64,000 nt of DNA from the IMG/VR virus record IMGVR_UViG_3300026118_000001, positions 1 through 64,000 of that record; one strand, 5' to 3'. The translations under genes were made by a program, and so were the position numbers. The DNA is from a virus. The notes beneath the pieces are model-generated. The model ran no database searches and was not told the DNA's origin. It saw only the letters and a program-made list of their open reading frames with translations. Every line of letters starts with the position of its first letter. Position 1 is the first letter of the stretch. Shown in pieces: positions 1-64,000 of this stretch.

Positions 1-184
1 TCCTTGTATTGAATTTTATAATAAACAAAAACAATATGAAACTTGTTTAATATTTACTGATGGTCATGCAGAAGTTCCTGAAATTAAAACAAATAAAACT
101 TTATTATGGGTAATTAGTAGTAATGGATCAGAAGAAGTAATTAAAGGGTGTGGAAAATGGATTAAAATTCCAAAAGAAAATTAA
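1..184 (+). CDS. VWA-like metallopeptidase-fold protein, C-terminal fragment
   Basis: The open frame enters from the left edge (codons begin at base 2) and ends at TAA 182-184, so only about 60 C-terminal residues are visible. They contain FTDGHAEVP followed by LLWVISSNGSEE, the pattern typical of the last strand and helix of VWA-like domains associated with a putative metallopeptidase (DUF2201 type). Such proteins commonly pair with MoxR-type AAA ATPases, and one is encoded about 1 kb downstream at 1203-2423. The TAATG overlap with the next gene indicates co-transcription. The family assignment is an inference from a short fragment. Confidence 0.6.
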   Translation, partial: PCIEFYNKQKQYETCLIFTDGHAEVPEIKTNKTLLWVISSNGSEEVIKGCGKWIKIPKEN

Positions 185-390
185 TGTATTCATTAGGTTA
201 TAAAAATAATAAAGAAACTGTATTTCAGTATAAATTAGACAATGATGATAGAGTAAGTCATATTTCCTATCTTAATATTAATTTTTCTAAAGAGGAACAA
301 AATTTTATTGATGATTTGATGAAATCTGAAGATCTTGATAATTTTTTAATTGCTAAAGCTATAATTGATAATAAAAATGAAAATGGATGA
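184..390 (+). CDS. hypothetical small protein (68 aa)
   Basis: Not recognised. The ATG overlaps the stop of the preceding gene (TAATG), which fixes the start. The protein is acidic and Asn/Lys rich, as is usual in this AT-rich genome, and has no membrane segment or cysteine motif. It is the first of four small genes lying between the VWA-like gene and its presumed MoxR partner. Confidence 0.6.
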   Translation: MYSLGYKNNKETVFQYKLDNDDRVSHISYLNINFSKEEQNFIDDLMKSEDLDNFLIAKAIIDNKNENG

Positions 391-625
391 AAAAGAATTA
401 ACAAAGGAAGTTTTATTTAAAAAATTTAATCTTGAGTCTGACTGTAATTTTAGAACCGCTGTTAATTTAGTTTTATCTGAATATAAAAATTATTCATTTA
501 AAAATGATAATGTAGATCAAATAATATCAACAGTTATGGATTTATTAGTAAATTCTGAATCAAAAAATGATCAAGATTTAATAATAGCTGCTCATATATT
601 AAATAGTTTAGAATTAGAAAAATGA
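377..625 (+). CDS. hypothetical small helical protein (82 aa)
   Basis: Not recognised. The frame is open from a TTG at 365, but ATG codons at 377 and 383 are more plausible starts; 377 is chosen, giving a 14-base overlap with the previous gene. The acidic sequence looks all-helical (KELTKEVLFKKFNLE at the start). It sits in the short-gene run ahead of the MoxR ATPase and ends in an ATGA overlap with the next gene. Confidence 0.6.
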   Translation: MKMDEKELTKEVLFKKFNLESDCNFRTAVNLVLSEYKNYSFKNDNVDQIISTVMDLLVNSESKNDQDLIIAAHILNSLELEK

Positions 626-885
626 AAGAAATACAAAGATTAACTAAGCAAGAGAAAATTGAACTTCTTTCTATGTTTAGTAGTGATAGAGATGCTTATC
701 TTTTAGCTAAAACTATGTGTTTAAAATATTTAGAAATTTATCCATCAGAAAAGAAGTTTAAAACTCATGTTTATAATCAAATAAAAGATTATAAGTATGG
801 AAATTCAATTAATAAAACTAGGTATTTTAAAACTTTACAAGATTTGAATTTAGAACCTGAAGATAATGGTAAAGGAGAAATATAA
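622..885 (+). CDS. hypothetical small protein (87 aa)
   Basis: Not recognised. The start overlaps the previous stop as ATGA, supporting translational coupling. The protein is basic and predicted helical, beginning MKEIQRLTKQEKIELLSMF, and has no cysteine motif or membrane segment. It belongs to the small-gene run between the VWA-like protein and the MoxR ATPase. Confidence 0.6.
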   Translation: MKEIQRLTKQEKIELLSMFSSDRDAYLLAKTMCLKYLEIYPSEKKFKTHVYNQIKDYKYGNSINKTRYFKTLQDLNLEPEDNGKGEI

Positions 886-1195
886 ATTAGAAGATTTTGA
901 TGATTTTATATTTTCTAAAGATGGGACCATTAGAGATATGGGTTGGATTATGGCAATAAATTCAATTGATTTAAAGAACATGCCTATTAATGATTTAATT
1001 GAATTAGATATTATTATGAGAGAGATTTATCGTCATTGGGATAATTTAGGGAATAGATTTTTACAAAAGATTAATAAAGCAATTCAAAGACATAGATTAT
1101 CAAGGGTTGCTTATGAAAATAAAAGATATTATATTAGTAGAGATGAAGATTTTCTTAAATATAAAAAAGAACGTAGATTAAAAACTAAATATTAA
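866..1195 (+). CDS. hypothetical protein (109 aa)
   Basis: Not recognised. It overlaps the preceding gene by 20 bases and starts at ATG 866. The N-terminal half is acidic with aromatic residues and the C-terminal third is strongly basic (KKERRLKTKY at the end), which would suit nucleic-acid or partner binding, though nothing specific can be read. Only seven bases separate it from the MoxR ATPase gene. Confidence 0.6.
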   Translation: MVKEKYKLEDFDDFIFSKDGTIRDMGWIMAINSIDLKNMPINDLIELDIIMREIYRHWDNLGNRFLQKINKAIQRHRLSRVAYENKRYYISRDEDFLKYKKERRLKTKY

Positions 1196-1202
1196 AATAA
1201 TT

Positions 1203-2423
1203 ATGAGTGTAATTAAACAAACAACATATAAACCTACAGAAACATATAATTTATTAAAACAATTAATAGATTCAAATGATAAAATAATTAATAAAGGTGG
1301 AATTCCAATTTCAATGTCTGTAGTTGGACCTCATGGAATTGGAAAAACTACAGTTATTAGAGAATTAGCTGAAGAATTAGGTAGAGATTTTTTTAAATTA
1401 AATTTATCACAAATTACAGAACCATCTGAATTAGTTGGATTTTATACTAAAGAATATGAAATGGCTAAAAGTGGTACTGATAGTATATGGTGTACTGAAA
1501 ATATGATTCCTGAATATAGTAAATTAGGTTATCAAAGAACTACATTAAGTAAAACATCTGCTTGTCCTCCAGATTGGGTTGTTAATTTGAAAGAAAATGG
1601 AATATTGTGTTTAGATGATTTTAGTAGAGGTAATCAATTACTAATGCAATCAGTTATGGAAATCTGTAATGAGGGAACTATGATTGGTTGGGATTTAAAA
1701 GATAAAAAGATTCAAGTTATATTGTCTGAAAATCCAGATGATGGAGAATATAATGTTCAAACAGTTGATGCAGCTCATGCTTCTAGGATGGTTAAAGTAA
1801 ATATGGTATGGGATGCTAAGGATTGGGCTGAAAGGGCTGAAAAAATTGGTTTAGATGAACGTTTAATTAATTTTGTATTATGGGCTCCTGAACTATTAGA
1901 AAATAAAAAAGCTGAAGGAATTAGTGCAAGTGGAAATGTTAGTCCCAGAATGATGGATAAGTTTTTTAGTTTAGTGAGTACAATTGATGATTTTGATAAA
2001 CATTTAGATATAATATCTACTTATGGAGATATATCAGTAGGTAAAGATTTAACTAGTCAATTAATTAATTTTGTTAATAAGAAATTAGATAAACTTCCAA
2101 GTGTTGAGAAACTAATTAAAGAATATGATGAAAAAACAGCTAAATCTCAATTAACACAATGTTGTGGAGATAGTGAGAAAGATAGTAGCAATTGGAAAGC
2201 GGCTACAGCAGCTATATTAACTACACGTATGTATAATTATATGAGATTTAATCAAAAAACTGTAAGTAAAGATAATATTAAACAATATTTAGCTTTAATT
2301 TTACATCCAAGTTTTAGTGTAGATCAAAAATATTTAATGGTTAAGCAGACTGTAGGAATTAATAATACATTTTCTCAATTATTAGCTGGAAATCCTGAAT
2401 TTATTAAATATATGGTAAAATAA
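1203..2423 (+). CDS. MoxR-type AAA+ ATPase
   Basis: An AAA+ ATPase of 406 residues. The Walker A motif GPHGIGKTT lies near residue 42, followed by FFKLNLSQITEPSELVGFY, the loop region typical of MoxR/CbxX-like dynein-branch ATPases. The Walker B motif is ILCLDDFSRG near residue 134, and a sensor-like segment VILSENPDDGEYN follows. MoxR proteins usually act as chaperones or remodelling factors with a VWA-domain partner; here a VWA-like C-terminus is encoded at the left edge of the window. The substrate is unknown. The C-terminal 200 residues are helical and would include the lid domain. The stop overlaps the start of the next gene. Confidence 0.85.
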   Translation: MSVIKQTTYKPTETYNLLKQLIDSNDKIINKGGIPISMSVVGPHGIGKTTVIRELAEELGRDFFKLNLSQITEPSELVGFYTKEYEMAKSGTDSIWCTENMIPEYSKLGYQRTTLSKTSACPPDWVVNLKENGILCLDDFSRGNQLLMQSVMEICNEGTMIGWDLKDKKIQVILSENPDDGEYNVQTVDAAHASRMVKVNMVWDAKDWAERAEKIGLDERLINFVLWAPELLENKKAEGISASGNVSPRMMDKFFSLVSTIDDFDKHLDIISTYGDISVGKDLTSQLINFVNKKLDKLPSVEKLIKEYDEKTAKSQLTQCCGDSEKDSSNWKAATAAILTTRMYNYMRFNQKTVSKDNIKQYLALILHPSFSVDQKYLMVKQTVGINNTFSQLLAGNPEFIKYMVK

Positions 2424-3250
2424 TGAGAATAGTAATAAGTGGAAATAATAAATTTATAGATCAAGATTTATTCGATTATATTAATCAGATTTGGGTAACA
2501 TATGATATTGAAATAGACAATGATAGTTGTATTTATTTTACAAAAAATACCACAGTTAATCGTTTAATAACTGATTATTGTGGAAAGAAAATATCAAGAG
2601 TAATAAAGAAAGAAAAAGCTGATTATGTAATTATTAATAAGTTTAATTTATCAAATTATCCTCAATATTTTGATGGAACAAATATAGTTGATGATGATAC
2701 TAAAGAAGTTGTATATGGAATTTATAATGAATCATGTGAAATTCAAGATACAATTGATTTAATATTAGATTTTATAGATAGAAAACAAGAAGTTAAATAT
2801 GTTAATCAAAACAAACTTAATGATAGTCTAAATAATGGTTATATAATTGATATTGAGAGTTATTCTACATTAAAAGAGTTAATTGATAGTAGTCATAGTG
2901 ATAATCATCAATTAGCTATTAATATGATAATTGGAAGTGATTTAAAGAATAATTGGGAGTGGATATTATATTTATATCATAATAAAGGAGCTCAGGTTAC
3001 TTCTTATGATAAAAAAAATATTATAAGAAATTATTTTGATACACTTAATTTAGGTTTTGGATTACATGATTTATTACCAAGAATAGATAGTTCTTTAGCT
3101 GTTGTGACTAATCCTCAAGTTAAAGATAGATTTACTTATATGGTAAAATCTCAATTTCAAAATAAGATTAATGAATATTTCAAAACTTTAGGTACTCAAA
3201 AATTCAAACTTAATGATTTTAAGATAGAATACGATGCAAATAAACAATAA
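2423..3250 (+). CDS. hypothetical protein, paralogue of the next gene (275 aa)
   Basis: Function not recognised. It starts at the ATG overlapping the MoxR stop. It shares its layout with the following protein: an N-terminal segment with a strand, then a phrase of the form KADYVIINKFNL (next protein: KADVIVISDYYKL), then a helical half with a matching pattern around NNWEWILYLY (next protein: TNEIYLQELFNLYW). The two are probably diverged tandem duplicates working beside the ATPase. The N-terminal half has the alternating pattern of a Rossmann-like alpha/beta fold, but no catalytic motif stands out. Confidence 0.65.
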   Translation: MRIVISGNNKFIDQDLFDYINQIWVTYDIEIDNDSCIYFTKNTTVNRLITDYCGKKISRVIKKEKADYVIINKFNLSNYPQYFDGTNIVDDDTKEVVYGIYNESCEIQDTIDLILDFIDRKQEVKYVNQNKLNDSLNNGYIIDIESYSTLKELIDSSHSDNHQLAINMIIGSDLKNNWEWILYLYHNKGAQVTSYDKKNIIRNYFDTLNLGFGLHDLLPRIDSSLAVVTNPQVKDRFTYMVKSQFQNKINEYFKTLGTQKFKLNDFKIEYDANKQ

Positions 3251-4022
3251 ACCTATTCATTTAGAAGTTAAATATAATGAGAATTATTATAATAAACAAG
3301 AATTTAATGATTTCTTTGAAAATAATAATATAAAATATATTTCTGAAGATATTAAAGGAAAATCTTTATATTTAATTAATAATACAGTTTCTCAGACTAA
3401 ATTAAGAGATAGTGGATTTATTATAAAAAGAGATGTATCTAAGGCTGATGTTATTGTTATTTCTGATTATTATAAATTGAAATCAAATTTTTCTTATTTA
3501 ACTAAAAGTGAAGTTGCAATTCATACTAGATATAATATTGAACACTTCTTTAATACTTATAATCAATATAATAGTTATATTTTAGATACTGAATTATATA
3601 AATATCTTTATAAATATGATGGTAATCAAGAATTATTTATTCAATGTAATGATTTATTGAAATCTAAACAAGAAGATAATATTAGAATAGCAATGGAATT
3701 TATGTCTAATGCTAATTGGGAAACTAATGAAATATATTTACAAGAATTATTTAATTTATATTGGTTTGATTGTATTAGACGTAATAATTATAAAGATAGT
3801 ATTTCTTTTAAAGGATTTCTTAATTCTTTAAGTTTTCCTTATATGAGTTTACGTTTAAATGAAGCAAATGATTATAGAGAATTATGTACTAAACAGGAAC
3901 ATCATGAATGGTTATATAATAAATATATTGAAGAATTTCAAGAAGAATTAGATTTTTTATTTGTGAAACATAAAATTAAATTAGATAAAATAGAATTTTC
4001 AATTGATAAAACTATATTTTAA
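3234..4022 (+). CDS. hypothetical protein, paralogue of the previous gene (262 aa)
   Basis: Function not recognised. It overlaps the previous gene by 17 bases and resembles it in length, order of segments and several short phrases (see the preceding entry), so tandem duplication is likely. The N-terminal half is alpha/beta-like and the C-terminal half helical with many aromatic residues. Its stop overlaps the start of the DNA ligase gene. Confidence 0.65.
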   Translation: MQINNKPIHLEVKYNENYYNKQEFNDFFENNNIKYISEDIKGKSLYLINNTVSQTKLRDSGFIIKRDVSKADVIVISDYYKLKSNFSYLTKSEVAIHTRYNIEHFFNTYNQYNSYILDTELYKYLYKYDGNQELFIQCNDLLKSKQEDNIRIAMEFMSNANWETNEIYLQELFNLYWFDCIRRNNYKDSISFKGFLNSLSFPYMSLRLNEANDYRELCTKQEHHEWLYNKYIEEFQEELDFLFVKHKIKLDKIEFSIDKTIF

Positions 4023-5101
4023 TGAAAACATTATATAAGCGTGATAGTCGTGGAAAGATTAGAATATGGCAAATTTATACTCAAGGAGCTTTATTAATTC
4101 AAGAAAGTGGATTAGAAGATGGTAAATTAGTTAAACATCAAAAGTTTTGTACTCCTAAGAATATTGGTAAATCTAATGGTACAGATTGTAATCAACAAGC
4201 TTTATTAGAAATGGATTCTTTGATTAAACAAAAACTTGATGAAGGTTATTTTGAAACTAAAGAATTAGCTGAAAGTGAAAAAGTAATTCTTCCTATGTTA
4301 GCTAAATCATATGATGATGAAAAGCATAAAATAGATTGGTCTAAAAATGTATTTATTCAGCCTAAATTAGATGGAATGAGATGTTTGGCTCATTGTAAAT
4401 CTAATGGAGATGTAGAATTAGTTTCTAGAGATGGTAAAATTATTGATAGAGATATAATGTTTCATATAATTAAAGATTTATCTAATATTAAGCAAGATAT
4501 TATTTTGGATGGTGAATTATATGCTCATGGATTAAGCTTTCAAGAAAATATGAAACTAATTAAAAAATATAGAAAGGGAGAAACTGAATTAATTAAATAT
4601 CATATCTATGATGTTGTTTTAAATGAGCCTTTTGATCATAGAGCTTCTATTATATATACAATTTCTCAAAGATTGAAATCTATTAATATTGAGTATGTTG
4701 AATCTATTGGAATGAATGATGAAAAAATGTTAATTGATTTTCATAGTGAAAATATATCTGAAGGATATGAAGGATCAATTATTAGACATGGTGATGAAGG
4801 TTATAAAATGAATGGTAGAAGTTCTAATTTATTAAAGTATAAAGACTTTAAAGATATGGATTTATCAATTTTAGATATAACTCCTAATGAAGCTAATCCT
4901 TTACATGGAACTCCTTGGTTTAAATTAAATGATAAACTGTTTAAAGCTGGGTGTAAACTAAGTCATGAAGATAGGGAGGATTTATTAACTAATAAAGATG
5001 AGTATATTGGTAAAATAGCAACTATTAGGTATTTTGAATTAACAGATGAAGGTTTATTACGCTTTCCTGTAATGGTTGGAATTAGAAATGATTTAAATTA
5101 A
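4022..5101 (+). CDS. ATP-dependent DNA ligase
   Basis: Seals nicks in duplex DNA through an enzyme-adenylate intermediate. The adenylation motif KLDGMR begins near residue 115, followed by RDGK (motif Ia), DGELYAHG (motif III), EGSIIRHG (motif IV) and LLKYKDF (motif V), in the normal order for ATP-dependent ligases. A C-terminal OB-fold follows, with VGIRNDLN at the end. The first 85 residues resemble a WGR-type domain with RIWQIYTQGALLIQESGLED, an uncommon addition that could help DNA binding. The gene lies in the replication block, so Okazaki-fragment joining or recombination is the likely role. Confidence 0.92.
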   Translation: MKTLYKRDSRGKIRIWQIYTQGALLIQESGLEDGKLVKHQKFCTPKNIGKSNGTDCNQQALLEMDSLIKQKLDEGYFETKELAESEKVILPMLAKSYDDEKHKIDWSKNVFIQPKLDGMRCLAHCKSNGDVELVSRDGKIIDRDIMFHIIKDLSNIKQDIILDGELYAHGLSFQENMKLIKKYRKGETELIKYHIYDVVLNEPFDHRASIIYTISQRLKSINIEYVESIGMNDEKMLIDFHSENISEGYEGSIIRHGDEGYKMNGRSSNLLKYKDFKDMDLSILDITPNEANPLHGTPWFKLNDKLFKAGCKLSHEDREDLLTNKDEYIGKIATIRYFELTDEGLLRFPVMVGIRNDLN

Positions 5102-5106
5102 TAAAT

Positions 5107-5286
5107 ATGTTAGAAAGAGATTTAAATCCTCCAGAATTTTATTATAAACCTGATAGAAGTGGTTATTGTGATAAATGTTGTGAATTTGATGAATTAAAAG
5201 AAGTAGAAAGAGATTATTGGTTATGTTTTGAATGTAGAGAAGAAGCATGGTTAAATTTACATAATAAAAGTAATAAAGAAGAATAA
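5107..5286 (+). CDS. small zinc-ribbon protein (59 aa)
   Basis: A 59-residue frame from ATG 5107 to TAA 5286 fills the gap between the ligase and the next gene. It contains two CxxC knuckles, CDKC near residue 21 and CFEC near residue 40, the usual layout of a zinc ribbon. The target is unknown. Position and tight spacing support it being a real gene. Confidence 0.65.
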   Translation: MLERDLNPPEFYYKPDRSGYCDKCCEFDELKEVERDYWLCFECREEAWLNLHNKSNKEE

Positions 5287-5288
5287 AT

Positions 5289-5546
5289 ATGACAGAAGAC
5301 GGTAAAGAAGATATATCTTGGATGGCTACTCAGTTAATTAATGATAGAGATATGTCTAAAATTGAAGAACCTAAAGAATTAACAAGAAGTTTTGGTGGTA
5401 AAATTGATGGTTTTATTTCTTCTTTAGAAGAAGCCCATGAAAAAAGACATTTGAAAGCTTATTTAAAAGGAAAGAAGTATTTTAGACATGGATTTTATGA
5501 GAATAAAAAGCCTAGATATTATGATGTAATAGAAAATTGGAAGTAA
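5289..5546 (+). CDS. hypothetical protein (85 aa)
   Basis: Not recognised. It starts two bases after the zinc-ribbon gene. The protein is charged, with a basic C-terminal half (LKGKKYFRHGFYENKKPRYY), and has no membrane or cysteine motif. Confidence 0.6.
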   Translation: MTEDGKEDISWMATQLINDRDMSKIEEPKELTRSFGGKIDGFISSLEEAHEKRHLKAYLKGKKYFRHGFYENKKPRYYDVIENWK

Positions 5547-5566
5547 ACTAAACTAAATTTAAATTT

Positions 5567-5743
5567 ATGATTATTGAAGAACCAGAAGAATTACAAATGT
5601 ATATTGATTTTATGATGAAAAGTAAAATATATGATAATATTCATGATTTAATTGATGATTTAAAATATGAGTTTGATATAAATTTAAATGAACAACAAAT
5701 TGAAAATATAAATGAAAGCGAAGAAAAAACCAGTAATAATTGA
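5567..5743 (+). CDS. hypothetical small acidic protein (58 aa)
   Basis: A 58-residue frame starting at ATG 5567 that covers a stretch otherwise without a gene and overlaps the next gene by 32 bases. It is acidic and helical (MIIEEPEELQMYIDF). Not recognised. The large overlap lowers confidence a little, but similar overlaps occur elsewhere in this window. Confidence 0.5.
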   Translation: MIIEEPEELQMYIDFMMKSKIYDNIHDLIDDLKYEFDINLNEQQIENINESEEKTSNN

Positions 5744-5987
5744 TTATTATATAATTAATACAGAATCATCAGAGAATGGTACAAAATTAGTTGAATGGGT
5801 TAATTCATTTAATGATAATTTTCTTGATAATTTTGTATTAAATTATGATAGCAAGACAATAAGTGTAAAGACATTGGAAGGAACTTCATATAATGTAACA
5901 AATGATGATATAATTATAAGAGGTATAAAAGGTGAATATTATCCTTGTAAGAAAGATATATTTGAAGCAACTTATGATATATTATAA
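5712..5987 (+). CDS. conserved phage protein with GVKGEFYPCKPDIF-like C-terminus (91 aa)
   Basis: Small protein of a family common in phages but without a defined activity. The family hallmarks are the N-terminal KKPVIIDYY (usually KKPVVIEA) and the C-terminal IIRGIKGEYYPCKKDIFEAT (usually IIKGVKGEFYPCKPDIFE). The stop overlaps the next start as TAATGA. The family is recognised; the function is not. Confidence 0.75.
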   Translation: MKAKKKPVIIDYYIINTESSENGTKLVEWVNSFNDNFLDNFVLNYDSKTISVKTLEGTSYNVTNDDIIIRGIKGEYYPCKKDIFEATYDIL

Positions 5988-6205
5988 TGATAAATGATGA
6001 AGATATTAAATCATTAATTCAAATAGCAGAATTACAACCACCAAATAAAATAGAAGTAATTCAGAGATATATTTTTGATTTAAAAGAAAAACAAGTAAAT
6101 ATTAATATTCCTAGAGATATGATTAACCAAATGTTAATGGAACAAGCTTATAATATAGCTAAGGAATATTATTTAGATAAATTTAAGGAGAATAATGCAA
6201 GTTAA
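5987..6205 (+). CDS. hypothetical small protein (72 aa)
   Basis: Not recognised. The start overlaps the preceding stop, and its 3' end overlaps the next gene by 11 bases. It is a helical, acidic protein. The sequence AAGGAG a few bases before the next gene's ATG at 6195 is one of the few Shine-Dalgarno-like sites in the window. Confidence 0.6.
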   Translation: MINDEDIKSLIQIAELQPPNKIEVIQRYIFDLKEKQVNINIPRDMINQMLMEQAYNIAKEYYLDKFKENNAS

Positions 6206-6806
6206 TATAGATAAATTATTAAAATTAAAGATTCCATTAGAAGCTTATTTTATTCTTTGGTGTATTTATAATGAAGAAGTAGATGCGTTAGCTAATTATA
6301 TTAATAATAATAAATCTATTCCTATTAATATTTATGAATTATTATCTAATGATAATTGGTTAATTTTTACTGGAGAAACCAATGATTTAAATAATGTTGA
6401 ATTAACAGATAAATTTGCTAAAGAATTTCTTGGAATAATTAATTATAATGGTACATTAACATTTGATGATGCTTTTCAACAACTAAGGGATCATTTTCCT
6501 ATTAAAGCTGGTAATTCTGAAAGAAGATTACAAGGAAATCCTGAAAAATGTAAGAATTTATATAAATCTATTATTATTAAAAATGGTAGAATTGATGAAG
6601 CATTACATTCTTTAATATTACAATGTGTTAATTATGAAATTAATTTAAGAACTAAGGCTAAAAGTTTAGAATATTTTAAATTAATGACAACATGGTTAAA
6701 CCAGAGAGAATGGGAATTATATAAATTAGAAGTTGAAGAGATTATTAGGAAAGATGGGTTTATTGATAAGAATGGAAGTGATGAATTAAGAGAAGATAGA
6801 TTATGA
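6195..6806 (+). CDS. hypothetical protein ahead of the replicative helicase (203 aa)
   Basis: Not recognised by motif. The protein appears largely helical: an N-terminal segment IPLEAYFILWCIYNEEVDAL, a central segment DAFQQLRDHFPIKAGN, and a C-terminal segment ending in a charged helix. It starts behind an AAGGAG site and overlaps the DnaB-like helicase gene (ATGA at 6803). A role as helicase loader or replication adapter would fit the position, but that is inference from context only. Confidence 0.65.
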   Translation: MQVNIDKLLKLKIPLEAYFILWCIYNEEVDALANYINNNKSIPINIYELLSNDNWLIFTGETNDLNNVELTDKFAKEFLGIINYNGTLTFDDAFQQLRDHFPIKAGNSERRLQGNPEKCKNLYKSIIIKNGRIDEALHSLILQCVNYEINLRTKAKSLEYFKLMTTWLNQREWELYKLEVEEIIRKDGFIDKNGSDELREDRL

Positions 6807-7879
6807 GTATTATAGAAAGAGTAATAGAAGAGCTAAAGGAAAACAAACAGAAGAGATTAAAAGGTGAAGATATTTTAATACCTTGGTTAAATTTACCTAA
6901 ACTCTCTACTGTTCTTCCTGGAGTACAAAAAGGTAGATATGTAATTATAACAGCAAACAGTAAAGTTGGGAAAACTCAAATTGCTGATTATCTATATTTA
7001 TATGAACCTTTAAATTATATATTAAATAATAAAACTAATCTTAAATTAAAAATTTTTTATTTCAGCTTGGAAATCTCGAAAGAAGATAAATTATTACAAA
7101 TGATTTCTAATAAAATATATAATGATAAGAAATATATTATCTCTATGGATAATTTAAAATCTTATTTTAAAGGATATGTTTTAGAGGATAGAGTTGAACA
7201 ATTAATAGACAGTTATAAAGATTATTTTACTAGAGTGGAATCTATTGTTACAATAATAGATAACATAAGAAATCCACATGGTATATATAAAGAGGTTAGA
7301 AAATATGCTAGAGAAAATGGTAAGTTCTTTTTAAAAGATGGTACAGAAGTGGATCCAGTAGCTAACCCATTTTATGATTATTATGAACCAAATGATCCTC
7401 ATGAGCAAGTTATAGTTATAACTGATAGTTTATCTTTATTACAACCTGAAAAAATTGATGGTAAACAACAAGAACTTTGGGATGCTATGTTTAAATTTAG
7501 TTCTGATTATAGTTTAAAAATGAGAGATAATTTTAAATATACAGTTGTTAATATTCAACAGCAAGCAGGAGATCAAGAAAAACAACAATTTACTTTTAAG
7601 GGAAGTACAATTATTGATAAATTAAGACCTAGTGCTGATGGTTTAGGTGATTGTAAATTAACTGGTAGGGATTGTGATTTGATGATTGGTTTATTTGCAC
7701 CAGCTCGTTATAAAGTTAAAGAATATCAAGGATTTAATATAGAAAAATTAAAAGATAACTATAGAGAACTTTGTATTATTTTTAATAGAAGAGGTGGAGG
7801 AAATATTAATTTAGATTTATTTTTTCAAGGTGAGTGTAATTATTTTAGAGAGCTTGGAGATAGTGAATTTAGGGTATAA
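6803..7879 (+). CDS. DnaB-like replicative helicase (SF4)
   Basis: A RecA-fold motor of the DnaB family that unwinds DNA at the replication fork. The Walker A motif ANSKVGKTQ lies near residues 50-58. It is followed by KIFYFSLEISKEDKLLQMIS, the helicase H1a segment; Walker B is VIVITDSLSLLQ; and VVNIQQQAG corresponds to H3. At 358 residues it has the motor domain with a short N-terminal extension and lacks the usual DnaB N-terminal domain, as is seen in some phages. Its stop is followed by 41 bases and an inserted GIY-YIG gene. Confidence 0.85.
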   Translation: MSIIERVIEELKENKQKRLKGEDILIPWLNLPKLSTVLPGVQKGRYVIITANSKVGKTQIADYLYLYEPLNYILNNKTNLKLKIFYFSLEISKEDKLLQMISNKIYNDKKYIISMDNLKSYFKGYVLEDRVEQLIDSYKDYFTRVESIVTIIDNIRNPHGIYKEVRKYARENGKFFLKDGTEVDPVANPFYDYYEPNDPHEQVIVITDSLSLLQPEKIDGKQQELWDAMFKFSSDYSLKMRDNFKYTVVNIQQQAGDQEKQQFTFKGSTIIDKLRPSADGLGDCKLTGRDCDLMIGLFAPARYKVKEYQGFNIEKLKDNYRELCIIFNRRGGGNINLDLFFQGECNYFRELGDSEFRV

Positions 7880-7881
7880 AT

Positions 7882-7915
7882 AAGTTGTAAAATACAAATT
7901 TATTTTGTAACTTTA
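7882..7915 (+). promoter_or_regulatory. late-type promoter-like element before the GIY-YIG gene
   Basis: AAGTTG at 7882-7887, exactly 20 bases, then TAACTTTA at 7908-7915. The first box, its preceding AT and the 20-base spacing match four elements in the virion half; the second box keeps TAnnTTTA. The expected start site lies within a few bases of the GIY-YIG ATG at 7921, so the transcript would be nearly leaderless. An inverted repeat TTGTAAA / TTTACAA overlaps the element. Confidence 0.5.
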
Positions 7916-7920
7916 CAATT

Positions 7921-8775
7921 ATGAAACAAGCTGGAATATATCGAATAACTAATATAAATAATTCTAAAATTTATATAGGTTCTGCACAAAATCTCTCTAA
8001 AAGAAAGACACAACATTTTTCTAATTTAAAACATAATAGACACACAAATAAATATTTGCAAAATTCTTATAATAAACATAAGAGAGGAGTATTTATTTTT
8101 GAAGTTATACAATATGTCAAAAATATAGAAGATTTAATCTTTTATGAACAAAAATGGATTGATTTAACATATTGTTATGATCGTCGATTTGGTTATAATT
8201 TATGTGAAATTGCAGATAGACCTTTTATTGGAAGAACTATTAGTGAAGAACATAAAAGAAAATTGAAAGAATCAAATACTGGTGAAAATCATTATGCTTT
8301 TGGTGGTCATTTTACAGAAGAGCATAAAAACAGTTTAAAAGAGGCTAGAAAAAGTCAAATTATGACTAATAATAAACCTGTTTTACAATACGGCTTAGAT
8401 AATATGTTTATTAAAGAGTGGAGAACTACTTTAGAACTTGGTAAGTTAGGATTTGATCCTTCTGGTATTAGTGCTTGTTGTAATAACAATAGAAGTAAAA
8501 GTCAAGGATTTAAGTGGAAATTTAAAATCAATAATGAAATTCCTTTAATTTTTAAAGATACTTTTGTAGGAAAACCTAGAACTTATGAAAATACTAGAAA
8601 GAAGACTATAATACAATTAGATTTAAATAATAATTTTATTAGAGAACATGAATCTATAACTAGTGCTGCCATTAATATTAATGGATTAGAAACTTCTATA
8701 TCAAGATGTTTAAGGGGTATTAGAGCTTCATATAAAGAATTTAAATGGAAATATAAAATAATAGAAAAATTATAA
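7921..8775 (+). CDS. GIY-YIG homing endonuclease with NUMOD domains
   Basis: A free-standing homing endonuclease that cuts DNA to promote its own spread. The N-terminal GIY-YIG domain has GIYRITN, then KIYIGSAQNLSKRKTQH, and the catalytic glutamate region FYEQKWID. A NUMOD3-like segment follows (GRTISEEHKRKLKES). Two C-terminal NUMOD1-like DNA-binding repeats follow, KPVLQYGLDNMFIKEW...GFKWKF and KTIIQLDLNNNFIREH...FKWKY. It lies between complete genes, so it does not interrupt the helicase. It carries its own promoter-like element (7882-7915). A lone NUMOD1 protein occurs at 24087-24338. Confidence 0.92.
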   Translation: MKQAGIYRITNINNSKIYIGSAQNLSKRKTQHFSNLKHNRHTNKYLQNSYNKHKRGVFIFEVIQYVKNIEDLIFYEQKWIDLTYCYDRRFGYNLCEIADRPFIGRTISEEHKRKLKESNTGENHYAFGGHFTEEHKNSLKEARKSQIMTNNKPVLQYGLDNMFIKEWRTTLELGKLGFDPSGISACCNNNRSKSQGFKWKFKINNEIPLIFKDTFVGKPRTYENTRKKTIIQLDLNNNFIREHESITSAAININGLETSISRCLRGIRASYKEFKWKYKIIEKL

Positions 8776-8985
8776 ATGGAAAAACAAATATATTATAATG
8801 AAACAATCTTTATTAATTCAGATATTCCAATAGAAGAACCTACAGAGGTTTATTTAACTTATGATTTACAAGAAGATGACATTCAATTGTCATTGGATTA
8901 TAATTTAAATTTAAAACAATTGGAGAAATTTGCTAAAGATTTGTTAAAATTTGTAAATGAAATTAAAAAAGAAATAAAAGGATAA
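8776..8985 (+). CDS. hypothetical small acidic protein (69 aa)
   Basis: Not recognised. It starts directly after the GIY-YIG stop. The N-terminal half looks beta-rich and acidic, and the C-terminus is a charged helix (FAKDLLKFVNEIKKEIKG). It sits one base before the RecA-fold ATPase gene. Confidence 0.6.
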   Translation: MEKQIYYNETIFINSDIPIEEPTEVYLTYDLQEDDIQLSLDYNLNLKQLEKFAKDLLKFVNEIKKEIKG

Positions 8986-8986
8986 A

Positions 8987-9796
8987 ATGGCATTTAAGAA
9001 AGAAAAAACATTAGTTAGTTTACAATCTCCTAATGAAATTCTAATTTATTCTAAACCTAAAATGGGTAAAACTGATTTAGTTAGTAGAATTGAGGATTGT
9101 GGAATTATAGAATTGGAAGGTGGAGCTAATTATGTTAATGGATATGTTCATAATGTTAATAATTTAAAGGAATTAGATGAATTATTAACTTGGCTTGAGA
9201 AAGAAAATCCATATAAATATCTTGCATTTGATACAATGACTAGATTAGAAGAATGGTGTGAGATTGAAGGTACATTAAATTATATGAATAGTAGTCAAGG
9301 TAAATCATTTAATAGAGTGCTACAAGAACATATTGATAGAGGATTAGCACCACAAGATAAATTAGGAGCTAAATTTCCTCCAGGAAAAGAAGGATTTGAA
9401 TCTGTTCATAGTTTAGGTCAAGGTTATGGTTATAGATGGAGTAGAGAGTCTTATCAAAAATGGTTTCTTAGAATGAAAGCTCTAAAATGTAGAAAAATAT
9501 TTTTAGCTCATATTAAGGATAAATTAATTGAAAGTAAAAATGGAGATCAGGTTGTTGGTAGAGATATTGATTTAACAGGCAAGCTCAAGTCAATAACAAC
9601 TTCATTTGTAGACACAATTGCTTATTTGCATAGAGGATCTGATGGTAATACATATTTAAGTTTTAAAGCTGGAGAAGCTGTAGCTGAAGGTAGTAGAAGT
9701 AAACATCTTACTGGTCAGGATTTAATGATTGGAGAATGGAGTAATGAGAAAAAAGATTATTCAGAAACATTCTGGTCTAAAATATATATTGACTAA
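8987..9796 (+). CDS. RecA-fold ATPase of the Sak4 / AAA_24 type
   Basis: A compact RecA-like NTPase of 269 residues. Walker A is SKPKMGKTDL near residue 22; Walker B is KYLAFDTMTRLEEW; a later strand carries KIFLAHIKDKL. The conserved pattern IIELEGGANYVNGY fits the AAA_24 / Sak4 group, phage recombinases that work with a single-strand-binding protein in annealing-type recombination. An SSB-like gene lies 1.4 kb downstream (11153-11707), which supports that role. The C-terminus does not contain an extra domain. Activity has not been tested and is inferred from family. Confidence 0.75.
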   Translation: MAFKKEKTLVSLQSPNEILIYSKPKMGKTDLVSRIEDCGIIELEGGANYVNGYVHNVNNLKELDELLTWLEKENPYKYLAFDTMTRLEEWCEIEGTLNYMNSSQGKSFNRVLQEHIDRGLAPQDKLGAKFPPGKEGFESVHSLGQGYGYRWSRESYQKWFLRMKALKCRKIFLAHIKDKLIESKNGDQVVGRDIDLTGKLKSITTSFVDTIAYLHRGSDGNTYLSFKAGEAVAEGSRSKHLTGQDLMIGEWSNEKKDYSETFWSKIYID

Positions 9797-10173
9797 TGCA
9801 TTGTACTAATATGAAAGTAATTAATATTAATCTATTAGATTTTTTAAATGTTGTAACAAGTACTAGTAATGGTTATTTTATACAAGAATATCAGACAGGT
9901 ATAAGATATAGAATAAGTCCTCAAACAAATTATGATTTAAGAAGAAAATATCAAGATTTAATGACTAATAATCTAATTTCTAATGGTAGAGTTTATATAG
10001 TGTCTATTTGTGTAGAAGATGATAGTAATATTAATGATAGAAATCAGATTAGTATGAGTTCTGATCCATTTAGAGAATTTGATAGAAGCCAATATGGTCC
10101 AATAAGTCCATATAAATTAGAGAGTCCAATTAAACAAGAAAATAAATTAAATAAAAAATTATTATTACTATGA
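9796..10173 (+). CDS. hypothetical protein ending in LNKKLLLL (125 aa)
   Basis: Not recognised. The ATG overlaps the previous stop (TAATG); a second ATG at residue 6 is possible. There is an N-terminal alpha/beta segment and an acidic Asn/Ser-rich linker. The C-terminal peptide NKLNKKLLLL closely matches the C-terminus of the unrelated 47-residue protein at 10463-10606 (INKKLLLV). Confidence 0.6.
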   Translation: MHCTNMKVININLLDFLNVVTSTSNGYFIQEYQTGIRYRISPQTNYDLRRKYQDLMTNNLISNGRVYIVSICVEDDSNINDRNQISMSSDPFREFDRSQYGPISPYKLESPIKQENKLNKKLLLL

Positions 10174-10460
10174 GTGAATTATCAACAGAAGTTAAGAAAA
10201 AATATATAGACCTGATTAAGTTAGGTAAAGATGCTTTAGATGCAATTAAAGCTCCTTTTGAGGCTAGAAAAGCTGAAAAAGATTTAGAGAAAGAAGTAAT
10301 TAATATTGAACAATCAATAGCTGAACAAGAATTAAAAATTCAAACAGCAAAGGGTGAAAAACCTTTTAATCTTAAATTAATTTTAGAAGCAATTGATACT
10401 AAAGATTTAAAAGAAAGAGAATTAAAATTAGCTAAGGAATTACAGAAAGAATTATTTTAA
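10170..10460 (+). CDS. coiled-coil hypothetical protein (96 aa)
   Basis: Not recognised. Long runs of alternating Lys and Glu with heptad-spaced Leu/Ile (for example KDLEKEVINIEQSIAEQELK) predict a helical coiled coil over most of its length. It overlaps the preceding gene by four bases. Confidence 0.6.
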   Translation: MSELSTEVKKKYIDLIKLGKDALDAIKAPFEARKAEKDLEKEVINIEQSIAEQELKIQTAKGEKPFNLKLILEAIDTKDLKERELKLAKELQKELF

Positions 10461-10462
10461 CA

Positions 10463-10606
10463 ATGGAACCTATAACTAAATACGTTTATCAAGATGGAGA
10501 ATATAGTTTAAAATATTCTGATGGAGTGATTAAATATTTTGATATAAATGGTGAGTTTCTTGGAGATAATGAAAAAACAATAAATAAAAAGTTATTATTA
10601 GTGTAA
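10463..10606 (+). CDS. small hypothetical protein ending in INKKLLLV (47 aa)
   Basis: A 47-residue frame from ATG 10463 to TAA 10606 filling an otherwise empty gap. The body looks like a short beta meander (KYVYQDGEYSLKYSDGVIKY). Its last eight residues resemble those of the 125-residue protein two genes upstream, which supports it being translated. Function unknown. Confidence 0.5.
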   Translation: MEPITKYVYQDGEYSLKYSDGVIKYFDINGEFLGDNEKTINKKLLLV

Positions 10607-10614
10607 ATAAGATA

Positions 10615-10815
10615 ATGATTTCTTATAAAGAAAAAGCAGAAACATTATATCAAAATTCTTTAGATAAATTAAGAAATAAAGCAATAGCAGCAGGAAAAGC
10701 AATGGATAATGCTATGAAGTTAGAATATTCTGTTGGTGGAACTACTAATTGTCACTTTATGATTGATAATTATTTGAAGTATTTTGATTATGAAAAAATT
10801 AAAAATTTAAAATAA
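10615..10815 (+). CDS. hypothetical small protein (66 aa)
   Basis: Not recognised. Helical N-terminal half (KAETLYQNSLDKLRNKAIAAG) and a short C-terminal segment with one Cys and one His. Located in a run of small genes before the SSB-like gene. Confidence 0.55.
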   Translation: MISYKEKAETLYQNSLDKLRNKAIAAGKAMDNAMKLEYSVGGTTNCHFMIDNYLKYFDYEKIKNLK

Positions 10816-10826
10816 AAATAAATAAT

Positions 10827-11054
10827 ATGAAACAAATATCAAAAACAGAATTTACAATAGATGTAACTTCAGGAAAAACTAGAAAAGAGTTAATGAAAAA
10901 ATATGAATTATCATTAACAAATATTAAAGCAATAGCTAAAGAACTAAATTTAGAAATTAAAAGAGATTTTAAACCTAAATTTGTATTAGTAGATGATGTT
11001 CCTACAAATCAATTGAATATGGATAAAGAATTAGTTTTTGAAAATCTAAACTAA
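10827..11054 (+). CDS. small helix-turn-helix-like protein (75 aa)
   Basis: Probable DNA-binding protein. GKTRKELMKKYELSLTNIKAIAKELNLEIK reads as a helix-turn-helix: helix, turn at YELS, then a recognition helix. Fragments of this run are quoted only as a motif description; no family is assigned. It is followed by a 98-base gap (11055-11152) in which no clear promoter match or hairpin was found, and then by the SSB-like gene, so it could regulate that gene. Confidence 0.5.
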   Translation: MKQISKTEFTIDVTSGKTRKELMKKYELSLTNIKAIAKELNLEIKRDFKPKFVLVDDVPTNQLNMDKELVFENLN

Positions 11055-11152
11055 TATAACAATAATTAGACCGTTTAATAAGTTTTATAGGGAATGTAAA
11101 TCTGCGTAGAAATTTATTTTAAAATATAAAAATAAATATAAAAGAAGAGAAA

Positions 11153-11707
11153 ATGGAATTAAATTTTAGTAGTGCAGTAGAAGTAAAAACAAATGAAAAT
11201 ATCCCAGCATTTTTAGCTCCTGGAAATCATATTGTTACAATAATAGAAGTTAAGAAAGGAGAAAGTGCTCAAAAGAAAACACCTTTTGTTGAAATAAGTG
11301 TTCAAGATAAGAATTTGGCTAAATGTTCTCATGTATATTATATTAGTGAAGGATCTATGCCTTATACAACAAGAGCAATTTTAACATTAATTGAAGCGGC
11401 TTTTGATTGTACAGAAGAAATAGCATTAACTAAAGTGACAGGTTTATCCACTGAAAATATTGATATGAAATTATCTTCATTATTGGTAGGTAAAGAAATT
11501 GCTATTAATATTGCAGGAGAAGAGATAATGCCAACAGAAGAAGATAAATCTAAATGGGTTAAATCTGTATTTGGAGGATTTACATTTGCAAGACCAGTTA
11601 AAGATTTAGGTAAATTATCAACTAAAGTTCATATTAAAGCAGCACCTTCAGTAGAAACAACTGTTGGAATTACAGTTAGTAAAGCTGGAGATGATCTACC
11701 TTGGTAG
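11153..11707 (+). CDS. single-stranded-DNA-binding-like protein with acidic aromatic tail
   Basis: A 184-residue protein of the kind phages use as SSB. The N-terminal part is beta-rich (NHIVTIIEVKKGESAQKKTPFVEISVQD), consistent with an OB-fold. It ends in AGDDLPW, closely matching the acidic aromatic tip (such as DDIPF) by which SSB proteins recruit partners. It lies near the Sak4-like ATPase and primase genes. It is preceded by a 98-base intergenic region and followed by a structured segment (11736-11811). The role is inferred from fold pattern, tail and context. Confidence 0.65.
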   Translation: MELNFSSAVEVKTNENIPAFLAPGNHIVTIIEVKKGESAQKKTPFVEISVQDKNLAKCSHVYYISEGSMPYTTRAILTLIEAAFDCTEEIALTKVTGLSTENIDMKLSSLLVGKEIAINIAGEEIMPTEEDKSKWVKSVFGGFTFARPVKDLGKLSTKVHIKAAPSVETTVGITVSKAGDDLPW

Positions 11708-11735
11708 TCAATTGTAAAAACAATTAACATAAAAT

Positions 11736-11811
11736 AAATTATTAGGTGCTCAAATGATCTAAATGAATGTATTTGAGTTAAAAGCAAATCATGACTGCTG
11801 CCTAATAATTT
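11736..11811 (+). ncRNA. structured RNA element, three-way-junction fold
   Basis: A perfect 11-bp outer stem (AAATTATTAGG 11736-11746 with CCTAATAATTT 11801-11811) encloses a perfect 7-bp hairpin (CTCAAAT 11749-11755 with ATTTGAG 11771-11777) and a 4-bp hairpin (AGCA 11783-11786 with TGCT 11796-11799). A run of five T ends the outer stem. Bases 11754-11758 (ATGAT) and 11788-11792 (ATCAT) could also pair. It may be a terminator or attenuator after the SSB-like gene, or a separate structured RNA. An ATG at 11763 lies inside it and is not likely to be used. Confidence 0.5.
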
Positions 11812-11828
11812 TTATAATATATAATAAT

Positions 11829-12059
11829 ATGACAACAAATGATATAATAGCTAAATATTCTTTTATATATTATGAAAATCAAGATGATAAATATAGGGAT
11901 ATGTTAATTGAATTTGCTAAAATTCATGTAATAAAGGCATTGGAAAAAGCCAGCTTAAAGATAAAATTAGATGCTCTTGAAACATATGGAACAGAAGTTC
12001 CTGATTGTTGGAGTGTTGATTCAATTTTAAATGCTTATGATTTAGATAATATAAAATAA
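11829..12059 (+). CDS. hypothetical protein (76 aa)
   Basis: Not recognised. The open frame extends upstream to 11763, but that start lies within the structured element, so ATG 11829 (MTTNDIIAKYSF) is preferred. The protein is helical and acidic in its C-terminal half (DALETYGTEVPDCWSVDSIL). Confidence 0.55.
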   Translation: MTTNDIIAKYSFIYYENQDDKYRDMLIEFAKIHVIKALEKASLKIKLDALETYGTEVPDCWSVDSILNAYDLDNIK

Positions 12060-12061
12060 AT

Positions 12062-12226
12062 ATGAAAATAAAAAATAAAGAATTTAATTTTTATAAAAGT
12101 GTATATGGAAATACTTTTTTCTCTTTTCTTCCTTTTATAAATATTTGTATTTATAAAGAATTTGCAGTATGTTCAACTGGTTGGCTTTTATTTTATTATA
12201 GTTTTTATATAGATTTAACAAAATAA
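12062..12226 (+). CDS. small hydrophobic protein (54 aa)
   Basis: A 54-residue frame that starts two bases after the previous stop and ends one base before the primase ATG. It is rich in Phe, Tyr and Leu, with a hydrophobic stretch TFFSFLPFINICI and another WLLFYYSFYI, so it may be membrane-associated. Not recognised. Confidence 0.5.
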   Translation: MKIKNKEFNFYKSVYGNTFFSFLPFINICIYKEFAVCSTGWLLFYYSFYIDLTK

Positions 12227-12227
12227 T

Positions 12228-13241
12228 ATGGAATTAAATTTTGATAGTGCCTATTTAAATTCTATTACTAAGGAGGAAATACTATCAAAAATTTCAGAAT
12301 ATGATATATTTAGATATTATTGTCATAATTTTAAAGAATTAGAAGTAGCTTTTTGTTCTGAACTTAGAAAAGATAATAATCCCTCTTGTTATATTACAGC
12401 CAAATATAATAATCTAATTTATAAGGATTTTGGTAATGGAGAATCATATACTTGTTTTGATTATGTAGCTAAGAAGTTTAATTCTAATTATTTTGAAGCT
12501 CTTACTATTATTGGTAATGATTTTTCAATTAGAAAGAGTAATATTACATTAGAACCAAGAATTCTTCTTTCTAATGATGAATTTAAGGGTAAAATTAGTA
12601 ATATTCCTAGAGAGAAATCTATAATTACAATTTTAGAACAACCATTTACAATTTTTGATTACAAATATTGGCAGCAATATGGAATTTCATTAGAAAAACT
12701 TGAAGAATTTGATGTATTTTCAGCTAAACAAGTGTATCTTATAAAAGGTAATAAAAGAATAACGTTTTCCTATAATAAGAATAATCCTTGTTTCGCATAT
12801 AGATTTAATTCTGAAACAGGATATTCATATAAGATTTATTGGCCTTTATCAAAAGATAAGAAACATAAGTGGCTTTTCAGTGGTGGTTCCAGTTCAGATA
12901 TAGAGGGTTATTCTCAGCTTCCATTAATTGGTAATATATTAATCCTAACAAAGTCATTAAAAGATGTAATTTGTTATAATATAATTGGTTATAATGCTAT
13001 TTCACTTCAAGGTGAAGGAAATAAACTAGAACAATCATTAGTTGATAAATTATTAAAAAGATTTAATAAGATAATAATTAACTATGACAATGATGAGAGA
13101 GGAATAATTGAAACAAATAAGTTGGTAAATCAATATAAATTTGATTATTTTTATATTCCAAATGAGAAAGATATTTCAGACTACACTAAGAAATTTGGAA
13201 TAGAAGAAACAAAAAAAATGATAGAAAATAAATTAAAATGA
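12228..13241 (+). CDS. DnaG-type primase
   Basis: Makes RNA primers for DNA replication. The N-terminal part resembles the zinc-finger-related domain of DnaG-type primases (ELRKDNNPSCYITAKYNNL, then YKDFGNGESYTCFDYVAK) but lacks a full CHC2 cysteine set. The C-terminal half has a TOPRIM fold: ILILTKSLKDV supplies the first acidic/basic strand and IINYDNDERGI the DxD-type motif. The final part is helical and ends near residue 337. Replication neighbours (helicase, SSB, exonuclease, ligase) support the call. Its first 15 bases are identical to those of the SSB-like gene. The next gene overlaps by four bases. Confidence 0.8.
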   Translation: MELNFDSAYLNSITKEEILSKISEYDIFRYYCHNFKELEVAFCSELRKDNNPSCYITAKYNNLIYKDFGNGESYTCFDYVAKKFNSNYFEALTIIGNDFSIRKSNITLEPRILLSNDEFKGKISNIPREKSIITILEQPFTIFDYKYWQQYGISLEKLEEFDVFSAKQVYLIKGNKRITFSYNKNNPCFAYRFNSETGYSYKIYWPLSKDKKHKWLFSGGSSSDIEGYSQLPLIGNILILTKSLKDVICYNIIGYNAISLQGEGNKLEQSLVDKLLKRFNKIIINYDNDERGIIETNKLVNQYKFDYFYIPNEKDISDYTKKFGIEETKKMIENKLK

Positions 13242-13675
13242 ACAATAATAAATTACAAATAGCATTTTCTCCTACAACAGAAATGTGGAGTTTTCAAGTA
13301 TTTAGAGATTTAATTAAAGAAATAGTATTAGATGTTGATGGTAGTGATATTTATATTATTACGAGTAATACAGATCAAGGTCTTATTAATGATATAGTAG
13401 TTGAAACAGGATTAAATACAGATAATATATTTATAGTTAATGATAATAGTGATGTAATTACTAAATTGGAAACTATGAATATATCAATATTTCTTACAGA
13501 TGATAGTATATTAGAAAGAGAAGTAAATTTACAAAATCCAATAAGTTTATTAAAAAATAATGTATCTGGTACACAAGCAATTTTAATAAATAATATAATT
13601 GATGTTAATAAACTTCAATTTAAATATTTTACTTATTTAAAATTCTGGACAGATCAAATTAAAAAATATAAATAA
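13238..13675 (+). CDS. HAD-like alpha/beta protein lacking the catalytic aspartate (145 aa)
   Basis: The strand/helix pattern (IYIITSNTDQGLINDIV, then DNIFIVNDNSDVITKLETM, then ISIFLTDD) resembles the core of haloacid-dehalogenase-like proteins. The first strand reads IAFSPTTEMW where active HAD enzymes carry DxDxT, so catalysis is unlikely. The fold is an inference. The start overlaps the primase stop and the end overlaps the next start. Confidence 0.5.
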   Translation: MNNNKLQIAFSPTTEMWSFQVFRDLIKEIVLDVDGSDIYIITSNTDQGLINDIVVETGLNTDNIFIVNDNSDVITKLETMNISIFLTDDSILEREVNLQNPISLLKNNVSGTQAILINNIIDVNKLQFKYFTYLKFWTDQIKKYK

Positions 13676-13896
13676 TGAAGAGATATAAATTACATTTTAG
13701 TTTAATTTTTAATAAATGTATAAACTTTATACCTAGTATTAATATAAATTTATTGGATTATGATAATGATTTTCAAGTAATTATTTCAATTCCAGAGTTT
13801 TCTTTTTGTTGGTTTGGTATTGAGTTTGAAATTAATATTGGTAATGAATATGAATGGAATAAATATTTAATACAAAAGAATGGTTTGGAAGATTAA
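13675..13896 (+). CDS. hypothetical protein (73 aa)
   Basis: Not recognised. Beta-rich and aromatic (FSFCWFGIEFEINIG). It overlaps the HNH gene that follows by 17 bases. Confidence 0.55.
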   Translation: MKRYKLHFSLIFNKCINFIPSININLLDYDNDFQVIISIPEFSFCWFGIEFEINIGNEYEWNKYLIQKNGLED

Positions 13897-14323
13897 AATA
13901 GTGAAACAAAAGAAAATTAAAGTTAAAAAAGAAAAGAAAATAGTTGAAAAACCATTTAATAATGGTACGATGACAACATCAAGTTTTTTTTCTTTCTTGA
14001 GGGCTGCATTGAGGGCCAAATCTAGATTTTGGTTGCCTGCTCAAGAATGTAGAAAAAATGCTAGAAGACCAAATCAGTCATCTAATAAACGTCTTAAATG
14101 GGAAGTACAGTGTGCTAAATGTGAAAATTGGTTTCCTGACAAAGAAATAAAATGTGATCATATTATTGGTGCTGGTAGTTTAAATTCATTTGAAGATTTA
14201 CCAGAATTTTGTAAGAGATTATTTTGTGAAGTTGATGGTTATCAGATGTTGTGTGATCCTTGTCATAATATTAAAAGTCAAGAAGAAAGAAAACAATTAA
14301 AAGAAGCTAGAAATAATGTATAA
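13880..14323 (+). CDS. HNH endonuclease
   Basis: An HNH nuclease of a phage family usually found in replication or packaging regions. The Lys-rich N-terminus is followed by TTSSFFSFLRAALRAKSRFW, then CAKCENWFP (first zinc knuckle), IKCDHIIGAG (catalytic His), and LCDPCHNIKS (second knuckle with the last His). A shorter form starting at the internal Met before TTSSFF is possible. The whole family pattern is intact, so it should be active. Role in this phage unknown; it could be a structure-specific nuclease or a selfish nuclease. Confidence 0.8.
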   Translation: MVWKIKIVKQKKIKVKKEKKIVEKPFNNGTMTTSSFFSFLRAALRAKSRFWLPAQECRKNARRPNQSSNKRLKWEVQCAKCENWFPDKEIKCDHIIGAGSLNSFEDLPEFCKRLFCEVDGYQMLCDPCHNIKSQEERKQLKEARNNV

Positions 14324-14495
14324 AGTGCCAACGAGTGTATTAAAAGAAGCTCATTTAGTTTTAAAAATGTATACAAATTCATATCCTTCAGAATATTCAA
14401 CTGGAATGAAGGATTTAGGTACATTTTTAACTAAAAGAAGGAAAAAAGCTGAAAAATTAATTAAATTATTAGAGGAAAATTATGAACTCAAATAA
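14316..14495 (+). CDS. hypothetical small basic protein (59 aa)
   Basis: A 59-residue frame from ATG 14316 that covers the gap between the HNH and exonuclease genes, overlapping both by a few bases. The C-terminal part is basic and helical (FLTKRRKKAEKLIKLLEE). Not recognised. Confidence 0.5.
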   Translation: MYKVPTSVLKEAHLVLKMYTNSYPSEYSTGMKDLGTFLTKRRKKAEKLIKLLEENYELK

Positions 14496-15270
14496 GATTG
14501 CTTTAATTGATTCAGATTCATTATTATACATAAATTTGTATAATAAAAAGGATACAATTCCTAAAACATTAGAAGAATGTAAAGCATCTTTAGATAATTA
14601 TATATATAAAATAATATTTACTACAGAAGCTACACACTTTTTATTATTTCTAACTTTAGGTAAAAACTTTAGATATGAAATAAAATCTGATTATAAAGGA
14701 AATAGAAAAAGTGATAAACCTCTATATTTTGAAGAATGTAGAGAATATTTAATAGATAAATATCAAGCTATTTTTAATCATGATTTGGAAGCTGATGATT
14801 TATGTTTAATTTATAGTAATAATATACCATCTAGTTTTATTTGTGCTTGTGATAGTGATATATTAGAAGGATTAGAAGGAAGTCATTTCAATTATAAGAA
14901 ATTTGAATGGATTATAACTTCTAAGGAACAAGCAAATTATAAATTCTGGTCTAGTATGATTACAGGAACTCATAATGGGATTTCTGGATTAAAAGGTAAA
15001 GGTGAAGTTTATGCTAAAAAGATTTTTTTAGGAACTGGTCTTACTTGGAAAATAACTCATGATAATGATTTGTGTAGAACTAGAACATTTAATGAATATA
15101 TAGATTTTTATAAAGATGAATCTATAGCAATAGAAGAGTTTTATAGAAATTATAAATGTATTAAAATACTAGACAAATATGAAAATTTAGAAATTAAAGC
15201 TCCTATTGAATATAATAGAGCACAATATATTGATAATAATGTCAAAGAGGAGAATATTGAAGAGTGGTGA
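14482..15270 (+). CDS. 5'-3' exonuclease (PIN-like, FEN family)
   Basis: A flap/5'-3' exonuclease like those removing primers or resecting DNA ends. Visible elements are ALIDSDSLLY at the N-terminus (metal-binding Asp), YKGNRKSDKP (the arch lysine/arginine region), LEADDLC (acidic pair), ACDSDILEGL (acidic pair), and GTHNGISGLKGKGEVYAKK, the helix-three-turn-helix typical of the family. At 262 residues it matches compact phage members. Together with ligase and primase it would complete lagging-strand processing. Confidence 0.85.
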   Translation: MNSNKIALIDSDSLLYINLYNKKDTIPKTLEECKASLDNYIYKIIFTTEATHFLLFLTLGKNFRYEIKSDYKGNRKSDKPLYFEECREYLIDKYQAIFNHDLEADDLCLIYSNNIPSSFICACDSDILEGLEGSHFNYKKFEWIITSKEQANYKFWSSMITGTHNGISGLKGKGEVYAKKIFLGTGLTWKITHDNDLCRTRTFNEYIDFYKDESIAIEEFYRNYKCIKILDKYENLEIKAPIEYNRAQYIDNNVKEENIEEW

Positions 15271-15814
15271 TGATTATAAGAATAAGAGTAGATTATTCTT
15301 ACTTCCAATGCTTGGAATTAAATTATTGCATATAAATAAAGAAAGAGAAATTGATTACTTAATTGATGTTAATTTCTTACAAATTGGATTTCCTCAAATA
15401 GTATTAATATTTGATAATTTTGATTATGAACCATTAAAAGAAGATATATATAGAATATCAAATATAAGTGAATATATTGATTGTGAATATAGTGATGATG
15501 ATAAAGAAGTTGTATTATTTTTTGATGTTCCATTAAAGTTTAAAAAGGATTTTGAATTATTTGTTAAAGGAAAGTATTCAAAGTTTAGTGAGAATTATAA
15601 GAAAGTATTAATTGAAGAATATAAAAGTTATAGAAACACAGGATTAAATAAGTTTAATTTACCAAAAGTTTCTATATATGATGCTATTTATCCATTAGAA
15701 AGTACAAGGAGGATGATAGCAGATGAATTGGAACAAAATATAGAATTGATTGAAGAGGTGTTAGATGCACCAAATCTAGAAAAAGAAGAATTTAAATATA
15801 TAGATGAACTATGA
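15239..15814 (+). CDS. hypothetical protein (191 aa)
   Basis: Not recognised. The frame is open from ATG 15206, but ATG 15239 (MSKRRILKSGDDYKNK) has a smaller overlap with the exonuclease gene and is preferred. The protein is acidic with a beta-rich middle (YLIDVNFLQIGFPQIVLIFD) and a helical acidic C-terminus. It lies between the exonuclease and the sigma factor genes. Confidence 0.6.
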   Translation: MSKRRILKSGDDYKNKSRLFLLPMLGIKLLHINKEREIDYLIDVNFLQIGFPQIVLIFDNFDYEPLKEDIYRISNISEYIDCEYSDDDKEVVLFFDVPLKFKKDFELFVKGKYSKFSENYKKVLIEEYKSYRNTGLNKFNLPKVSIYDAIYPLESTRRMIADELEQNIELIEEVLDAPNLEKEEFKYIDEL

Positions 15815-15990
15815 CAAAACAAGATGCAATTGGTGTGACACTTAGAAAATTAGATTACATCTGGAATAAGAAATCTATGACATTTTGTAAAGCTGTTAAA
15901 GAGTTAATGGGAGGTAGTTTTGAAGATATGAGTGATGATGAACTTATACAAAAAATAAAAGATATAACAATAGATAAAGAAGCAAAATAA
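15811..15990 (+). CDS. hypothetical small protein (59 aa)
   Basis: A 59-residue frame whose ATG overlaps the previous stop (ATGA) and which ends three bases before the sigma factor gene. It is helical, with SMTFCKAVKELMGGSFEDM in the middle. Not recognised. The overlap and position support it being a real gene. Confidence 0.55.
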   Translation: MTKQDAIGVTLRKLDYIWNKKSMTFCKAVKELMGGSFEDMSDDELIQKIKDITIDKEAK

Positions 15991-15993
15991 TTT

Positions 15994-16545
15994 ATGGAAA
16001 TTAAATTAGAAGATTTTGAAAAACAAAGAAGTAATTTAAAAGCATTTGGTCTTAGATTACTTTCAAGATCTACTATTTTAAAAGATGTAGATTTATTAGT
16101 AGATGATTTAATTCAACAAACATATTTAGATTTTCATAGATATGGTGTAGATAAAATGAAAGATGAAGATCATTTTAAAATGTTTTTAAATTCATGTTTA
16201 AAGACAAATTATTATCAACTATTTGATATTACAAGAAAAAATGCTCAATATACAATGTTTAAAAAATCATTAGTTATTTTTGATGATGATAATGAGGAAG
16301 AAGAAATTCTTCCAGATCATTATAAATGTTATATAGAAAATGAATATTTTGATGAAATTGATGTTTTTAAGAAAGAATTAACTGAAAGAGAAACTTTGAT
16401 ATTAAATTATCTTTTAGAAGGATATTCTCAAAGGGAAATAGCAGAAAAAAGTAATTTATATATAAATATTATATTTAGAAATATTCAAAAAATTAAAGAA
16501 AAATATAAAAACTATGAAAATACAAGTAGTAAAATGTTCAGATGA
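15994..16545 (+). CDS. ECF-type RNA polymerase sigma factor
   Basis: A 183-residue protein with the two-domain layout of extracytoplasmic-function sigma factors. The N-terminal region-2-like part contains VDDLIQQTYLDFHRYGVDK and FLNSCLKTNYYQLFD. The C-terminal region-4-like helix-turn-helix is LTERETLILNYLLEGYSQRE followed by IAEKS and a basic recognition helix. The acidic linker (DDDNEEEE) separates the domains. It would direct a host or phage RNA polymerase to phage promoters; the AAGTTG-N20-TATATTTA elements of the virion block are candidate targets, but that link is inference. Confidence 0.75.
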   Translation: MEIKLEDFEKQRSNLKAFGLRLLSRSTILKDVDLLVDDLIQQTYLDFHRYGVDKMKDEDHFKMFLNSCLKTNYYQLFDITRKNAQYTMFKKSLVIFDDDNEEEEILPDHYKCYIENEYFDEIDVFKKELTERETLILNYLLEGYSQREIAEKSNLYINIIFRNIQKIKEKYKNYENTSSKMFR

Positions 16546-17005
16546 AGATGCTTGGTATAAAGATTATGATTTTCCAATTAAAACTAGAGTTGATTCCCTT
16601 AATGGGGAATTAGCTAGAGATTTAAATAATGATTTATTTTATCATTCTAGTGATTGTATAAATGATGAAGAATTTATTGATGATAAACCAACTAAAGATA
16701 GTGTAGGAAAATTATTTTATGAAATAGACTGGGAATTTATAGAAGGAATGGCTAAAAGAATGGCATTGAATAAGAAAAATGGTAAATATGATGTGTTTGG
16801 ATGGAGAGATAAAGGTGTTAATATTCCTGAAATGAATCAAGCTCTTATAAGACATTTAATTGCTATTCTTAAAGGTGAATTATCTGATGATACACAAGAT
16901 TATTCTCATTATTATGCTTTGGCTTGTAATTCTATGTTAATAGTTAATGAATTAGAAAGAAATAGAAAGGATTTGATAAATAAAATCAGAAATATAAAAT
17001 TTTAA
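16514..17005 (+). CDS. dATP/dGTP diphosphohydrolase-like domain protein
   Basis: A 163-residue protein that starts within the end of the sigma factor gene (32-base overlap). The N-terminus MKIQVVKCSDEDAWYKDY matches a small domain seen at the start of various phage proteins. The C-terminal half (KYDVFGWRDKGVNIPEMNQ, then LIRHLIAILKGELSDD, then HYYALACNSMLIVNEL) resembles DUF5664 / N-terminal dATP/dGTP diphosphohydrolase domains, all-helical MazG-like nucleotide hydrolases. That would suit control of nucleotide pools. The assignment is moderate. Confidence 0.5.
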   Translation: MKIQVVKCSDEDAWYKDYDFPIKTRVDSLNGELARDLNNDLFYHSSDCINDEEFIDDKPTKDSVGKLFYEIDWEFIEGMAKRMALNKKNGKYDVFGWRDKGVNIPEMNQALIRHLIAILKGELSDDTQDYSHYYALACNSMLIVNELERNRKDLINKIRNIKF

Positions 17006-17009
17006 TAAA

Positions 17010-17414
17010 ATGTCAAAAGAAAGAAAATTATTAATGCAAAAATTAGTTAAAGAAGAAGCAACTAATTTATTAAAATATGCTAAAAAGAAAGAATTAAATA
17101 ATTTGAATTTTGAAAATTTAGATTCAAATGATAAGGAAAAATGTATTTATGGACAAATTACTGGTGATTGTTTTAATAATAGGGCTAGTACTTTAGTTGT
17201 TAAATGTGCTTCTAGAGTTTATGTATATGATGAAGAAAAAGAAGATATTCTAAAAAATAATAGAATTAATGGAAAGCCAAAATTAGAAGAAAGAAATAGA
17301 TATTTTAGTCCAATAGAAGTTTTTATTTATAATAAAACTAATCAAAATAATGGAAATAATAAAATGTTAGTTGATTATTTAAAAGGAGAAAGAAAAACAC
17401 TAAAATTTAAATAA
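17010..17414 (+). CDS. hypothetical protein (134 aa)
   Basis: Not recognised. The N-terminal 35 residues are a charged helix; the middle carries KCIYGQITGDCFNNRAS, a Cys-containing phrase, and later RYFSPIEVFIY. It overlaps the start of the metallophosphoesterase gene. Confidence 0.6.
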   Translation: MSKERKLLMQKLVKEEATNLLKYAKKKELNNLNFENLDSNDKEKCIYGQITGDCFNNRASTLVVKCASRVYVYDEEKEDILKNNRINGKPKLEERNRYFSPIEVFIYNKTNQNNGNNKMLVDYLKGERKTLKFK

Positions 17415-18448
17415 TGAAATTAACAAAAAAACAAAAATTAATTTATGATTGGTTAATTTCTAAACCTGGATATTTAAAGAAATCAGCAGATAAACTTTGT
17501 GAAATATCTGATTTATATGGATCTTTAAAAGATCATGAAATAGCTTTAAAAGAAGCTAGAAAAGATAATAAATTTAGTGATAAAGTAATAATAGATAATT
17601 TTAGTAAATCTAATGAATTAGTTATTTTAGATAATATTAAGAAATTTGGAATTGAATATCATCCAAAAGATGTAGCTTTTAAAACTAATGTGTCTAAACA
17701 AAGAAATCAATCAGGAACTTATTTTGTAAGTGGTTGTATTCATGCTCCTTGGCAAAATAAATTAATGTTTGATAGTGTATTAAATTTTCTTAAAAAAGAA
17801 GTTGACTTATATGGTATTATTTTAGCAGGTGATATAATTGATTTAAATTCTCTTAGTTCTCATGATAAAGGTAAAAAACCAATAAAAGGAGTAACTTTAG
17901 ATTGGGAATATTCAGAAGCTAATAAGTTCTTAGATACTTTAGATGATTTAAATATTAAAGGAACTAAGGATTATATATATGGTAATCATGAGGATAGATA
18001 TTTGAGATATATGAAAGATATTGATAATTCTAAATTGGGAAGTGCTTTGCAATCTCCAGAAATAGGTTTAAAACTTAGAGAAAGAGGTTATAATGTATAT
18101 ACTGATTGGAAAAATGATGCTATTAGTTTAGGTGTTCATTTAGATATTAATCATGGTGAATTTCTTAATGTGCATACAGCAAAGAAAACTATAGATACTT
18201 ATAGAAAATCTAATTTATATTTTCATACACATAGGTATCAAGTTTATACAGAAGGTAAAGTTGGGGGATTTAATATGGGTTTTGGAGGTGATATAGATGC
18301 ACCAATATTTGGATTTGCTACTAGAGCTATGAAATTAAGCTGGACTAATTCATGTACATTAGTTCATCTAGATAAAGATGGTATGTTTCATGTTCAACCG
18401 CTAGTTTATGTTAATAACCAATTAATTGTTAATGGTAAAAAATATTAA
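17414..18448 (+). CDS. calcineurin-like metallophosphoesterase
   Basis: A 344-residue phosphoesterase. The metal-binding motifs appear in order: SGCIHAPWQNK (variant of DxH), ILAGDIIDL (GDxxD), YGNHEDRYL (GNHE), INHGE and YFHTHRYQVY (final GHxH-like site). The first motif has Cys-Ile-His where many members have Asp-x-His. An N-terminal helical part of about 100 residues precedes the catalytic domain, possibly for DNA binding. Likely roles are DNA end processing or nucleotide hydrolysis; the substrate cannot be read. It is followed directly by the DGR. Confidence 0.75.
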   Translation: MKLTKKQKLIYDWLISKPGYLKKSADKLCEISDLYGSLKDHEIALKEARKDNKFSDKVIIDNFSKSNELVILDNIKKFGIEYHPKDVAFKTNVSKQRNQSGTYFVSGCIHAPWQNKLMFDSVLNFLKKEVDLYGIILAGDIIDLNSLSSHDKGKKPIKGVTLDWEYSEANKFLDTLDDLNIKGTKDYIYGNHEDRYLRYMKDIDNSKLGSALQSPEIGLKLRERGYNVYTDWKNDAISLGVHLDINHGEFLNVHTAKKTIDTYRKSNLYFHTHRYQVYTEGKVGGFNMGFGGDIDAPIFGFATRAMKLSWTNSCTLVHLDKDGMFHVQPLVYVNNQLIVNGKKY

Positions 18449-18467
18449 TTTATGAATCAATAAAATT

Positions 18468-18977
18468 ATGATTAAATTATTTAAAAATATGAAAACATTA
18501 AAACTAAGTGATGAAAAAGCACTTGAATTATATAAAAATGCAGATCAATCTTTTAAGTGTCTATTAGAAGAAAATTTTGGTAAAGATTTCTTTAAACCTA
18601 AATTAATTACAGATAAAGTTTTTGATATAGAAACTCTTTGTGAATATTTAAATATTGATGAAGATGAGTTATATATTTTTAAAAAGAATACAAAAGACAA
18701 ACATGAAAGATATATAAATGCTTGTAATATTCTTTCTAAAATAGCTCAAGTTTATAATGAAGGTGTAATATTAGATTGGAAAAATAGTAATATTTATAAA
18801 TATTTACCTTATTTAAGCTTTTCTGATTCTGATGGGGGGGTTGTTGAGTTCTGTACTTGGCGCTATTGTTTGTGTGGGTCTGTTGGTCTTTACTATAAAA
18901 CTAATGAATTATCTAAATCTTCTTATAATAATTTTCAATCAATTTGGGAAGATTATTGGGGAATGAAAGCTAATTAA
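18468..18977 (+). CDS. DGR target protein 1, with C-terminal variable region
   Basis: Target of the diversity-generating retroelement. The 169-residue protein may start at the internal ATG 18489 (MKTLKLSDEKALELYKNAD), which looks like the family's usual start. The N-terminal helical part is followed by LDWKNSNIYKYLPYLSF, then the variable region (residues about 117-141), rich here in Gly and with three Cys, and a conserved tail LYYKTNELSKS. It is a paralogue of the target at 20139-20624. Such variable domains are usually ligand-binding and of C-type-lectin-like or similar fold; location of the protein (virion or secreted) cannot be told. Confidence 0.85.
   Translation: MIKLFKNMKTLKLSDEKALELYKNADQSFKCLLEENFGKDFFKPKLITDKVFDIETLCEYLNIDEDELYIFKKNTKDKHERYINACNILSKIAQVYNEGVILDWKNSNIYKYLPYLSFSDSDGGVVEFCTWRYCLCGSVGLYYKTNELSKSSYNNFQSIWEDYWGMKAN
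18817..18890 (+). repeat. DGR variable repeat VR1
   Basis: 74 bases aligned without gaps to TR1 (19004-19077). They differ at 19 positions; 18 are adenines in TR1 (13 A to G, 3 A to T, 2 A to C) and one is a G to A at offset 16. TR1 has 22 adenines in all. The pattern is the signature of adenine-specific mutagenic retrohoming. The region includes a run of seven G (18834-18840) created from the alternating GA run in TR1. Confidence 0.95.
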
Positions 18978-19003
18978 TAATATTAAAGTTGGTACAATAA
19001 TTT

Positions 19004-19077
19004 GCTTTTCTAATTCTAGTGAGAGAGTTGTTGAATTCAATAATTGGAACTATAATTTGAATGAGTCTATTAGTCTT
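19004..19077 (+). repeat. DGR template repeat TR1
   Basis: Invariant template for VR1. Read in the frame of VR1 it would encode six Asn codons (AAT/AAC), the kind of codon that adenine mutagenesis diversifies most without making stops. It begins 26 bases after the stop of target 1 and lies upstream of the reverse transcriptase. The homology with VR1 stops sharply at CTT; downstream the template reads CGC where the variable gene reads TAC, as expected for a differing initiation-of-homing site. Confidence 0.95.
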
Positions 19078-19104
19078 CGCTTATTATATCATATTGTACA
19101 ACTG

Positions 19105-19116
19105 TGGCTATAGCCA
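19105..19116 (+). repeat. short hairpin 27 bases after TR1
   Basis: TGGC-TATA-GCCA, a perfect 12-base palindrome that can form a four-pair hairpin. The copy after TR2 is TAGC-TATT-GCTA at the same distance; the G-C pair is replaced by A-T on both arms. Flanking bases (AAC before, AAAAAAT after) are also shared, so it is likely part of the template RNA. Confidence 0.65.
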
Positions 19117-19198
19117 AAAAATAAATAAAACTTAAAACAGCTTTGGTAAATTATTGAAAAAGATGTTAATAATAAGTAAAAAAGAATAAAATAATTTT

Positions 19199-20149
19199 AT
19201 GAAAAGAGAAGGTTATTTATTTAATAAAATATGTTCAATAGATAATCTTATATTAGCTGAAAAGAAAGCTAGAAGAGGAAAAAGTAAACAAAGTGGTGTA
19301 AAAGAATTTGATTTAGATAGTGAAAATAAATTAATTCATTTACACCATTTATTAGTTAATAAAGAATTTATAACTTCTGAATATAATATATTTAGTTTGT
19401 TTGAAAAGAAAGTAAGAATTATATCAGAATTACCTTATTATCCAGACAGAATTGTGCATCATGCAATTATTAATATTATTGGTGATATATTTATAAAGTC
19501 TTTTACTAAAGATACTTATAGTTGTTTAAAGAATAGAGGTATTCACAAATGTTTGAATAATCTTAATAAAGCTTTAAAAAATAGGGAAGAAACTAAGTAT
19601 TGTTTGAAATTAGATATTAAAAAATATTTTCCTTTAATTAATCATGAGATTTTAAAAGATTTTATTAATAATAAAATTAAAGATGAAAATGTATTACAAT
19701 TATTATATGGAATTATAGATTCAAATAAATTAGGAATTCCTTTAGGAAATTATACTAGTCAATTATTTGGAAATATTTATTCTAACAGTTTACTTCATTA
19801 TTTAAAAGAAGAACTAAAAATTAAACATTTGTTTCTTTATTGTGATGATTTAGTTATTTTAGGGTCTAATAAAGATGAATTAAGAGTTATTTTAAATAAA
19901 ATTAGAATTTATTTAGACATTAATTTAAAACTTAGTCTTTCTAATTATCAAATATTTCCTGTAAAATCTAGAGGAATTGATTTTCTAGGATATGTCAGTT
20001 ATCATGATTGTATTTATTTAAGAAAAAGTATTAAAAATGATTATATTAAAATGATGAAGTATTATCCAAATAAAAAATCTAAAGCCAGTTATAATGGTTG
20101 GTTATTAGCTTGTAATAGTGTAAATTTAAGAAATAAATATGAAAAATGA
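19199..20149 (+). CDS. DGR reverse transcriptase
   Basis: Makes the mutagenised cDNA from the template RNA. Motif A is LKLDIKKYF with Asp near residue 139; the box-4 signature GIPLGNYTSQ (near 178-188) with TSQ rather than QG is characteristic of DGR enzymes; the catalytic box is YCDD near 214-217, where YMDD or YADD is more usual. The C-terminal ASYNGWLLACNSVNL is the family's SYxGWL tail. At 316 residues it is a compact, apparently complete enzyme. No gene resembling the accessory protein Avd was recognised nearby. The TR/VR pairs on either side confirm the type. Confidence 0.93.
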   Translation: MKREGYLFNKICSIDNLILAEKKARRGKSKQSGVKEFDLDSENKLIHLHHLLVNKEFITSEYNIFSLFEKKVRIISELPYYPDRIVHHAIINIIGDIFIKSFTKDTYSCLKNRGIHKCLNNLNKALKNREETKYCLKLDIKKYFPLINHEILKDFINNKIKDENVLQLLYGIIDSNKLGIPLGNYTSQLFGNIYSNSLLHYLKEELKIKHLFLYCDDLVILGSNKDELRVILNKIRIYLDINLKLSLSNYQIFPVKSRGIDFLGYVSYHDCIYLRKSIKNDYIKMMKYYPNKKSKASYNGWLLACNSVNLRNKYEK

Positions 20150-20624
20150 TAATATAATTGAAATGCTTGAATCAAATGATAAAGACTGTGTTTATTTGGC
20201 TGTTTCAATGATTAGAAATTATTCTACATTACTATCTGTTGAAACTAAAAAATCTTTAAATAAAGTTTCTTTATTTGATAGAATTAAAAATTATTCAGAT
20301 GTTTGTAAAGATTTGGAGGAGGATGAATTAAAACTTTCTAATTTTAATTTTCTTTCAAAAGATTATAGAAAGAAAGCTTTTAATCAAGCTAAATTGCAAC
20401 AAATACAAAAATTATTTAATGGTGATTGGAAATTAGATTGGTCAGATATAACTCAATATAAATGGTTTCCTTATTTTGAAATAAAGGTTTCTGGTGGTAT
20501 TGGCTTTTATGTTTCTTATTTTCATACTTCTACTTTCGGTGATGCTCCTGCCTATTTTAAAGATGAAGAAACTTCAAATTTTGTAGGAAAATTATTTATA
20601 GATATTTATAAAGAATTAATGTAA
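20139..20624 (+). CDS. DGR target protein 2, with C-terminal variable region
   Basis: Second target of the retroelement, 161 residues, overlapping the RT gene by 11 bases. It shares with target 1 the order helical N-terminus, FDRIKNYSDVCKDL, then KLDWSDITQYKWFPYFEI (target 1: LDWKNSNIYKYLPYLSF), variable region (residues about 117-138) and tail AYFKDEETSNFVGKLF. Unlike target 1 its variable region has no Cys and is rich in aromatic and small residues. It probably binds a variable ligand; the role in the phage is unknown. Confidence 0.85.
   Translation: MKNDNIIEMLESNDKDCVYLAVSMIRNYSTLLSVETKKSLNKVSLFDRIKNYSDVCKDLEEDELKLSNFNFLSKDYRKKAFNQAKLQQIQKLFNGDWKLDWSDITQYKWFPYFEIKVSGGIGFYVSYFHTSTFGDAPAYFKDEETSNFVGKLFIDIYKELM
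20486..20553 (+). repeat. DGR variable repeat VR2
   Basis: 68 bases aligned without gaps to TR2 (20651-20718). They differ at 15 positions, all adenines in TR2 (7 A to G, 5 A to T, 3 A to C). None of the 46 non-adenine positions differs. TR2 has 22 adenines in the aligned span. Confidence 0.95.
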
Positions 20625-20650
20625 TATTAATAAGGTTGAATATTAAATTT

Positions 20651-20718
20651 AGTTTCTAGTAGTATTAGCTTTAATGATTCTAATTATCATAATTCTAATT
20701 TCAATGATGAACCTACCT
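20651..20718 (+). repeat. DGR template repeat TR2
   Basis: Separate template for VR2, 26 bases after the stop of target 2, the same distance as TR1 from target 1. In the frame of VR2 it encodes five AAT Asn codons. It is unlike TR1 in sequence, so each target is served by its own template. The 26-base leaders of the two templates resemble each other (AAGTTG...AATTT and AGGTTG...AATTT). Confidence 0.95.
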
Positions 20719-20745
20719 CTTACTTAATAATCATAATATTAACCG

Positions 20746-20757
20746 TAGCTATTGCTA
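20746..20757 (+). repeat. short hairpin 27 bases after TR2
   Basis: TAGC-TATT-GCTA, matching the hairpin after TR1 in position and flanks, with a compensatory pair change. See the TR1 hairpin entry. Confidence 0.65.
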
Positions 20758-20833
20758 AAAAATTAAATAATTTAAAAACTATATTAGTACCTTTATTGTG
20801 GAAAGTTTGGTAATTAAAGTAATATTAAAACAT

Positions 20834-20980
20834 TAGCTTCTAGGCCAGAAGATCGAAACTCTTGAAACGCTTAATTATTAAAACGTACCAGTTTATCATG
20901 GAAATTGATAGAACGTAAGTAATAATATTTCAACTAGAACGTTAGCTAGACTGTTTATGGTTATCAGTGAGTAAAACCAT
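20834..20980 (+). ncRNA. candidate structured RNA downstream of TR2
   Basis: A long-range stem pairs TAGC 20834-20837 and TTCTAG 20838-20843 with CTAGAA 20934-20939 and GCTA 20945-20948 (a 5-base bulge between). Inside are a hairpin AAGA 20849-20852 / TCTT 20860-20863 and a two-part hairpin ACGT 20883-20886 with TATCA 20894-20898 / TGATA 20906-20910 and ACGT 20913-20916. A further hairpin ATGGTT 20957-20962 / AACCAT 20975-20980 follows. The base composition is less AT-rich than the surroundings. The function is unknown; it could belong to the template RNA or be a separate RNA. Confidence 0.45.
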
Positions 20981-21002
20981 TTATAATTAAATAATAAATA
21001 TA

Positions 21003-21233
21003 ATGGCTAGATTTAATAGTAATATAGAGATTTGTAACAAACTTATAGATTTCTTTAATAAAGAAGAATGTAAAGACATTAGATTCTTTCAAGCTTTACA
21101 AATATTAAAATTACAAGATATTATTATACTTGAAGATATAAATCATTCTTATATAGAAGATAATTTTAATGAAGAATCATTAACAACATTAAAGAAAATA
21201 ATAGAATATGAAAAAACAATTAATAGCAAATAG
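21003..21233 (+). CDS. hypothetical protein (76 aa)
   Basis: Not recognised. It is an acidic helical protein, with RFFQALQILKLQDIIILED in the middle. It follows the DGR region. The size and character differ from the DGR accessory protein Avd (about 120 residues, basic helical bundle), so that role is not proposed. Confidence 0.6.
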   Translation: MARFNSNIEICNKLIDFFNKEECKDIRFFQALQILKLQDIIILEDINHSYIEDNFNEESLTTLKKIIEYEKTINSK

Positions 21234-21591
21234 AATATTATGTTTATTGTGTGATGATTTAATTCAAAGTAAACATGGACATGATATGCAATGGTGTAAT
21301 TGTCATTCTGTTGCTACTGATGGTGGATTGAATTATTTAAAAAGAAGTGGAGAATCATATAATTATATTGATGCTTCTATTTATTCTGATGACCATTTAA
21401 TAATTAGAGAATATTTAATCTGGGGAGTTAATTATGATAAAAATATGAATAGATTACCTGATACAATATTTAAACCAATTATGGAGTTGGAATCAGATCA
21501 TATTCAAGCAATATTAGCTACTCAAACTCATATTTCAGAATTATATAAAACTACTTTTGAAAAAGAATTAAAATATAGAAATGGAAAATAA
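21208..21591 (+). CDS. zinc-ribbon phage protein of the DUF7695 type
   Basis: Small conserved phage protein. LCLLCDDLIQSKHGHDMQW then CNC, followed by DGGLNYLKRSG, reproduces the family layout CxxC, HD, WCxC, DGGLDYxRR. The ribbon probably binds zinc through the two Cys pairs. The C-terminal half is helical. The function of the family is not known. It overlaps both neighbours. Confidence 0.7.
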   Translation: MKKQLIANRILCLLCDDLIQSKHGHDMQWCNCHSVATDGGLNYLKRSGESYNYIDASIYSDDHLIIREYLIWGVNYDKNMNRLPDTIFKPIMELESDHIQAILATQTHISELYKTTFEKELKYRNGK

Positions 21592-22708
21592 TGATTCAGT
21601 TTGCTTTATAGCAAAAATCAATAAAATATCTTCAATTGAAAATGCTGATAAAATAGAATTAGCTACATTAAATGGATGGACATCAATAGTTCAAAAGAAT
21701 ATACATAAAGAAGGAGATTTAGTTTTATGTATAACTACGGATGCTGTAATTAGTCAAGATTTATGTGATAAATGGGGAATAATAAGTTATCTTAGGAAAG
21801 GTAATAGAGTTAGAACAGTTAAATTAAAAGGTGTTTATAGTGAATGTATTTTAATTCCTTTATTTGATTTACCGTTTATATCAACTATTAGATATAAAGA
21901 AGGTGAAGATTTAATGGAAAAATTAAAAATATTTAAATATGAACCTCCAGTAATTGTGACTCAAGACTCTAAAGGAAGGAAACATAAATATCATCAAAAT
22001 CCTAATTTTCATATTTATTACAAATTTCCTAATCAAAAGAATGTTCCTAATATGTTTAATGAAGATGATGATGTTGTAATAACTAGAAAAATACATGGTA
22101 CAAATGCCAGATACGGTATAGTTAAAAAATCTAAATTAACTATTCTAGATAGAATTAAGAAATTCTTTGGTAATAAATGGATTGAATATGAGTATATTTA
22201 TGGCTCTCACAATGTAGAAAAGGGTTCAGATTCTCAAGGATTTTATTCTACAGATGTTTGGAAGGAAATAGCTGATAAATATGATATTAAGAATAAACTT
22301 TGGTTTCTAGTTAAAAACTGTCCCGAGTTTAAAGGAGGAATTACTATTTATGGAGAAATTTATGGAGAAGGAATTCAAGGAGAAAAATATTCTTATGGAT
22401 TAAAAACTAAAGAACTTAAAATATTTGATATTGAACTTAATTCATTATATGTAGATCATTTTAGTTTTTGTGCTTTAAATCATGGTTATTTAAATTCATT
22501 ACCAATGGTAGAAGAACTTTATATAGGTAAATGGAATAAAGAAATTCAGAATGCTTTTGTAAATAATCAATTTATAGAAGGAACTAAAATTCCACATGAA
22601 GGAATAATTTGCAAGCATATTTCTGGAAATAGACAAAAGATTTCAAAAGTAATTAATCCAGATTATTTAATATTTGGAGAAAAACATTTAGTACCAGATT
22701 CACATTAA
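21581..22708 (+). CDS. RNA ligase with N-terminal OB-fold (Rnl5/DraRnl-like)
   Basis: Joins RNA ends through a ligase-adenylate intermediate. The nucleotidyl-transferase motif is RKIHGTNAR with the adenylated Lys near residue 170; downstream ITIYGEIYG (motif III-like), HEGIICKH (motif IV) and KISKVINPDYL (motif V region) follow. The first 140 residues look like an OB-fold (AKINKISSIENADKIELATL), an N-terminal placement known from the Deinococcus-type RNA ligase. The next genes encode polynucleotide kinase and a phosphoesterase, so it is likely part of an RNA-repair set that could undo tRNA cleavage by host defences. Confidence 0.82.
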   Translation: MENNDSVCFIAKINKISSIENADKIELATLNGWTSIVQKNIHKEGDLVLCITTDAVISQDLCDKWGIISYLRKGNRVRTVKLKGVYSECILIPLFDLPFISTIRYKEGEDLMEKLKIFKYEPPVIVTQDSKGRKHKYHQNPNFHIYYKFPNQKNVPNMFNEDDDVVITRKIHGTNARYGIVKKSKLTILDRIKKFFGNKWIEYEYIYGSHNVEKGSDSQGFYSTDVWKEIADKYDIKNKLWFLVKNCPEFKGGITIYGEIYGEGIQGEKYSYGLKTKELKIFDIELNSLYVDHFSFCALNHGYLNSLPMVEELYIGKWNKEIQNAFVNNQFIEGTKIPHEGIICKHISGNRQKISKVINPDYLIFGEKHLVPDSH

Positions 22709-22709
22709 C

Positions 22710-23231
22710 ATGAAAGAAATAATAATATGTATAGGAATTAGTGGTTCAGGTAAATCAACTTGGACTACTAATTTTATTAAAGAAAATTCTAATTATTTAA
22801 GAATTAATCGTGACTCAATCAGATTAACTTTAGTTGGTAATTTAGATGGTTATTATCAGAGAAAAGATTTAAATTATATTGAAAGAGATGTAACTAGACT
22901 AGAAGATGAGTTTTATAAACATTTAAGTTTAAGTGGATTTAATATAATTATTGATAATACTAATTTAACTGAAAAATATATTAATAGATGGATTAATTTA
23001 TCCAATTGTTTAAAATTAGATGCTAGAATTAATTTAAAATTTAAATTATTTGATATAACATTAGAAGAAGCTAAAGAGAATGTTATTAATAGAGAAGACT
23101 ATTATACTCCAGCATTAACTCCTCATTACAAATATCATCAAGATAAGGTTGAATATATTGATAAACAATTTGAGCAATATAAACAAATAAAAAAGTTTAT
23201 TGAAGAAAATTATAAAGATAAAATAATATGA
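22710..23231 (+). CDS. polynucleotide 5'-kinase domain protein
   Basis: A P-loop kinase that phosphorylates 5' ends. Walker A is GISGSGKST near residue 9; YLRINRDSIRLTLVG follows as in T4 polynucleotide kinase; IIIDNTNLTEKYINRW is the NTN motif; and ITLEEAKENVINRE is the lid region. At 173 residues it has the kinase domain only, without a 3'-phosphatase domain. The next gene encodes a metallophosphoesterase that could supply this activity. The stop overlaps that gene. Confidence 0.85.
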   Translation: MKEIIICIGISGSGKSTWTTNFIKENSNYLRINRDSIRLTLVGNLDGYYQRKDLNYIERDVTRLEDEFYKHLSLSGFNIIIDNTNLTEKYINRWINLSNCLKLDARINLKFKLFDITLEEAKENVINREDYYTPALTPHYKYHQDKVEYIDKQFEQYKQIKKFIEENYKDKII

Positions 23232-23863
23232 AAAATATATTTTTTACTTCAGATACTCATTTTCATCATAAAAATATAGTTAGAGGAACAACTGAATGGA
23301 TAGCTCAAGAGGAAGGTTCTAATCATGGAATTCAATCTTTAAGATATTTTAATACTTTGGAGGAACATGATGAAGCATTGATTAAATCTATTAATTCTAT
23401 AGTTAAATATGATGATGTATTATATCATTTGGGTGATTGGAGCTTTGGTGGACATGAACAAATTAAAAAGTTTAGAGATAGACTAGAATGTAGAGAGATA
23501 CATTTAATATTTGGAAATCATGACCAACATATAGAACCTATTTCTAGTCCTTATAGAGAATGTTTCAATTCAACTCAATATTATTTAGAATTAGATATGA
23601 AAATTGATTCTCAAAAGTCTGGTAAATATGTAAAAACTAATATAGTTTTATCTCATTATTCTCATCAAGTTTGGAATAAATCTCATAAAGGAGCAATTCA
23701 TTTGTTTGGGCATTCTCATGGAAGTTTAAAAGGTATTGGTAAATCAATGGATGTTGGAGTTGATACTAATAATTTATATCCTTATCATTTAGATGAAATA
23801 TTAGATATTATGAAGAATGTAAAAACTGAAATTGTAGATCATCACAGTTCAAATACAAATTAA
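23228..23863 (+). CDS. metallophosphoesterase
   Basis: A 211-residue phosphoesterase with the full motif set: FTSDTHFHH (DxH), YHLGDWSFG (GDxxx), IFGNHDQH (GNHD), LSHYSHQVW and LFGHSHGSL (GHxH). It follows directly on the polynucleotide kinase gene (ATGA overlap). It might act as the phosphatase of the RNA-repair set, but related phage enzymes also hydrolyse cyclic nucleotides or other phosphodiesters, so this is inference. Confidence 0.85.
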   Translation: MKNIFFTSDTHFHHKNIVRGTTEWIAQEEGSNHGIQSLRYFNTLEEHDEALIKSINSIVKYDDVLYHLGDWSFGGHEQIKKFRDRLECREIHLIFGNHDQHIEPISSPYRECFNSTQYYLELDMKIDSQKSGKYVKTNIVLSHYSHQVWNKSHKGAIHLFGHSHGSLKGIGKSMDVGVDTNNLYPYHLDEILDIMKNVKTEIVDHHSSNTN

Positions 23864-24090
23864 TGTCAAGAAGTAAACGTAAACCCATAATTAAAGAAAA
23901 ACCCAGAAATAGAAAAGCTTCTACTTATTATAGAAGAGTTAGAAGAGTTATTAATCAAGCAGTTAAATCATTTAAAGAGATTATTCCTGAATCAAGAGAA
24001 ATAGTTAATGATTATGATTATTGTGATTATACTTTTGGTAAAGATGGATTTAAAGATGAAGAAGATAAAATAAAGTATTCTAGGAAATGA
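23863..24090 (+). CDS. small basic phage protein (75 aa)
   Basis: N-terminal half strongly basic (RSKRKPIIKEKPRNRKAST, then YYRRVRRVINQAVKSFK) and C-terminal half acidic and Tyr-rich. Proteins of this layout are frequent in phages; they may bind nucleic acid. No function is known. The start overlaps the previous stop. Confidence 0.6.
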   Translation: MSRSKRKPIIKEKPRNRKASTYYRRVRRVINQAVKSFKEIIPESREIVNDYDYCDYTFGKDGFKDEEDKIKYSRK

Positions 24091-24338
24091 ATAGAAAATA
24101 TAAACCTATTTTACAATATGATTTAAAAGGAAATTTTATTAAAGAATGGACTAATGTAGAAGAAATTGTATTAAATTTTAAAACTGTAAGACAAAATTTT
24201 TCAAAATGTTTAAATAATAAACAAAGAACTGCTGAAGGTTTTAAATGGAAATATAAGTGGAAAAAGATAAAATTAAATATTCAAGAAAATGAAAGTAATA
24301 AAATATCCAGATGGACAAGTAAATGTTCAAATAAGTGA
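24087..24338 (+). CDS. stand-alone NUMOD1-like domain protein (83 aa)
   Basis: KPILQYDLKGNFIKEWTNVE then FSKCLNNKQRTAEGFKWKY matches the two NUMOD1 repeats of the GIY-YIG enzyme at 7921-8775 (KPVLQYGLDNMFIKEW...GFKWKF). NUMOD1 is a DNA-binding module of homing endonucleases, and no nuclease domain is present. It is likely a remnant or a stand-alone DNA-binding offshoot. The C-terminus overlaps the next gene by 50 bases. Confidence 0.7.
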   Translation: MNRKYKPILQYDLKGNFIKEWTNVEEIVLNFKTVRQNFSKCLNNKQRTAEGFKWKYKWKKIKLNIQENESNKISRWTSKCSNK

Positions 24339-25056
24339 TGTTGAATCAAAAATATCTATGAGAATAAATTCTTATGAAGATTTATTTGTATTAAAAGCAA
24401 TAAAAGAAATATCTGATTATACAAATCATTTAAAATATAAAGAATTATTTATTCCTTGTTTATTTGGTCAGAGATCTGATAGAAGATTTAGTGAAAATGA
24501 ATCATTTGGATTAAAAATTATATGTGATTTTATTAATTCAATGAATTTTAATAGAGTTAAAATCTTTGATCCTCATAGTGACGTAAGTTTGGCATTAATT
24601 AATAATTCAGAAAAGATTAGTTCATTTAGTTATGTTAAGGATTCTATATTTTATATTAAAAATTCATTTTTAAACTGTAAAACAGATGATTTAATTTTAG
24701 TTAGTCCTGATGCTGGAGCTTATAAGAAGGTATTTAAATATGCAGAAGATTTAAATTTACCTTTAGTTGCAGCTAATAAATTTAGGAATTTGAAGGGTGA
24801 AGTTACACTTAATATATTAGGTGATGTTAAAGGTAAGAATTGTTTAATAGTTGATGATATTTTAGATGGAGGTTATACTTTTCATTTATTAGCTAAACAA
24901 CTTAAAGAACAAGGTGCAATTAAAGTTTTTCTTTATATCTCTCATGCTTATTTTAATAAAGGAATAGATTTCACTGAACATATAGATAGTTTTTATTGTA
25001 CTAATTCAGTGAAGGATATAGATGATCTTAAAGTAACACAATTTAAAATAATATAA
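24289..25056 (+). CDS. ribose-phosphate pyrophosphokinase-like protein
   Basis: A PRPP-synthetase-fold protein of 255 residues, shorter than cellular Prs (about 310). Visible are LFIPCLFGQRSDRRFSE (Prs flexible-loop region), IFDPHSDVSLAL (DxH motif), VSPDAGAYKK and LIVDDILDGGYT, the PRPP-binding loop. Cellular Prs makes PRPP from ribose-5-phosphate. In phage NAD+ reconstitution systems a Prs-like enzyme makes ADP-ribose pyrophosphate. Two genes downstream lies a nicotinamide phosphoribosyltransferase-like gene, which supports a NAD+ role. The actual substrate is not determinable from sequence. Confidence 0.85.
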   Translation: MKVIKYPDGQVNVQISDVESKISMRINSYEDLFVLKAIKEISDYTNHLKYKELFIPCLFGQRSDRRFSENESFGLKIICDFINSMNFNRVKIFDPHSDVSLALINNSEKISSFSYVKDSIFYIKNSFLNCKTDDLILVSPDAGAYKKVFKYAEDLNLPLVAANKFRNLKGEVTLNILGDVKGKNCLIVDDILDGGYTFHLLAKQLKEQGAIKVFLYISHAYFNKGIDFTEHIDSFYCTNSVKDIDDLKVTQFKII

Positions 25057-25469
25057 TGGATGAATATTTAGTAGAAGGAAAATCATATGAAAGATTATAT
25101 GATGAATATAAGAGATATGGCAGTTTATATGGAGCTTTTGATTTTGATGGTACAATACATGATTATCATAAAACAGGGGCTTCATATGAATTAGTAAAAC
25201 AATTGATTAGAGATTTATATTCTATTAATTGTAAATTAGATTGTTGGATAGCTTATATAGATCATAGTTATGTTATTTCTTTTTTAAAAGAACATAATAT
25301 ACCTTATGAAAAAATTAATAGTGATGGAATACCATTATCTTGGACAAGTAGAAAACCTTTTCATTCATTTTTATTAGATGATAGAGCAGGTTTAATTCAA
25401 GTATATAATGATTTAAAAAAATTAATACAAACAGTAAAAAATGAAAATAAATCCAATAATACTTTGTGA
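25056..25469 (+). CDS. HAD-superfamily phosphatase-like protein
   Basis: A 137-residue HAD protein. The nucleophile motif DFDGTIHD starts at residue 29; FLLDDRAGLIQ near the end is the acidic motif IV. The central part (WIAYIDHSYVISFLKEHNIPY) fits the Rossmann-like core without a large cap. It lies between the Prs-like and NAMPT-like genes, overlapping both, so it may act in nucleotide or NAD+ metabolism. The Thr/Ser and Lys motifs II and III are weak, so activity is uncertain. Confidence 0.7.
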   Translation: MDEYLVEGKSYERLYDEYKRYGSLYGAFDFDGTIHDYHKTGASYELVKQLIRDLYSINCKLDCWIAYIDHSYVISFLKEHNIPYEKINSDGIPLSWTSRKPFHSFLLDDRAGLIQVYNDLKKLIQTVKNENKSNNTL

Positions 25470-26922
25470 TGGTTACAAGGTTGGACATAAAAAAATGTAT
25501 CCAAAAGGTACAACATTAGTATATAGTAATTATACTTGTAGAACTGTTAAAAGAATGCCAGTTGAAGCCGAAGATATAGTTGTATTTGGAACTCAATATA
25601 TGATTAAATATATTAATGATGTATTTAAAAATGATTTTTTTGGTGTTTCTAAAGAAATTGTTTGTGGAGAAGCTAAAGAATATTTAACTAATTATTTAGG
25701 AAGTGAATATGATGTTTCTCATTTTGAAGCTTTACATGATTTAGGTTATTTACCTATTGAAATTAAAGCTTTAGAAGAAGGAACTATCATACAAGCAGGT
25801 ATTCCATTATTTACAATTAAAAATACATTACCAGAGTTTTTCTGGGTAACAAATTATTTGGAAACTTTAATTTCTACTTTAATTTGGAAACCAGTTCATT
25901 CAGCAAGTTTAGCTTATGGTTATAAAAAACTATTAACTAAATATGCTTTAGAAACTGATAAAGATAATATAGGGTTTGTTGATTTTCAAGGTCATGATTT
26001 TAGCTTTAGAGGAATGCAATCTCCTGAATCAGCAATTAGTTCAGCAATGGGCTTTTTAACTAGTTTTAAAGGTACAGATACAGTTCCAGCATTACAAGCT
26101 TTAAGTTATTATTATAAAGAAAATAATACAGCTTTTAGTGTTCCAGCTAGTGAACATTCAGTAATGTGTTCTCATGGTAAAGAGGGAGAGATAAATACAT
26201 TAGAATATTTAATGGATCAATATCCAAAAGGTATTTTAAGTGTTGTTTCTGATACTTGGGATTTGTGGAAACTTTTAACTGAATATTTACCTAAATTGAA
26301 AGATAGAATTATGTCTAGAGATGGTAAATTAGTAATTAGACCTGATTCTGGAGATCCTGTTGATATTATTTGTGGAATTAATACAAGAAAAGATCCTGAT
26401 AATAGATATGGTAAATTAAAAGACACACCTGAATATAAAGGTGTAATTGAATTACTTTGGGATATTTTTGGTGGAACTATAAATGAACAAAGATATAAAG
26501 TCTTAGATAGTCATATAGGAGCTATTTATGGTGATTCAATTACTTTAGAGAGGGCTCAACAGATTTGTGAAAGACTTAAAGCTAAAGGATTTGCTAGTAC
26601 TAACATTGTTTTAGGTATTGGTAGTTATTCAATGGGATATGCAACTAGAGATAATCAAGGAGGAGCTGTTAAGTCTACTTATGTAGAAGTTAATGGTGAA
26701 GCTAGAGAAATCTTTAAAGATCCAATAACTGATGATGGGACTAAAAAGTCTGCTAAAGGCTTGTTGAGAGTAAATATGAACGGTGATTATTCTTTATATT
26801 TAAAAGATCAATGTTCTTGGAAAGAAGAAGTTGGTGGTGGATTAACTACTATTTATAAAGATGGAGTATTAATCAAAGAAGTTACTTTATCTGAAATAAG
26901 AGAAAGAATAATAAAAGGTTGA
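25441..26922 (+). CDS. nadV: nicotinamide phosphoribosyltransferase-like protein
   Basis: A complete NAMPT/NadV-type protein of 493 residues, the normal length. Hallmarks are the start ILCDGYKVGHKKMYP, FQGHDFSFRGM, VPASEHSVMCSHGKEGE (region of the catalytic His, near residue 239), RPDSGDPVDI (near residue 300) and IVLGIGSYSMGYATRDNQGG. The enzyme makes NMN from nicotinamide and PRPP; a variant in phages joins nicotinamide to ADP-ribose pyrophosphate to rebuild NAD+. It is the last gene of the + block and is followed by a terminator hairpin. Confidence 0.92.
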   Translation: MKINPIILCDGYKVGHKKMYPKGTTLVYSNYTCRTVKRMPVEAEDIVVFGTQYMIKYINDVFKNDFFGVSKEIVCGEAKEYLTNYLGSEYDVSHFEALHDLGYLPIEIKALEEGTIIQAGIPLFTIKNTLPEFFWVTNYLETLISTLIWKPVHSASLAYGYKKLLTKYALETDKDNIGFVDFQGHDFSFRGMQSPESAISSAMGFLTSFKGTDTVPALQALSYYYKENNTAFSVPASEHSVMCSHGKEGEINTLEYLMDQYPKGILSVVSDTWDLWKLLTEYLPKLKDRIMSRDGKLVIRPDSGDPVDIICGINTRKDPDNRYGKLKDTPEYKGVIELLWDIFGGTINEQRYKVLDSHIGAIYGDSITLERAQQICERLKAKGFASTNIVLGIGSYSMGYATRDNQGGAVKSTYVEVNGEAREIFKDPITDDGTKKSAKGLLRVNMNGDYSLYLKDQCSWKEEVGGGLTTIYKDGVLIKEVTLSEIRERIIKG

Positions 26923-26940
26923 TAAAGTGAAGTTGAAATT

Positions 26941-26977
26941 AATACACTCTCTAGTTTATGGTGCTAGAGAGTGTATT
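26941..26977. terminator. terminator hairpin between converging gene blocks
   Basis: Perfect 14-bp stem (AATACACTCTCTAG 26941-26954 with CTAGAGAGTGTATT 26964-26977) and a 9-base loop, followed by TTTATTT on the + strand. It lies 18 bases after the NAMPT-like gene and one base before the stop of the HNH gene on the opposite strand, so it can serve both directions, with the + strand having the better T run. Confidence 0.9.
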
Positions 26978-26978
26978 T

Positions 26979-27533
26979 TTATTTGTTTAAATATTCTATT
27001 GCTTTTAATAATATGTTTTTATTTTCTCTTAATAATCCTATTCCAGTATTACAAGCCTGACATAATAATCCTCTTACTTTAAGAGTCTTATGACAATGAT
27101 CTATTGATAATTCTTTTTCTTGGCTTTCTGGATTCTCACATATAGCACAACATCCTTTTTGAATGGAAAGAAATTTATTATATTGTTCTTCTGTTATTTT
27201 AAATTTTCTTAATTTATATTTAAGTCCTAAACATTTTCTACAGCGAGCTTTATATTTTTCTTTTTCTTTTGAAAACTCTTCTTTTGATTTAATCAAATTA
27301 CAGTTTGTACATAGTTTAGTACCATTTTTATATTCAATTGATTTTAATTGATATGTTCCTTTTTTACCTTTATATGGAGTTCCATATTTTTTAATAGCTA
27401 AACAATTTTTACAAAATCCATCTAACCCACATTTGTATAAAATATTTTTGCTGAATTCTGAAATTTCTTTATTTTCATTACATCTTATACAAAGTTTTTT
27501 GTTGTCTATTATTGATAATGATTTTCTTCCCAT
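26979..27533 (-). CDS. HNH endonuclease VII-like protein
   Basis: A 184-residue zinc-binding nuclease. The C-terminal part CAICENPESQEKELSIDHCH followed by VRGLLCQACNTGIGLLREN is the recombination endonuclease VII (Recombination_7) pattern, with DHCH as catalytic site and CxxC pairs for zinc. The first half has more CxxC pairs (CIRCNENKEISEF, CKNC, CTNC, CRKC), so several zinc knuckles for DNA binding. It is the last gene of the virion block. It might resolve branched DNA or be a free-standing selfish nuclease. Confidence 0.85.
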   Translation of the reverse strand: MGRKSLSIIDNKKLCIRCNENKEISEFSKNILYKCGLDGFCKNCLAIKKYGTPYKGKKGTYQLKSIEYKNGTKLCTNCNLIKSKEEFSKEKEKYKARCRKCLGLKYKLRKFKITEEQYNKFLSIQKGCCAICENPESQEKELSIDHCHKTLKVRGLLCQACNTGIGLLRENKNILLKAIEYLNK

Positions 27534-30154
27534 TAATGTAATTCCTCCAATTGATTATCTGACAATACTCTTAACATATCATATATAGGTTTAACTAATG
27601 GAGTTACATCAGATAGTTCTTTTAATATTCTATTTTGACCTTTATGAGATCCTTTTTTAATTGTATAATCTCCTGTATATAATACTTTAGGAACTATTGT
27701 TGTAGCTTGAATAATATCTCCAATTGTTTTACTTAATGGAATTGCATTTTTAGCTAAATTATTAATTTGTGACGGAGAATAGAAGAATGTTAAATCTCCA
27801 GATGCTCTGTCTAATAAAGTTAATCCTACTTTAACTAATGGTAGTCTTCTAAACTTTTTATCTTCATCATCATCTCCACCATGTAAAGCTGCATAAAATA
27901 ATATCATAGCAGAAGCTGTAATAATTTCAGCTACCATTCTACGCATATTATATATTTCAGTTTCAGTCATTTTACCTGATTCTAATAACTTCTTATAACC
28001 AAATAATGGTAATAGTAAATTTTCAAATGCTTGTTGTGGATTTCTCCAATTTTTAATTACAAGTCTTCCGAATGTTAAATAAATACCTTCAACATCTGTT
28101 TGAAGTCTATTGTCCCATTGTGGTGTACCTATTCTATTTTCAATTGCTGATGGAATCCATTTTCTAAATTGTGATACAAGTCTATAAACTACATTTTGTT
28201 GTGCAGCAGCAGCTTCTTTTTGTGTATATCTACCATGAATTTTTTGATTAAGTCTTTGAATTTTATCAATTAACTGCTCTATTTCTTGTTCTGAGGCATT
28301 ATTATATTTGTCTGTTAGCTCACCTTGTGAGGTCAAATATCCATCTTTAATCATAACTGCCATTCCAGTTCTTGATTGTAAGAATTTCTCACCAGCTTTT
28401 TGTAGAGAATACATATATTCTAATGCTTTCTCTGTTGAAAGTTTATTAGGTTTTCCAGTTTTAGATATTTTTTCAGCTATTTCATAATCATCTAATTCTT
28501 GTAGAAAGTTCATTCTAATAAGTAATTTATTCATTACAGAATCTTTATCAAAGTTCTGTTTAAAGAATATATTACTAGCATCTTTTAAATTATTAACATT
28601 AAAATATCTTCCTCCAATACCTTCTATTATATTACTTATATCACCAAATAACCAGTTAACTGTAGCACCAATTGGACTAAAACCTATTCTTAATAAAGAG
28701 TTATATCTTAACATTGTGTCAGCTAAACCAACACCATCAATATATTTTTCAACTTTATTCCCATCTGCATCAAAAAAATCTTCAATTATATAATTTCCTT
28801 GGTCAGATTTCATTTTACCTTTAACCTGCATTTCAATTATATCATCAACAATTTTATAAATATTAGAATCTTCACCATTAATTGGTGTAGAAGGTTTAGA
28901 AGGATTGATGAATTTTCTTTTTTGAATTTCTCCATCAACCATTTTAAACTTTAATTGCTCTTGTAGCACTCTAACTTGTGGAAGAATTTCAGACATTTGT
29001 CTATAATTTTCAGCAAATTTAGCAAATTGAAATAATGATGTACCTAAATCATTTGATTTTTCAGATAGAGGAATTGGTTTATGATATTCCAATGGAACTA
29101 TATCTAATAGATTTTCTTCTTCTATTGATCCTTTTAAAGTTCTAGTTTTAATTGGATTTAATCCTTTTAATTTAGATTTTAAATCAGATTTTCTAATATT
29201 AGGAACAAAATATTTACCTAATTTAATAGGCATTCCATCTTCTGCTTCTTCAATAGTTTTCTGATAAAAATCATAAAATTCTTTTAACTCTTTTGTTTCT
29301 TGAATTTTAGTCCAATTTTTATTTTCTTCTCCATTTTGGAGATATTCTTTAGCTAATATTAATGTACCTTTATGTTCTTGAGTTAATATTGTATAAATAT
29401 CATCAATAGTAGCCCCATTTTTTTTAGCATAATCATCTAATTTTGAAACTTGTTCTTGAATATTCTTTCCTAATTCCTTGGTTTTAGTTTCAACTTTATT
29501 TTGTGTCTTTCTAATAATAGAACCAATTGTAGAACCAATATAATTTGGTAGATCACTTAATGATCCAGTCCATCTTTTAAATGTTCTAATATCTTCATCC
29601 TGTCTATTAATATCTTCTAATGTTGGAGCTATTTTAGTAGTAGAATGTTCTTTAACTTGTTCTACCATATTCTCATTATAAAAAGGAATAAGTCTATCAA
29701 ATAAATCACTAGATTTGTCTCTTAATCCTTTAAATTCTATCCAAGTACCAATAACTTCTAAAGCATGTTGAATATTCTTAGCTGTAGGTTCAAATTCTTT
29801 ATTTTCTAAATCTTTAATAAAACTATCTATTTTATCTAATGTATAATTACCTAATTCTAAATATACTTCTTTAGATTTATCTAATAGTTTAGCTTCTTGT
29901 GATTTAGAAGTTAAATATTCTAATTCTTCTAACTTAGCTGAATATTTAGGGTCTTTCTCTTTAAGTTGTTTTAATTCTCCTTCAAGTCTTTTAATTCTCC
30001 TGTCTACATATATTTTCTGTGTAGAATATATTGGAGATTTGATTTCTTCTTGAGTTTGTTTATACCAAGCAGCATTAGCTAATACTTCACTTCCAAGTTC
30101 TTCTACAAGTTTTTTATAAGAAGGATCTGATTTATTTGGGCACTGTAAAGCCAT
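27533..30154 (-). CDS. virion-associated protein next to the RNA polymerase (873 aa)
   Basis: Not assigned to an enzyme family. It starts CPNKSDPSYKKLVEELG, a phrase resembling the N-terminus of large internal proteins of crAss-like phages. Long helical stretches follow; the C-terminal part includes a hydrophobic segment AEIITASAMILFYAALHGG followed by an acidic DDDEDKK run, which could be a membrane-inserting part. Encoded directly after the giant RNA polymerase gene (one base apart), it is probably packaged and ejected with it. This is inference from context. Confidence 0.6.
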   Translation of the reverse strand: MALQCPNKSDPSYKKLVEELGSEVLANAAWYKQTQEEIKSPIYSTQKIYVDRRIKRLEGELKQLKEKDPKYSAKLEELEYLTSKSQEAKLLDKSKEVYLELGNYTLDKIDSFIKDLENKEFEPTAKNIQHALEVIGTWIEFKGLRDKSSDLFDRLIPFYNENMVEQVKEHSTTKIAPTLEDINRQDEDIRTFKRWTGSLSDLPNYIGSTIGSIIRKTQNKVETKTKELGKNIQEQVSKLDDYAKKNGATIDDIYTILTQEHKGTLILAKEYLQNGEENKNWTKIQETKELKEFYDFYQKTIEEAEDGMPIKLGKYFVPNIRKSDLKSKLKGLNPIKTRTLKGSIEEENLLDIVPLEYHKPIPLSEKSNDLGTSLFQFAKFAENYRQMSEILPQVRVLQEQLKFKMVDGEIQKRKFINPSKPSTPINGEDSNIYKIVDDIIEMQVKGKMKSDQGNYIIEDFFDADGNKVEKYIDGVGLADTMLRYNSLLRIGFSPIGATVNWLFGDISNIIEGIGGRYFNVNNLKDASNIFFKQNFDKDSVMNKLLIRMNFLQELDDYEIAEKISKTGKPNKLSTEKALEYMYSLQKAGEKFLQSRTGMAVMIKDGYLTSQGELTDKYNNASEQEIEQLIDKIQRLNQKIHGRYTQKEAAAAQQNVVYRLVSQFRKWIPSAIENRIGTPQWDNRLQTDVEGIYLTFGRLVIKNWRNPQQAFENLLLPLFGYKKLLESGKMTETEIYNMRRMVAEIITASAMILFYAALHGGDDDEDKKFRRLPLVKVGLTLLDRASGDLTFFYSPSQINNLAKNAIPLSKTIGDIIQATTIVPKVLYTGDYTIKKGSHKGQNRILKELSDVTPLVKPIYDMLRVLSDNQLEELH

Positions 30155-30155
30155 A

Positions 30156-33100
30156 TTATTTACACTTTTTTTCTATTAATTTTCCTAAACTTTCATCATC
30201 ATGAACTTCATTAAGTTCTTTTAAAAGTTCTTCTTTTAATTGTGGTTGAAATTCAAATAAAAATTCAATATCTGATTTTAGTTCATTGTATTGTTCTTTT
30301 GATAATTCAAATTTCTCTCCAATATTAGTTATTTTCTCTTGTATTGGCAACTTATTTTCTTCTTTATTTATTTCATTGGATAAATAGATATTTCTAGCTT
30401 CTTCATTCCAAATTCCATTAGTTTGATTATAAGCATTAAACATTTTAATCATTTTAGATGATGTTAAAATAGCTACATTCTTATCATCTAATTTTTTAAT
30501 AATATTCCATGCTTTTAATGCTCTTTCTCTAAATTGTTTAAATGACTCAGCTTTTGGATTTATTTTTTCTTCTTCATTAATTGGATTAGACCATAACTTT
30601 TCATCATATTCATTCTCTTTAACTTCACCTTCCCAATTACCCATATTCATAGTTTTTAGATTTTCATCTGTATAATATGGAATATTTTGTTCTTTTTTAA
30701 TAATTTCTGCTGTTTGAATCACTCTTTCAATTGGAGAAGTAATTAATGATGTAATTCCTTGTATTTTTAATTCTTTTCCTAAATTAGAAGCTTGTTCTTT
30801 TCCTTCTTTAGTGAGATTTGTATCAGATTGTCCATTAATCACATCTTTAGATGAGGGAACATCTTCTCCATGTTCAAATACTATTAAATTACCAACTTTT
30901 ACTGGTTCTACTTTTGGTGATATGTTTTCTATAGTTATTTTTAATGGAGTTGTAATAGGAATATATTTAACATTAAATCCTTTTGTAGCTTTATTTACAT
31001 CATAGTCTTTACCATACATTCCATTACCCAAAGCAGAAAGTTGTAGATTTTTAAATATAGTTGGTACAATTTTATTGTTATTTCTAATAAATAGTTCATT
31101 AAATTTTGGTAGTATTTCTGCCCCATTTTTTTTATTAAATTCTTCAAATGAGTCTTTAACTAATTGATTATAATATTCAAATGGAATAATTCCTAAATAA
31201 GTTATAGGAGAATTATTAAGTCCTGATTGTAATATTCCAACATGAATTAATTCATTTCCTAATGATAAATTAGAATTCTTTAGTTCTCTAAATGCTTCTG
31301 TTAATTGATTAGATGTAAATGTATCTAATTTTTTAGTAAATATTTTAACATTGTCATAATTTAAAGCTGCTTTATCAATTAATGGAAATAATTCTTTAAT
31401 TAGAATATTATTTCTTAATTGCTTTTCATCTTCATTTAAATTTTCTTCTTTTTTATTCTTTAATTCTAATAGTTTCTTAGCAACTGAATTTTCTCCTTCA
31501 AATAATCTCTTTCTAATAGCATTAATATTCTTATATCCATAGTTTTGAATTACAAAATTAATAAAATCATTTTCAATTAGATTAATCATTTTTAATTTCT
31601 CTTTTCTTGATGATTTAAATGGATTTTCTAATTCATTGGCAAGACCTAATATATTATTGATTATTTCTTCTTTTTGTGTGTCATAGAACTGTTTATATGA
31701 AGATATAGCAAATTCATCTTGTTGAAATGATTTAATAAATGTCTTATTAATAATTTCATTAACACCATTAATAAAATTGGTTTTTTGTACTTTATTTATT
31801 TCTTCTAATTTAAGTCTTGAACTATTAATATTTTGACCTAATCCAGCAGTATCAGAATTAGTAACTCTAACAGCATCATTAAATAAACTAGCTTGTTCTT
31901 TATATTTTAAGAAATCATTAAATACTTGTAATTGAAATAATTCAAATTCTTTAGTAGATTGATTCTCAATTAATTTAAAATCTTTTAATTCTTTTAAAGA
32001 AAGTATTTTATTTTCAATATCCTTTTCAGAAACTAAATTAGAATATTTTTTCTTTATTTGTTTAGTTATTTCTGTATTTCTTTGATTCTTTCCTGTAGAT
32101 TTTAAAAATATAGATTTATTCTTATTAATTTCTTCTATATAATCTAAAATAATAGGTTGAGTCATGAAATTAGCAATGTGTTCAAACGGAACTCCTAATT
32201 TATTCAAATATAAATAAATAGGAAGTGTATCCATAGTCATGTTTAAATAACTTACCATTGGAATTTCATCTTTAGCAGCATCCACAATAATATTAATTAA
32301 CTGATTGTTAATTTCAGATATATTATGATTATTTTCTGCGTCTTTTAAAGCTCCTAAATTAAAAACATCTCTAATTTCATTGTGAATTAAATTAATATTC
32401 ACTTTAATTTCTTCTCCAGCAGCATTAATATAAGATTTATTAGCTGTTAGTCCAGATAATTGAGAAAGTGGCCCATAAGCATTAGCAATAGCAGATAAAC
32501 CTACTTCATCTTTAGCAAGCCATAATTTATATCTAGCATTTATTTTATTTTGTAATTTTAATAAGGCTGTATAATTAATCTTTTTATCTTTTGAATTTTG
32601 AGCTTCAAAATATTCTTCTTTAGTTAATATTTTTTTAGGTTCTCTTCCTTTAGAAATTAATTCATTATTAGCTTCTGTTTTATCATTTAAATAATCAATA
32701 TATTTAATATCATCAACTATTGGTGATATAATACTTGTTGAATTGGGTGTTATTAGTGATATAAAGTTATGAGGATTAGAAATAAAATCTTTGATTACTT
32801 GTATTGTTTTATTATCAATATTATCTTCAATATAATTACCATTTTCATCTAAATTTGGTCTATAAGTATATAATTTGTCATTGTCAAAGTCAGATCCAGC
32901 TTTAGCAACTATATCAGGATGAACTATCATAGTAGTAGCTGCATCTTCTGGTAGAAACTCTTTAATAGTTAAATATTCATTGGAATTCATTCCTTGTCCT
33001 GGAATACGACATCCAACTAATTCTAATACTTTATTAGGTATATCTCCATTTTTAATAGCTTCATTAACTGCTTTTAAACTACCAAATTTCTTTAATAATG

Positions 33101-36100
33101 GATAATAACTTTCAGATAGAGGAATCATTACTTCTGCTGGTAATGTATTTCCAGATGTATCTTTTGTATATCCTCTTAGAGCATTATTAGATCCAATAGG
33201 TCTATTTCCAAGTTTCTCCATTCCAGCCACTGTACCTAATACATAAGCATCTCCATTATATTTTTGTTTAATGAGTCTGGCATCAATAATAGACATTAAT
33301 ACAGAATCTAGTTTGGTTTTATTAACCATACTATCAATATTGTATTTTAATACCTTTTTACCTTCTTTTTCTTCAATATCTAATGAATTAATTATGTTAT
33401 CTGTTAATTTCCTATTTTCAGAATATTCTACTAACATATCAACCAATTTAGTAACATCTTCAGCTACATATGTATCAGGATTAATACCTAATTCTTTAAT
33501 TAGCTTATCTTTTTCTATTTTAGTTTTTTCTTCAATTAAGTTAGAGAAAGTTGATAATAGTTTTTCTGCTCCTTCAAATGTTTCTTTACCATTTTCAAAA
33601 GCATTAATTAACATTGTTTTTCTAAACTGTGTAGAAAATATATATTTATCTTTTGGTGGTGAAGGTTTAACTTGTAGTCCTAAATAATTATAAGATATTG
33701 ATTGTATAACTAAATCTGCATTATTAATTTCTCCATGATTATTATTTGTATAAAATGGATTTGCTTTACCATCTTTATTAAGAATAGTTCCAAATTTACT
33801 TGCTGATTTGAATAATGCAATACCTGATTTATTAGATTTCATGTTCTCTAATAATTTAGATAGATTCTTTCCAGCTACCATTTGAGGAATCAAAGGCATT
33901 ATAGTAAATTTATAACCTCCAGGAACAAATAATTGCTGTGTACTTCCATGATTAATTGGTCCAGCATATTGTAGTTTAAGAGTTTGAAAATAAGTTAATT
34001 CATCTTTAGTTAATAATTTCCCCTCTATTAAATTTCCTTCATTATCAAATTTTTGTTTTTGAATTATTTGATAAGCATTTTCCATTTTATTAGTCCAAGT
34101 ACCAACTCTATTATGAAACTCTCTAATAAAATCTAAAGATCCCCATCCTTGAGCATCTCCTTCATCTGCTTTACCATAAGCTGAAATCCCTTTAAATTCT
34201 TCAGATTCAGTTTTCTCATAACCTAATATATTATATGCTGCTTCTTCTGAAACTCCAGATTTAATATAAGTATCAACTAATTCTTTAATATCTTTGGTTG
34301 TAGTTACATCATTATAAACTATTGAATTTTCATTTCCATCAGCTAGTTTATTATCAGATCTAATAAAATTCTTATTTAAGAAATCATTAGTTTCTTCATC
34401 TACTCTAGGAATTAGTTTGGTTCCTGCAAACATCGCAGTTCTTTTATATAAATCCTTATAGAAAGCTAAATTTCCAATAAATAATTTAGTTTGTTCTATT
34501 GAATTTATAAAATCTGTAACAACTATTGCTCTGATTAATTGTTCTTTTGGGTATTTATCTGTATATTCTTTTGGAATACCAAATTCATTTATATTATTTT
34601 CTTTTAATGAATTATTTAATTGTCTTGAATAAGATTCAAAGAAATCAATAACTAATTTATCTAAATCAGGTAATAGAGAATTTACTAATTCATCTAATTC
34701 TTCTTTAGATTCATTATATTTAACTTCCTTAAATTTTAAATCATCTAATTTAGATTTTAATATCTCTTTAATATTTACTTTACTAGATTTTAATAATATT
34801 TCATTAAATATAGTAAAATCACTACCATTTTTAGAATATCCATCTACATTAGTGCCAATACCATCTAATTTGAATAAAGCAATTCCTTTAAATTCTGATT
34901 TAAAATAACCTCTAAATATTTCTTTTAATTTAATAGTATTAAATCCAGATTTTAATAATTCTATTGATACTGGAAGCTTATTACTAAGTCCTAATACAAA
35001 TTCTTGTGATTTATCTGCTGATACAATATAATTAGATTTGCCATTTAATATAGAAGCTATATTTTGAGTGAATAAATCTCCTTTAGTACCTTTTCTTGTA
35101 GATATTTTACTAACATCTTCTGATTCTTTAGAAGAAGCTACACCATCATGTAATTCTAAATTAAGTTTAATATTTTTATTTCTAAGTCCTGTTTTTGGAT
35201 TGAATAATTCATTTAACCAAAATGAGTTTTCTGCTCCAACAGTATTTAAATGTGGAAGTTTTAAAAATAATTCTTCAATAGAATTAACATTATTAATTAT
35301 ATTTGTAGTGATTGATAAAGCATTATTATCACTAACAGAATAAACTGTCTTACCTTCTGTAGACATATAACTTAGTTCATTAACTAAACTAGTATTATTA
35401 GCTTCTAAAGTTAATAGATAATTAATTCTACCTGCTATACCATCTTCTTCTTTTCCAGAATTATATAAATTAGTAACATCCCCATTTTTTTTATCAATAT
35501 ATATCTTTATAGCAGCAACACTATCATTTAGATCATTTAGATTAAAATCTTTATCATTAATAATCTTTTGTGTGTTTTTATCAAATATAATACCTAATTT
35601 ATCTAAAAAAACAAATGGATCTTTTTCATTAATTACATCTTTATTTATAATTAATTTTCCTTTCTCATCTTGTTTAGTGTGTAATAATAAATTAGCTTCC
35701 CAAATAGTTTTTACTTTTTCAGCTTCATTTTGTCTATTAGTATCAACAGGAATTATATTACCATTTGGTTCATATATAGTTACAATAGCATTATATCTAT
35801 TTTTGTTAAAATCTTGTGTAAATTGAGTTTGAAATCTAAATTGTTCCACACTAATATCACTAGATGGTGCTCCAAGTCTATCAATTAATTCTTGAAATTC
35901 AGGTTTAAATTCAATTAAAGACTCTATTTTATTATAAATATCAGAATAATTGTTTCCTGTTCCAGCTAAATTCTTCAATAAATAATTATATGTAGAAGTG
36001 AAATCAACTGGAATAGAAAATCCTAGATCATTAGTGATATTAACTTGTTTTAAACTTCTAATTAATAGTCTTACGGGACTACTAATAGATTCTAGTGTAG

Positions 36101-39100
36101 AAGTTAAATTCCCTTCAGAATAATCTCCCTTACTAGAATGTTCATCTAATTGTTCATCTTTTGATAATTCTTCATCCTCATTTTTAATTTCTTCAATATT
36201 ATTTTCTATTTTAGTAACTATCTCAACACCATTGATGTTAATTCTAGTTTTCCACATATTAATAATATCATCCCAATTTTCTAATATGTATTCATAATCT
36301 TTTATTTGTTTCTCATCAACAGAATTTTGATATTTATCATCTATAATATCATGTATTTTATCTGTTATTTTATTTACATGACTATTTGCAATAACAGGAG
36401 TTCTCCCATTATCAAATATATAATCAAAAAATAAAATATCTATTCCATCTAAAACATCTTTAACAAATTTAGTGCCTTTTTCATTAGTTATTCTTTTTGT
36501 GTTCTCATCCCTGTTAAGTGATGAGAATTCTTTTGTATTAACTAATTTCTTATTTGTATAATAGCCTTTATCAAGTCTTTCATATACTTGTTGAATATTT
36601 GTACTGCTAATACCTAATAAGTCTTTTAAAAAGCTTAAAATACGTCTAAAAATAGTATTTCTTTGTGGAGAGTTATTTAATACTTTACCTCCTAGTTTAT
36701 AACTAACAAAATCTTCTGCTAATATTTCTTCTAATTCTTTTCTAGATTTATTTGAATATTTTTTAGAAGCCTCATTATATAGTTTATCTATTTCTTCTTT
36801 AGTAAGATATAATTGTGTTATAACATGGAATGCTTCATGATGAAGAGTTCCAATAGTAGCTTCATCTGATAATAATACTTCACCAGATGATAGAAATTGA
36901 CCTAAAGATTTTTGTTCAATTAATCCTTGAATAAAATTAATAGGAATATTAGGAAATCTCTCTTTAAACCAATTAATTTCTTCTTGAGATAATTTGTTTC
37001 TATCTTGATTTCTTTTTTTAAGTCTATCTAATACTTTGTCACCACTTCTTTTTTTAAACTCTTTTTTAATTGGTTTAATTTCTTCTGTAATAATTGGAGA
37101 TGTATTATCTTCTATTCTTTCAGAAGTTTCTAAATCAACTTTTTCTTTTAATTTATTTTCAATTAATTTATTATCATAAATAAAATAAGATTGAATAAAT
37201 CTTCTATTTGGTCTTCCATTTAAATCAACTATTGGTTTTAAATCAGTTCCAAACATAGGAACTTCTCCTGATAATAAATATTCATTATAGTGCACATTTT
37301 CACCTCTACCATTAATATCTGGTTTAGTGAAGGATTCTCCCTTAATATATTTATTATTAACATTAACCTTTTTAGTTAATAAGAAATCAATAATTTTAGA
37401 TCTATTTGATTCTATTTCTTCTTTAGTTAGTTCGTTATTATCAAATACAAGTCTTCCATCAGAATTGATATAAATATCTGAAGGTTTATTAGACTTAAAG
37501 AATGTAGTTATTTTCTTAATTTCATCTATTGGATCAAAATCTAAATCTTTTTCTTTAGTATTTAGTTTCTTATTAATTAAATCAATAATTAAACTAGCCT
37601 CATCTACATTAAGATTTCTTGGAATTAAATCAAATATTCTTCTATTACCATCTTTAGTATATAACTTTCCAGGCAACACTTTAATATTATTAAATATTAA
37701 ATTAAATGTTGGAAGTGTTAATGGGATTTCATCATATTTTATATTCTTGTCAAATATTCTTCCTAATAAATTATTAGATTGTCTTTCACCATTAATTTTA
37801 TCTTCAAAAGCAGAATGAATAATGTTAGCATTTTCATCTGTTTCAATCATAAGTCCATTAGATTTACCTATAATTGGAAGATATTTAACATCATTATTTT
37901 TTAATAATAAGATTTCATCTCTTAAAGAATTTAAATCTTTAATTGCTTTCTCTTTAGCTTTTGATTTATCTTCTTTAGAAAGTCCTCTACCAATATCAAT
38001 TTTATTATCAGAAATACGTTGAGCAGTTTCTAATGTAGATTGAATAAATTTATCCTCTTCTAATACTGGATTATTCTCTTTGTCAACTAATATAGTCCAA
38101 ACTCCTTTAAAATCAGGATGTTTTTTCTCATATTCTTTAGCTGTAGGATCATTATCTAATATTTGAGAATATAATTCAGGATTTGTAGCTTTTGTTACTA
38201 CTAATAATTTATGTTCATCTAAAACTATTGTTTCTGTAGTTTTAAAATATCTATCTTCTGATGGTTTCTGTCCATTATCAATTCCTCCATTTGTTTTAAA
38301 TGGTGTATTAGCTTTTCTACCAACATCATTACTATCATCTAATATAAATTCTTTATTAATAAATAAAGGATCTTCATTAATAGTTGTAGGAGATTCTACA
38401 TTAGAAATAATTGGTTCATTATCTACTTTTGTTGATTGAGGAGTAGTTTGAAATTTTAATTCTTTTTCAATTTCTGCTTTATTATTCTCATAAAATTGTA
38501 AATCTTTTGGATCTGTAAGACTTTCAGTGTCCATTATTTTTTGAACAAAATCTTGAATTTCTTTAGAAGCTTTTGATTTAGAAATTAAGGGTTCATCAGT
38601 AACTTTTGGAAGTGGAATTTCTTCTACAATATTTGATTCTTTAGATTCTTCTTCAGAAGTGTCAATAATATCATTAAGAGTTTTCTTTTGTGTTTTTGGA
38701 TCTGCTAATAAGTTATAAGACTCAATTAATTTGTCTTTATATAATTTAGCTAAATGTAAATCTTTATTTGCTTGATTAACTTGTTGAGCAACCATTGGAT
38801 TACCATCAACAGTAAATGGAGATTCTGGTGTTCCTAATCCAGTGATTGTAGCATCATTTTCAGCAGCTATTTTATAAATATCACTATGAATTTGTTTAAC
38901 TCTTTTATCAATATTACTTATTGATGTAGAATAATGCCATAAATTTGTTGTTAATGTATTATATTTTTCTGGAGATTCATAAACCTCTTGTTTATAAGGA
39001 AATAACTCATGAATAGAATTATTAGTTTTATCTAGAGTTTTAACTAATGAAATAGCATCATTAATTATTTGTTCTTTAGAATGCGGAAGAGGTTTTTCTA

Positions 39101-40658
39101 TTGGATAACCAGCTACTTTTTTAAATTCTTCTTCTGATAGTCCTTTTAAATCTTCATATTGAGAAATTAATAATTCTGTAGCATTATTATCAATGAATTG
39201 TTTAGCAATTGATTTATTTTGATTGAATTCAGCATTCAAATAATCAAATTTACTATTATTAATTAATGCTTCAGTTTTTTCTTTCTCATAATTTGTTGCT
39301 CTAACAAAATTAGAAAATGTATTTATAGTTTTTTTAACTTCAGGATTATTTAATAATTCTGCTGCTTTTTGTGTAGCTTGATTCTGTGCACTTATCTCTC
39401 CTTTAGCTTGGATAACACTAGTAGGCCCCCCCATTAATGCACCTAAGAAGAAATTTTCAAGTCCTTCTTCAGTTCCTAATGTTTGTTTAAATCCTTCAAC
39501 TAAGGATTCAATCATTCCATGTTGATCTTTTTTATCTTTAAATCCTTGAGAATAATAATCTGTTAATGTTTTTTGTGTTAATAATTGACCAAGTTCTTGA
39601 GATCCTTCTTCTAGTGAACCTTTAAGTCCTTCTGTAGAAACTTCTCTTAATATTCCTTTAGTTTCTGGAATATATTTTCCATTAACTAATTCAATATCAT
39701 TTAGTTTTAATTTGTTAGCTTTAAATCCTTGAGAAAGTAGTTTTGGAAATAATAAAGCATTTGTAGTTCCTGTAATAGCTAAATTAGAAGCATAACCCCA
39801 ATTACCAGCAGCCTTAGAAGCATCATCTATTTGTTTAAGTACTTCATCATTTGGCTCTTCACCATTATGTTTATCTTTATAATCTAATATTAATTGATCT
39901 TTTGTATCATTATAGATTTGTCTAGATTCAATAGCAGATTCACCATGTGACATTAATGCAGCATTCTTACTAAAATCAACAGCATTAGCTATTTTAATTC
40001 CTCTTGAAGCATCATCTAGTGCTACTAGTCCTTCAGTTGCTAATGTAGTTTCATTTATTAATTTTCCAGATTTAGCTAATTTAGCTAAACTTGCATATTT
40101 ATTTAATCCCCAACCAGTAGCAATTGCAGCACCCATATAAGCTGCTCCAGATAATGCTTGTTCAGACCAGAAATTAGCTGTTCCAAGTTTTTGAGCTAAA
40201 TTATAATCTTCTTCTGCTTTAGTATGATAATTAGGCATAGCTTTAGCTATGTAATCATTCATTTCATCTAAAGAATCAGTAAAATCATTTTTATATAATC
40301 TATTAATATCTTCATTATGAATAGCAGAACCAATACCATATAATAACCCTCCAGTATTTTCTAATATAGAACTTCCAGCAATTCCTGCTGCTTTAGTTAT
40401 ACCATTAGCCCATTTATCTGTTAATGGTTGTCTTTGTGCTCTAATTTCACCTAACTGACTTACATTTTCAGGTGTTACACCTTCATCATATTTAGATTCT
40501 CCAACACCATATTGACCTAATTGAATATCTCTACTTTGAGGAGTTTTTTGTAATTCCTCATTTATTAAACTATGTAAAGATAAATTTGATGTTTGTGTTA
40601 GTTGTTCTGTAGCTTTCTTATTTTCTTGTATTAATTTTCTTAAATCAAGTCTTCCCAT
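30156..40658 (-). CDS. giant virion RNA polymerase polyprotein (3500 aa)
   Basis: Predicted to be packaged in the capsid and injected to transcribe phage genes. The metal-binding motif DFDND (Asp 2590, 2592, 2594; within GSDFDNDKLY) matches the DFDxD signature of crAss-like virion RNA polymerases. Other parts: an N-terminal region of about 450 residues with small hydrophobic helices (GAAYMGAAIATGWGLNKY), as in ejected internal proteins; a zincin motif HEAFH at 1274-1278; and a histidine-phosphatase-like domain at about 3256-3420 with EHGED where RHGE is normal. At 3500 residues it is longer than the single-chain polymerase known from phage phi14:2 (about 2200). Confidence 0.8.
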   Translation of the reverse strand: MGRLDLRKLIQENKKATEQLTQTSNLSLHSLINEELQKTPQSRDIQLGQYGVGESKYDEGVTPENVSQLGEIRAQRQPLTDKWANGITKAAGIAGSSILENTGGLLYGIGSAIHNEDINRLYKNDFTDSLDEMNDYIAKAMPNYHTKAEEDYNLAQKLGTANFWSEQALSGAAYMGAAIATGWGLNKYASLAKLAKSGKLINETTLATEGLVALDDASRGIKIANAVDFSKNAALMSHGESAIESRQIYNDTKDQLILDYKDKHNGEEPNDEVLKQIDDASKAAGNWGYASNLAITGTTNALLFPKLLSQGFKANKLKLNDIELVNGKYIPETKGILREVSTEGLKGSLEEGSQELGQLLTQKTLTDYYSQGFKDKKDQHGMIESLVEGFKQTLGTEEGLENFFLGALMGGPTSVIQAKGEISAQNQATQKAAELLNNPEVKKTINTFSNFVRATNYEKEKTEALINNSKFDYLNAEFNQNKSIAKQFIDNNATELLISQYEDLKGLSEEEFKKVAGYPIEKPLPHSKEQIINDAISLVKTLDKTNNSIHELFPYKQEVYESPEKYNTLTTNLWHYSTSISNIDKRVKQIHSDIYKIAAENDATITGLGTPESPFTVDGNPMVAQQVNQANKDLHLAKLYKDKLIESYNLLADPKTQKKTLNDIIDTSEEESKESNIVEEIPLPKVTDEPLISKSKASKEIQDFVQKIMDTESLTDPKDLQFYENNKAEIEKELKFQTTPQSTKVDNEPIISNVESPTTINEDPLFINKEFILDDSNDVGRKANTPFKTNGGIDNGQKPSEDRYFKTTETIVLDEHKLLVVTKATNPELYSQILDNDPTAKEYEKKHPDFKGVWTILVDKENNPVLEEDKFIQSTLETAQRISDNKIDIGRGLSKEDKSKAKEKAIKDLNSLRDEILLLKNNDVKYLPIIGKSNGLMIETDENANIIHSAFEDKINGERQSNNLLGRIFDKNIKYDEIPLTLPTFNLIFNNIKVLPGKLYTKDGNRRIFDLIPRNLNVDEASLIIDLINKKLNTKEKDLDFDPIDEIKKITTFFKSNKPSDIYINSDGRLVFDNNELTKEEIESNRSKIIDFLLTKKVNVNNKYIKGESFTKPDINGRGENVHYNEYLLSGEVPMFGTDLKPIVDLNGRPNRRFIQSYFIYDNKLIENKLKEKVDLETSERIEDNTSPIITEEIKPIKKEFKKRSGDKVLDRLKKRNQDRNKLSQEEINWFKERFPNIPINFIQGLIEQKSLGQFLSSGEVLLSDEATIGTLHHEAFHVITQLYLTKEEIDKLYNEASKKYSNKSRKELEEILAEDFVSYKLGGKVLNNSPQRNTIFRRILSFLKDLLGISSTNIQQVYERLDKGYYTNKKLVNTKEFSSLNRDENTKRITNEKGTKFVKDVLDGIDILFFDYIFDNGRTPVIANSHVNKITDKIHDIIDDKYQNSVDEKQIKDYEYILENWDDIINMWKTRININGVEIVTKIENNIEEIKNEDEELSKDEQLDEHSSKGDYSEGNLTSTLESISSPVRLLIRSLKQVNITNDLGFSIPVDFTSTYNYLLKNLAGTGNNYSDIYNKIESLIEFKPEFQELIDRLGAPSSDISVEQFRFQTQFTQDFNKNRYNAIVTIYEPNGNIIPVDTNRQNEAEKVKTIWEANLLLHTKQDEKGKLIINKDVINEKDPFVFLDKLGIIFDKNTQKIINDKDFNLNDLNDSVAAIKIYIDKKNGDVTNLYNSGKEEDGIAGRINYLLTLEANNTSLVNELSYMSTEGKTVYSVSDNNALSITTNIINNVNSIEELFLKLPHLNTVGAENSFWLNELFNPKTGLRNKNIKLNLELHDGVASSKESEDVSKISTRKGTKGDLFTQNIASILNGKSNYIVSADKSQEFVLGLSNKLPVSIELLKSGFNTIKLKEIFRGYFKSEFKGIALFKLDGIGTNVDGYSKNGSDFTIFNEILLKSSKVNIKEILKSKLDDLKFKEVKYNESKEELDELVNSLLPDLDKLVIDFFESYSRQLNNSLKENNINEFGIPKEYTDKYPKEQLIRAIVVTDFINSIEQTKLFIGNLAFYKDLYKRTAMFAGTKLIPRVDEETNDFLNKNFIRSDNKLADGNENSIVYNDVTTTKDIKELVDTYIKSGVSEEAAYNILGYEKTESEEFKGISAYGKADEGDAQGWGSLDFIREFHNRVGTWTNKMENAYQIIQKQKFDNEGNLIEGKLLTKDELTYFQTLKLQYAGPINHGSTQQLFVPGGYKFTIMPLIPQMVAGKNLSKLLENMKSNKSGIALFKSASKFGTILNKDGKANPFYTNNNHGEINNADLVIQSISYNYLGLQVKPSPPKDKYIFSTQFRKTMLINAFENGKETFEGAEKLLSTFSNLIEEKTKIEKDKLIKELGINPDTYVAEDVTKLVDMLVEYSENRKLTDNIINSLDIEEKEGKKVLKYNIDSMVNKTKLDSVLMSIIDARLIKQKYNGDAYVLGTVAGMEKLGNRPIGSNNALRGYTKDTSGNTLPAEVMIPLSESYYPLLKKFGSLKAVNEAIKNGDIPNKVLELVGCRIPGQGMNSNEYLTIKEFLPEDAATTMIVHPDIVAKAGSDFDNDKLYTYRPNLDENGNYIEDNIDNKTIQVIKDFISNPHNFISLITPNSTSIISPIVDDIKYIDYLNDKTEANNELISKGREPKKILTKEEYFEAQNSKDKKINYTALLKLQNKINARYKLWLAKDEVGLSAIANAYGPLSQLSGLTANKSYINAAGEEIKVNINLIHNEIRDVFNLGALKDAENNHNISEINNQLINIIVDAAKDEIPMVSYLNMTMDTLPIYLYLNKLGVPFEHIANFMTQPIILDYIEEINKNKSIFLKSTGKNQRNTEITKQIKKKYSNLVSEKDIENKILSLKELKDFKLIENQSTKEFELFQLQVFNDFLKYKEQASLFNDAVRVTNSDTAGLGQNINSSRLKLEEINKVQKTNFINGVNEIINKTFIKSFQQDEFAISSYKQFYDTQKEEIINNILGLANELENPFKSSRKEKLKMINLIENDFINFVIQNYGYKNINAIRKRLFEGENSVAKKLLELKNKKEENLNEDEKQLRNNILIKELFPLIDKAALNYDNVKIFTKKLDTFTSNQLTEAFRELKNSNLSLGNELIHVGILQSGLNNSPITYLGIIPFEYYNQLVKDSFEEFNKKNGAEILPKFNELFIRNNNKIVPTIFKNLQLSALGNGMYGKDYDVNKATKGFNVKYIPITTPLKITIENISPKVEPVKVGNLIVFEHGEDVPSSKDVINGQSDTNLTKEGKEQASNLGKELKIQGITSLITSPIERVIQTAEIIKKEQNIPYYTDENLKTMNMGNWEGEVKENEYDEKLWSNPINEEEKINPKAESFKQFRERALKAWNIIKKLDDKNVAILTSSKMIKMFNAYNQTNGIWNEEARNIYLSNEINKEENKLPIQEKITNIGEKFELSKEQYNELKSDIEFLFEFQPQLKEELLKELNEVHDDESLGKLIEKKCK

Positions 40659-40659
40659 T

Positions 40660-42447
40660 CTATTGAGTTGTATGTGGTTTTAACACTGTTGTTTCACTAC
40701 CTAAATAACCAGAATTTTTATAAACTTCTCTTTCTGCTTTTCTAATCTCATCTAAAGTTGTTTCTTCTGATTGTATAGGTTCTCCATTTTCATCTGCTAT
40801 ATATTTAACATATCTAGTGGATACTTTACCATCTTTTTTAATTTGTGGAATAACTGCAATCTTAACATCTGGTCTTGATTCAAATGGAGTTATTGTTGTA
40901 GGAGTAAATGATTTTCTAGCTTCATTGATTGCTTGAGAAGTTCTAAAAATTGTTTTAGCTTCTTCATCTGGAGAAATCATAACTCTTCTTGTTTCTCCAT
41001 CACTATTTTTTACTTCAATATAATAACTTCCAGCAACTGGTCCAGCTTGTGTATATCCACTTATTCCTTTTTCTAACTGTTTATCAAATTCTTCTTCTGG
41101 TATATCTAATTCTTCTAATACAGTTTTGAAAGTACCATCTAAAGTTTTACCTTTATCATCATATAAATAGAAGTTTCTTTGTAACTTATTATTTACAAGG
41201 GCTTCTCCTATATTCTTTTTAGCAACATTTGACATACTAATTAAAGGTATTGATTCTTCTGATTGAGATTTAATTGCTTTTCTATAAGCTTCAACTTTCT
41301 CTTTAGGTTTTAAATCTCTTAATTCTGGATGATTTTCATCTAAACTTTTAATGAAGTTTTCATTTTCTATTGTTTTATTAATATCAATTTTAGATTCTCC
41401 TTTTGGTGTAACTCTTACTCCAGGACTCATTCCAGGAATTGAAGATCCATATGGAGTGGCTTCACTTGTATATGCAGTTGTTTTTACAGGTTTTAAATTA
41501 CCTTTTTCATCAAATTGTATATCTTTAGATTTATCTTCAATAAGATCTCCAGTTAAAGCTTCAGATTGTGTTGATGTACCTAATATTTCAGCTTCAGATT
41601 TTTTATTTCCAATATATTCTGGAGCATATTGAAAATCTTTTGCAGATTTAGTATTAGCAAATATTTGATTTTCTCCTTCTCTTTTTAAATTATCAAAAGC
41701 AGCCAAACTTAAATCTTGTTGTGTTGCATTTGGATGTGATGCTAAAAATTTATCTTTGAAATATTGAGAATCTTGATGCTGTAAAAATAATGGTACTTTA
41801 GCAGCAGCCACTCTATCTACATCTTGTCTTGCTACTTGTTCCCAACCAGCTTTTTTGCCAATAACATTACCACTTTCATCAATATCATACCATTCTTTAC
41901 TAGTACCAGAAGGTTTTATTCCCTTCATCATATCTTGAATAACAGGATAATGCTTTTGTACACCTTTCATTCCAGTATAACTAAAAGGTGTTACTCTATC
42001 TTCTTTTGGTTGAATATATTTATAAGGATCATATTCTTTAGAAAGAGGATCATATTCTCCTTTAGAATATCTTTCTTCTTTATCTTTCTGGTATTGTAAA
42101 TAATTTTGATAATTTGATTCTAATTGTAATCTATTAGGATCATTAGCAAATTGTCTTTTTAAATTATGTACTTTATATTTTGTTTCAGGACTTCCTCCAG
42201 TTTTAATATATTCATCAGCTAATTGACTAATTTGATTATTGTAATCTTGAATTAATTTATTTCTATGAGGAGTATGTAATGGATCAGCATTCACTTTTAT
42301 TAGTGATTGTGCATCTTGTATATCTTCAATACCTTTATCATATTCATGTTGTTGTCTTCTATAGTTATTTTCTATATTTTCCAATGGTAATGGAACATAA
42401 GAACTTACTATAGGTCTTTCGTAGACTCTAGACCAGCGATCAGCCAT
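40660..42447 (-). CDS. virion cargo-like protein 2 (595 aa)
   Basis: A charged, largely helical protein starting ADRWSRVYERPIVSSYVPLP and YNNQISQLADEYIKTGG, the pattern of internal cargo proteins that accompany the RNA polymerase in crAss-like virions. The C-terminal half is beta-rich (VAGSYYIEVKNSDGETRRVM). It is two bases upstream of the polymerase gene in the transcription order. The role is inferred from position and composition. Confidence 0.6.
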   Translation of the reverse strand: MADRWSRVYERPIVSSYVPLPLENIENNYRRQQHEYDKGIEDIQDAQSLIKVNADPLHTPHRNKLIQDYNNQISQLADEYIKTGGSPETKYKVHNLKRQFANDPNRLQLESNYQNYLQYQKDKEERYSKGEYDPLSKEYDPYKYIQPKEDRVTPFSYTGMKGVQKHYPVIQDMMKGIKPSGTSKEWYDIDESGNVIGKKAGWEQVARQDVDRVAAAKVPLFLQHQDSQYFKDKFLASHPNATQQDLSLAAFDNLKREGENQIFANTKSAKDFQYAPEYIGNKKSEAEILGTSTQSEALTGDLIEDKSKDIQFDEKGNLKPVKTTAYTSEATPYGSSIPGMSPGVRVTPKGESKIDINKTIENENFIKSLDENHPELRDLKPKEKVEAYRKAIKSQSEESIPLISMSNVAKKNIGEALVNNKLQRNFYLYDDKGKTLDGTFKTVLEELDIPEEEFDKQLEKGISGYTQAGPVAGSYYIEVKNSDGETRRVMISPDEEAKTIFRTSQAINEARKSFTPTTITPFESRPDVKIAVIPQIKKDGKVSTRYVKYIADENGEPIQSEETTLDEIRKAEREVYKNSGYLGSETTVLKPHTTQ

Positions 42448-42453
42448 ATTTAA

Positions 42454-44286
42454 TTATCTATTAGATGATGTATTATATTTATTTCTTAATACTGGATATT
42501 GTTGATTTAACCAATTTAAATAATCCATATCTTGTTGTGTTGCTTTATTACCTAAAGCTCCTTGAGCAACAACAGTACCAATTTGTCCAACATTACCTGT
42601 TTTAAAATCTCTATTTGCTGTAACATCATGCTGTCTATCAATATTTCTTTGAGTTTGCATTTGAGCAATTGGTAATTGTGCTTGATTATAAGTGGAGGTA
42701 TTCATTTGGTCATATTGTTGTTGAATACCTGCTTTATTTCTAGTTAAATTTGATTGTAATCCAGCTAATGAACTCAAATAAGCACTAGAATTTCCACCAG
42801 AATTAACTCTTGCTTGTTCTCTCAACATTCTATTCTCCTGATCTGCTATTTGTAAAGCATTTGATGGATTATATTGTTTAAATTCAGGTTTAGCTATATC
42901 ATAAGTTTCAGGTGCTTTATTAGTAGCTAAAGCATATGTAGGGCCTAATAAGTTTCCAGCCATTATAGCTGCATCTTGCCAACTTGGTTTTGCTCTCATA
43001 CTTGGTTGTTGACTTGGTAATTTACTATATTCTCTATCAAATCCTGATTGAATAATATCAGATGTTGTATCCACTTCATCTAATGGATAATCATCTATTA
43101 TACCACCAGATGGATATTTCATTCCACCATAAGCATATTGTATTTCTTCTGGATGATCTTCTGGTCTTTGATAATGAGAACCACTATCTTCATTATTAAT
43201 ATTTAGTTTAGATATATCAACTCCAAGTTTTTTTGCATATTCATTTACTTTTGATTTTTTTAATAATTCTTGTTTATTAAATATTTCACTAAGTTTTTGT
43301 TGTTTTAATTGCATATTTAATTCTGCTGTTGATCTTGCTAATGAAGAAGATTTTTTATTATCTAAAACTTTTTCTTCTTTATTCACTTTATATTTTTCTG
43401 CCAATTTAGCAAAAGTTTTCTTTGATTCTGGATCTTTAAGTCTATCAGAATAAATTTGTGTACCATTTGGAATATTAACAGGAATACCTCCTTGTGCATG
43501 AGAATTTCCATCCACTTGCATTGTAGAACCATTTGGTGATCTCATTAATTCTTCATTTTCAATTTCAGCATTAGGATTTTCATTATCTATTGACATTCCT
43601 CCATTAGCATAAACTCCTTTTGGAATATGATAACCACCATAATTATATTTTTTAGAAGTTGGAGCTATTATTTGTTTCTTTATTGGAGGATAAAAATTAT
43701 TTAAATTAGCTAATGGAGTTACATATTTTTGTTTAGTTCCACCATTAGGAAAATAATCACTTGGAGTTAATGTAAATCCTTGAACTCCTCCATTATTATA
43801 ATTATATACTTCAGCATCATTTAAAAAATCTTGATGTATTCCACCATCTTCATGTTTCCATTTAGCCGCATTCCTAGCAAAATTAGCCATTTGTCTTACA
43901 TGAGGATTTTTAGAATGTAGTGCCTCTTCTGTAGTTTTACCTGTTCTTTGTTTATAAGCAGTAAATCTACCTTTATGTGAAGGTTTAATATGAATTCCAC
44001 CATTTTTATAAGCTGCTTGTGGAGCACCTTCAACTAATGGAGAATTTCTCATATTATTTATTTGTGTGCTATTTATTTTATTTAAATTTTGTTGATTTAA
44101 ATAATCTTTATCCTGCTGGTTTTGTTTTTGTTCTTGTAAATAACCTAAACCAGCACCAATTCCAGCACCTGCTAATGCTCCCCAAGGTCCAAATTCCATT
44201 CCAATTCCAGCACCAGAGATTGCACCATTTAATGCTCCTCCATATGGATAAATTTCTGTTTTTGCTTTTAACTTTGGTTTCTTCAT
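42454..44286 (-). CDS. virion cargo-like protein 1 (610 aa)
   Basis: The first gene after a promoter-like element. The N-terminus has a Gly/Ala-rich hydrophobic segment (GAISGAGIGMEFGPWGALAGA, quoted in part) as in membrane-penetrating internal proteins. Repeated NGG/YGG phrases (AAYKNGGIHIKPSHKGRF, KHEDGGIH) are typical of cargo proteins of crAss-like and related Bacteroidota phages. The middle (HAQGGIPVNIPNGTQIYSDR) resembles a short autoprocessing-like segment seen in this family. Likely packaged with the RNA polymerase; inferred from family pattern. Confidence 0.65.
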   Translation of the reverse strand: MKKPKLKAKTEIYPYGGALNGAISGAGIGMEFGPWGALAGAGIGAGLGYLQEQKQNQQDKDYLNQQNLNKINSTQINNMRNSPLVEGAPQAAYKNGGIHIKPSHKGRFTAYKQRTGKTTEEALHSKNPHVRQMANFARNAAKWKHEDGGIHQDFLNDAEVYNYNNGGVQGFTLTPSDYFPNGGTKQKYVTPLANLNNFYPPIKKQIIAPTSKKYNYGGYHIPKGVYANGGMSIDNENPNAEIENEELMRSPNGSTMQVDGNSHAQGGIPVNIPNGTQIYSDRLKDPESKKTFAKLAEKYKVNKEEKVLDNKKSSSLARSTAELNMQLKQQKLSEIFNKQELLKKSKVNEYAKKLGVDISKLNINNEDSGSHYQRPEDHPEEIQYAYGGMKYPSGGIIDDYPLDEVDTTSDIIQSGFDREYSKLPSQQPSMRAKPSWQDAAIMAGNLLGPTYALATNKAPETYDIAKPEFKQYNPSNALQIADQENRMLREQARVNSGGNSSAYLSSLAGLQSNLTRNKAGIQQQYDQMNTSTYNQAQLPIAQMQTQRNIDRQHDVTANRDFKTGNVGQIGTVVAQGALGNKATQQDMDYLNWLNQQYPVLRNKYNTSSNR

Positions 44287-44330
44287 AATTTTAATTGTTA
44301 TATGTTTTCTTTACATATATCTATCTATTA

Positions 44331-44364
44331 TAAATATACGTTTAATTTTTGAATTTTGCAACTT
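44331..44364 (-). promoter_or_regulatory. late promoter-like element before cargo protein 1
   Basis: On the - strand, AAGTTG (44364-44359), 20 bases, TATATTTA (44338-44331). The predicted start site lies about 40 bases before the ATG at 44286. The 136-base gap (44287-44422) holds this element and no clear terminator for the upstream gene. Confidence 0.7.
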
Positions 44365-44422
44365 AATTACATTATAAATTGTTATAATATAATTTATTTA
44401 ATTATAAGTATAATTTTATTTA

Positions 44423-47400
44423 TTATCTAGGAGATTGTCTAAATTCTGTTGTTATAAGACTTGTTTTTAATAAATTACTATTTGGATTATTATATTGTAA
44501 TTCAATATTAATGTATTTATCTCTCATTCTTTCACCAAATAATTTTCTTGTTGCTGATATATCTATCATAATATCAGGACTATTAGAAGTTGTATATAAT
44601 ACCCTATTTCTAGGAATATCTAACTTCCATATTCTTTCTGGTCTTCTAATATTATTATCTACTATTAAATCTATCCAATCAGTATTCTGATAGTCATTTG
44701 TAACTCTTATTTTCTTCCAAGTATCATCATTATTGTTAATATTTGGATTATTTTCATTAACCGATTGTGTAATTATTTCAAGATTATCAAATACTTTAGT
44801 TTCATTTGGAGAATCATTAACTATATATTTTATAGTTGATGGTTGTTTTACTCCATAAAATTCATTATAATTTCCTTTCTCATTTACATAAATAGTTTGA
44901 ATGTCATCAAATGTAAATACATTTGTATAATCTGATATATATAGTTTTGGAACAAATGATTTGAAAGAAACAAATGTACCAGTTAAATTACTATAAGTAA
45001 TAGTAAATGAACTTTGAATTCCATTTACTAATCCATTATGTACTGTATAATAAATTTTATCTCTAAGTACATCATAAATTGCTGATATACCACTTAATCC
45101 ATTAGGATTGACATCCCAACAAGCTTTATCTATTAAATCATGTTTAAAGTTCTTGATTAAATAAGCATATAATCCTTTAACATCTGATATAGGAGCCATT
45201 GAAGATCCATCTTTAGTATTTTGGAAATTCATTAGTTTCTTTAGATTTGTATCCATCCAGAATAATCCAGATTTAGTATTTAAAATACTTCCTTGATGTC
45301 TAGTTCCACTAGTATTAGAAATATAATCATGTCTTTGTAACTTATTACCAAATCCTAATTGAATTTGAGAGTCCACATCAGGATTATTTAAATCTCCAAT
45401 GAACACTCTAGGATTAACTTGTAATATACCAAATGCTCTATCTTGCCAGAAAAACATTTTACTATCATGATTTATAATTCCATTTATTTCTCCATATTGA
45501 CCATCAGCATCCCATACATCTCCAATAGGAAAAACACTCCAATTATCAACTAATTCTCCATTAATCTTGACATTTGAAGCAGCAAATCTATTAATCCATT
45601 TATCCACTTGAAAGAAAGTTGATGGGGGAGGAAAATAACTTCTAAGGTTATCTTCTGCTGAATATACAGTAAAATAATTTCCTGATTCTATAATATCAGC
45701 TTCATTGTTATTAGCATCTAATGTATAAGTATTATTGGCTCTATCACCAGGTAATAAATCAATATTTATATCAGTTTCTAATGGTACTGTATGTATAATT
45801 CCTCTTATATATCCTGTTGAATTTCCCCAATTTTTTCTATAAGTGAGAGAATCATATAAACAAACAAATATATCTCCTCCAAATACTTCTGGAGTTTCTA
45901 TTGGATCAGCAATTATACCTAATGGAATTGGTCTAAAATGCCCACATGATATATATGTATTTTCAGATCTATCTGAATATGTTCTTCCTCCATATTGTCC
46001 AGGATTATCAATAACAATATTAGATATTATAATTGAACTATTTCCAACACTTGCTAAACTATTTTGAGTTTCTATAAAATAAGCATATTGACCAAAATTA
46101 TCTTGGGCAACATTTGGATCAGAATAATTAATTGTTCTATTATTTATAGATAGACCACTTGATGTGTTTATTTCTGAATTTGGATAACTTTCTTGTCCTG
46201 ATAAAAGAGTTGATTGAATTATTGGATTTGCTATATTATAACTTGGTGGTGAAGATATACCATAATATTTAAATGTATATTGGTCACTACTACTTGGACC
46301 AGTATAATGTACAGAATTAGTTAAACTTAATTGTTGTACAGTTTTTAATTTCATTGATGTATCAATAGTTTTTCCACTTCTTCCAACTCTTGGATAATGT
46401 ATAAAAAATTTATTTATTGGAGAACCTGCTAAATTTTGTATATTTATTCCCAAATCAGCAACTAAACTGTTTGATCTTTGTATAGCAGAATTAATAAAAC
46501 CTTGATTAATAATTGTTCTATCAGCATATTTTCTCTGTACCCTTACTATTGAATATCCTCCAATACTATCAGAAATTTGATCTAGTCCTGATATAGAAAA
46601 TAATATACCTAGTGTTCTTGTTTGTGCTTGTAATGCTCCAGTGCTACTTGTAGTTAATGTTAATGTTCTAAAATCTCCTGAAGGACTTGTTGGATTTGAT
46701 TGAAAATGATCTGGAAATTTAATATCACCTATCCATTTAACAAATAAAGGTTGCATAGATTTTGTAAAAAATTGAATACCAAATCTGTAAACTTCTCCTC
46801 TCATATATCCTTTTAATAATCCAGAATATTGAGGATTTTTATAAGTACTATAAAATGTAGAACCATTACCATTTGAATAACGTTGATAATCTATTGGACT
46901 TTTTACTAATAAATTTTGAGAAACATTTTCTGGATAGGCTATAAACCAAGGAGCAAATGCTGCTGAATTAGTTACACCTCCATCAACATTTATTTGTTCT
47001 GTTATAAATGTATATGATACATTTGGTCCAGCTCCTCCTAATACATTAGTGTTGGGTTTATAATAGCAAGCATTACCACTTGTATAATCATTAATACAAT
47101 CAGAAGTTTGTGGTAATGCAGAAGCAGCAGCTAGTGTGTATGATGAATTTATATTATTATTTGTAAGTCTTATATCTTGAGAATTTGGAGAAAAAGATCT
47201 GAATGCTCTAGCATCAAAATTATCTAATGTATTAACTAATTCATTCTTTAAGTTTGCAGCAATTAATAAATTATCTTTTTCAGCAATTGTCTTACAATGT
47301 GTAAATCCATTATATTGTTGTACAGAGGCTTGTGAATCTGTTATTATTATACCATTTACAATAGCTGATTGATCTACAGAAAAAGTGATTGAAGATTGAT

Positions 47401-48550
47401 TATTTATGGACTTAGTATCTACTCTAACAGATCTTCTATTTACACCAAAATCATCTGTTTCTCTTATAACAACATAAAATTCTATGTTATCAAAATTAAT
47501 ATCAATATTATCAACTTGCCATGTTATTATTTTTGGTGTACTACTTGTATCTCCTACATAACCTTGAAAACTGGATGACATTGCTGTAGCTCCAACACTA
47601 ACTAAATTACTTATTTCAGAATTAACACTATCTTTAGAAAGATTTTTAGTTAATTTATAATAAGATTGATATACACCACTATGTAAAGCATTTGTTCCAC
47701 CATCTAATAAACTAACAAATATAGGTTTATAAATTAATACATTTGGAGAAATAGAAAGTATTTCTGGATTTTGTGTCATCACATTAGGATCAGCAACATT
47801 AATTGATCTTAAAGGATTATAAAAGTCAGTAAACCATATTTTTCTTATAGCATCAGTTTCATATCTTGTTACTATACCTGTTTGTGGAAAATTCCAATAT
47901 GTTGACCAATTTAAATTAGCAGCATATATTAATTGAAAAGATGCTGATAATGGATCAAAAGATTCAGTATCATATGAAAATCTCCATATAAATCCATAAC
48001 CATTTCCTGTAGTTTTAGGATCAATATCATCACATGATGTTGTAAATATATATATTTCTCTATTTATTATACCATAACCAATTGGTTTTTGTATGGTGGT
48101 TAATGGAATCTCTAAATTAGAATTTATTCTTAATCCTGTACCACTTACAGTAGTTAATAATAATGCAGATTTTTCAACTATAACCACTCTATTATCATCA
48201 TAAAAAACAGAAATTAAATTACTGGTAATTAATGAAGCATAATTAGTGATAATAAAAGTATATAGATCAAAATTAGTTGATCCAGTTGTACTAGGAAATA
48301 TTGTAGATACATTATTTATAGTAATAGTGTTATTTGCATTTATCTTTATAACACTCCAATTATGAATTGGAAATGATGTAGGAATAGTTGATTGTAACTT
48401 ATTTCCTTTAGAATTAGTTAATACAATAGAACCATTAATTTCATCTAATATAATATCAACATTTAAAGCGTTAGTATATGTATTAGGTTTATTAACAAGT
48501 TGATTTCTATCAGCATCTAAACCTCCTAAAAAGTTTGTAGTAGATTTCAT
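44423..48550 (-). CDS. large tail protein, muzzle/stabilisation-like (1375 aa)
   Basis: A beta-rich structural protein beginning STTNFLGGLDADRNQLVNK, a start typical of the large tail proteins of crAss-like phages annotated as stabilisation or muzzle protein. Asn/Ser/Thr content is high and long helices are absent. It closes with short basic segments (FRQSPR). It follows two ring/tail-like genes and precedes the cargo proteins, in the order expected for the tail and cargo module. Which tail component it is cannot be settled from sequence alone. Confidence 0.7.
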   Translation of the reverse strand: MKSTTNFLGGLDADRNQLVNKPNTYTNALNVDIILDEINGSIVLTNSKGNKLQSTIPTSFPIHNWSVIKINANNTITINNVSTIFPSTTGSTNFDLYTFIITNYASLITSNLISVFYDDNRVVIVEKSALLLTTVSGTGLRINSNLEIPLTTIQKPIGYGIINREIYIFTTSCDDIDPKTTGNGYGFIWRFSYDTESFDPLSASFQLIYAANLNWSTYWNFPQTGIVTRYETDAIRKIWFTDFYNPLRSINVADPNVMTQNPEILSISPNVLIYKPIFVSLLDGGTNALHSGVYQSYYKLTKNLSKDSVNSEISNLVSVGATAMSSSFQGYVGDTSSTPKIITWQVDNIDINFDNIEFYVVIRETDDFGVNRRSVRVDTKSINNQSSITFSVDQSAIVNGIIITDSQASVQQYNGFTHCKTIAEKDNLLIAANLKNELVNTLDNFDARAFRSFSPNSQDIRLTNNNINSSYTLAAASALPQTSDCINDYTSGNACYYKPNTNVLGGAGPNVSYTFITEQINVDGGVTNSAAFAPWFIAYPENVSQNLLVKSPIDYQRYSNGNGSTFYSTYKNPQYSGLLKGYMRGEVYRFGIQFFTKSMQPLFVKWIGDIKFPDHFQSNPTSPSGDFRTLTLTTSSTGALQAQTRTLGILFSISGLDQISDSIGGYSIVRVQRKYADRTIINQGFINSAIQRSNSLVADLGINIQNLAGSPINKFFIHYPRVGRSGKTIDTSMKLKTVQQLSLTNSVHYTGPSSSDQYTFKYYGISSPPSYNIANPIIQSTLLSGQESYPNSEINTSSGLSINNRTINYSDPNVAQDNFGQYAYFIETQNSLASVGNSSIIISNIVIDNPGQYGGRTYSDRSENTYISCGHFRPIPLGIIADPIETPEVFGGDIFVCLYDSLTYRKNWGNSTGYIRGIIHTVPLETDINIDLLPGDRANNTYTLDANNNEADIIESGNYFTVYSAEDNLRSYFPPPSTFFQVDKWINRFAASNVKINGELVDNWSVFPIGDVWDADGQYGEINGIINHDSKMFFWQDRAFGILQVNPRVFIGDLNNPDVDSQIQLGFGNKLQRHDYISNTSGTRHQGSILNTKSGLFWMDTNLKKLMNFQNTKDGSSMAPISDVKGLYAYLIKNFKHDLIDKACWDVNPNGLSGISAIYDVLRDKIYYTVHNGLVNGIQSSFTITYSNLTGTFVSFKSFVPKLYISDYTNVFTFDDIQTIYVNEKGNYNEFYGVKQPSTIKYIVNDSPNETKVFDNLEIITQSVNENNPNINNNDDTWKKIRVTNDYQNTDWIDLIVDNNIRRPERIWKLDIPRNRVLYTTSNSPDIMIDISATRKLFGERMRDKYINIELQYNNPNSNLLKTSLITTEFRQSPR

Positions 48551-48551
48551 A

Positions 48552-49286
48552 TTAAATATTTAAATTTTCTCTTCTTGGCATATTTCTAAAATTTTTAGAA
48601 TATTCCCTACGCATAGGCATTAACCTAGTCATAATACTTGTAAGATTTTCTAATTGTGCTGTATTAGGCATATTACCACTACCTCTAGCACTATTAACAT
48701 AAAATAACCAATTTGCTTCTGAAGCATCTTTAACTTTATCTGTTATTTTTCCTTTTCTCCATTCTCTATAATCAATCATATGAATTATAAAAGATTCAAT
48801 TGCTTTCTGATAATATATATCATCTGGGATCATTGGAAATCCATCTTCATCTAAATGTATTCCTAAATAATTAATACAAACACTTTTATCTTCATCTGGT
48901 AGATTACTATCAATTCCATTATTAATATTTGTTATTAAATAACTATCATTTAAATAAAATGTATTACCACAATTATCTCCTTTACAAATAGGAACTTGAC
49001 ATGAATGACAAGCATAATTATTTGCTGCACTTTGACTAGCCCAATATAAAGGTTGTTGTTTATAATTAATATCAATTAGTTTATGAAAACCACATGGTAA
49101 TTTAGCTTTTCCATTAGCTAATGTAATACAATCAGTTATTTCATCATATTGGCCATATACTCCAATTAACTCTAATGCTTCTGCTGCAAACTCAACCATA
49201 TCATTAACAGGTATTTCATAGTTTATATCTAAACTGCGATATACTTTAGCTATTATTCTATTGATACTAATATATCCACTTATCAT
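48552..49286 (-). CDS. ring/tail-tube-like protein (244 aa)
   Basis: Begins with ISINRIIAKVYRSLDINYEI then DMVEFAAEALELIGVYGQYD, a helical start resembling connector or tail-ring proteins of crAss-like phages. It has a Cys-rich part (YACHSCQVPICKGDNCGN) that may bind a metal. The C-terminal segment is helical, with RLMPMRREYSKNFRN. Encoded immediately before the large tail protein in the operon. The precise ring position is unknown. Confidence 0.6.
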   Translation of the reverse strand: MISGYISINRIIAKVYRSLDINYEIPVNDMVEFAAEALELIGVYGQYDEITDCITLANGKAKLPCGFHKLIDINYKQQPLYWASQSAANNYACHSCQVPICKGDNCGNTFYLNDSYLITNINNGIDSNLPDEDKSVCINYLGIHLDEDGFPMIPDDIYYQKAIESFIIHMIDYREWRKGKITDKVKDASEANWLFYVNSARGSGNMPNTAQLENLTSIMTRLMPMRREYSKNFRNMPRRENLNI

Positions 49287-49287
49287 T

Positions 49288-49737
49288 TTATTTAAGTTTA
49301 AAAAAATCTACTTTTTTAATATTTATTGCTGGAGCAATTGTTCTTTTAGCTTTTCTACAAGGAATAAATTTATATCTTGTTTTGCCTATTATAATTGCAT
49401 TCCTCTTATTCCAATACCATTGATATGTATATTTCTGGTCAAAATATATTACAAATCCATTTTCTTTTGTTCTTTTATAATCAACAGCCCAATATTTCTT
49501 TTGTTTATTATAAGACATTTCATTTTTAATTATTTGTAACATTCCCAATCTATAAGGAATTTCAAATTCATTAGAATTATTAACTACTTGATCTAATATT
49601 TCTAAATTACATTCTTTAATTATTTTGGAATATTCTTTATAAGAAATTGGTTTTTCTTTATGTTTAGCTTTATAATAATTGTAAAAATCTCTTAAATTAA
49701 TATCACTTGGCTTTTTTCCTTTTGTTCTCTTTCTCAT
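49288..49737 (-). CDS. conserved basic phage protein (149 aa)
   Basis: RKRTKGKKPSDINLRDFYNYYKAKH and PISYKEYSKIIKECN form an N-terminal pattern recognisable from other Bacteroidota phages, where the protein has no known function. The whole protein is strongly basic and the second half is beta-rich with many aromatic residues (FDQKYTYQWYWNKRNAI), suggesting nucleic-acid binding. It is sandwiched between two ring/tail-like genes. Confidence 0.6.
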   Translation of the reverse strand: MRKRTKGKKPSDINLRDFYNYYKAKHKEKPISYKEYSKIIKECNLEILDQVVNNSNEFEIPYRLGMLQIIKNEMSYNKQKKYWAVDYKRTKENGFVIYFDQKYTYQWYWNKRNAIIIGKTRYKFIPCRKAKRTIAPAINIKKVDFFKLK

Positions 49738-50441
49738 TAAGAATTAGCTTGTTTTTCCTCTGCTTTTTGCTTATTTGTAGATCCATCTAGATTATTAGTA
49801 TTTTTCATGTCAAATGTCATAAATGGAGCAACTTTTGTCTTTAATATAATATCAGTTATTTGTGTAGCTAATGTTAATGAAACTGGATATGGACTGTCAT
49901 CTGTAAAGCATAAATTACCAGAACAATCTGCAAATCTTTTTAAATCTGAAGGAGTTTCAAATAATCCAGCAACTTCTACTACTTCTAAAAATTGGTCATT
50001 TGAAATATACAAATAATCATTTTTAACATACCAGCCTCTTTTATTTCCTGTATATTTATTATATTGTTGATATTTAGATTTAATTGGATTTGATTTAGAA
50101 ATCATATTTCCGTCAATTGTACTAACAGAAACTAACCAATTATCTCTCCAAGAATCTATAGTTGAGGGAAGTCTCAGTTTAGATTTTAATAAATAACAAC
50201 CACTATCTACCGTGCAACATTCTGAAGCATCTACTTGCTCTAATTCTACACATGGGATATAAGAAATCCAAGAATCATTAATATCATCATGTTTGTTTAA
50301 ACTTTGAGATATTAATATTGATCTTGTTTGCTCAACCCAATAGGCAATTTGTTGAGTTGGTATTTTGAATTCAGAAGGTAATCCTCCAGAAGAAGCAATC
50401 TCCAAAATATCATATACCATATGATTTAATGTAATACTCAT
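49737..50441 (-). CDS. ring/tail-like structural protein (234 aa)
   Basis: SITLNHMVYDILEIASSGGLPSE, quoted in part, is an N-terminal pattern known from crAss-like structural proteins. The middle is beta-rich with a Cys pair (ASECCTVDSGCYLL) and the C-terminus charged. It is the first gene of the tail operon, preceded by a promoter-like element that overlaps a terminator. It is probably part of the collar or ring stack; the exact role is not determined. Confidence 0.65.
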   Translation of the reverse strand: MSITLNHMVYDILEIASSGGLPSEFKIPTQQIAYWVEQTRSILISQSLNKHDDINDSWISYIPCVELEQVDASECCTVDSGCYLLKSKLRLPSTIDSWRDNWLVSVSTIDGNMISKSNPIKSKYQQYNKYTGNKRGWYVKNDYLYISNDQFLEVVEVAGLFETPSDLKRFADCSGNLCFTDDSPYPVSLTLATQITDIILKTKVAPFMTFDMKNTNNLDGSTNKQKAEEKQANS

Positions 50442-50463
50442 TTTAGTTTAGTTTTAAATAAAA

Positions 50464-50485
50464 AAAGGTCATAAATTTGACCTTT
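50464..50485 (-). terminator. terminator hairpin after the lysis cassette
   Basis: On the - strand, AAAGGTCA (50485-50478), a 6-base loop and TGACCTTT (50471-50464), then a T-rich run of TTTT ATTT type. It would end transcripts reading through from the spanin-like genes. Its first arm touches the -7 box of the promoter for the tail operon. Confidence 0.85.
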
Positions 50486-50518
50486 AAATATACTCATTAT
50501 TTTTGTAATTTACAACTT
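50485..50518 (-). promoter_or_regulatory. late promoter-like element before the tail operon
   Basis: On the - strand, AAGTTG (50518-50513), 20 bases, TATATTTA (50492-50485). The start site is expected near 50480, inside the terminator's first arm, so promoter-born transcripts would lack part of the hairpin. Confidence 0.7.
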
Positions 50519-50521
50519 ATT

Positions 50522-50935
50522 TTAAATTATTATATTAAATAATATTATTCCTATAATAATAAATGTTTCTGTTATAATTAATTTTGTTTTTATTTTATTC
50601 TTCTTTTCTAAATTTCTTATTTCTCTTACATTTGATTTTAAAAATTCATCTTGATCCTTAATAAATACTGATTGAGAATCAATAATAATATTTTGATCTC
50701 TAATTATTAGGGTGTCATTGGATAGTTGCTTTTGACAAATATTATAATTAATAGTAATTAAAGAATCTTCAGTTTCAAAAAAATGTTCTTTTGTATCTTG
50801 TAATATGAAATATTGTATCTCATTAAGAGTTAATGAAATACTATTATTATCTAATACCTTTTGAGCGTAAGATGGAATCCACAATATAATTAGCAGATTT
50901 AATACTATTAATGTTCTTATCCTTTTTAAGTTCAT
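50522..50935 (-). CDS. spanin-like protein with signal peptide and C-terminal membrane segment (137 aa)
   Basis: N-terminal signal-peptide-like stretch (RTLIVLNLLIILWIPSYAQK, cut likely after SYA), a middle with coiled-coil potential, and a hydrophobic C-terminus (IITETFIIIGIILFNIII). No lipobox Cys is seen. The gene overlaps the previous one (50847-51224) by 89 bases, as in nested Rz/Rz1 spanin pairs. It could be a one-piece spanin-like protein linking inner and outer membranes. The role is inferred from layout. Confidence 0.55.
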   Translation of the reverse strand: MNLKRIRTLIVLNLLIILWIPSYAQKVLDNNSISLTLNEIQYFILQDTKEHFFETEDSLITINYNICQKQLSNDTLIIRDQNIIIDSQSVFIKDQDEFLKSNVREIRNLEKKNKIKTKLIITETFIIIGIILFNIII

Positions 50936-51224
50936 TTTGATACTTATTATAATTTAATTTTATTTTTTTATTATTATCTACCATTTGTAGTGATAAAGAA
51001 TCATTTAGTCTATTTAATTCAACTATTTCCTGTTGTTTTAATCTAATACTATCATTCAATACTGATTCTCTTTTTTTAAATTCATTATATTGATTTTCAA
51101 TACAATTTGATTTATCTGTAGAATCAGAAAATTCATTATACCACCCACAAGTGGTTATCCCTGTTATTATAACTAGTCCTATTATAGATAGTATAATATA
51201 ATCATTAAATGTGAATCCTTTCAT
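50847..51224 (-). CDS. i-spanin-like coiled-coil membrane protein (125 aa)
   Basis: The frame is open from 51275, but the Met at 51224 (MKGFTFNDYIILSIIGLVII) has a much smaller overlap with the upstream gene and is preferred. One N-terminal membrane segment is followed by a long coiled coil (SVLNDSIRLKQQEIVELNRL), the layout of inner-membrane spanins. It overlaps the next gene by 89 bases. Lies in the lysis cassette. Confidence 0.65.
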   Translation of the reverse strand: MKGFTFNDYIILSIIGLVIITGITTCGWYNEFSDSTDKSNCIENQYNEFKKRESVLNDSIRLKQQEIVELNRLNDSLSLQMVDNNKKIKLNYNKYQNELKKDKNINSIKSANYIVDSILRSKGIR

Positions 51225-51453
51225 TTTTTCCTTTTTTAAATTTTCCATATTCATTAATACCAAAAAGAGTTGCAATAAAAGTATAATCTATAGTGAGTAT
51301 CATTTCTAATTGAGAAAAATTTCCTAGAGATAACCATTTAATATGAATTGCAATTACACATAATATTATAGTAAATGCAGATAGTTTTTTAGAACTAAAT
51401 CCAATAGATTTATTATCAAATGAATTAATTAATTTGGTAATAATTTGTTTCAT
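51205..51453 (-). CDS. holin-like two-pass membrane protein (82 aa)
   Basis: Two predicted membrane segments (AFTIILCVIAIHIKWLSL and LTIDYTFIATLFGINEY) with a basic C-terminal tail. The sequence type is common beside endolysin genes in Bacteroidota phages. It starts at the stop of the lysozyme gene, so it is a likely holin or holin partner. Confidence 0.65.
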   Translation of the reverse strand: MKQIITKLINSFDNKSIGFSSKKLSAFTIILCVIAIHIKWLSLGNFSQLEMILTIDYTFIATLFGINEYGKFKKGKNERIHI

Positions 51454-51908
51454 TATTTTTTGAAATATAAATCTGCTTCTTTTTGTCGTCTCAAAGTTAA
51501 TCCATTTAATACTTTTCTACAACTTTTATTCCATTTTTTAAATTCTTCTTTAATAGAAATATCATTTGGATTTAAGTTTACCTTTTTTAGTAAAGTAGAG
51601 GATTTTAAATTTTGTATTCCAACATTATATGCAAAACATACTAATGCTGAAAATTGATTTTCTGTGATATCATCTCTGGTTATAGAGTCAACTCCTAATT
51701 CAAAAGGAGTTAATGTATTTAAAAGTAATTCTGTAGCTCTTTCTTCTGTAATTATATCTCCTAATTTAAATTTATTACCTTTTTCATCATGTGTACTTCC
51801 AAATCCAATTGTTATTGGTAGATTTCCACTTCCAGGATCTACATAAGCTTTTAAACTTAATCCTTCAGAAGATTTAATCAATGTAAGTCCATCTTTATTT
51901 ATCTTCAT
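51453..51908 (-). CDS. T4-type lysozyme (endolysin)
   Basis: A phage-type muramidase that cuts peptidoglycan. The frame is open from 51950, but the Met at 51908 (MKINKDGLTLIKSSEGL) matches the family start and is preferred. The catalytic triad pattern is SSEGLSLKAYVDPGS (catalytic Glu at residue 15, Asp in YVD) and TIGFGST (Thr). ENQFSALVCFAYNVG and RRQKEADLYFK complete the family. No signal peptide is seen, so release needs a holin; candidates are encoded on both sides. Confidence 0.92.
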   Translation of the reverse strand: MKINKDGLTLIKSSEGLSLKAYVDPGSGNLPITIGFGSTHDEKGNKFKLGDIITEERATELLLNTLTPFELGVDSITRDDITENQFSALVCFAYNVGIQNLKSSTLLKKVNLNPNDISIKEEFKKWNKSCRKVLNGLTLRRQKEADLYFKK

Positions 51909-52161
51909 TATCTTCTTTAAATTTAGGTTTCCTTTTTTTAATCCATCCATTATCTTGTAGGAATTTAATAAATGTTATAAATCCTACTACCATAGCTGTT
52001 CCCCAAGCACCCCATTGAAATATAGTACTAATAGCATCAACTTCATCTGAATGTGTTTTAAAAAAAGAAATCCATTCTCCTGTTAAAGCAAGTAAAATAG
52101 AAGTTGCCAAACATTTAGTGTTTGTTGTGTTTGGATCTGAACAAATTAATTCCATATTCAT
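51895..52161 (-). CDS. holin-like single-pass membrane protein (88 aa)
   Basis: Contains ILLALTGEWISFFKTHSDEV, then IFQWGAWGTAMVVGFITFIK, a hydrophobic segment ending in a basic tail. The LTG(E/D)W and QWGAW phrases recur in small proteins next to endolysin genes of Bacteroidota phages. It overlaps the lysozyme start by 14 bases. A holin role is likely but not shown. Confidence 0.6.
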   Translation of the reverse strand: MNMELICSDPNTTNTKCLATSILLALTGEWISFFKTHSDEVDAISTIFQWGAWGTAMVVGFITFIKFLQDNGWIKKRKPKFKEDNEDK

Positions 52162-52504
52162 CTTTAATTATAAAAAGTATAACAACTAGTGTTGCTATAG
52201 TTAATCCTGTTAATTTAAATAATTCTATATACCTATTATATTCTATTAAATTCATTTTTATTATTATATTTACTATACAACAAAACATTAATCCAAAAAC
52301 ACTAGCAAAATAATATGTACATCTTCTTTTTAAATAGCCTTCAAATAGCCAATATAAACATACAAAAATACTATAACCAAATAATTGATCTATTATATTA
52401 TAGGTTATAGTATATAATCTGTTATATGCCAATAATGATAAAAGTGATATTAAAAATAATAAGAAAGGACATCCATATTTGTATAGAAGTCTTAATTTTC
52501 TCAT
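52115..52504 (-). CDS. multi-pass membrane protein (129 aa)
   Basis: About four hydrophobic segments (FLLFLISLLSLLAYN, FGYSIFVCLYWLF, SVFGLMFCCIVNIII, GLTIATLVVILFII) separated by short basic loops. A third membrane protein in the lysis cassette; it may be a holin or antiholin. It overlaps the next gene by 47 bases and the previous small gene by four (ATGA). Confidence 0.6.
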   Translation of the reverse strand: MRKLRLLYKYGCPFLLFLISLLSLLAYNRLYTITYNIIDQLFGYSIFVCLYWLFEGYLKRRCTYYFASVFGLMFCCIVNIIIKMNLIEYNRYIELFKLTGLTIATLVVILFIIKDEYGINLFRSKHNKH

Positions 52505-52629
52505 TTATTTTTTCTTGGAGAATCAACTTTTATTTTTGTTTTTGATGGAGGAACTGGAATTCCCCCATCAAATGGTTTAGTTGGATTTAAAAATTCTTGT
52601 AAAAATAATTGATATTGTTTTTCGTTCAT
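52501..52629 (-). CDS. small Pro-rich protein (42 aa)
   Basis: A 42-residue frame whose TGA overlaps the following ATG (ATGA). It has QLFLQEFLNPTKPFDGGIPV then PPSKTKIKV and a basic end. A similar short leader protein often precedes lysis genes in Bacteroidota phages. Not recognised otherwise. Confidence 0.5.
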   Translation of the reverse strand: MNEKQYQLFLQEFLNPTKPFDGGIPVPPSKTKIKVDSPRKNK

Positions 52630-52656
52630 TTATTAAATTAAGTATTAAAGAAATAA

Positions 52657-53007
52657 TTATAGTAAATTCTCATAAACTTTAATATGAACCCAAAATCTAT
52701 GTTCATCAGTTAAAACATTATAATAATCTGCGAAGATAAAATAAATTTTATCAGGCATTTCATCAATAAAAGCATTAGTCTTTATAATTCCAGCATTTGC
52801 TCCTTCAGATTGATAAGCAGATTCAAATCTGATTATTGTATTATCAATAGAAAAAGCTCCAGTACATTGGATAGAATAATTACCAGCAGCAGAATATGCC
52901 CATACTGGTGAAAATGGTAATGTATTTTTTACTAATAATTTTTCTACTGGTGCTCCTGTTCCTGTTTGTTCTAAATAAGCTTCATATTCATACTTTAGTG
53001 TTGCCAT
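52657..53007 (-). CDS. small beta-rich virion protein, paralogue of the next gene up (116 aa)
   Basis: Shares with the 134-residue protein at 53049-53453 the phrases EQTGTGAPVEKLL (there TQTGTNAPVSTIF), FSPVW and SAAGNYSIQCTGAF (there SAGNYELRQTGGF). Probably a small decoration or fibre domain protein. It lies at the end of the fibre/decoration run, just before the lysis cassette. Confidence 0.55.
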   Translation of the reverse strand: MATLKYEYEAYLEQTGTGAPVEKLLVKNTLPFSPVWAYSAAGNYSIQCTGAFSIDNTIIRFESAYQSEGANAGIIKTNAFIDEMPDKIYFIFADYYNVLTDEHRFWVHIKVYENLL

Positions 53008-53048
53008 GTTGTTTGATTTTTATATTTGTTTTTAGTTATTATTAATTA

Positions 53049-53453
53049 TTAAGGATAAACTCTTATATTCATCCACCATGTATTATCATCTATTGCAGTT
53101 CCACTGCCAATAAAATTTGATGTTAAAATAGTTACTTTATCAGGTAGATGTGGGTGATATATTAAAGAATATACTCCACCAAATGTATTATTATAAGCCA
53201 TATTAATAAATACTGCTGTTTTTCCAACTGGAAATCCTCCAGTTTGTCTTAATTCATAATTTCCTGCTGAAGCTCTAAACCATACTGGAGTAAATCCTAA
53301 AGTATTCTGAAAAATTGTAGAAACTGGAGCATTTGTTCCTGTTTGTGTTACAATTGCATCATAGACAGTATAAGGAGTAGATCCTCCTCCACCCCCACCT
53401 CCTGTTGAAGATGTAGGAATTTCATATATTTTTTTTCTAACTATAACACTCAT
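53049..53453 (-). CDS. small beta-rich virion protein with Gly linker (134 aa)
   Basis: A seven-glycine linker (GGGGGGG near residue 19) joins a short N-terminal tail (SVIVRKKIYEIPTSSTG) to a domain related to the 116-residue protein at 52657-53007. The tail could anchor to the virion and the domain be displayed. The function is inferred from composition. Confidence 0.55.
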   Translation of the reverse strand: MSVIVRKKIYEIPTSSTGGGGGGGSTPYTVYDAIVTQTGTNAPVSTIFQNTLGFTPVWFRASAGNYELRQTGGFPVGKTAVFINMAYNNTFGGVYSLIYHPHLPDKVTILTSNFIGSGTAIDDNTWWMNIRVYP

Positions 53454-53464
53454 ATTTATGTATA

Positions 53465-53806
53465 TTATTTATAATAAGTTATATTTAATTGAGTAGTTCC
53501 ACTGGTCCCTTGAATCACTTTAAAATTTCTTAAATTTTCACTTGTTGTTATTTCAAATACTGCTGTACTTCCTTGAAACCAACCTACACTTGATGTTGGA
53601 ATACTTCCATCTTCCCAATATCTAATGGCATAATCTGTCACTGTTGATTCTACTTGAATTAAAGCTGATTTTGCTTCTGATGGAATAGTGAGTCCTTGAG
53701 CAGCAGTTGTAACTGTTAAAGTTTGTTTACTAATAGCATTTTTTTCATTTGTTAATGCTTGTAATATTTTGGTTAAATAACCAACTTCCGTTTGTATAAT
53801 TGACAT
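53465..53806 (-). CDS. small decoration-like virion protein (113 aa)
   Basis: KQTLTVTTAAQGLTIP then AKSALIQVES and IRYWEDGSIPTSSVG is a pattern shared by small virion domain proteins of gut phages, probably a beta-sandwich. An N-terminal helix (EVGYLTKILQALTNEKNAI) could mediate assembly. It is encoded in the fibre/decoration run. Confidence 0.55.
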   Translation of the reverse strand: MSIIQTEVGYLTKILQALTNEKNAISKQTLTVTTAAQGLTIPSEAKSALIQVESTVTDYAIRYWEDGSIPTSSVGWFQGSTAVFEITTSENLRNFKVIQGTSGTTQLNITYYK

Positions 53807-53829
53807 TTTATTATATTTTAATTAGTTTA

Positions 53830-54363
53830 TTATCCTGTAACATCAATTTCTAAAATTGCTGTAGTATTTCCTGTTCCAACTTTTGTATATACTATATCAA
53901 ATGAACTACTTGTAAAATTATTAGTAATAATTGTCCAACCATTACCACTACTATCAGTTCCAGCAGCACACATTAAATTTGATGAAAAAGGTTCAAATAC
54001 AGTACTGAAAATATTTCTGTAACAAGAATGATGTGTTCCATCCGATCTTCCAAATGAACCAGCACTATAAACCGGAATTCCAGAAAATACTAATGTTATG
54101 TGAAGTAATTTTGGGGCAAATGTTGTACTTACAGTAACTGTTCCACTTCCTGCTACTGTTGTTCTTGTTGCTTGTATGTGTTGATGATTAAATCCACTTA
54201 GAATACTAGGATTAACTGTAGCAACATTATTTAAATCAATTGTTACATCACCAGTAATTAAATTATTACTTGTACTATCAATTAAATCTGCAAATTGAGA
54301 TTGTGTTGGGTAATCACCAGTTTCAAAAAATGTTTTTAATGTTGTTGCATTTCTTATTGCCAT
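53830..54363 (-). CDS. fibre or decoration-like virion protein (177 aa)
   Basis: N-terminal helix with TTLKTFFETGDYPTQSQFAD, the common start of phage fibre/appendage proteins (a peptide for attachment), then Thr/Ser/Gly-rich beta sequence. Two Cys (HHSCYRN and NLMCAAG) occur. It may be a small receptor-binding or decoration protein. Confidence 0.55.
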   Translation of the reverse strand: MAIRNATTLKTFFETGDYPTQSQFADLIDSTSNNLITGDVTIDLNNVATVNPSILSGFNHQHIQATRTTVAGSGTVTVSTTFAPKLLHITLVFSGIPVYSAGSFGRSDGTHHSCYRNIFSTVFEPFSSNLMCAAGTDSSGNGWTIITNNFTSSSFDIVYTKVGTGNTTAILEIDVTG

Positions 54364-54384
54364 TTTATTATATTATTAATGTTA

Positions 54385-54750
54385 TTAGGATACAATAAAA
54401 TTACATCCTATTTGCATACTTCCTATTCCTTGTGAATTTTCACTTCCTATATATTTATATCCATAAGGTTGAAAACATATTCCTGTTAATTTTGATAATT
54501 TATCAAACACTGATTCTATTTCTGTTTCAGTGAGACAATTATTTGTATTACTATAAGTAGTTGGATCACATTGATAAATCTTATAATCTAACATCATATC
54601 AATATAAACACTTAATATAAATAGTTTATTTTGTATTTCAATTGTGGTTTTTTTACCATATCTTAGAGCATTAATATAATCATTTAACCATTCTGAATAT
54701 TTTTGTCCAGATAATTGAAGTCTTACGTTTAAATCTAATTGTGAAAACAT
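54385..54750 (-). CDS. hypothetical virion-block protein (121 aa)
   Basis: Not recognised. Helical N-terminal half (YSEWLNDYINALRYGKKTT) with two Cys, and the C-terminal half with KLTGICFQPYGYKYIG. Lies among the fibre/decoration genes; perhaps an adaptor. Confidence 0.5.
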   Translation of the reverse strand: MFSQLDLNVRLQLSGQKYSEWLNDYINALRYGKKTTIEIQNKLFILSVYIDMMLDYKIYQCDPTTYSNTNNCLTETEIESVFDKLSKLTGICFQPYGYKYIGSENSQGIGSMQIGCNFIVS

Positions 54751-54761
54751 TTTTCTTAATT

Positions 54762-55781
54762 TTATGTTCTTACTATTCTTAATGTTACTAGAACTTTTCC
54801 TCCTGCTGTTGTTTTAGCAGTATTTATTGTTATTGTTTCAAAAACTGCAAATGAATTATTAGCAGTTACTGCACTTGCATAAACTGTTCCAAAAATATCA
54901 GAAGGAGCAAAAACAATTGGTGTTGTTACAGTCATAGTAGTTCCTGATCCATCTTTTAATATAATTGTTCCACTATCTGTAGCAGCAATAGGTTTTATAG
55001 CTGATGTATATATCTCTATTATAGTTCCTGGGTAAGGCATTCTTATTTTATAAGGCCCTTGTTCATTTGCTTCAAATGATACTGGAACTACTAATAATTC
55101 GGTTTGTAGAATAGTTGATAATTTATCTGTAGTTACATTATTATTAGCAATCATTGTAGTTAATACTTTATTTGCTCCAATTGTTGTAACTCCACTTCCA
55201 TTTATTGTAATATCTCCAGACATTGCTGTAGAATTTATCGTAGTTCCATTTCCAAGTAATAAATTACCAGAAGTCTTTGCACTAAATTCTTCTATATTAT
55301 TAGAAGCATCACTTCTAAGCATATACCCTTGACTAGTAAGTTGTTCTATTTTAGGAAGAGTAATTTCATTATCTCCTATTTTTGATGTACTAATTGAACC
55401 GCCCAATAAAGATGCTGGTATAATTAAATTTGTTTGTTGTTCAGAAAAATCTGGTCTAACAGATACATTCCATGTTCCAGCAGCAGTATAATATGCTGTT
55501 ATATCACATCTTGAATTAGCTTGAGCATCTGTTAAATCTACACCAAAGAATGATACTGTTATTCCTCCACTATAATTAGAAACTATATTTCCTATATATT
55601 CTATGTAAAAAGTACAACCTTGATTTGGTGTTCCTGTATGGATAAATTCTTGATCTGCTAATAACACAACAGAAGTTGTAGAACCAATTACATATTTACT
55701 ATATGGTGCTCTTACATCCAAAGAAACTGTTCCTCCAGCAGCAAGAATTGAATAATTATATATTGAGTTTTGTACTGGCAT
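54762..55781 (-). CDS. fibre-like virion protein (339 aa)
   Basis: A Gly/Ser/Thr-rich beta protein. The N-terminal domain of about 110 residues is followed by TSKIGDNEITLPKIEQLTSQ and MSGDITINGSGVTTIGANKV, segments frequently found in phage tail or head fibre stalks. The C-terminal domain (PVSFEANEQGPYKIRMPYPGT) is probably the tip. Encoded between two other fibre-like genes. Confidence 0.65.
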   Translation of the reverse strand: MPVQNSIYNYSILAAGGTVSLDVRAPYSKYVIGSTTSVVLLADQEFIHTGTPNQGCTFYIEYIGNIVSNYSGGITVSFFGVDLTDAQANSRCDITAYYTAAGTWNVSVRPDFSEQQTNLIIPASLLGGSISTSKIGDNEITLPKIEQLTSQGYMLRSDASNNIEEFSAKTSGNLLLGNGTTINSTAMSGDITINGSGVTTIGANKVLTTMIANNNVTTDKLSTILQTELLVVPVSFEANEQGPYKIRMPYPGTIIEIYTSAIKPIAATDSGTIILKDGSGTTMTVTTPIVFAPSDIFGTVYASAVTANNSFAVFETITINTAKTTAGGKVLVTLRIVRT

Positions 55782-55782
55782 T

Positions 55783-56715
55783 TTATTTATTTAAAAATAT
55801 TACACTTAATTGTTTTGATGTTGCTGTTCCAGATCCACTTACTCTTTGCATTTTAATGTCAATTGGAATTGCATTTGCAAATGTTAATGCTCCAGAACCA
55901 TAAGTATTTCCTGATGCTCCCCAAGTAAAAAATCCACCAGAAGTTGCATCAAATGATGTCATTATTGATTCAAAGAAATAAGTTGTTGCGCTTTCTCTTG
56001 TTATTGTTGCTCTAAGTCTTGCACATTTAGTTCCATTTGGTAATGTATATGTTCCAAATATCACACTATTTATTACTAGTGTTAATGTAAATTCATCTGT
56101 TATTACAGATTTTTCAAGCCAAGATGTTATTAATAAAGCATCTTGATTTGTATTACATTGTCCAGCAGTTACTGTATATGATAATAATGTTGTAAGAGTT
56201 GTTCCACTAGTTGTAGCACTTCCTGTTGTAACATTATTTAATACAGATACTCCATCAGTACCATTAGTTCCATTTAATCCATTAGCACTAAAAGTTAGAA
56301 CTAAATTATCAGAAGCTGTATAAATATTTGTAGGTATTGTAGCATTTGAAGCAACAGTATATGTTACTGTTAATGTATGATAGGTTCCACTATCAGTGAC
56401 ACCTGTTATAAGACCAGTCCAAAATTTAGTACTATCAAATTCTTTATATATAGTTATTGATCCATAACTTCCAGAATTTGAAAAACTATCTAGTAATAAG
56501 TCATAATCTATACTATTTAATCCAGTATCAGATACATAGATTGATGTTACTAAACTTGAAGATGTATTATTAAATCTTATTTCTCCAGAACTTGGGGAAA
56601 TCACTGTTGATGTAGAAAAACTCCATCTTCCATTAATTCCTCCATGATTTCCATTTGATCCTGGAAGTCCATTATTTCCTGCCGGTATTGCTGTACTATT
56701 GTTGTTGCAACTCAT
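55783..56715 (-). CDS. collagen-motif fibre-like protein (310 aa)
   Basis: Short collagen-like Gly-rich runs occur at the N-terminus (NNGLPGSNGNHGGINGR) and in the middle (GLNGTNGTDG), which would form trimeric stalks; between and after them are beta-rich domains. The final Gly/Ser segment is GGFFTWGASGNTYGSG. Probably a head or tail fibre. The family is common in crAss-like virion blocks but the position on the particle is unknown. Confidence 0.6.
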   Translation of the reverse strand: MSCNNNSTAIPAGNNGLPGSNGNHGGINGRWSFSTSTVISPSSGEIRFNNTSSSLVTSIYVSDTGLNSIDYDLLLDSFSNSGSYGSITIYKEFDSTKFWTGLITGVTDSGTYHTLTVTYTVASNATIPTNIYTASDNLVLTFSANGLNGTNGTDGVSVLNNVTTGSATTSGTTLTTLLSYTVTAGQCNTNQDALLITSWLEKSVITDEFTLTLVINSVIFGTYTLPNGTKCARLRATITRESATTYFFESIMTSFDATSGGFFTWGASGNTYGSGALTFANAIPIDIKMQRVSGSGTATSKQLSVIFLNK

Positions 56716-56724
56716 TTTATTTTA

Positions 56725-57291
56725 TTATCTACAAGTGGTACATTCTTGATTTCTACACAACTTATTCAATTGTGTTAATGTATTGTTAAAAGTTGTGGTG
56801 TCATTACAGTTTAATGTGTATTCCAGTCCTTTTAACATTAAATATGCTTTTATAGAATTACTTTCTATAGATTTTATACAATCAGAGCATTCAGTATCAA
56901 TATCTAAAAACATTGATTTTACACAACAAGCTACATTACAATAAAGTCCTTGTGTTATTGTCTGTGTTATTATTGTTCCTAATGTTGTTGTAACAGTGTA
57001 TATAAATGTGTATAATCCATCAGTGATAGTTCCACTTGAATATCCTATATCTTCTCCAAGAATTGTAAATTCTAATGTTTTATCTGTTGTTGGAAATCCT
57101 GTTAATGTAATAACTGTTTCAACATCAGTGGGTGATGTTATTGTTAATGTAGCAGTGGCATTTGTTATACTTTCATTTGGTGAATTATAACCATTTAAAT
57201 TATCTAATGAATAAGCTCCTGTGTTATCATTGAATATCAATGAAGAACATCCGTTTACTTGACAGATAGAGAATTGTGTAGTAATTGCCAT
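56725..57291 (-). CDS. virion-block protein with Cys-rich C-terminus (188 aa)
   Basis: The frame is open from 57339, but the Met at 57291 (MAITTQFSICQVNGC) lies outside the structured region and is preferred. The N-terminal beta-rich half (DVETVITLTGFPTTDKTLEF) is followed by a helical C-terminus with several Cys (CSDCIKSIESN, CRNQECTTC). Not recognised; perhaps a small decoration protein with metal or disulfide sites. Confidence 0.55.
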   Translation of the reverse strand: MAITTQFSICQVNGCSSLIFNDNTGAYSLDNLNGYNSPNESITNATATLTITSPTDVETVITLTGFPTTDKTLEFTILGEDIGYSSGTITDGLYTFIYTVTTTLGTIITQTITQGLYCNVACCVKSMFLDIDTECSDCIKSIESNSIKAYLMLKGLEYTLNCNDTTTFNNTLTQLNKLCRNQECTTCR

Positions 57292-57316
57292 TGTATTTAT
57301 ATATTTTAAACTAAAA

Positions 57317-57391
57317 AAGACACTTAACCCCCTAGACAAGAGAAAGGAAGAAAACTAGATCTAGGGGGTGTGTCAATAATAATAGTGTCTT
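57317..57391 (-). terminator. branched terminator / attenuator after the capsid-associated operon
   Basis: On the - strand, AAGACACT (57391-57384) pairs with AGTGTCTT (57324-57317), which is followed by a T run (six T counting its last two). Inside, CCCCCTAGA (57368-57360, on the - strand) pairs with TCTAGGGGG (57336-57328), nine perfect pairs including five G-C, very rare in this AT-rich genome. A competing GACAC (57374-57370) could instead pair with GTGTC (57323-57319). It lies between the stop at 57414 and the next start at 57291. Confidence 0.75.
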
Positions 57392-57413
57392 CCTTCACTA
57401 TTCAATCAATTTA

Positions 57414-58733
57414 TTAAATAGCTATATCTGCTGGTGATAGAGGTGTTGTAACCATCCAACCATTCAATATATCCATCCAATCTTGACTTTCTGCTGATGC
57501 AGTAGTCATTGCTGAGTTACCTGTTTGACCAGATATAATAGCTGGGGATGCTATGACAATGTTTTTTCTTGAAAGTTGACCTACACCAGAACCATCTTGT
57601 AATGTTACATCTTGTACAGTGATATTAATTATATCATACCAAGCTTTAACTAAAACAACTCCTGTTGCATTTGTAGTGGTGGCTACTGCTGTTAAAATTG
57701 CTACAGTTGTAGATGCCATATATTTTACTTCATAGAATACACCATCAAGTGATACAATTGATCCTGGTTGTATTTGAGGGCCTGTTGCTACAGAAGCACT
57801 AAATGTTACTGAATCAACTCCAATAGTTGTTGCTGATGTAATTGTGTATGCTCCAGTTGTATAACCTGCTGAACTAGCCAAAAATGATTGTGTTGGAATA
57901 GGCCAAGTTGTTCTGTTAAGCAATCCATAGTATTTATTTTCTAAGTTATAAACTTGATTATAAGTACCAGTACCATATTTCATTGTTTGAATTTGTGAAC
58001 AAGTTGTTGCACCAAATCCACTTGAATCATCTACATGACAAGAGAAATTAACTAATTCTTCTTGATATTGTGTATTTTGAAATTGATTAATTGTTAATCC
58101 AGTTACTTCAACACCATGATTAGTAGCTCCAGTTAATCCATAAGCTCCAGTACCATCACCAACTACTACTGCAATGATTTCTTTTACCCCAGAAACAGAT
58201 GAACCAAATGCTGAACTATTAATAGCAGCAGCTAATTGAGTTGCAATACTTAATTGAGTTGCACTTGCAGAAGATGTAAATGAAATTGAAAGTCTTTCTG
58301 GTCTAACTGAATAGAAAGATTTATCATTTTTAAATATAATACTTGCAGTGTATTCAGTAGAAGCATTTACTTCAATTGAACCAGTGGCAGCAGTTGCTGT
58401 TGAACTTGATGTATCAGGATTTGTTAAATGTGCTCTAGTATAACCAAATCCCCAAACACAACGTCTTGAAGGTTGATAACTTTCACCTTTAAATCCTACA
58501 ACAGAGGTTCCTCTTATTGGATTACTTTTTTTGAAATCACCATTAGCTAGTTTATTAACTATTTGTATATAAGGTTGTGTCCTTATTGTATCATTACCTG
58601 CTGGATCTAATGTCAGCATATCTGAACCAACAACACCTGTTTGAACAGCAATTGCATTTAGTGCTGTATTATTTGCACTTAGAGCAGCACCTGCACCTAT
58701 AAAAATTTCTGTTACATTTCTTTGAATACTCAT
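57414..58733 (-). CDS. capsid-associated structural protein (439 aa)
   Basis: A Ser/Thr/Ala-rich, beta-rich protein with SIQRNVTEIFIGAGAALSAN at the start. The middle contains short Gly motifs and possibly two domains. Its size, composition and position next to capsid and connector genes suggest a head decoration, head fibre or abundant virion surface protein. No catalytic motif is present. It is followed by a strong terminator-like hairpin. Confidence 0.6.
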   Translation of the reverse strand: MSIQRNVTEIFIGAGAALSANNTALNAIAVQTGVVGSDMLTLDPAGNDTIRTQPYIQIVNKLANGDFKKSNPIRGTSVVGFKGESYQPSRRCVWGFGYTRAHLTNPDTSSSTATAATGSIEVNASTEYTASIIFKNDKSFYSVRPERLSISFTSSASATQLSIATQLAAAINSSAFGSSVSGVKEIIAVVVGDGTGAYGLTGATNHGVEVTGLTINQFQNTQYQEELVNFSCHVDDSSGFGATTCSQIQTMKYGTGTYNQVYNLENKYYGLLNRTTWPIPTQSFLASSAGYTTGAYTITSATTIGVDSVTFSASVATGPQIQPGSIVSLDGVFYEVKYMASTTVAILTAVATTTNATGVVLVKAWYDIINITVQDVTLQDGSGVGQLSRKNIVIASPAIISGQTGNSAMTTASAESQDWMDILNGWMVTTPLSPADIAI

Positions 58734-58790
58734 TTTAATTTTTTATTAATTTGAAATTATTATTTATTTTGTTTTGTTTATTGTTTATTA

Positions 58791-59456
58791 TTATCCTGCA
58801 AATGGTGTTGCTACACTACCTGTTGCTGTTTGTGTTCCATTTACTAACCAAGCATTTAATCCTGTACAAACTACAGTGTATTGATCTCCAATTATTCCAC
58901 CTGTTGTACTTCCATTTCCGCTCACTTTATAATTACTAGAACCATTTGGTGCATATTTTGCAAATGCTGGTGTAGCTGTAACTTGTTGCATAATTGAACT
59001 TCCAGCTATAAATAAGTCAGAAGATGAAGCTCCTTGAATAATTGCAGCATTACTTGTAACTGTTGCAGTTTGAATAAATTTAAATGTTACACCTACATTA
59101 GCAGCAGTTGCAGCAGGTAATGTAAATACATTTCCAGCAGCAGCATTCAATAAACATATTGCTCCTGATTGACTAGCAGTTAAAACTGTAGGAGAAGCAT
59201 ATGCAGTTCCAGCTATTACTGGAGATTGAATTGAAGTTCCACTACCAGCAGTTCCTGGAGAAATTATAGGAGTTGTTAGAGAGGTTGTTGCAGTTAATGT
59301 TGCTGCTGATGCTGAAGTGAATGATAATACACCAGAAGCTGATGAAATTGAGTTCAATCTATCAATAATAGATTTTATAACAGCATATTGTGCTCTTGGA
59401 AATTGTTGAATTATAGCACCTGTTGATGGCTGTAATGGTAATGATATTAGTGTCAT
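58791..59456 (-). CDS. Ala/Ser/Thr-rich virion surface protein (221 aa)
   Basis: A low-complexity N-terminal stretch (SGVLSFTSASAATLTATTSL) is followed by a beta-rich domain (NVFTLPAATAANVGVTFKFI), a combination of head decoration or fibre proteins. Starts with a helical segment (RAQYAVIKSIIDRLNSIS). Not assigned more precisely. Confidence 0.55.
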   Translation of the reverse strand: MTLISLPLQPSTGAIIQQFPRAQYAVIKSIIDRLNSISSASGVLSFTSASAATLTATTSLTTPIISPGTAGSGTSIQSPVIAGTAYASPTVLTASQSGAICLLNAAAGNVFTLPAATAANVGVTFKFIQTATVTSNAAIIQGASSSDLFIAGSSIMQQVTATPAFAKYAPNGSSNYKVSGNGSTTGGIIGDQYTVVCTGLNAWLVNGTQTATGSVATPFAG

Positions 59457-59476
59457 TTAATTAATATTAAATTTGT

Positions 59477-60166
59477 TTATTCTGTTTTATTTAGTACTAT
59501 TTGTGAATAAGTATTAATTCTATTAGTTTCAATATTTTCAAGAGCAATCATAATAGCTGTATTTACTATTTCCTGATGTGTGTGTTCAGATAATTCACAA
59601 TCTACATTTGGTAAATTACTACTATCTATTCTAACTGGTCTTTTTATATATCTTATTTTATAAGAATTGATTGTTGATGTTGGACTATGTAGTAATTCTA
59701 CACCTTCTTTTGTCATTAATCTTAATACTTTTTCATCAGTGGGTTTAGCAAATGGATTACTGATTATTTTACTATAATCATTATGTTGTATTCCAAGAGT
59801 GAAGACATCTTCTGTTTTACTTACTCCACAATCAGTAAATGTAAGATTTGTTAATTCTTGTATTGTTATCCAATGATCTGCTGGTAATGTTATAAAGTTT
59901 GCATTAGAGTTAATATTATCACTTGTATTTGCTAAAGGTGTAATATTTTGTGTAACTATTAATGCTTTTAAATCTTCTGTTCTTTTTTGAGTTTCTTCAA
60001 AAGATTCTTTCTTTATATTATTATATCCATATCTCTGCTTAACAAAAGCATCTTGAGCTTGATTTAATACTAAATCTATTTCCTCTGGTTCAAGATTTGG
60101 ATAATTTTTGCTATCAAATTTATCTAATCCTTGTTTAAAGGATATGACCATTTCTGAAGCTGTCAT
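59477..60166 (-). CDS. head-tail connector / ring-like protein (229 aa)
   Basis: The start TASEMVISFKQGLDKFDSKNYP then PEEIDLVLNQAQDAFVKQRYG is typical of head-to-tail adaptor or ring proteins in crAss-like phages. The C-terminal half is mixed alpha/beta with a helical end (EIVNTAIMIALENIETNRI). Encoded after the capsid operon, in the order expected for connector proteins. Function inferred from family resemblance. Confidence 0.65.
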   Translation of the reverse strand: MTASEMVISFKQGLDKFDSKNYPNLEPEEIDLVLNQAQDAFVKQRYGYNNIKKESFEETQKRTEDLKALIVTQNITPLANTSDNINSNANFITLPADHWITIQELTNLTFTDCGVSKTEDVFTLGIQHNDYSKIISNPFAKPTDEKVLRLMTKEGVELLHSPTSTINSYKIRYIKRPVRIDSSNLPNVDCELSEHTHQEIVNTAIMIALENIETNRINTYSQIVLNKTE

Positions 60167-60960
60167 TATTTTTTAGTTTTAGTTGCTGCTGTAGCTGCTA
60201 GTTTAACTGATTGATTTCTTAAATCTTTAAAATAAGCAATTACTGATTCTACAGAACTTCCAATAGTTTCATTTTGAAATGTGTAATAATTACCTTTTTT
60301 AATTAAAACACCACCTTCAAGCATTTCTTCAATTTCAATTCTTAATTTAATATCAGGATTCTCATAAAGTTCTAAGAATTTCTTTGGATTAGCATCTACT
60401 TCTTTAAATAAAGAGGTATTTACAAAAGCTTCACTCACTGTATCTAATCCACGTTTACCATATAGCTTCAAATAACCTTTTTTCTCTTCTAAAGAAAGTG
60501 TTCTTAGAGCATCTAAGGCATTCATCTTATAATTGATAATAACTTCTTCAACTTTAGCTTTAGCCTCTTTATCATCAATAAAAAACTCTGCAAATGGTTT
60601 ATTTTTTATATCAGTTTCATTAATTGCAATATTACTACGTTGCATTAATACACCAAGTTTTATTTCATCTAATAGAGTTTCAACACTAAAAATAAATGGT
60701 TTATCTGTTGGTAGTCTTAAATTCAACAATGGTCCCCAATATTCTGCATTATTTCTTGATAAAGTTCCTTTTGGAAGACCTAATTCTTCACAATAAAGAG
60801 TTTCTTGTTCTTTTGTTAAACCAGTTTTATATAAACCAGTTTTCATTTCCAATTGAGCACCCTCAATTGCTATCCCTGTTCCTGAATAATTAGATATTCC
60901 AGAAAATTTACTTCTTGGAATTGCTTTAATTACTACTTTCTTTGGTGTTATTTCTATCAT
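60166..60960 (-). CDS. structural protein after the capsid gene (264 aa)
   Basis: Not firmly recognised. The N-terminal part (KKVVIKAIPRSKFSGISNY) is beta-rich, then helical segments (NALDALRTLSLEEKKGYL), ending basic and Ala-rich (KLAATAATKTKK). It is the first gene after the major capsid gene and has a promoter-like element of its own, so it is likely a capsid-associated or minor structural protein. Confidence 0.55.
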   Translation of the reverse strand: MIEITPKKVVIKAIPRSKFSGISNYSGTGIAIEGAQLEMKTGLYKTGLTKEQETLYCEELGLPKGTLSRNNAEYWGPLLNLRLPTDKPFIFSVETLLDEIKLGVLMQRSNIAINETDIKNKPFAEFFIDDKEAKAKVEEVIINYKMNALDALRTLSLEEKKGYLKLYGKRGLDTVSEAFVNTSLFKEVDANPKKFLELYENPDIKLRIEIEEMLEGGVLIKKGNYYTFQNETIGSSVESVIAYFKDLRNQSVKLAATAATKTKK

Positions 60961-61002
60961 TTTAATTTTTCCTTTATTAATTTTCTGTAATGTTCTCTAT
61001 TT

Positions 61003-61036
61003 TAAATATAGTTAAAATAAATGATATTATCAACTT
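61003..61036 (-). promoter_or_regulatory. late promoter-like element downstream of the capsid gene
   Basis: On the - strand, AAGTTG (61036-61031), 20 bases, TATATTTA (61010-61003). It follows a hairpin (61059-61101), so the connector operon appears to be transcribed separately from the capsid operon. Confidence 0.7.
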
Positions 61037-61058
61037 ATTATTTAACTATTTATAATTT

Positions 61059-61101
61059 AATAAGAGATGATAAAAGTTTTTAGTTTCTACCATCTCTTAT
61101 T
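61059..61101 (-). terminator. hairpin after the major capsid gene
   Basis: A perfect 11-bp stem (AATAAGAGATG with CATCTCTTATT, 61059-61069 and 61091-61101) with a 21-base loop, 10 bases after the capsid stop. The T run after it is short, so termination may be partial. Confidence 0.7.
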
Positions 61102-61111
61102 TAATCTTATA

Positions 61112-62566
61112 TTAACTAATATTATCAATATCCAAAATTAATTGGGCTGCATCAGTTGGATTTCTCAACATGATTCCCTGTTCAGACATTGCAATGAAAT
61201 CATATCCATCTTTACCTGTTGCAGAACTACCATTCCTTTTAGGACCAGTTGGGCCATATAAACCTTCAACATAAGTAGTAACCATTTCCCTACCTTTTGT
61301 ATAAACCTTTTGAATATTAGGTTCTCCACCTGAATATGATTTAAAGTTTAAGAAAGTTGCTTTATATGATTCTGCTGGTCTTCCTGTTTGAGGATGTAAA
61401 GCTCTATTTCTCCAAGTGTTATTATATGGAGCATATTGTTTCAATGTAATTTTATCTCCATTTAAACCAACATATGTTTTAAATTGATTTCCAAATTTCA
61501 AATCTTGATCTCCACCTTGAATAAAATGACTATCAACAAGTGTATAATTGGAAGCAGAACGTTTCATTGCTTGGTCAAATAGATCCATGAAATTTCTACC
61601 ACATAATGCAATATATTCACGTTCACCATCTTCAGTACCATTGAATGCTAAATCATTCATGAAATTCCTAATAGTATTTTCTGTTAGTGAAGTGTAATAA
61701 CGTTTGTTAGATGGAGCAATTTGTTGTTCTAAACCTGCTGACAAATAAACTGGATGACCACTAGCACCTTTCATATCAGTGGTACCATCTGCTTTAATAT
61801 TTGATTTACCATACATTAAAAGTAATTCAATTTCATCCATCCATTGACACCAGAATTCCCATTCTGCATATTTAACCCATGTAGAAGCTAATTCAGTTCC
61901 ATCAGGATTCATCAATTTCATTTCTAACACTTTATCATGTACAGCACCTGTAATAGAATATTTCTTTCTAACAGTTGACATATAATTTTGCATTAACACT
62001 GGTGTAGTAAAATGAGTTTCACCTGAAGTTTCAGAAGCATCATTTTCAACAGCATTAAAATCTTTAGATAATTCTTTACCTACAGCAAGTAATGATGCTG
62101 GAATATAATCTGCTTGGTTATTTGATACTAGTTGTAATGTTAAGATCATATCAGTACCATCATCATATGGACTTCCCATTACTCTCATTGAATAACGTCC
62201 ATCATCTGGAATTAAAATATCACCTTCTGCAAACCAACGTTCTCCAACACCTACTTTAAATGTGGTTGAAGCAATACCAGGAGTTGCTGTTACAGCATCA
62301 AATACACCCCTTGTAATAGGAATAGCTTTTCTACTATCACCCATAATAGACCAACGATAAATAATATCATTCATCTCTTTAGCTTTACCCATACCACTGG
62401 TTAAATAGGATAGAGCATTTTTATAGTTATTTTGTTTATTGTAAACTCGTGTAACAATCAAACTAGCCATTTCTGGTTTAGTTAAAAAGAATGTACGCAA
62501 GTGGTTGGCATCAGTTAAACCTGCGTGCCAGTTCTGTTTGCTAATCTGTAAATCGCTTATTTGCAT
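61112..62566 (-). CDS. major capsid protein
   Basis: A 484-residue protein of the crAss-like major capsid type (HK97 fold). The start (QISDLQISKQNWHAGLTDAN, then FLTKPEMASLIVTRVYNKQ), the middle (YAEWEFWCQWMDEIELLLMYG) and the end (DAAQLILDIDNIS) show a characteristic mix for this family, and the length (about 490 in crAss-like phages) fits. It lies directly after the scaffold-like gene. It forms the shell of the head. The family call is from pattern recognition, not from a search. Confidence 0.85.
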   Translation of the reverse strand: MQISDLQISKQNWHAGLTDANHLRTFFLTKPEMASLIVTRVYNKQNNYKNALSYLTSGMGKAKEMNDIIYRWSIMGDSRKAIPITRGVFDAVTATPGIASTTFKVGVGERWFAEGDILIPDDGRYSMRVMGSPYDDGTDMILTLQLVSNNQADYIPASLLAVGKELSKDFNAVENDASETSGETHFTTPVLMQNYMSTVRKKYSITGAVHDKVLEMKLMNPDGTELASTWVKYAEWEFWCQWMDEIELLLMYGKSNIKADGTTDMKGASGHPVYLSAGLEQQIAPSNKRYYTSLTENTIRNFMNDLAFNGTEDGEREYIALCGRNFMDLFDQAMKRSASNYTLVDSHFIQGGDQDLKFGNQFKTYVGLNGDKITLKQYAPYNNTWRNRALHPQTGRPAESYKATFLNFKSYSGGEPNIQKVYTKGREMVTTYVEGLYGPTGPKRNGSSATGKDGYDFIAMSEQGIMLRNPTDAAQLILDIDNIS

Positions 62567-62592
62567 TTTTATTGTTGTTTATTGTTTAATCT

Positions 62593-63732
62593 TTATATTT
62601 TTAGTTTAGCAAATCCAGCAAATGGATCTGAATCTATATCATCTTTTGTAATTTTGCTTTGAGGAGATTTTTGTTTTTGTCTTGTATCTGTAAAATTACC
62701 AAGTTTACCTCTTAGTTCACTTACTTTTTTTGTTTCAAGTGATTTTTCAAGACTACTAACATCCCATTTATTTTTAAGAAGGTATGCAAAAATATATCTG
62801 GAGTCTTCATTTTCTTTCATATCTTTTTGATATGCTGTCTCTTGAGATTTTTTATCAACAACTTTAGTCATATAATCCCAAAGATCATTTTTTGTTTTGG
62901 GAGTCATTGGAAAACTACCAATTTTTTCCTTATCAAAAAGTCCTTTTTTAAAACTATCCCATTCAGCTTGTCTTTTTTCTTCCTCTTGTTTAGCATATTG
63001 CTTTTGAGATTCAAGAAAAATATTCTTTTGTTCTTTTTCTACTTTTTGTAGTTTCTTTAAATGTGTAGCAGCTTTAGTTGCTAGTTTCTCTGTATCTTTA
63101 TATAGATTTATTTGATCTTCGATTTCAGCTTCATCATAATCTTCAAGTTTTAAAGCCTCTCTAATTACATATTCCTGATTTTCCTCATTATCTATATTGA
63201 ATTCTTCAAAACTACCATCTTCATAATAATACTTATGAAAATCTGCTGGTTTACCACCTTGTTCAATGAACTCTAAGAACTTTTTACCATCTTCTGGTAT
63301 AGTTTCTTTATATTTAGTAATACCTTTTTTAATTGTATTATCTGTAACTCTTAATAGATCCTTTTCAGATTCTATTTTTTCACCTTCTTCTAAATCAATA
63401 ACACCTTCTTCTTCTAAGAATTTAGCAAATCCTAAGAATGGATTTGAATCTTCTGTTTCTTTCTGTTCAATAGAAGTTTCTTTAATATCATCCTCAACAA
63501 CCTTTTTTGTTGTTTTTCCTTTATCAGGTTTAGATGCAGCTTCAAGAGCAGCCAACTCATCTTCAGATAAGTCATCATCTTCTACTTCTTTTAGAATTGG
63601 TTCTTTCTCTTTAGGTTCCTCTTTCTTAGAAACTTTAAGTTTTGGTGCTGGGTTATTTAAATTTTGATTTAAAATATCAAATCCACCAAATGGATCAATA
63701 ACTTCTTCTGGTACTTCTTTAATTTTTGTCAT
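62593..63732 (-). CDS. scaffold-like acidic protein (379 aa)
   Basis: A highly charged helical protein with alternating Lys/Glu stretches (KKEEPKEKEPILKEVEDDD) and a central coiled-coil-like helix (DQINLYKDTEKLATKAATHL). Encoded immediately upstream of the capsid gene, where phages normally carry the scaffolding protein needed to build the procapsid. A promoter-like element precedes it. A protease domain was not recognised. Confidence 0.65.
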   Translation of the reverse strand: MTKIKEVPEEVIDPFGGFDILNQNLNNPAPKLKVSKKEEPKEKEPILKEVEDDDLSEDELAALEAASKPDKGKTTKKVVEDDIKETSIEQKETEDSNPFLGFAKFLEEEGVIDLEEGEKIESEKDLLRVTDNTIKKGITKYKETIPEDGKKFLEFIEQGGKPADFHKYYYEDGSFEEFNIDNEENQEYVIREALKLEDYDEAEIEDQINLYKDTEKLATKAATHLKKLQKVEKEQKNIFLESQKQYAKQEEEKRQAEWDSFKKGLFDKEKIGSFPMTPKTKNDLWDYMTKVVDKKSQETAYQKDMKENEDSRYIFAYLLKNKWDVSSLEKSLETKKVSELRGKLGNFTDTRQKQKSPQSKITKDDIDSDPFAGFAKLKI

Positions 63733-63762
63733 TTTATAATTTCCTTTATTATATCCTTTAAT

Positions 63763-63796
63763 TGAATATACATTTTTTTAACTAATTATGCAACTT
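63763..63796 (-). promoter_or_regulatory. late promoter-like element before the scaffold and capsid genes
   Basis: On the - strand, AAGTTG (63796-63791), 20 bases, TATATTCA (63770-63763). It would drive the scaffold and capsid genes, the start site being about 25-30 bases before the ATG at 63732. Confidence 0.7.
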
Positions 63797-63816
63797 ATTT
63801 GTTAATTATTTTTATA

Positions 63817-64000
63817 TTATTTTAAATTTTCTAGTTTATATATTGTTGAATAAACTAATTTGGTTATTTCATCAATTTGATTTTGCATATAAGTTTCTTT
63901 AAATTTTGAATAAATATCTCCATCATCTATTGATTTAACAAATGCTTTTAATACCGTTAATTCATTAGTTGAAGAATTTGAACTTGGTATTATAATAGAT
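63817..64000 (-). CDS. partial structural-block gene, C-terminal end (60 aa visible)
   Basis: The open frame runs in from the right edge and ends at TAA 63819-63817. The visible residues end with YMQNQIDEITKLVYSTIYKL and are helical. In crAss-like phages portal or related head genes lie in this direction, but the fragment is too short to identify. Confidence 0.55.
   Translation of the reverse strand, partial: SIIIPSSNSSTNELTVLKAFVKSIDDGDIYSKFKETYMQNQIDEITKLVYSTIYKLENLK

Follow-up and report, generated by a model that had tools for sequence, protein, structure and literature searches.

The diversity-generating retroelement (DGR) described here lies in a 64,000-nucleotide stretch (the window; positions 1 to 64,000) of the 89,726-base viral record IMGVR_UViG_3300026118_000001. 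It consists of a single gene for a reverse transcriptase (RT) flanked by two small target genes, each of which contains a variable repeat (VR) and is followed by a template repeat (TR) and a conserved RNA element, referred to below as the handle. Its features, all on the + strand, are as follows.

18468..18977, +, target gene 1 (T1), an ORF for a small DGR target of 169 aa, predicted to be non-lectin; paralogue of T2 and orthologue of T1 in the related locus L019
18817..18890, +, VR1, the variable repeat of T1, spanning residues 117-141; TR1 adenines account for 18 of 19 mismatches
18984..19103, +, stem enclosing TR1 (limits approximate); upstream GTTGgTACAATA pairs with downstream TATTGTACAAC
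19004..19077, +, TR1, template repeat 1, non-coding; one base differs in the related locus L002
19091..19178, +, RNA handle of TR1, two hairpins, RT-17-like; covariance model R1, 37.5 bits, E 5.5e-7 in 4 kb
19199..20149, +, DGR reverse transcriptase, 316 aa; Pfam RVT_1, phrog_1423, intact motifs
20139..20624, +, target gene 2 (T2), an ORF of 161 aa whose first 11 nt overlap the end of the RT gene
20486..20553, +, VR2, the variable repeat of T2, spanning residues 117-139; TR2 adenines account for 15 of 15 mismatches
20635..20744, +, stem enclosing TR2 (limits approximate); upstream GGTTgAATATTA pairs with downstream TAATATTAACC
20651..20718, +, TR2, template repeat 2, non-coding; one base differs in L002, a change common to VR2
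20733..20821, +, RNA handle of TR2, two hairpins, RT-17-like; ranked second by R1 in 4 kb (21.3 bits, E 0.0016)

The gene order, target 1, TR1, RT, target 2 and TR2, is the one given in the original prediction. The DGR itself was confirmed as well, although the end assigned to it (span 18468-20757) falls inside the TR2 handle, which reaches ~20821. Both VRs are located inside the ORFs of T1 and T2, and both TRs are found between listed ORFs, near the RT gene. The non-coding stretch 3' of the TR2 handle (20822-20992) is conserved in L002 and showed neither an unusual fold nor a convincing Rfam match. In L002, the TR2 region is separated from the next gene that the two share by additional sequence (L002:5124-5340), which includes an ORF-like stretch and is missing from the window.

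The record is a crAss-like phage, as had been predicted: the best relatives of its large terminase (TerL) are those of crAss-like phages (~35% identity), and PHROG matches to the portal, terminase and major head protein families agree with this assignment, i.e. the record carries the TerL, portal and major capsid protein by which Crassvirales are tested. The + strand block that holds the DGR also contains replication and nucleotide-metabolism genes (gene roles in this block were read from the sequences, with profiles for only some of them), and the structural genes are on the - strand.

The RT has profile scores of 1.8e-15 for Pfam RVT_1 and 1.6e-94 for phrog_1423, and its GxxxSQ (as GNYTSQ) and YCDD (YxDD) motifs are intact in the alignment. 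It is the only DGR-type RT in the 89.7-kb record, in line with the earlier claim that one enzyme serves both targets. In 73 of the loci surveyed, a gene of 98-101 aa overlaps or abuts the 3' end of the RT gene (e.g. L073:4950-5243); it matches phrog_19665 and no Pfam family and is a candidate accessory protein. This gene is absent from the window and from L002, L004, L005, L009, L019 and L056.

Comparison of VR1 with TR1 (offset 187) shows 19 mismatches, of which 18 fall at the 22 TR adenines and one is a G>A change (hypergeometric p 1.8e-12), whereas all 15 mismatches between VR2 and TR2 (offset 165) are at TR adenines; with the VR2/TR2 frame shifted by one base (20487-20554), 14 of 15 mismatches are at A (p 1.2e-8). 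These counts are exactly those of the original prediction. In a log-odds scan the two pairs scored 95.2 and 94.6 bits, compared with 24.0 bits for the best codon-shuffled control and 26.5 bits for the best other real pair in the region. The two templates are unlike each other and cognate, as proposed: on both strands of the 89,726 bases TR1 matches only itself and VR1, TR2 matches only itself and VR2, and there is no third VR for either TR. Both repeat pairs are real and of the DGR type.

T1 and T2 had been described as paralogous, which is borne out by their 25% identity (BLASTP 5e-8). The VRs end 28 (T1) and 22 (T2) residues before the C terminus. In the AlphaFold model of T2 (pLDDT 92.3, pTM 0.86), the predicted fold comprises N-terminal helices, a beta hairpin that bears the VR, and C-terminal helices. 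A search of the PDB with this model produced no match (best E 0.51), nor did a PDB search with a second member of the target family. Structural matches of the family in BFVD are uncharacterised phage proteins, several of them from crAss-like phages; phrog_11581 covers the family in part, and Pfam and NCBIfam hold no name for it. The C-type lectin or Ig-like domain that is typical of DGR targets, though not required, is absent from the T2 model. The target fold is confidently predicted by modelling to be unlike the C-type lectin and unlike solved structures.

The RNA 3' of the TR was modelled from single-template relatives, with no two-template locus in the training set of the covariance model R1. 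In the 54 relatives used, pairing in the handle hairpins is 93.6% and double-change cells number 155, compared with 40+/-5 in shuffled alignments, and the stem enclosing the TR is 93.2% paired, with 111 such cells against 33+/-9. The R1 model matches both templates in all complete two-template loci (the window, L002, L004, L043 and L079). In the remaining 77 loci of the survey, which include the 54 of the training set, it has exactly one match apiece. In 4 kb of the window the handles of TR1 and TR2 are the top two matches, and the handles of the two-template loci keep compensatory changes in an alignment fitted to the model. Since single-sequence folding of either handle was no better than that of shuffles, the handle structure rests on comparison and covariation. 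Second matches of the RNA model in cr10_1 (72173-72227) and LMMB (9158-9250) have no VR/TR pair and were treated as chance.

The handle is related to the RT-17 RNA (Rfam RF03020), which matches at the 3' handle of both window templates. Rfam searches at gathering thresholds found nothing in the window, but RT-17 matches below gathering (40.4 bits) fall at exactly the two expected places, with 22.4 bits for the TR1 handle and 25.7 bits (E 0.06 over 3 kb) for the TR2 handle, and in L073 the RT-17 match exceeds gathering (41.4 bits). The TR2 handle scores low with both models. RT-17 covers only the 3' part of the element, to which we add the stem around the TR and the occurrence of two copies per RT. 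Directly 3' of the TR2 handle of L004 (L004:7580-7971) there is a tmRNA-like match (28.7 bits, E 7.6e-8, below gathering) that was not called by ARAGORN.

Variation between strains could be followed in one relative, L002, which is 96.5% identical to the window over the DGR region (L003 is identical to it over 6,759 bases). With the comparison placed by a fixed offset from the alignment, L002 differs from the window at 13 positions in VR1, seven in VR2 and one in each TR. Eleven of the 13 differences in VR1 are at TR-A positions, and in the two VRs together positions that face a template A differ in 15 of 44 cases, compared with 5 of 98 elsewhere (p 1.5e-5). The expected signature of an active DGR, variation of the VRs at TR adenines with the TRs stable, was found in this one relative. 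VR1 carries most of the signal; for VR2 alone the adenine bias is weak (4/22 vs 3/46). The single change in TR2 of L002, a non-adenine one (20705 T>C), recurs at the corresponding VR2 position of the same relative (20540 T>C), which provides evidence of template-to-target transfer in pair 2, as retrohoming predicts. The VRs of L002 have three non-A mismatches to their own TRs.

The ~80 RT relatives in IMG/VR usually have a single TR before the RT and one to three tandem small targets upstream. The two-pair layout around the RT recurs in another phage, L004, whose RT is 63% identical and which has unlike TR sequences; non-A mismatches are absent from both of its pairs. L043 and L079 also have two pairs, in another form, in which a small target has its own TR and a 451-aa target has a second TR before the RT. 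L019 shows the gene order of the window, with the contig stopping inside target 2. In the target tree, T2 of the window, L004 and L019 are grouped (support 100/98), which makes the second target an old one that has been kept; T1 of the window and L019 are likewise grouped (100/99), and T1 of L004 could not be placed with T1 of the window. L005 and L056 have a second target 3' of the RT and one shared TR. In L005, a very large viral record (362,102 bases), two small targets flank the RT, an arrangement that is possibly an intermediate toward the two-template layout.

Small proteins of the same target family are also encoded far from the DGR in five published crAss-like phages, where each carries a VR of 63-65 bases that corresponds to the only TR, that of the tail-fibre DGR. 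In cr52_1, cr53_1, cr56_1, cr60_1 and cr115_1, 12/12, 12/12, 15/15, 14/16 and 16/16 of the VR mismatches, respectively, are at template A. These remote second DGR targets are located at:

NC_055888.1 83524-83928, published gut crAss-like phage (L120, L132-L135 set)
NC_055891.1 14118-14525, published gut crAss-like phage (same set)
NC_055890.1 ~5082-5405, published gut crAss-like phage (same set)
NC_055889.1 ~97107-97472, published gut crAss-like phage (same set)
NC_055898.1 ~39866-40225, published gut crAss-like phage (same set)

In the two of the five phages whose annotation was read, the remote gene is labelled hypothetical and lies near a tmRNA. We found no mention of these remote VRs in the literature searched, which does not prove their absence from it. 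Together with the early-block position of the window DGR, the remote targets suggest a non-structural role of the target family.

We consider it very probable that two template RNAs programme a single RT, each directing the rewriting of a different small target; the repeats, their adenine specificity, the shared handle, the recurrence of the layout and the variation between strains are the directly observed parts of this explanation. A template RNA would consist of the TR enclosed by its stem and then the conserved two-hairpin handle. From sequence comparison, we infer that the handle is the element recognized by the RT and that it was duplicated together with target and template. The RT would copy the TR into cDNA with errors at adenines, and each cDNA would replace only the homologous VR (TR1 to VR1, TR2 to VR2). 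With the same conserved RNA tail on both templates, one enzyme could use both. The cassette of target, TR and handle was probably duplicated across the RT gene and later diverged, so that two small targets would be diversified independently.

It is unlikely that only one pair is live and the other is a relic of cassette duplication or recombination. Two of the three pairs in Lera-type zeta crAss-like phages are suspected relics (PMC12386605), and the weak strain-to-strain bias of VR2 alone and the score of the TR2 handle, which is below that of TR1, fit such a reading; however, relic pairs accumulate non-A mismatches, of which VR2/TR2 of the window and both pairs of L004 are free, the T>C change in TR2 of L002 also appears in its VR2, and compensatory pairs are kept in both handles. 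We give still less credence to two overlapping DGRs, with the second template served not by the RT at 19199-20149 but by another one, elsewhere in the phage or in the host: both templates bear the handle found with this RT clade in 77 of 77 loci that have a single handle, and L004, L043 and L079 each have one RT, in the stretches read, and two handles. As the completeness of this metagenomic contig is unproven, an RT could lie outside it, but its 89.7 kb contain just one. That the pairs might stem from ordinary divergence of repeats in paralogous genes, with no DGR involved, is hardly credible. The targets are indeed paralogous and chance repeats do occur in an AT-rich genome, yet the mismatches are one-sided, at template adenines, the scores reach ~95 bits, whereas shuffled controls do not exceed 24, an RT adjoins the repeats and the pattern recurs in ~80 loci. 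Chance or gene-conversion repeats were ruled out by the adenine asymmetry and the score.

The DGR of Bordetella phage BPP-1 (bRT, Avd, Mtd) combines a single TR and Avd with one tail-fibre target, a C-type lectin. Its RT is homologous to that of the window (35.5% identity over 87%) and the adenine-specific transfer from TR to VR is common to both, whereas the window has two TRs and two small, predicted non-lectin targets, and the genes and ORFs neighbouring its DGR showed no Avd. The zeta crAss-like phages Lera and ct1yV3 resemble the window in being crAss-like and in having several TR-VR pairs per RT; in these phages one RT (399 aa, only distantly related to other crAss RTs) is combined with three TR-VR pairs, of which only TR1-VR1 is adenine-only, the targets are C-type-lectin tail fibres and Avd is present (PMC12386605). 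Other crAss-like DGRs (LMMB, PMC7290462; epsilon, PMC11054128; cr52_1 to cr115_1) are similar to that of the window in the RT (44-49%) and have the same handle, but they have one TR beside a tail-fibre target, whereas the window targets are in the early block. Quimbyviridae likewise have a DGR target that is encoded apart from the structural module, on the other strand; the targets contain C-type lectin domains, unlike those of the window (PMC8008677).

Bacterial DGRs with more than one TR are likewise on record. In the available portions of Yan 2019 (PMC6642488), several VRs were reported for 271 of 948 DGRs, 79.9% of the 271 with only one TR, which leaves ~55 with more; the DGR of Stenotrophomonas sp. 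SKA14 has two TRs and six VRs. The targets in those multi-TR systems are mostly DUF1566 proteins, and the same portions of the paper do not describe cognate target-TR-handle cassettes flanking the RT. Prior counts of multi-TR DGRs rest, as cited here, on these portions and on PMC12386605. The layout that the original prediction called notable holds, but its novelty was somewhat overstated: because multi-TR DGRs have been published, including those of zeta crAss-like phages, the arrangement is a variation on known DGRs and not a new kind. DGRs with several TRs (the same two sources) and a non-structural DGR target, in Quimbyviridae (PMC8008677), were already known; what appears to be new is the clean, recurrent pair of cognate target, TR and handle cassettes on one RT, the equality of handle and template counts, and the target fold.

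The common handle on two unlike templates suggests that template choice by the RT depends on a separable RNA tag and target choice on homology. If this is true, DGRs would be extendable by cassette duplication, and an extra cassette should suffice to supply the RT with an additional target. Because the layout recurs in divergent phages, selection seems to favour two variable proteins that are independent of each other. A further reading, possible but doubtful, is that the handle is a portable address that makes any cassette of target, TR and handle a client of the resident RT, that the two cassettes are independent programmes for small non-structural, non-lectin early proteins, and that the DGR may diversify not just receptor binding but also an intracellular repertoire, e.g. 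one directed at host factors. With its predicted fold unlike solved structures and its position in the early block, the target family offers a testable case for the diversification of more than tail fibres.
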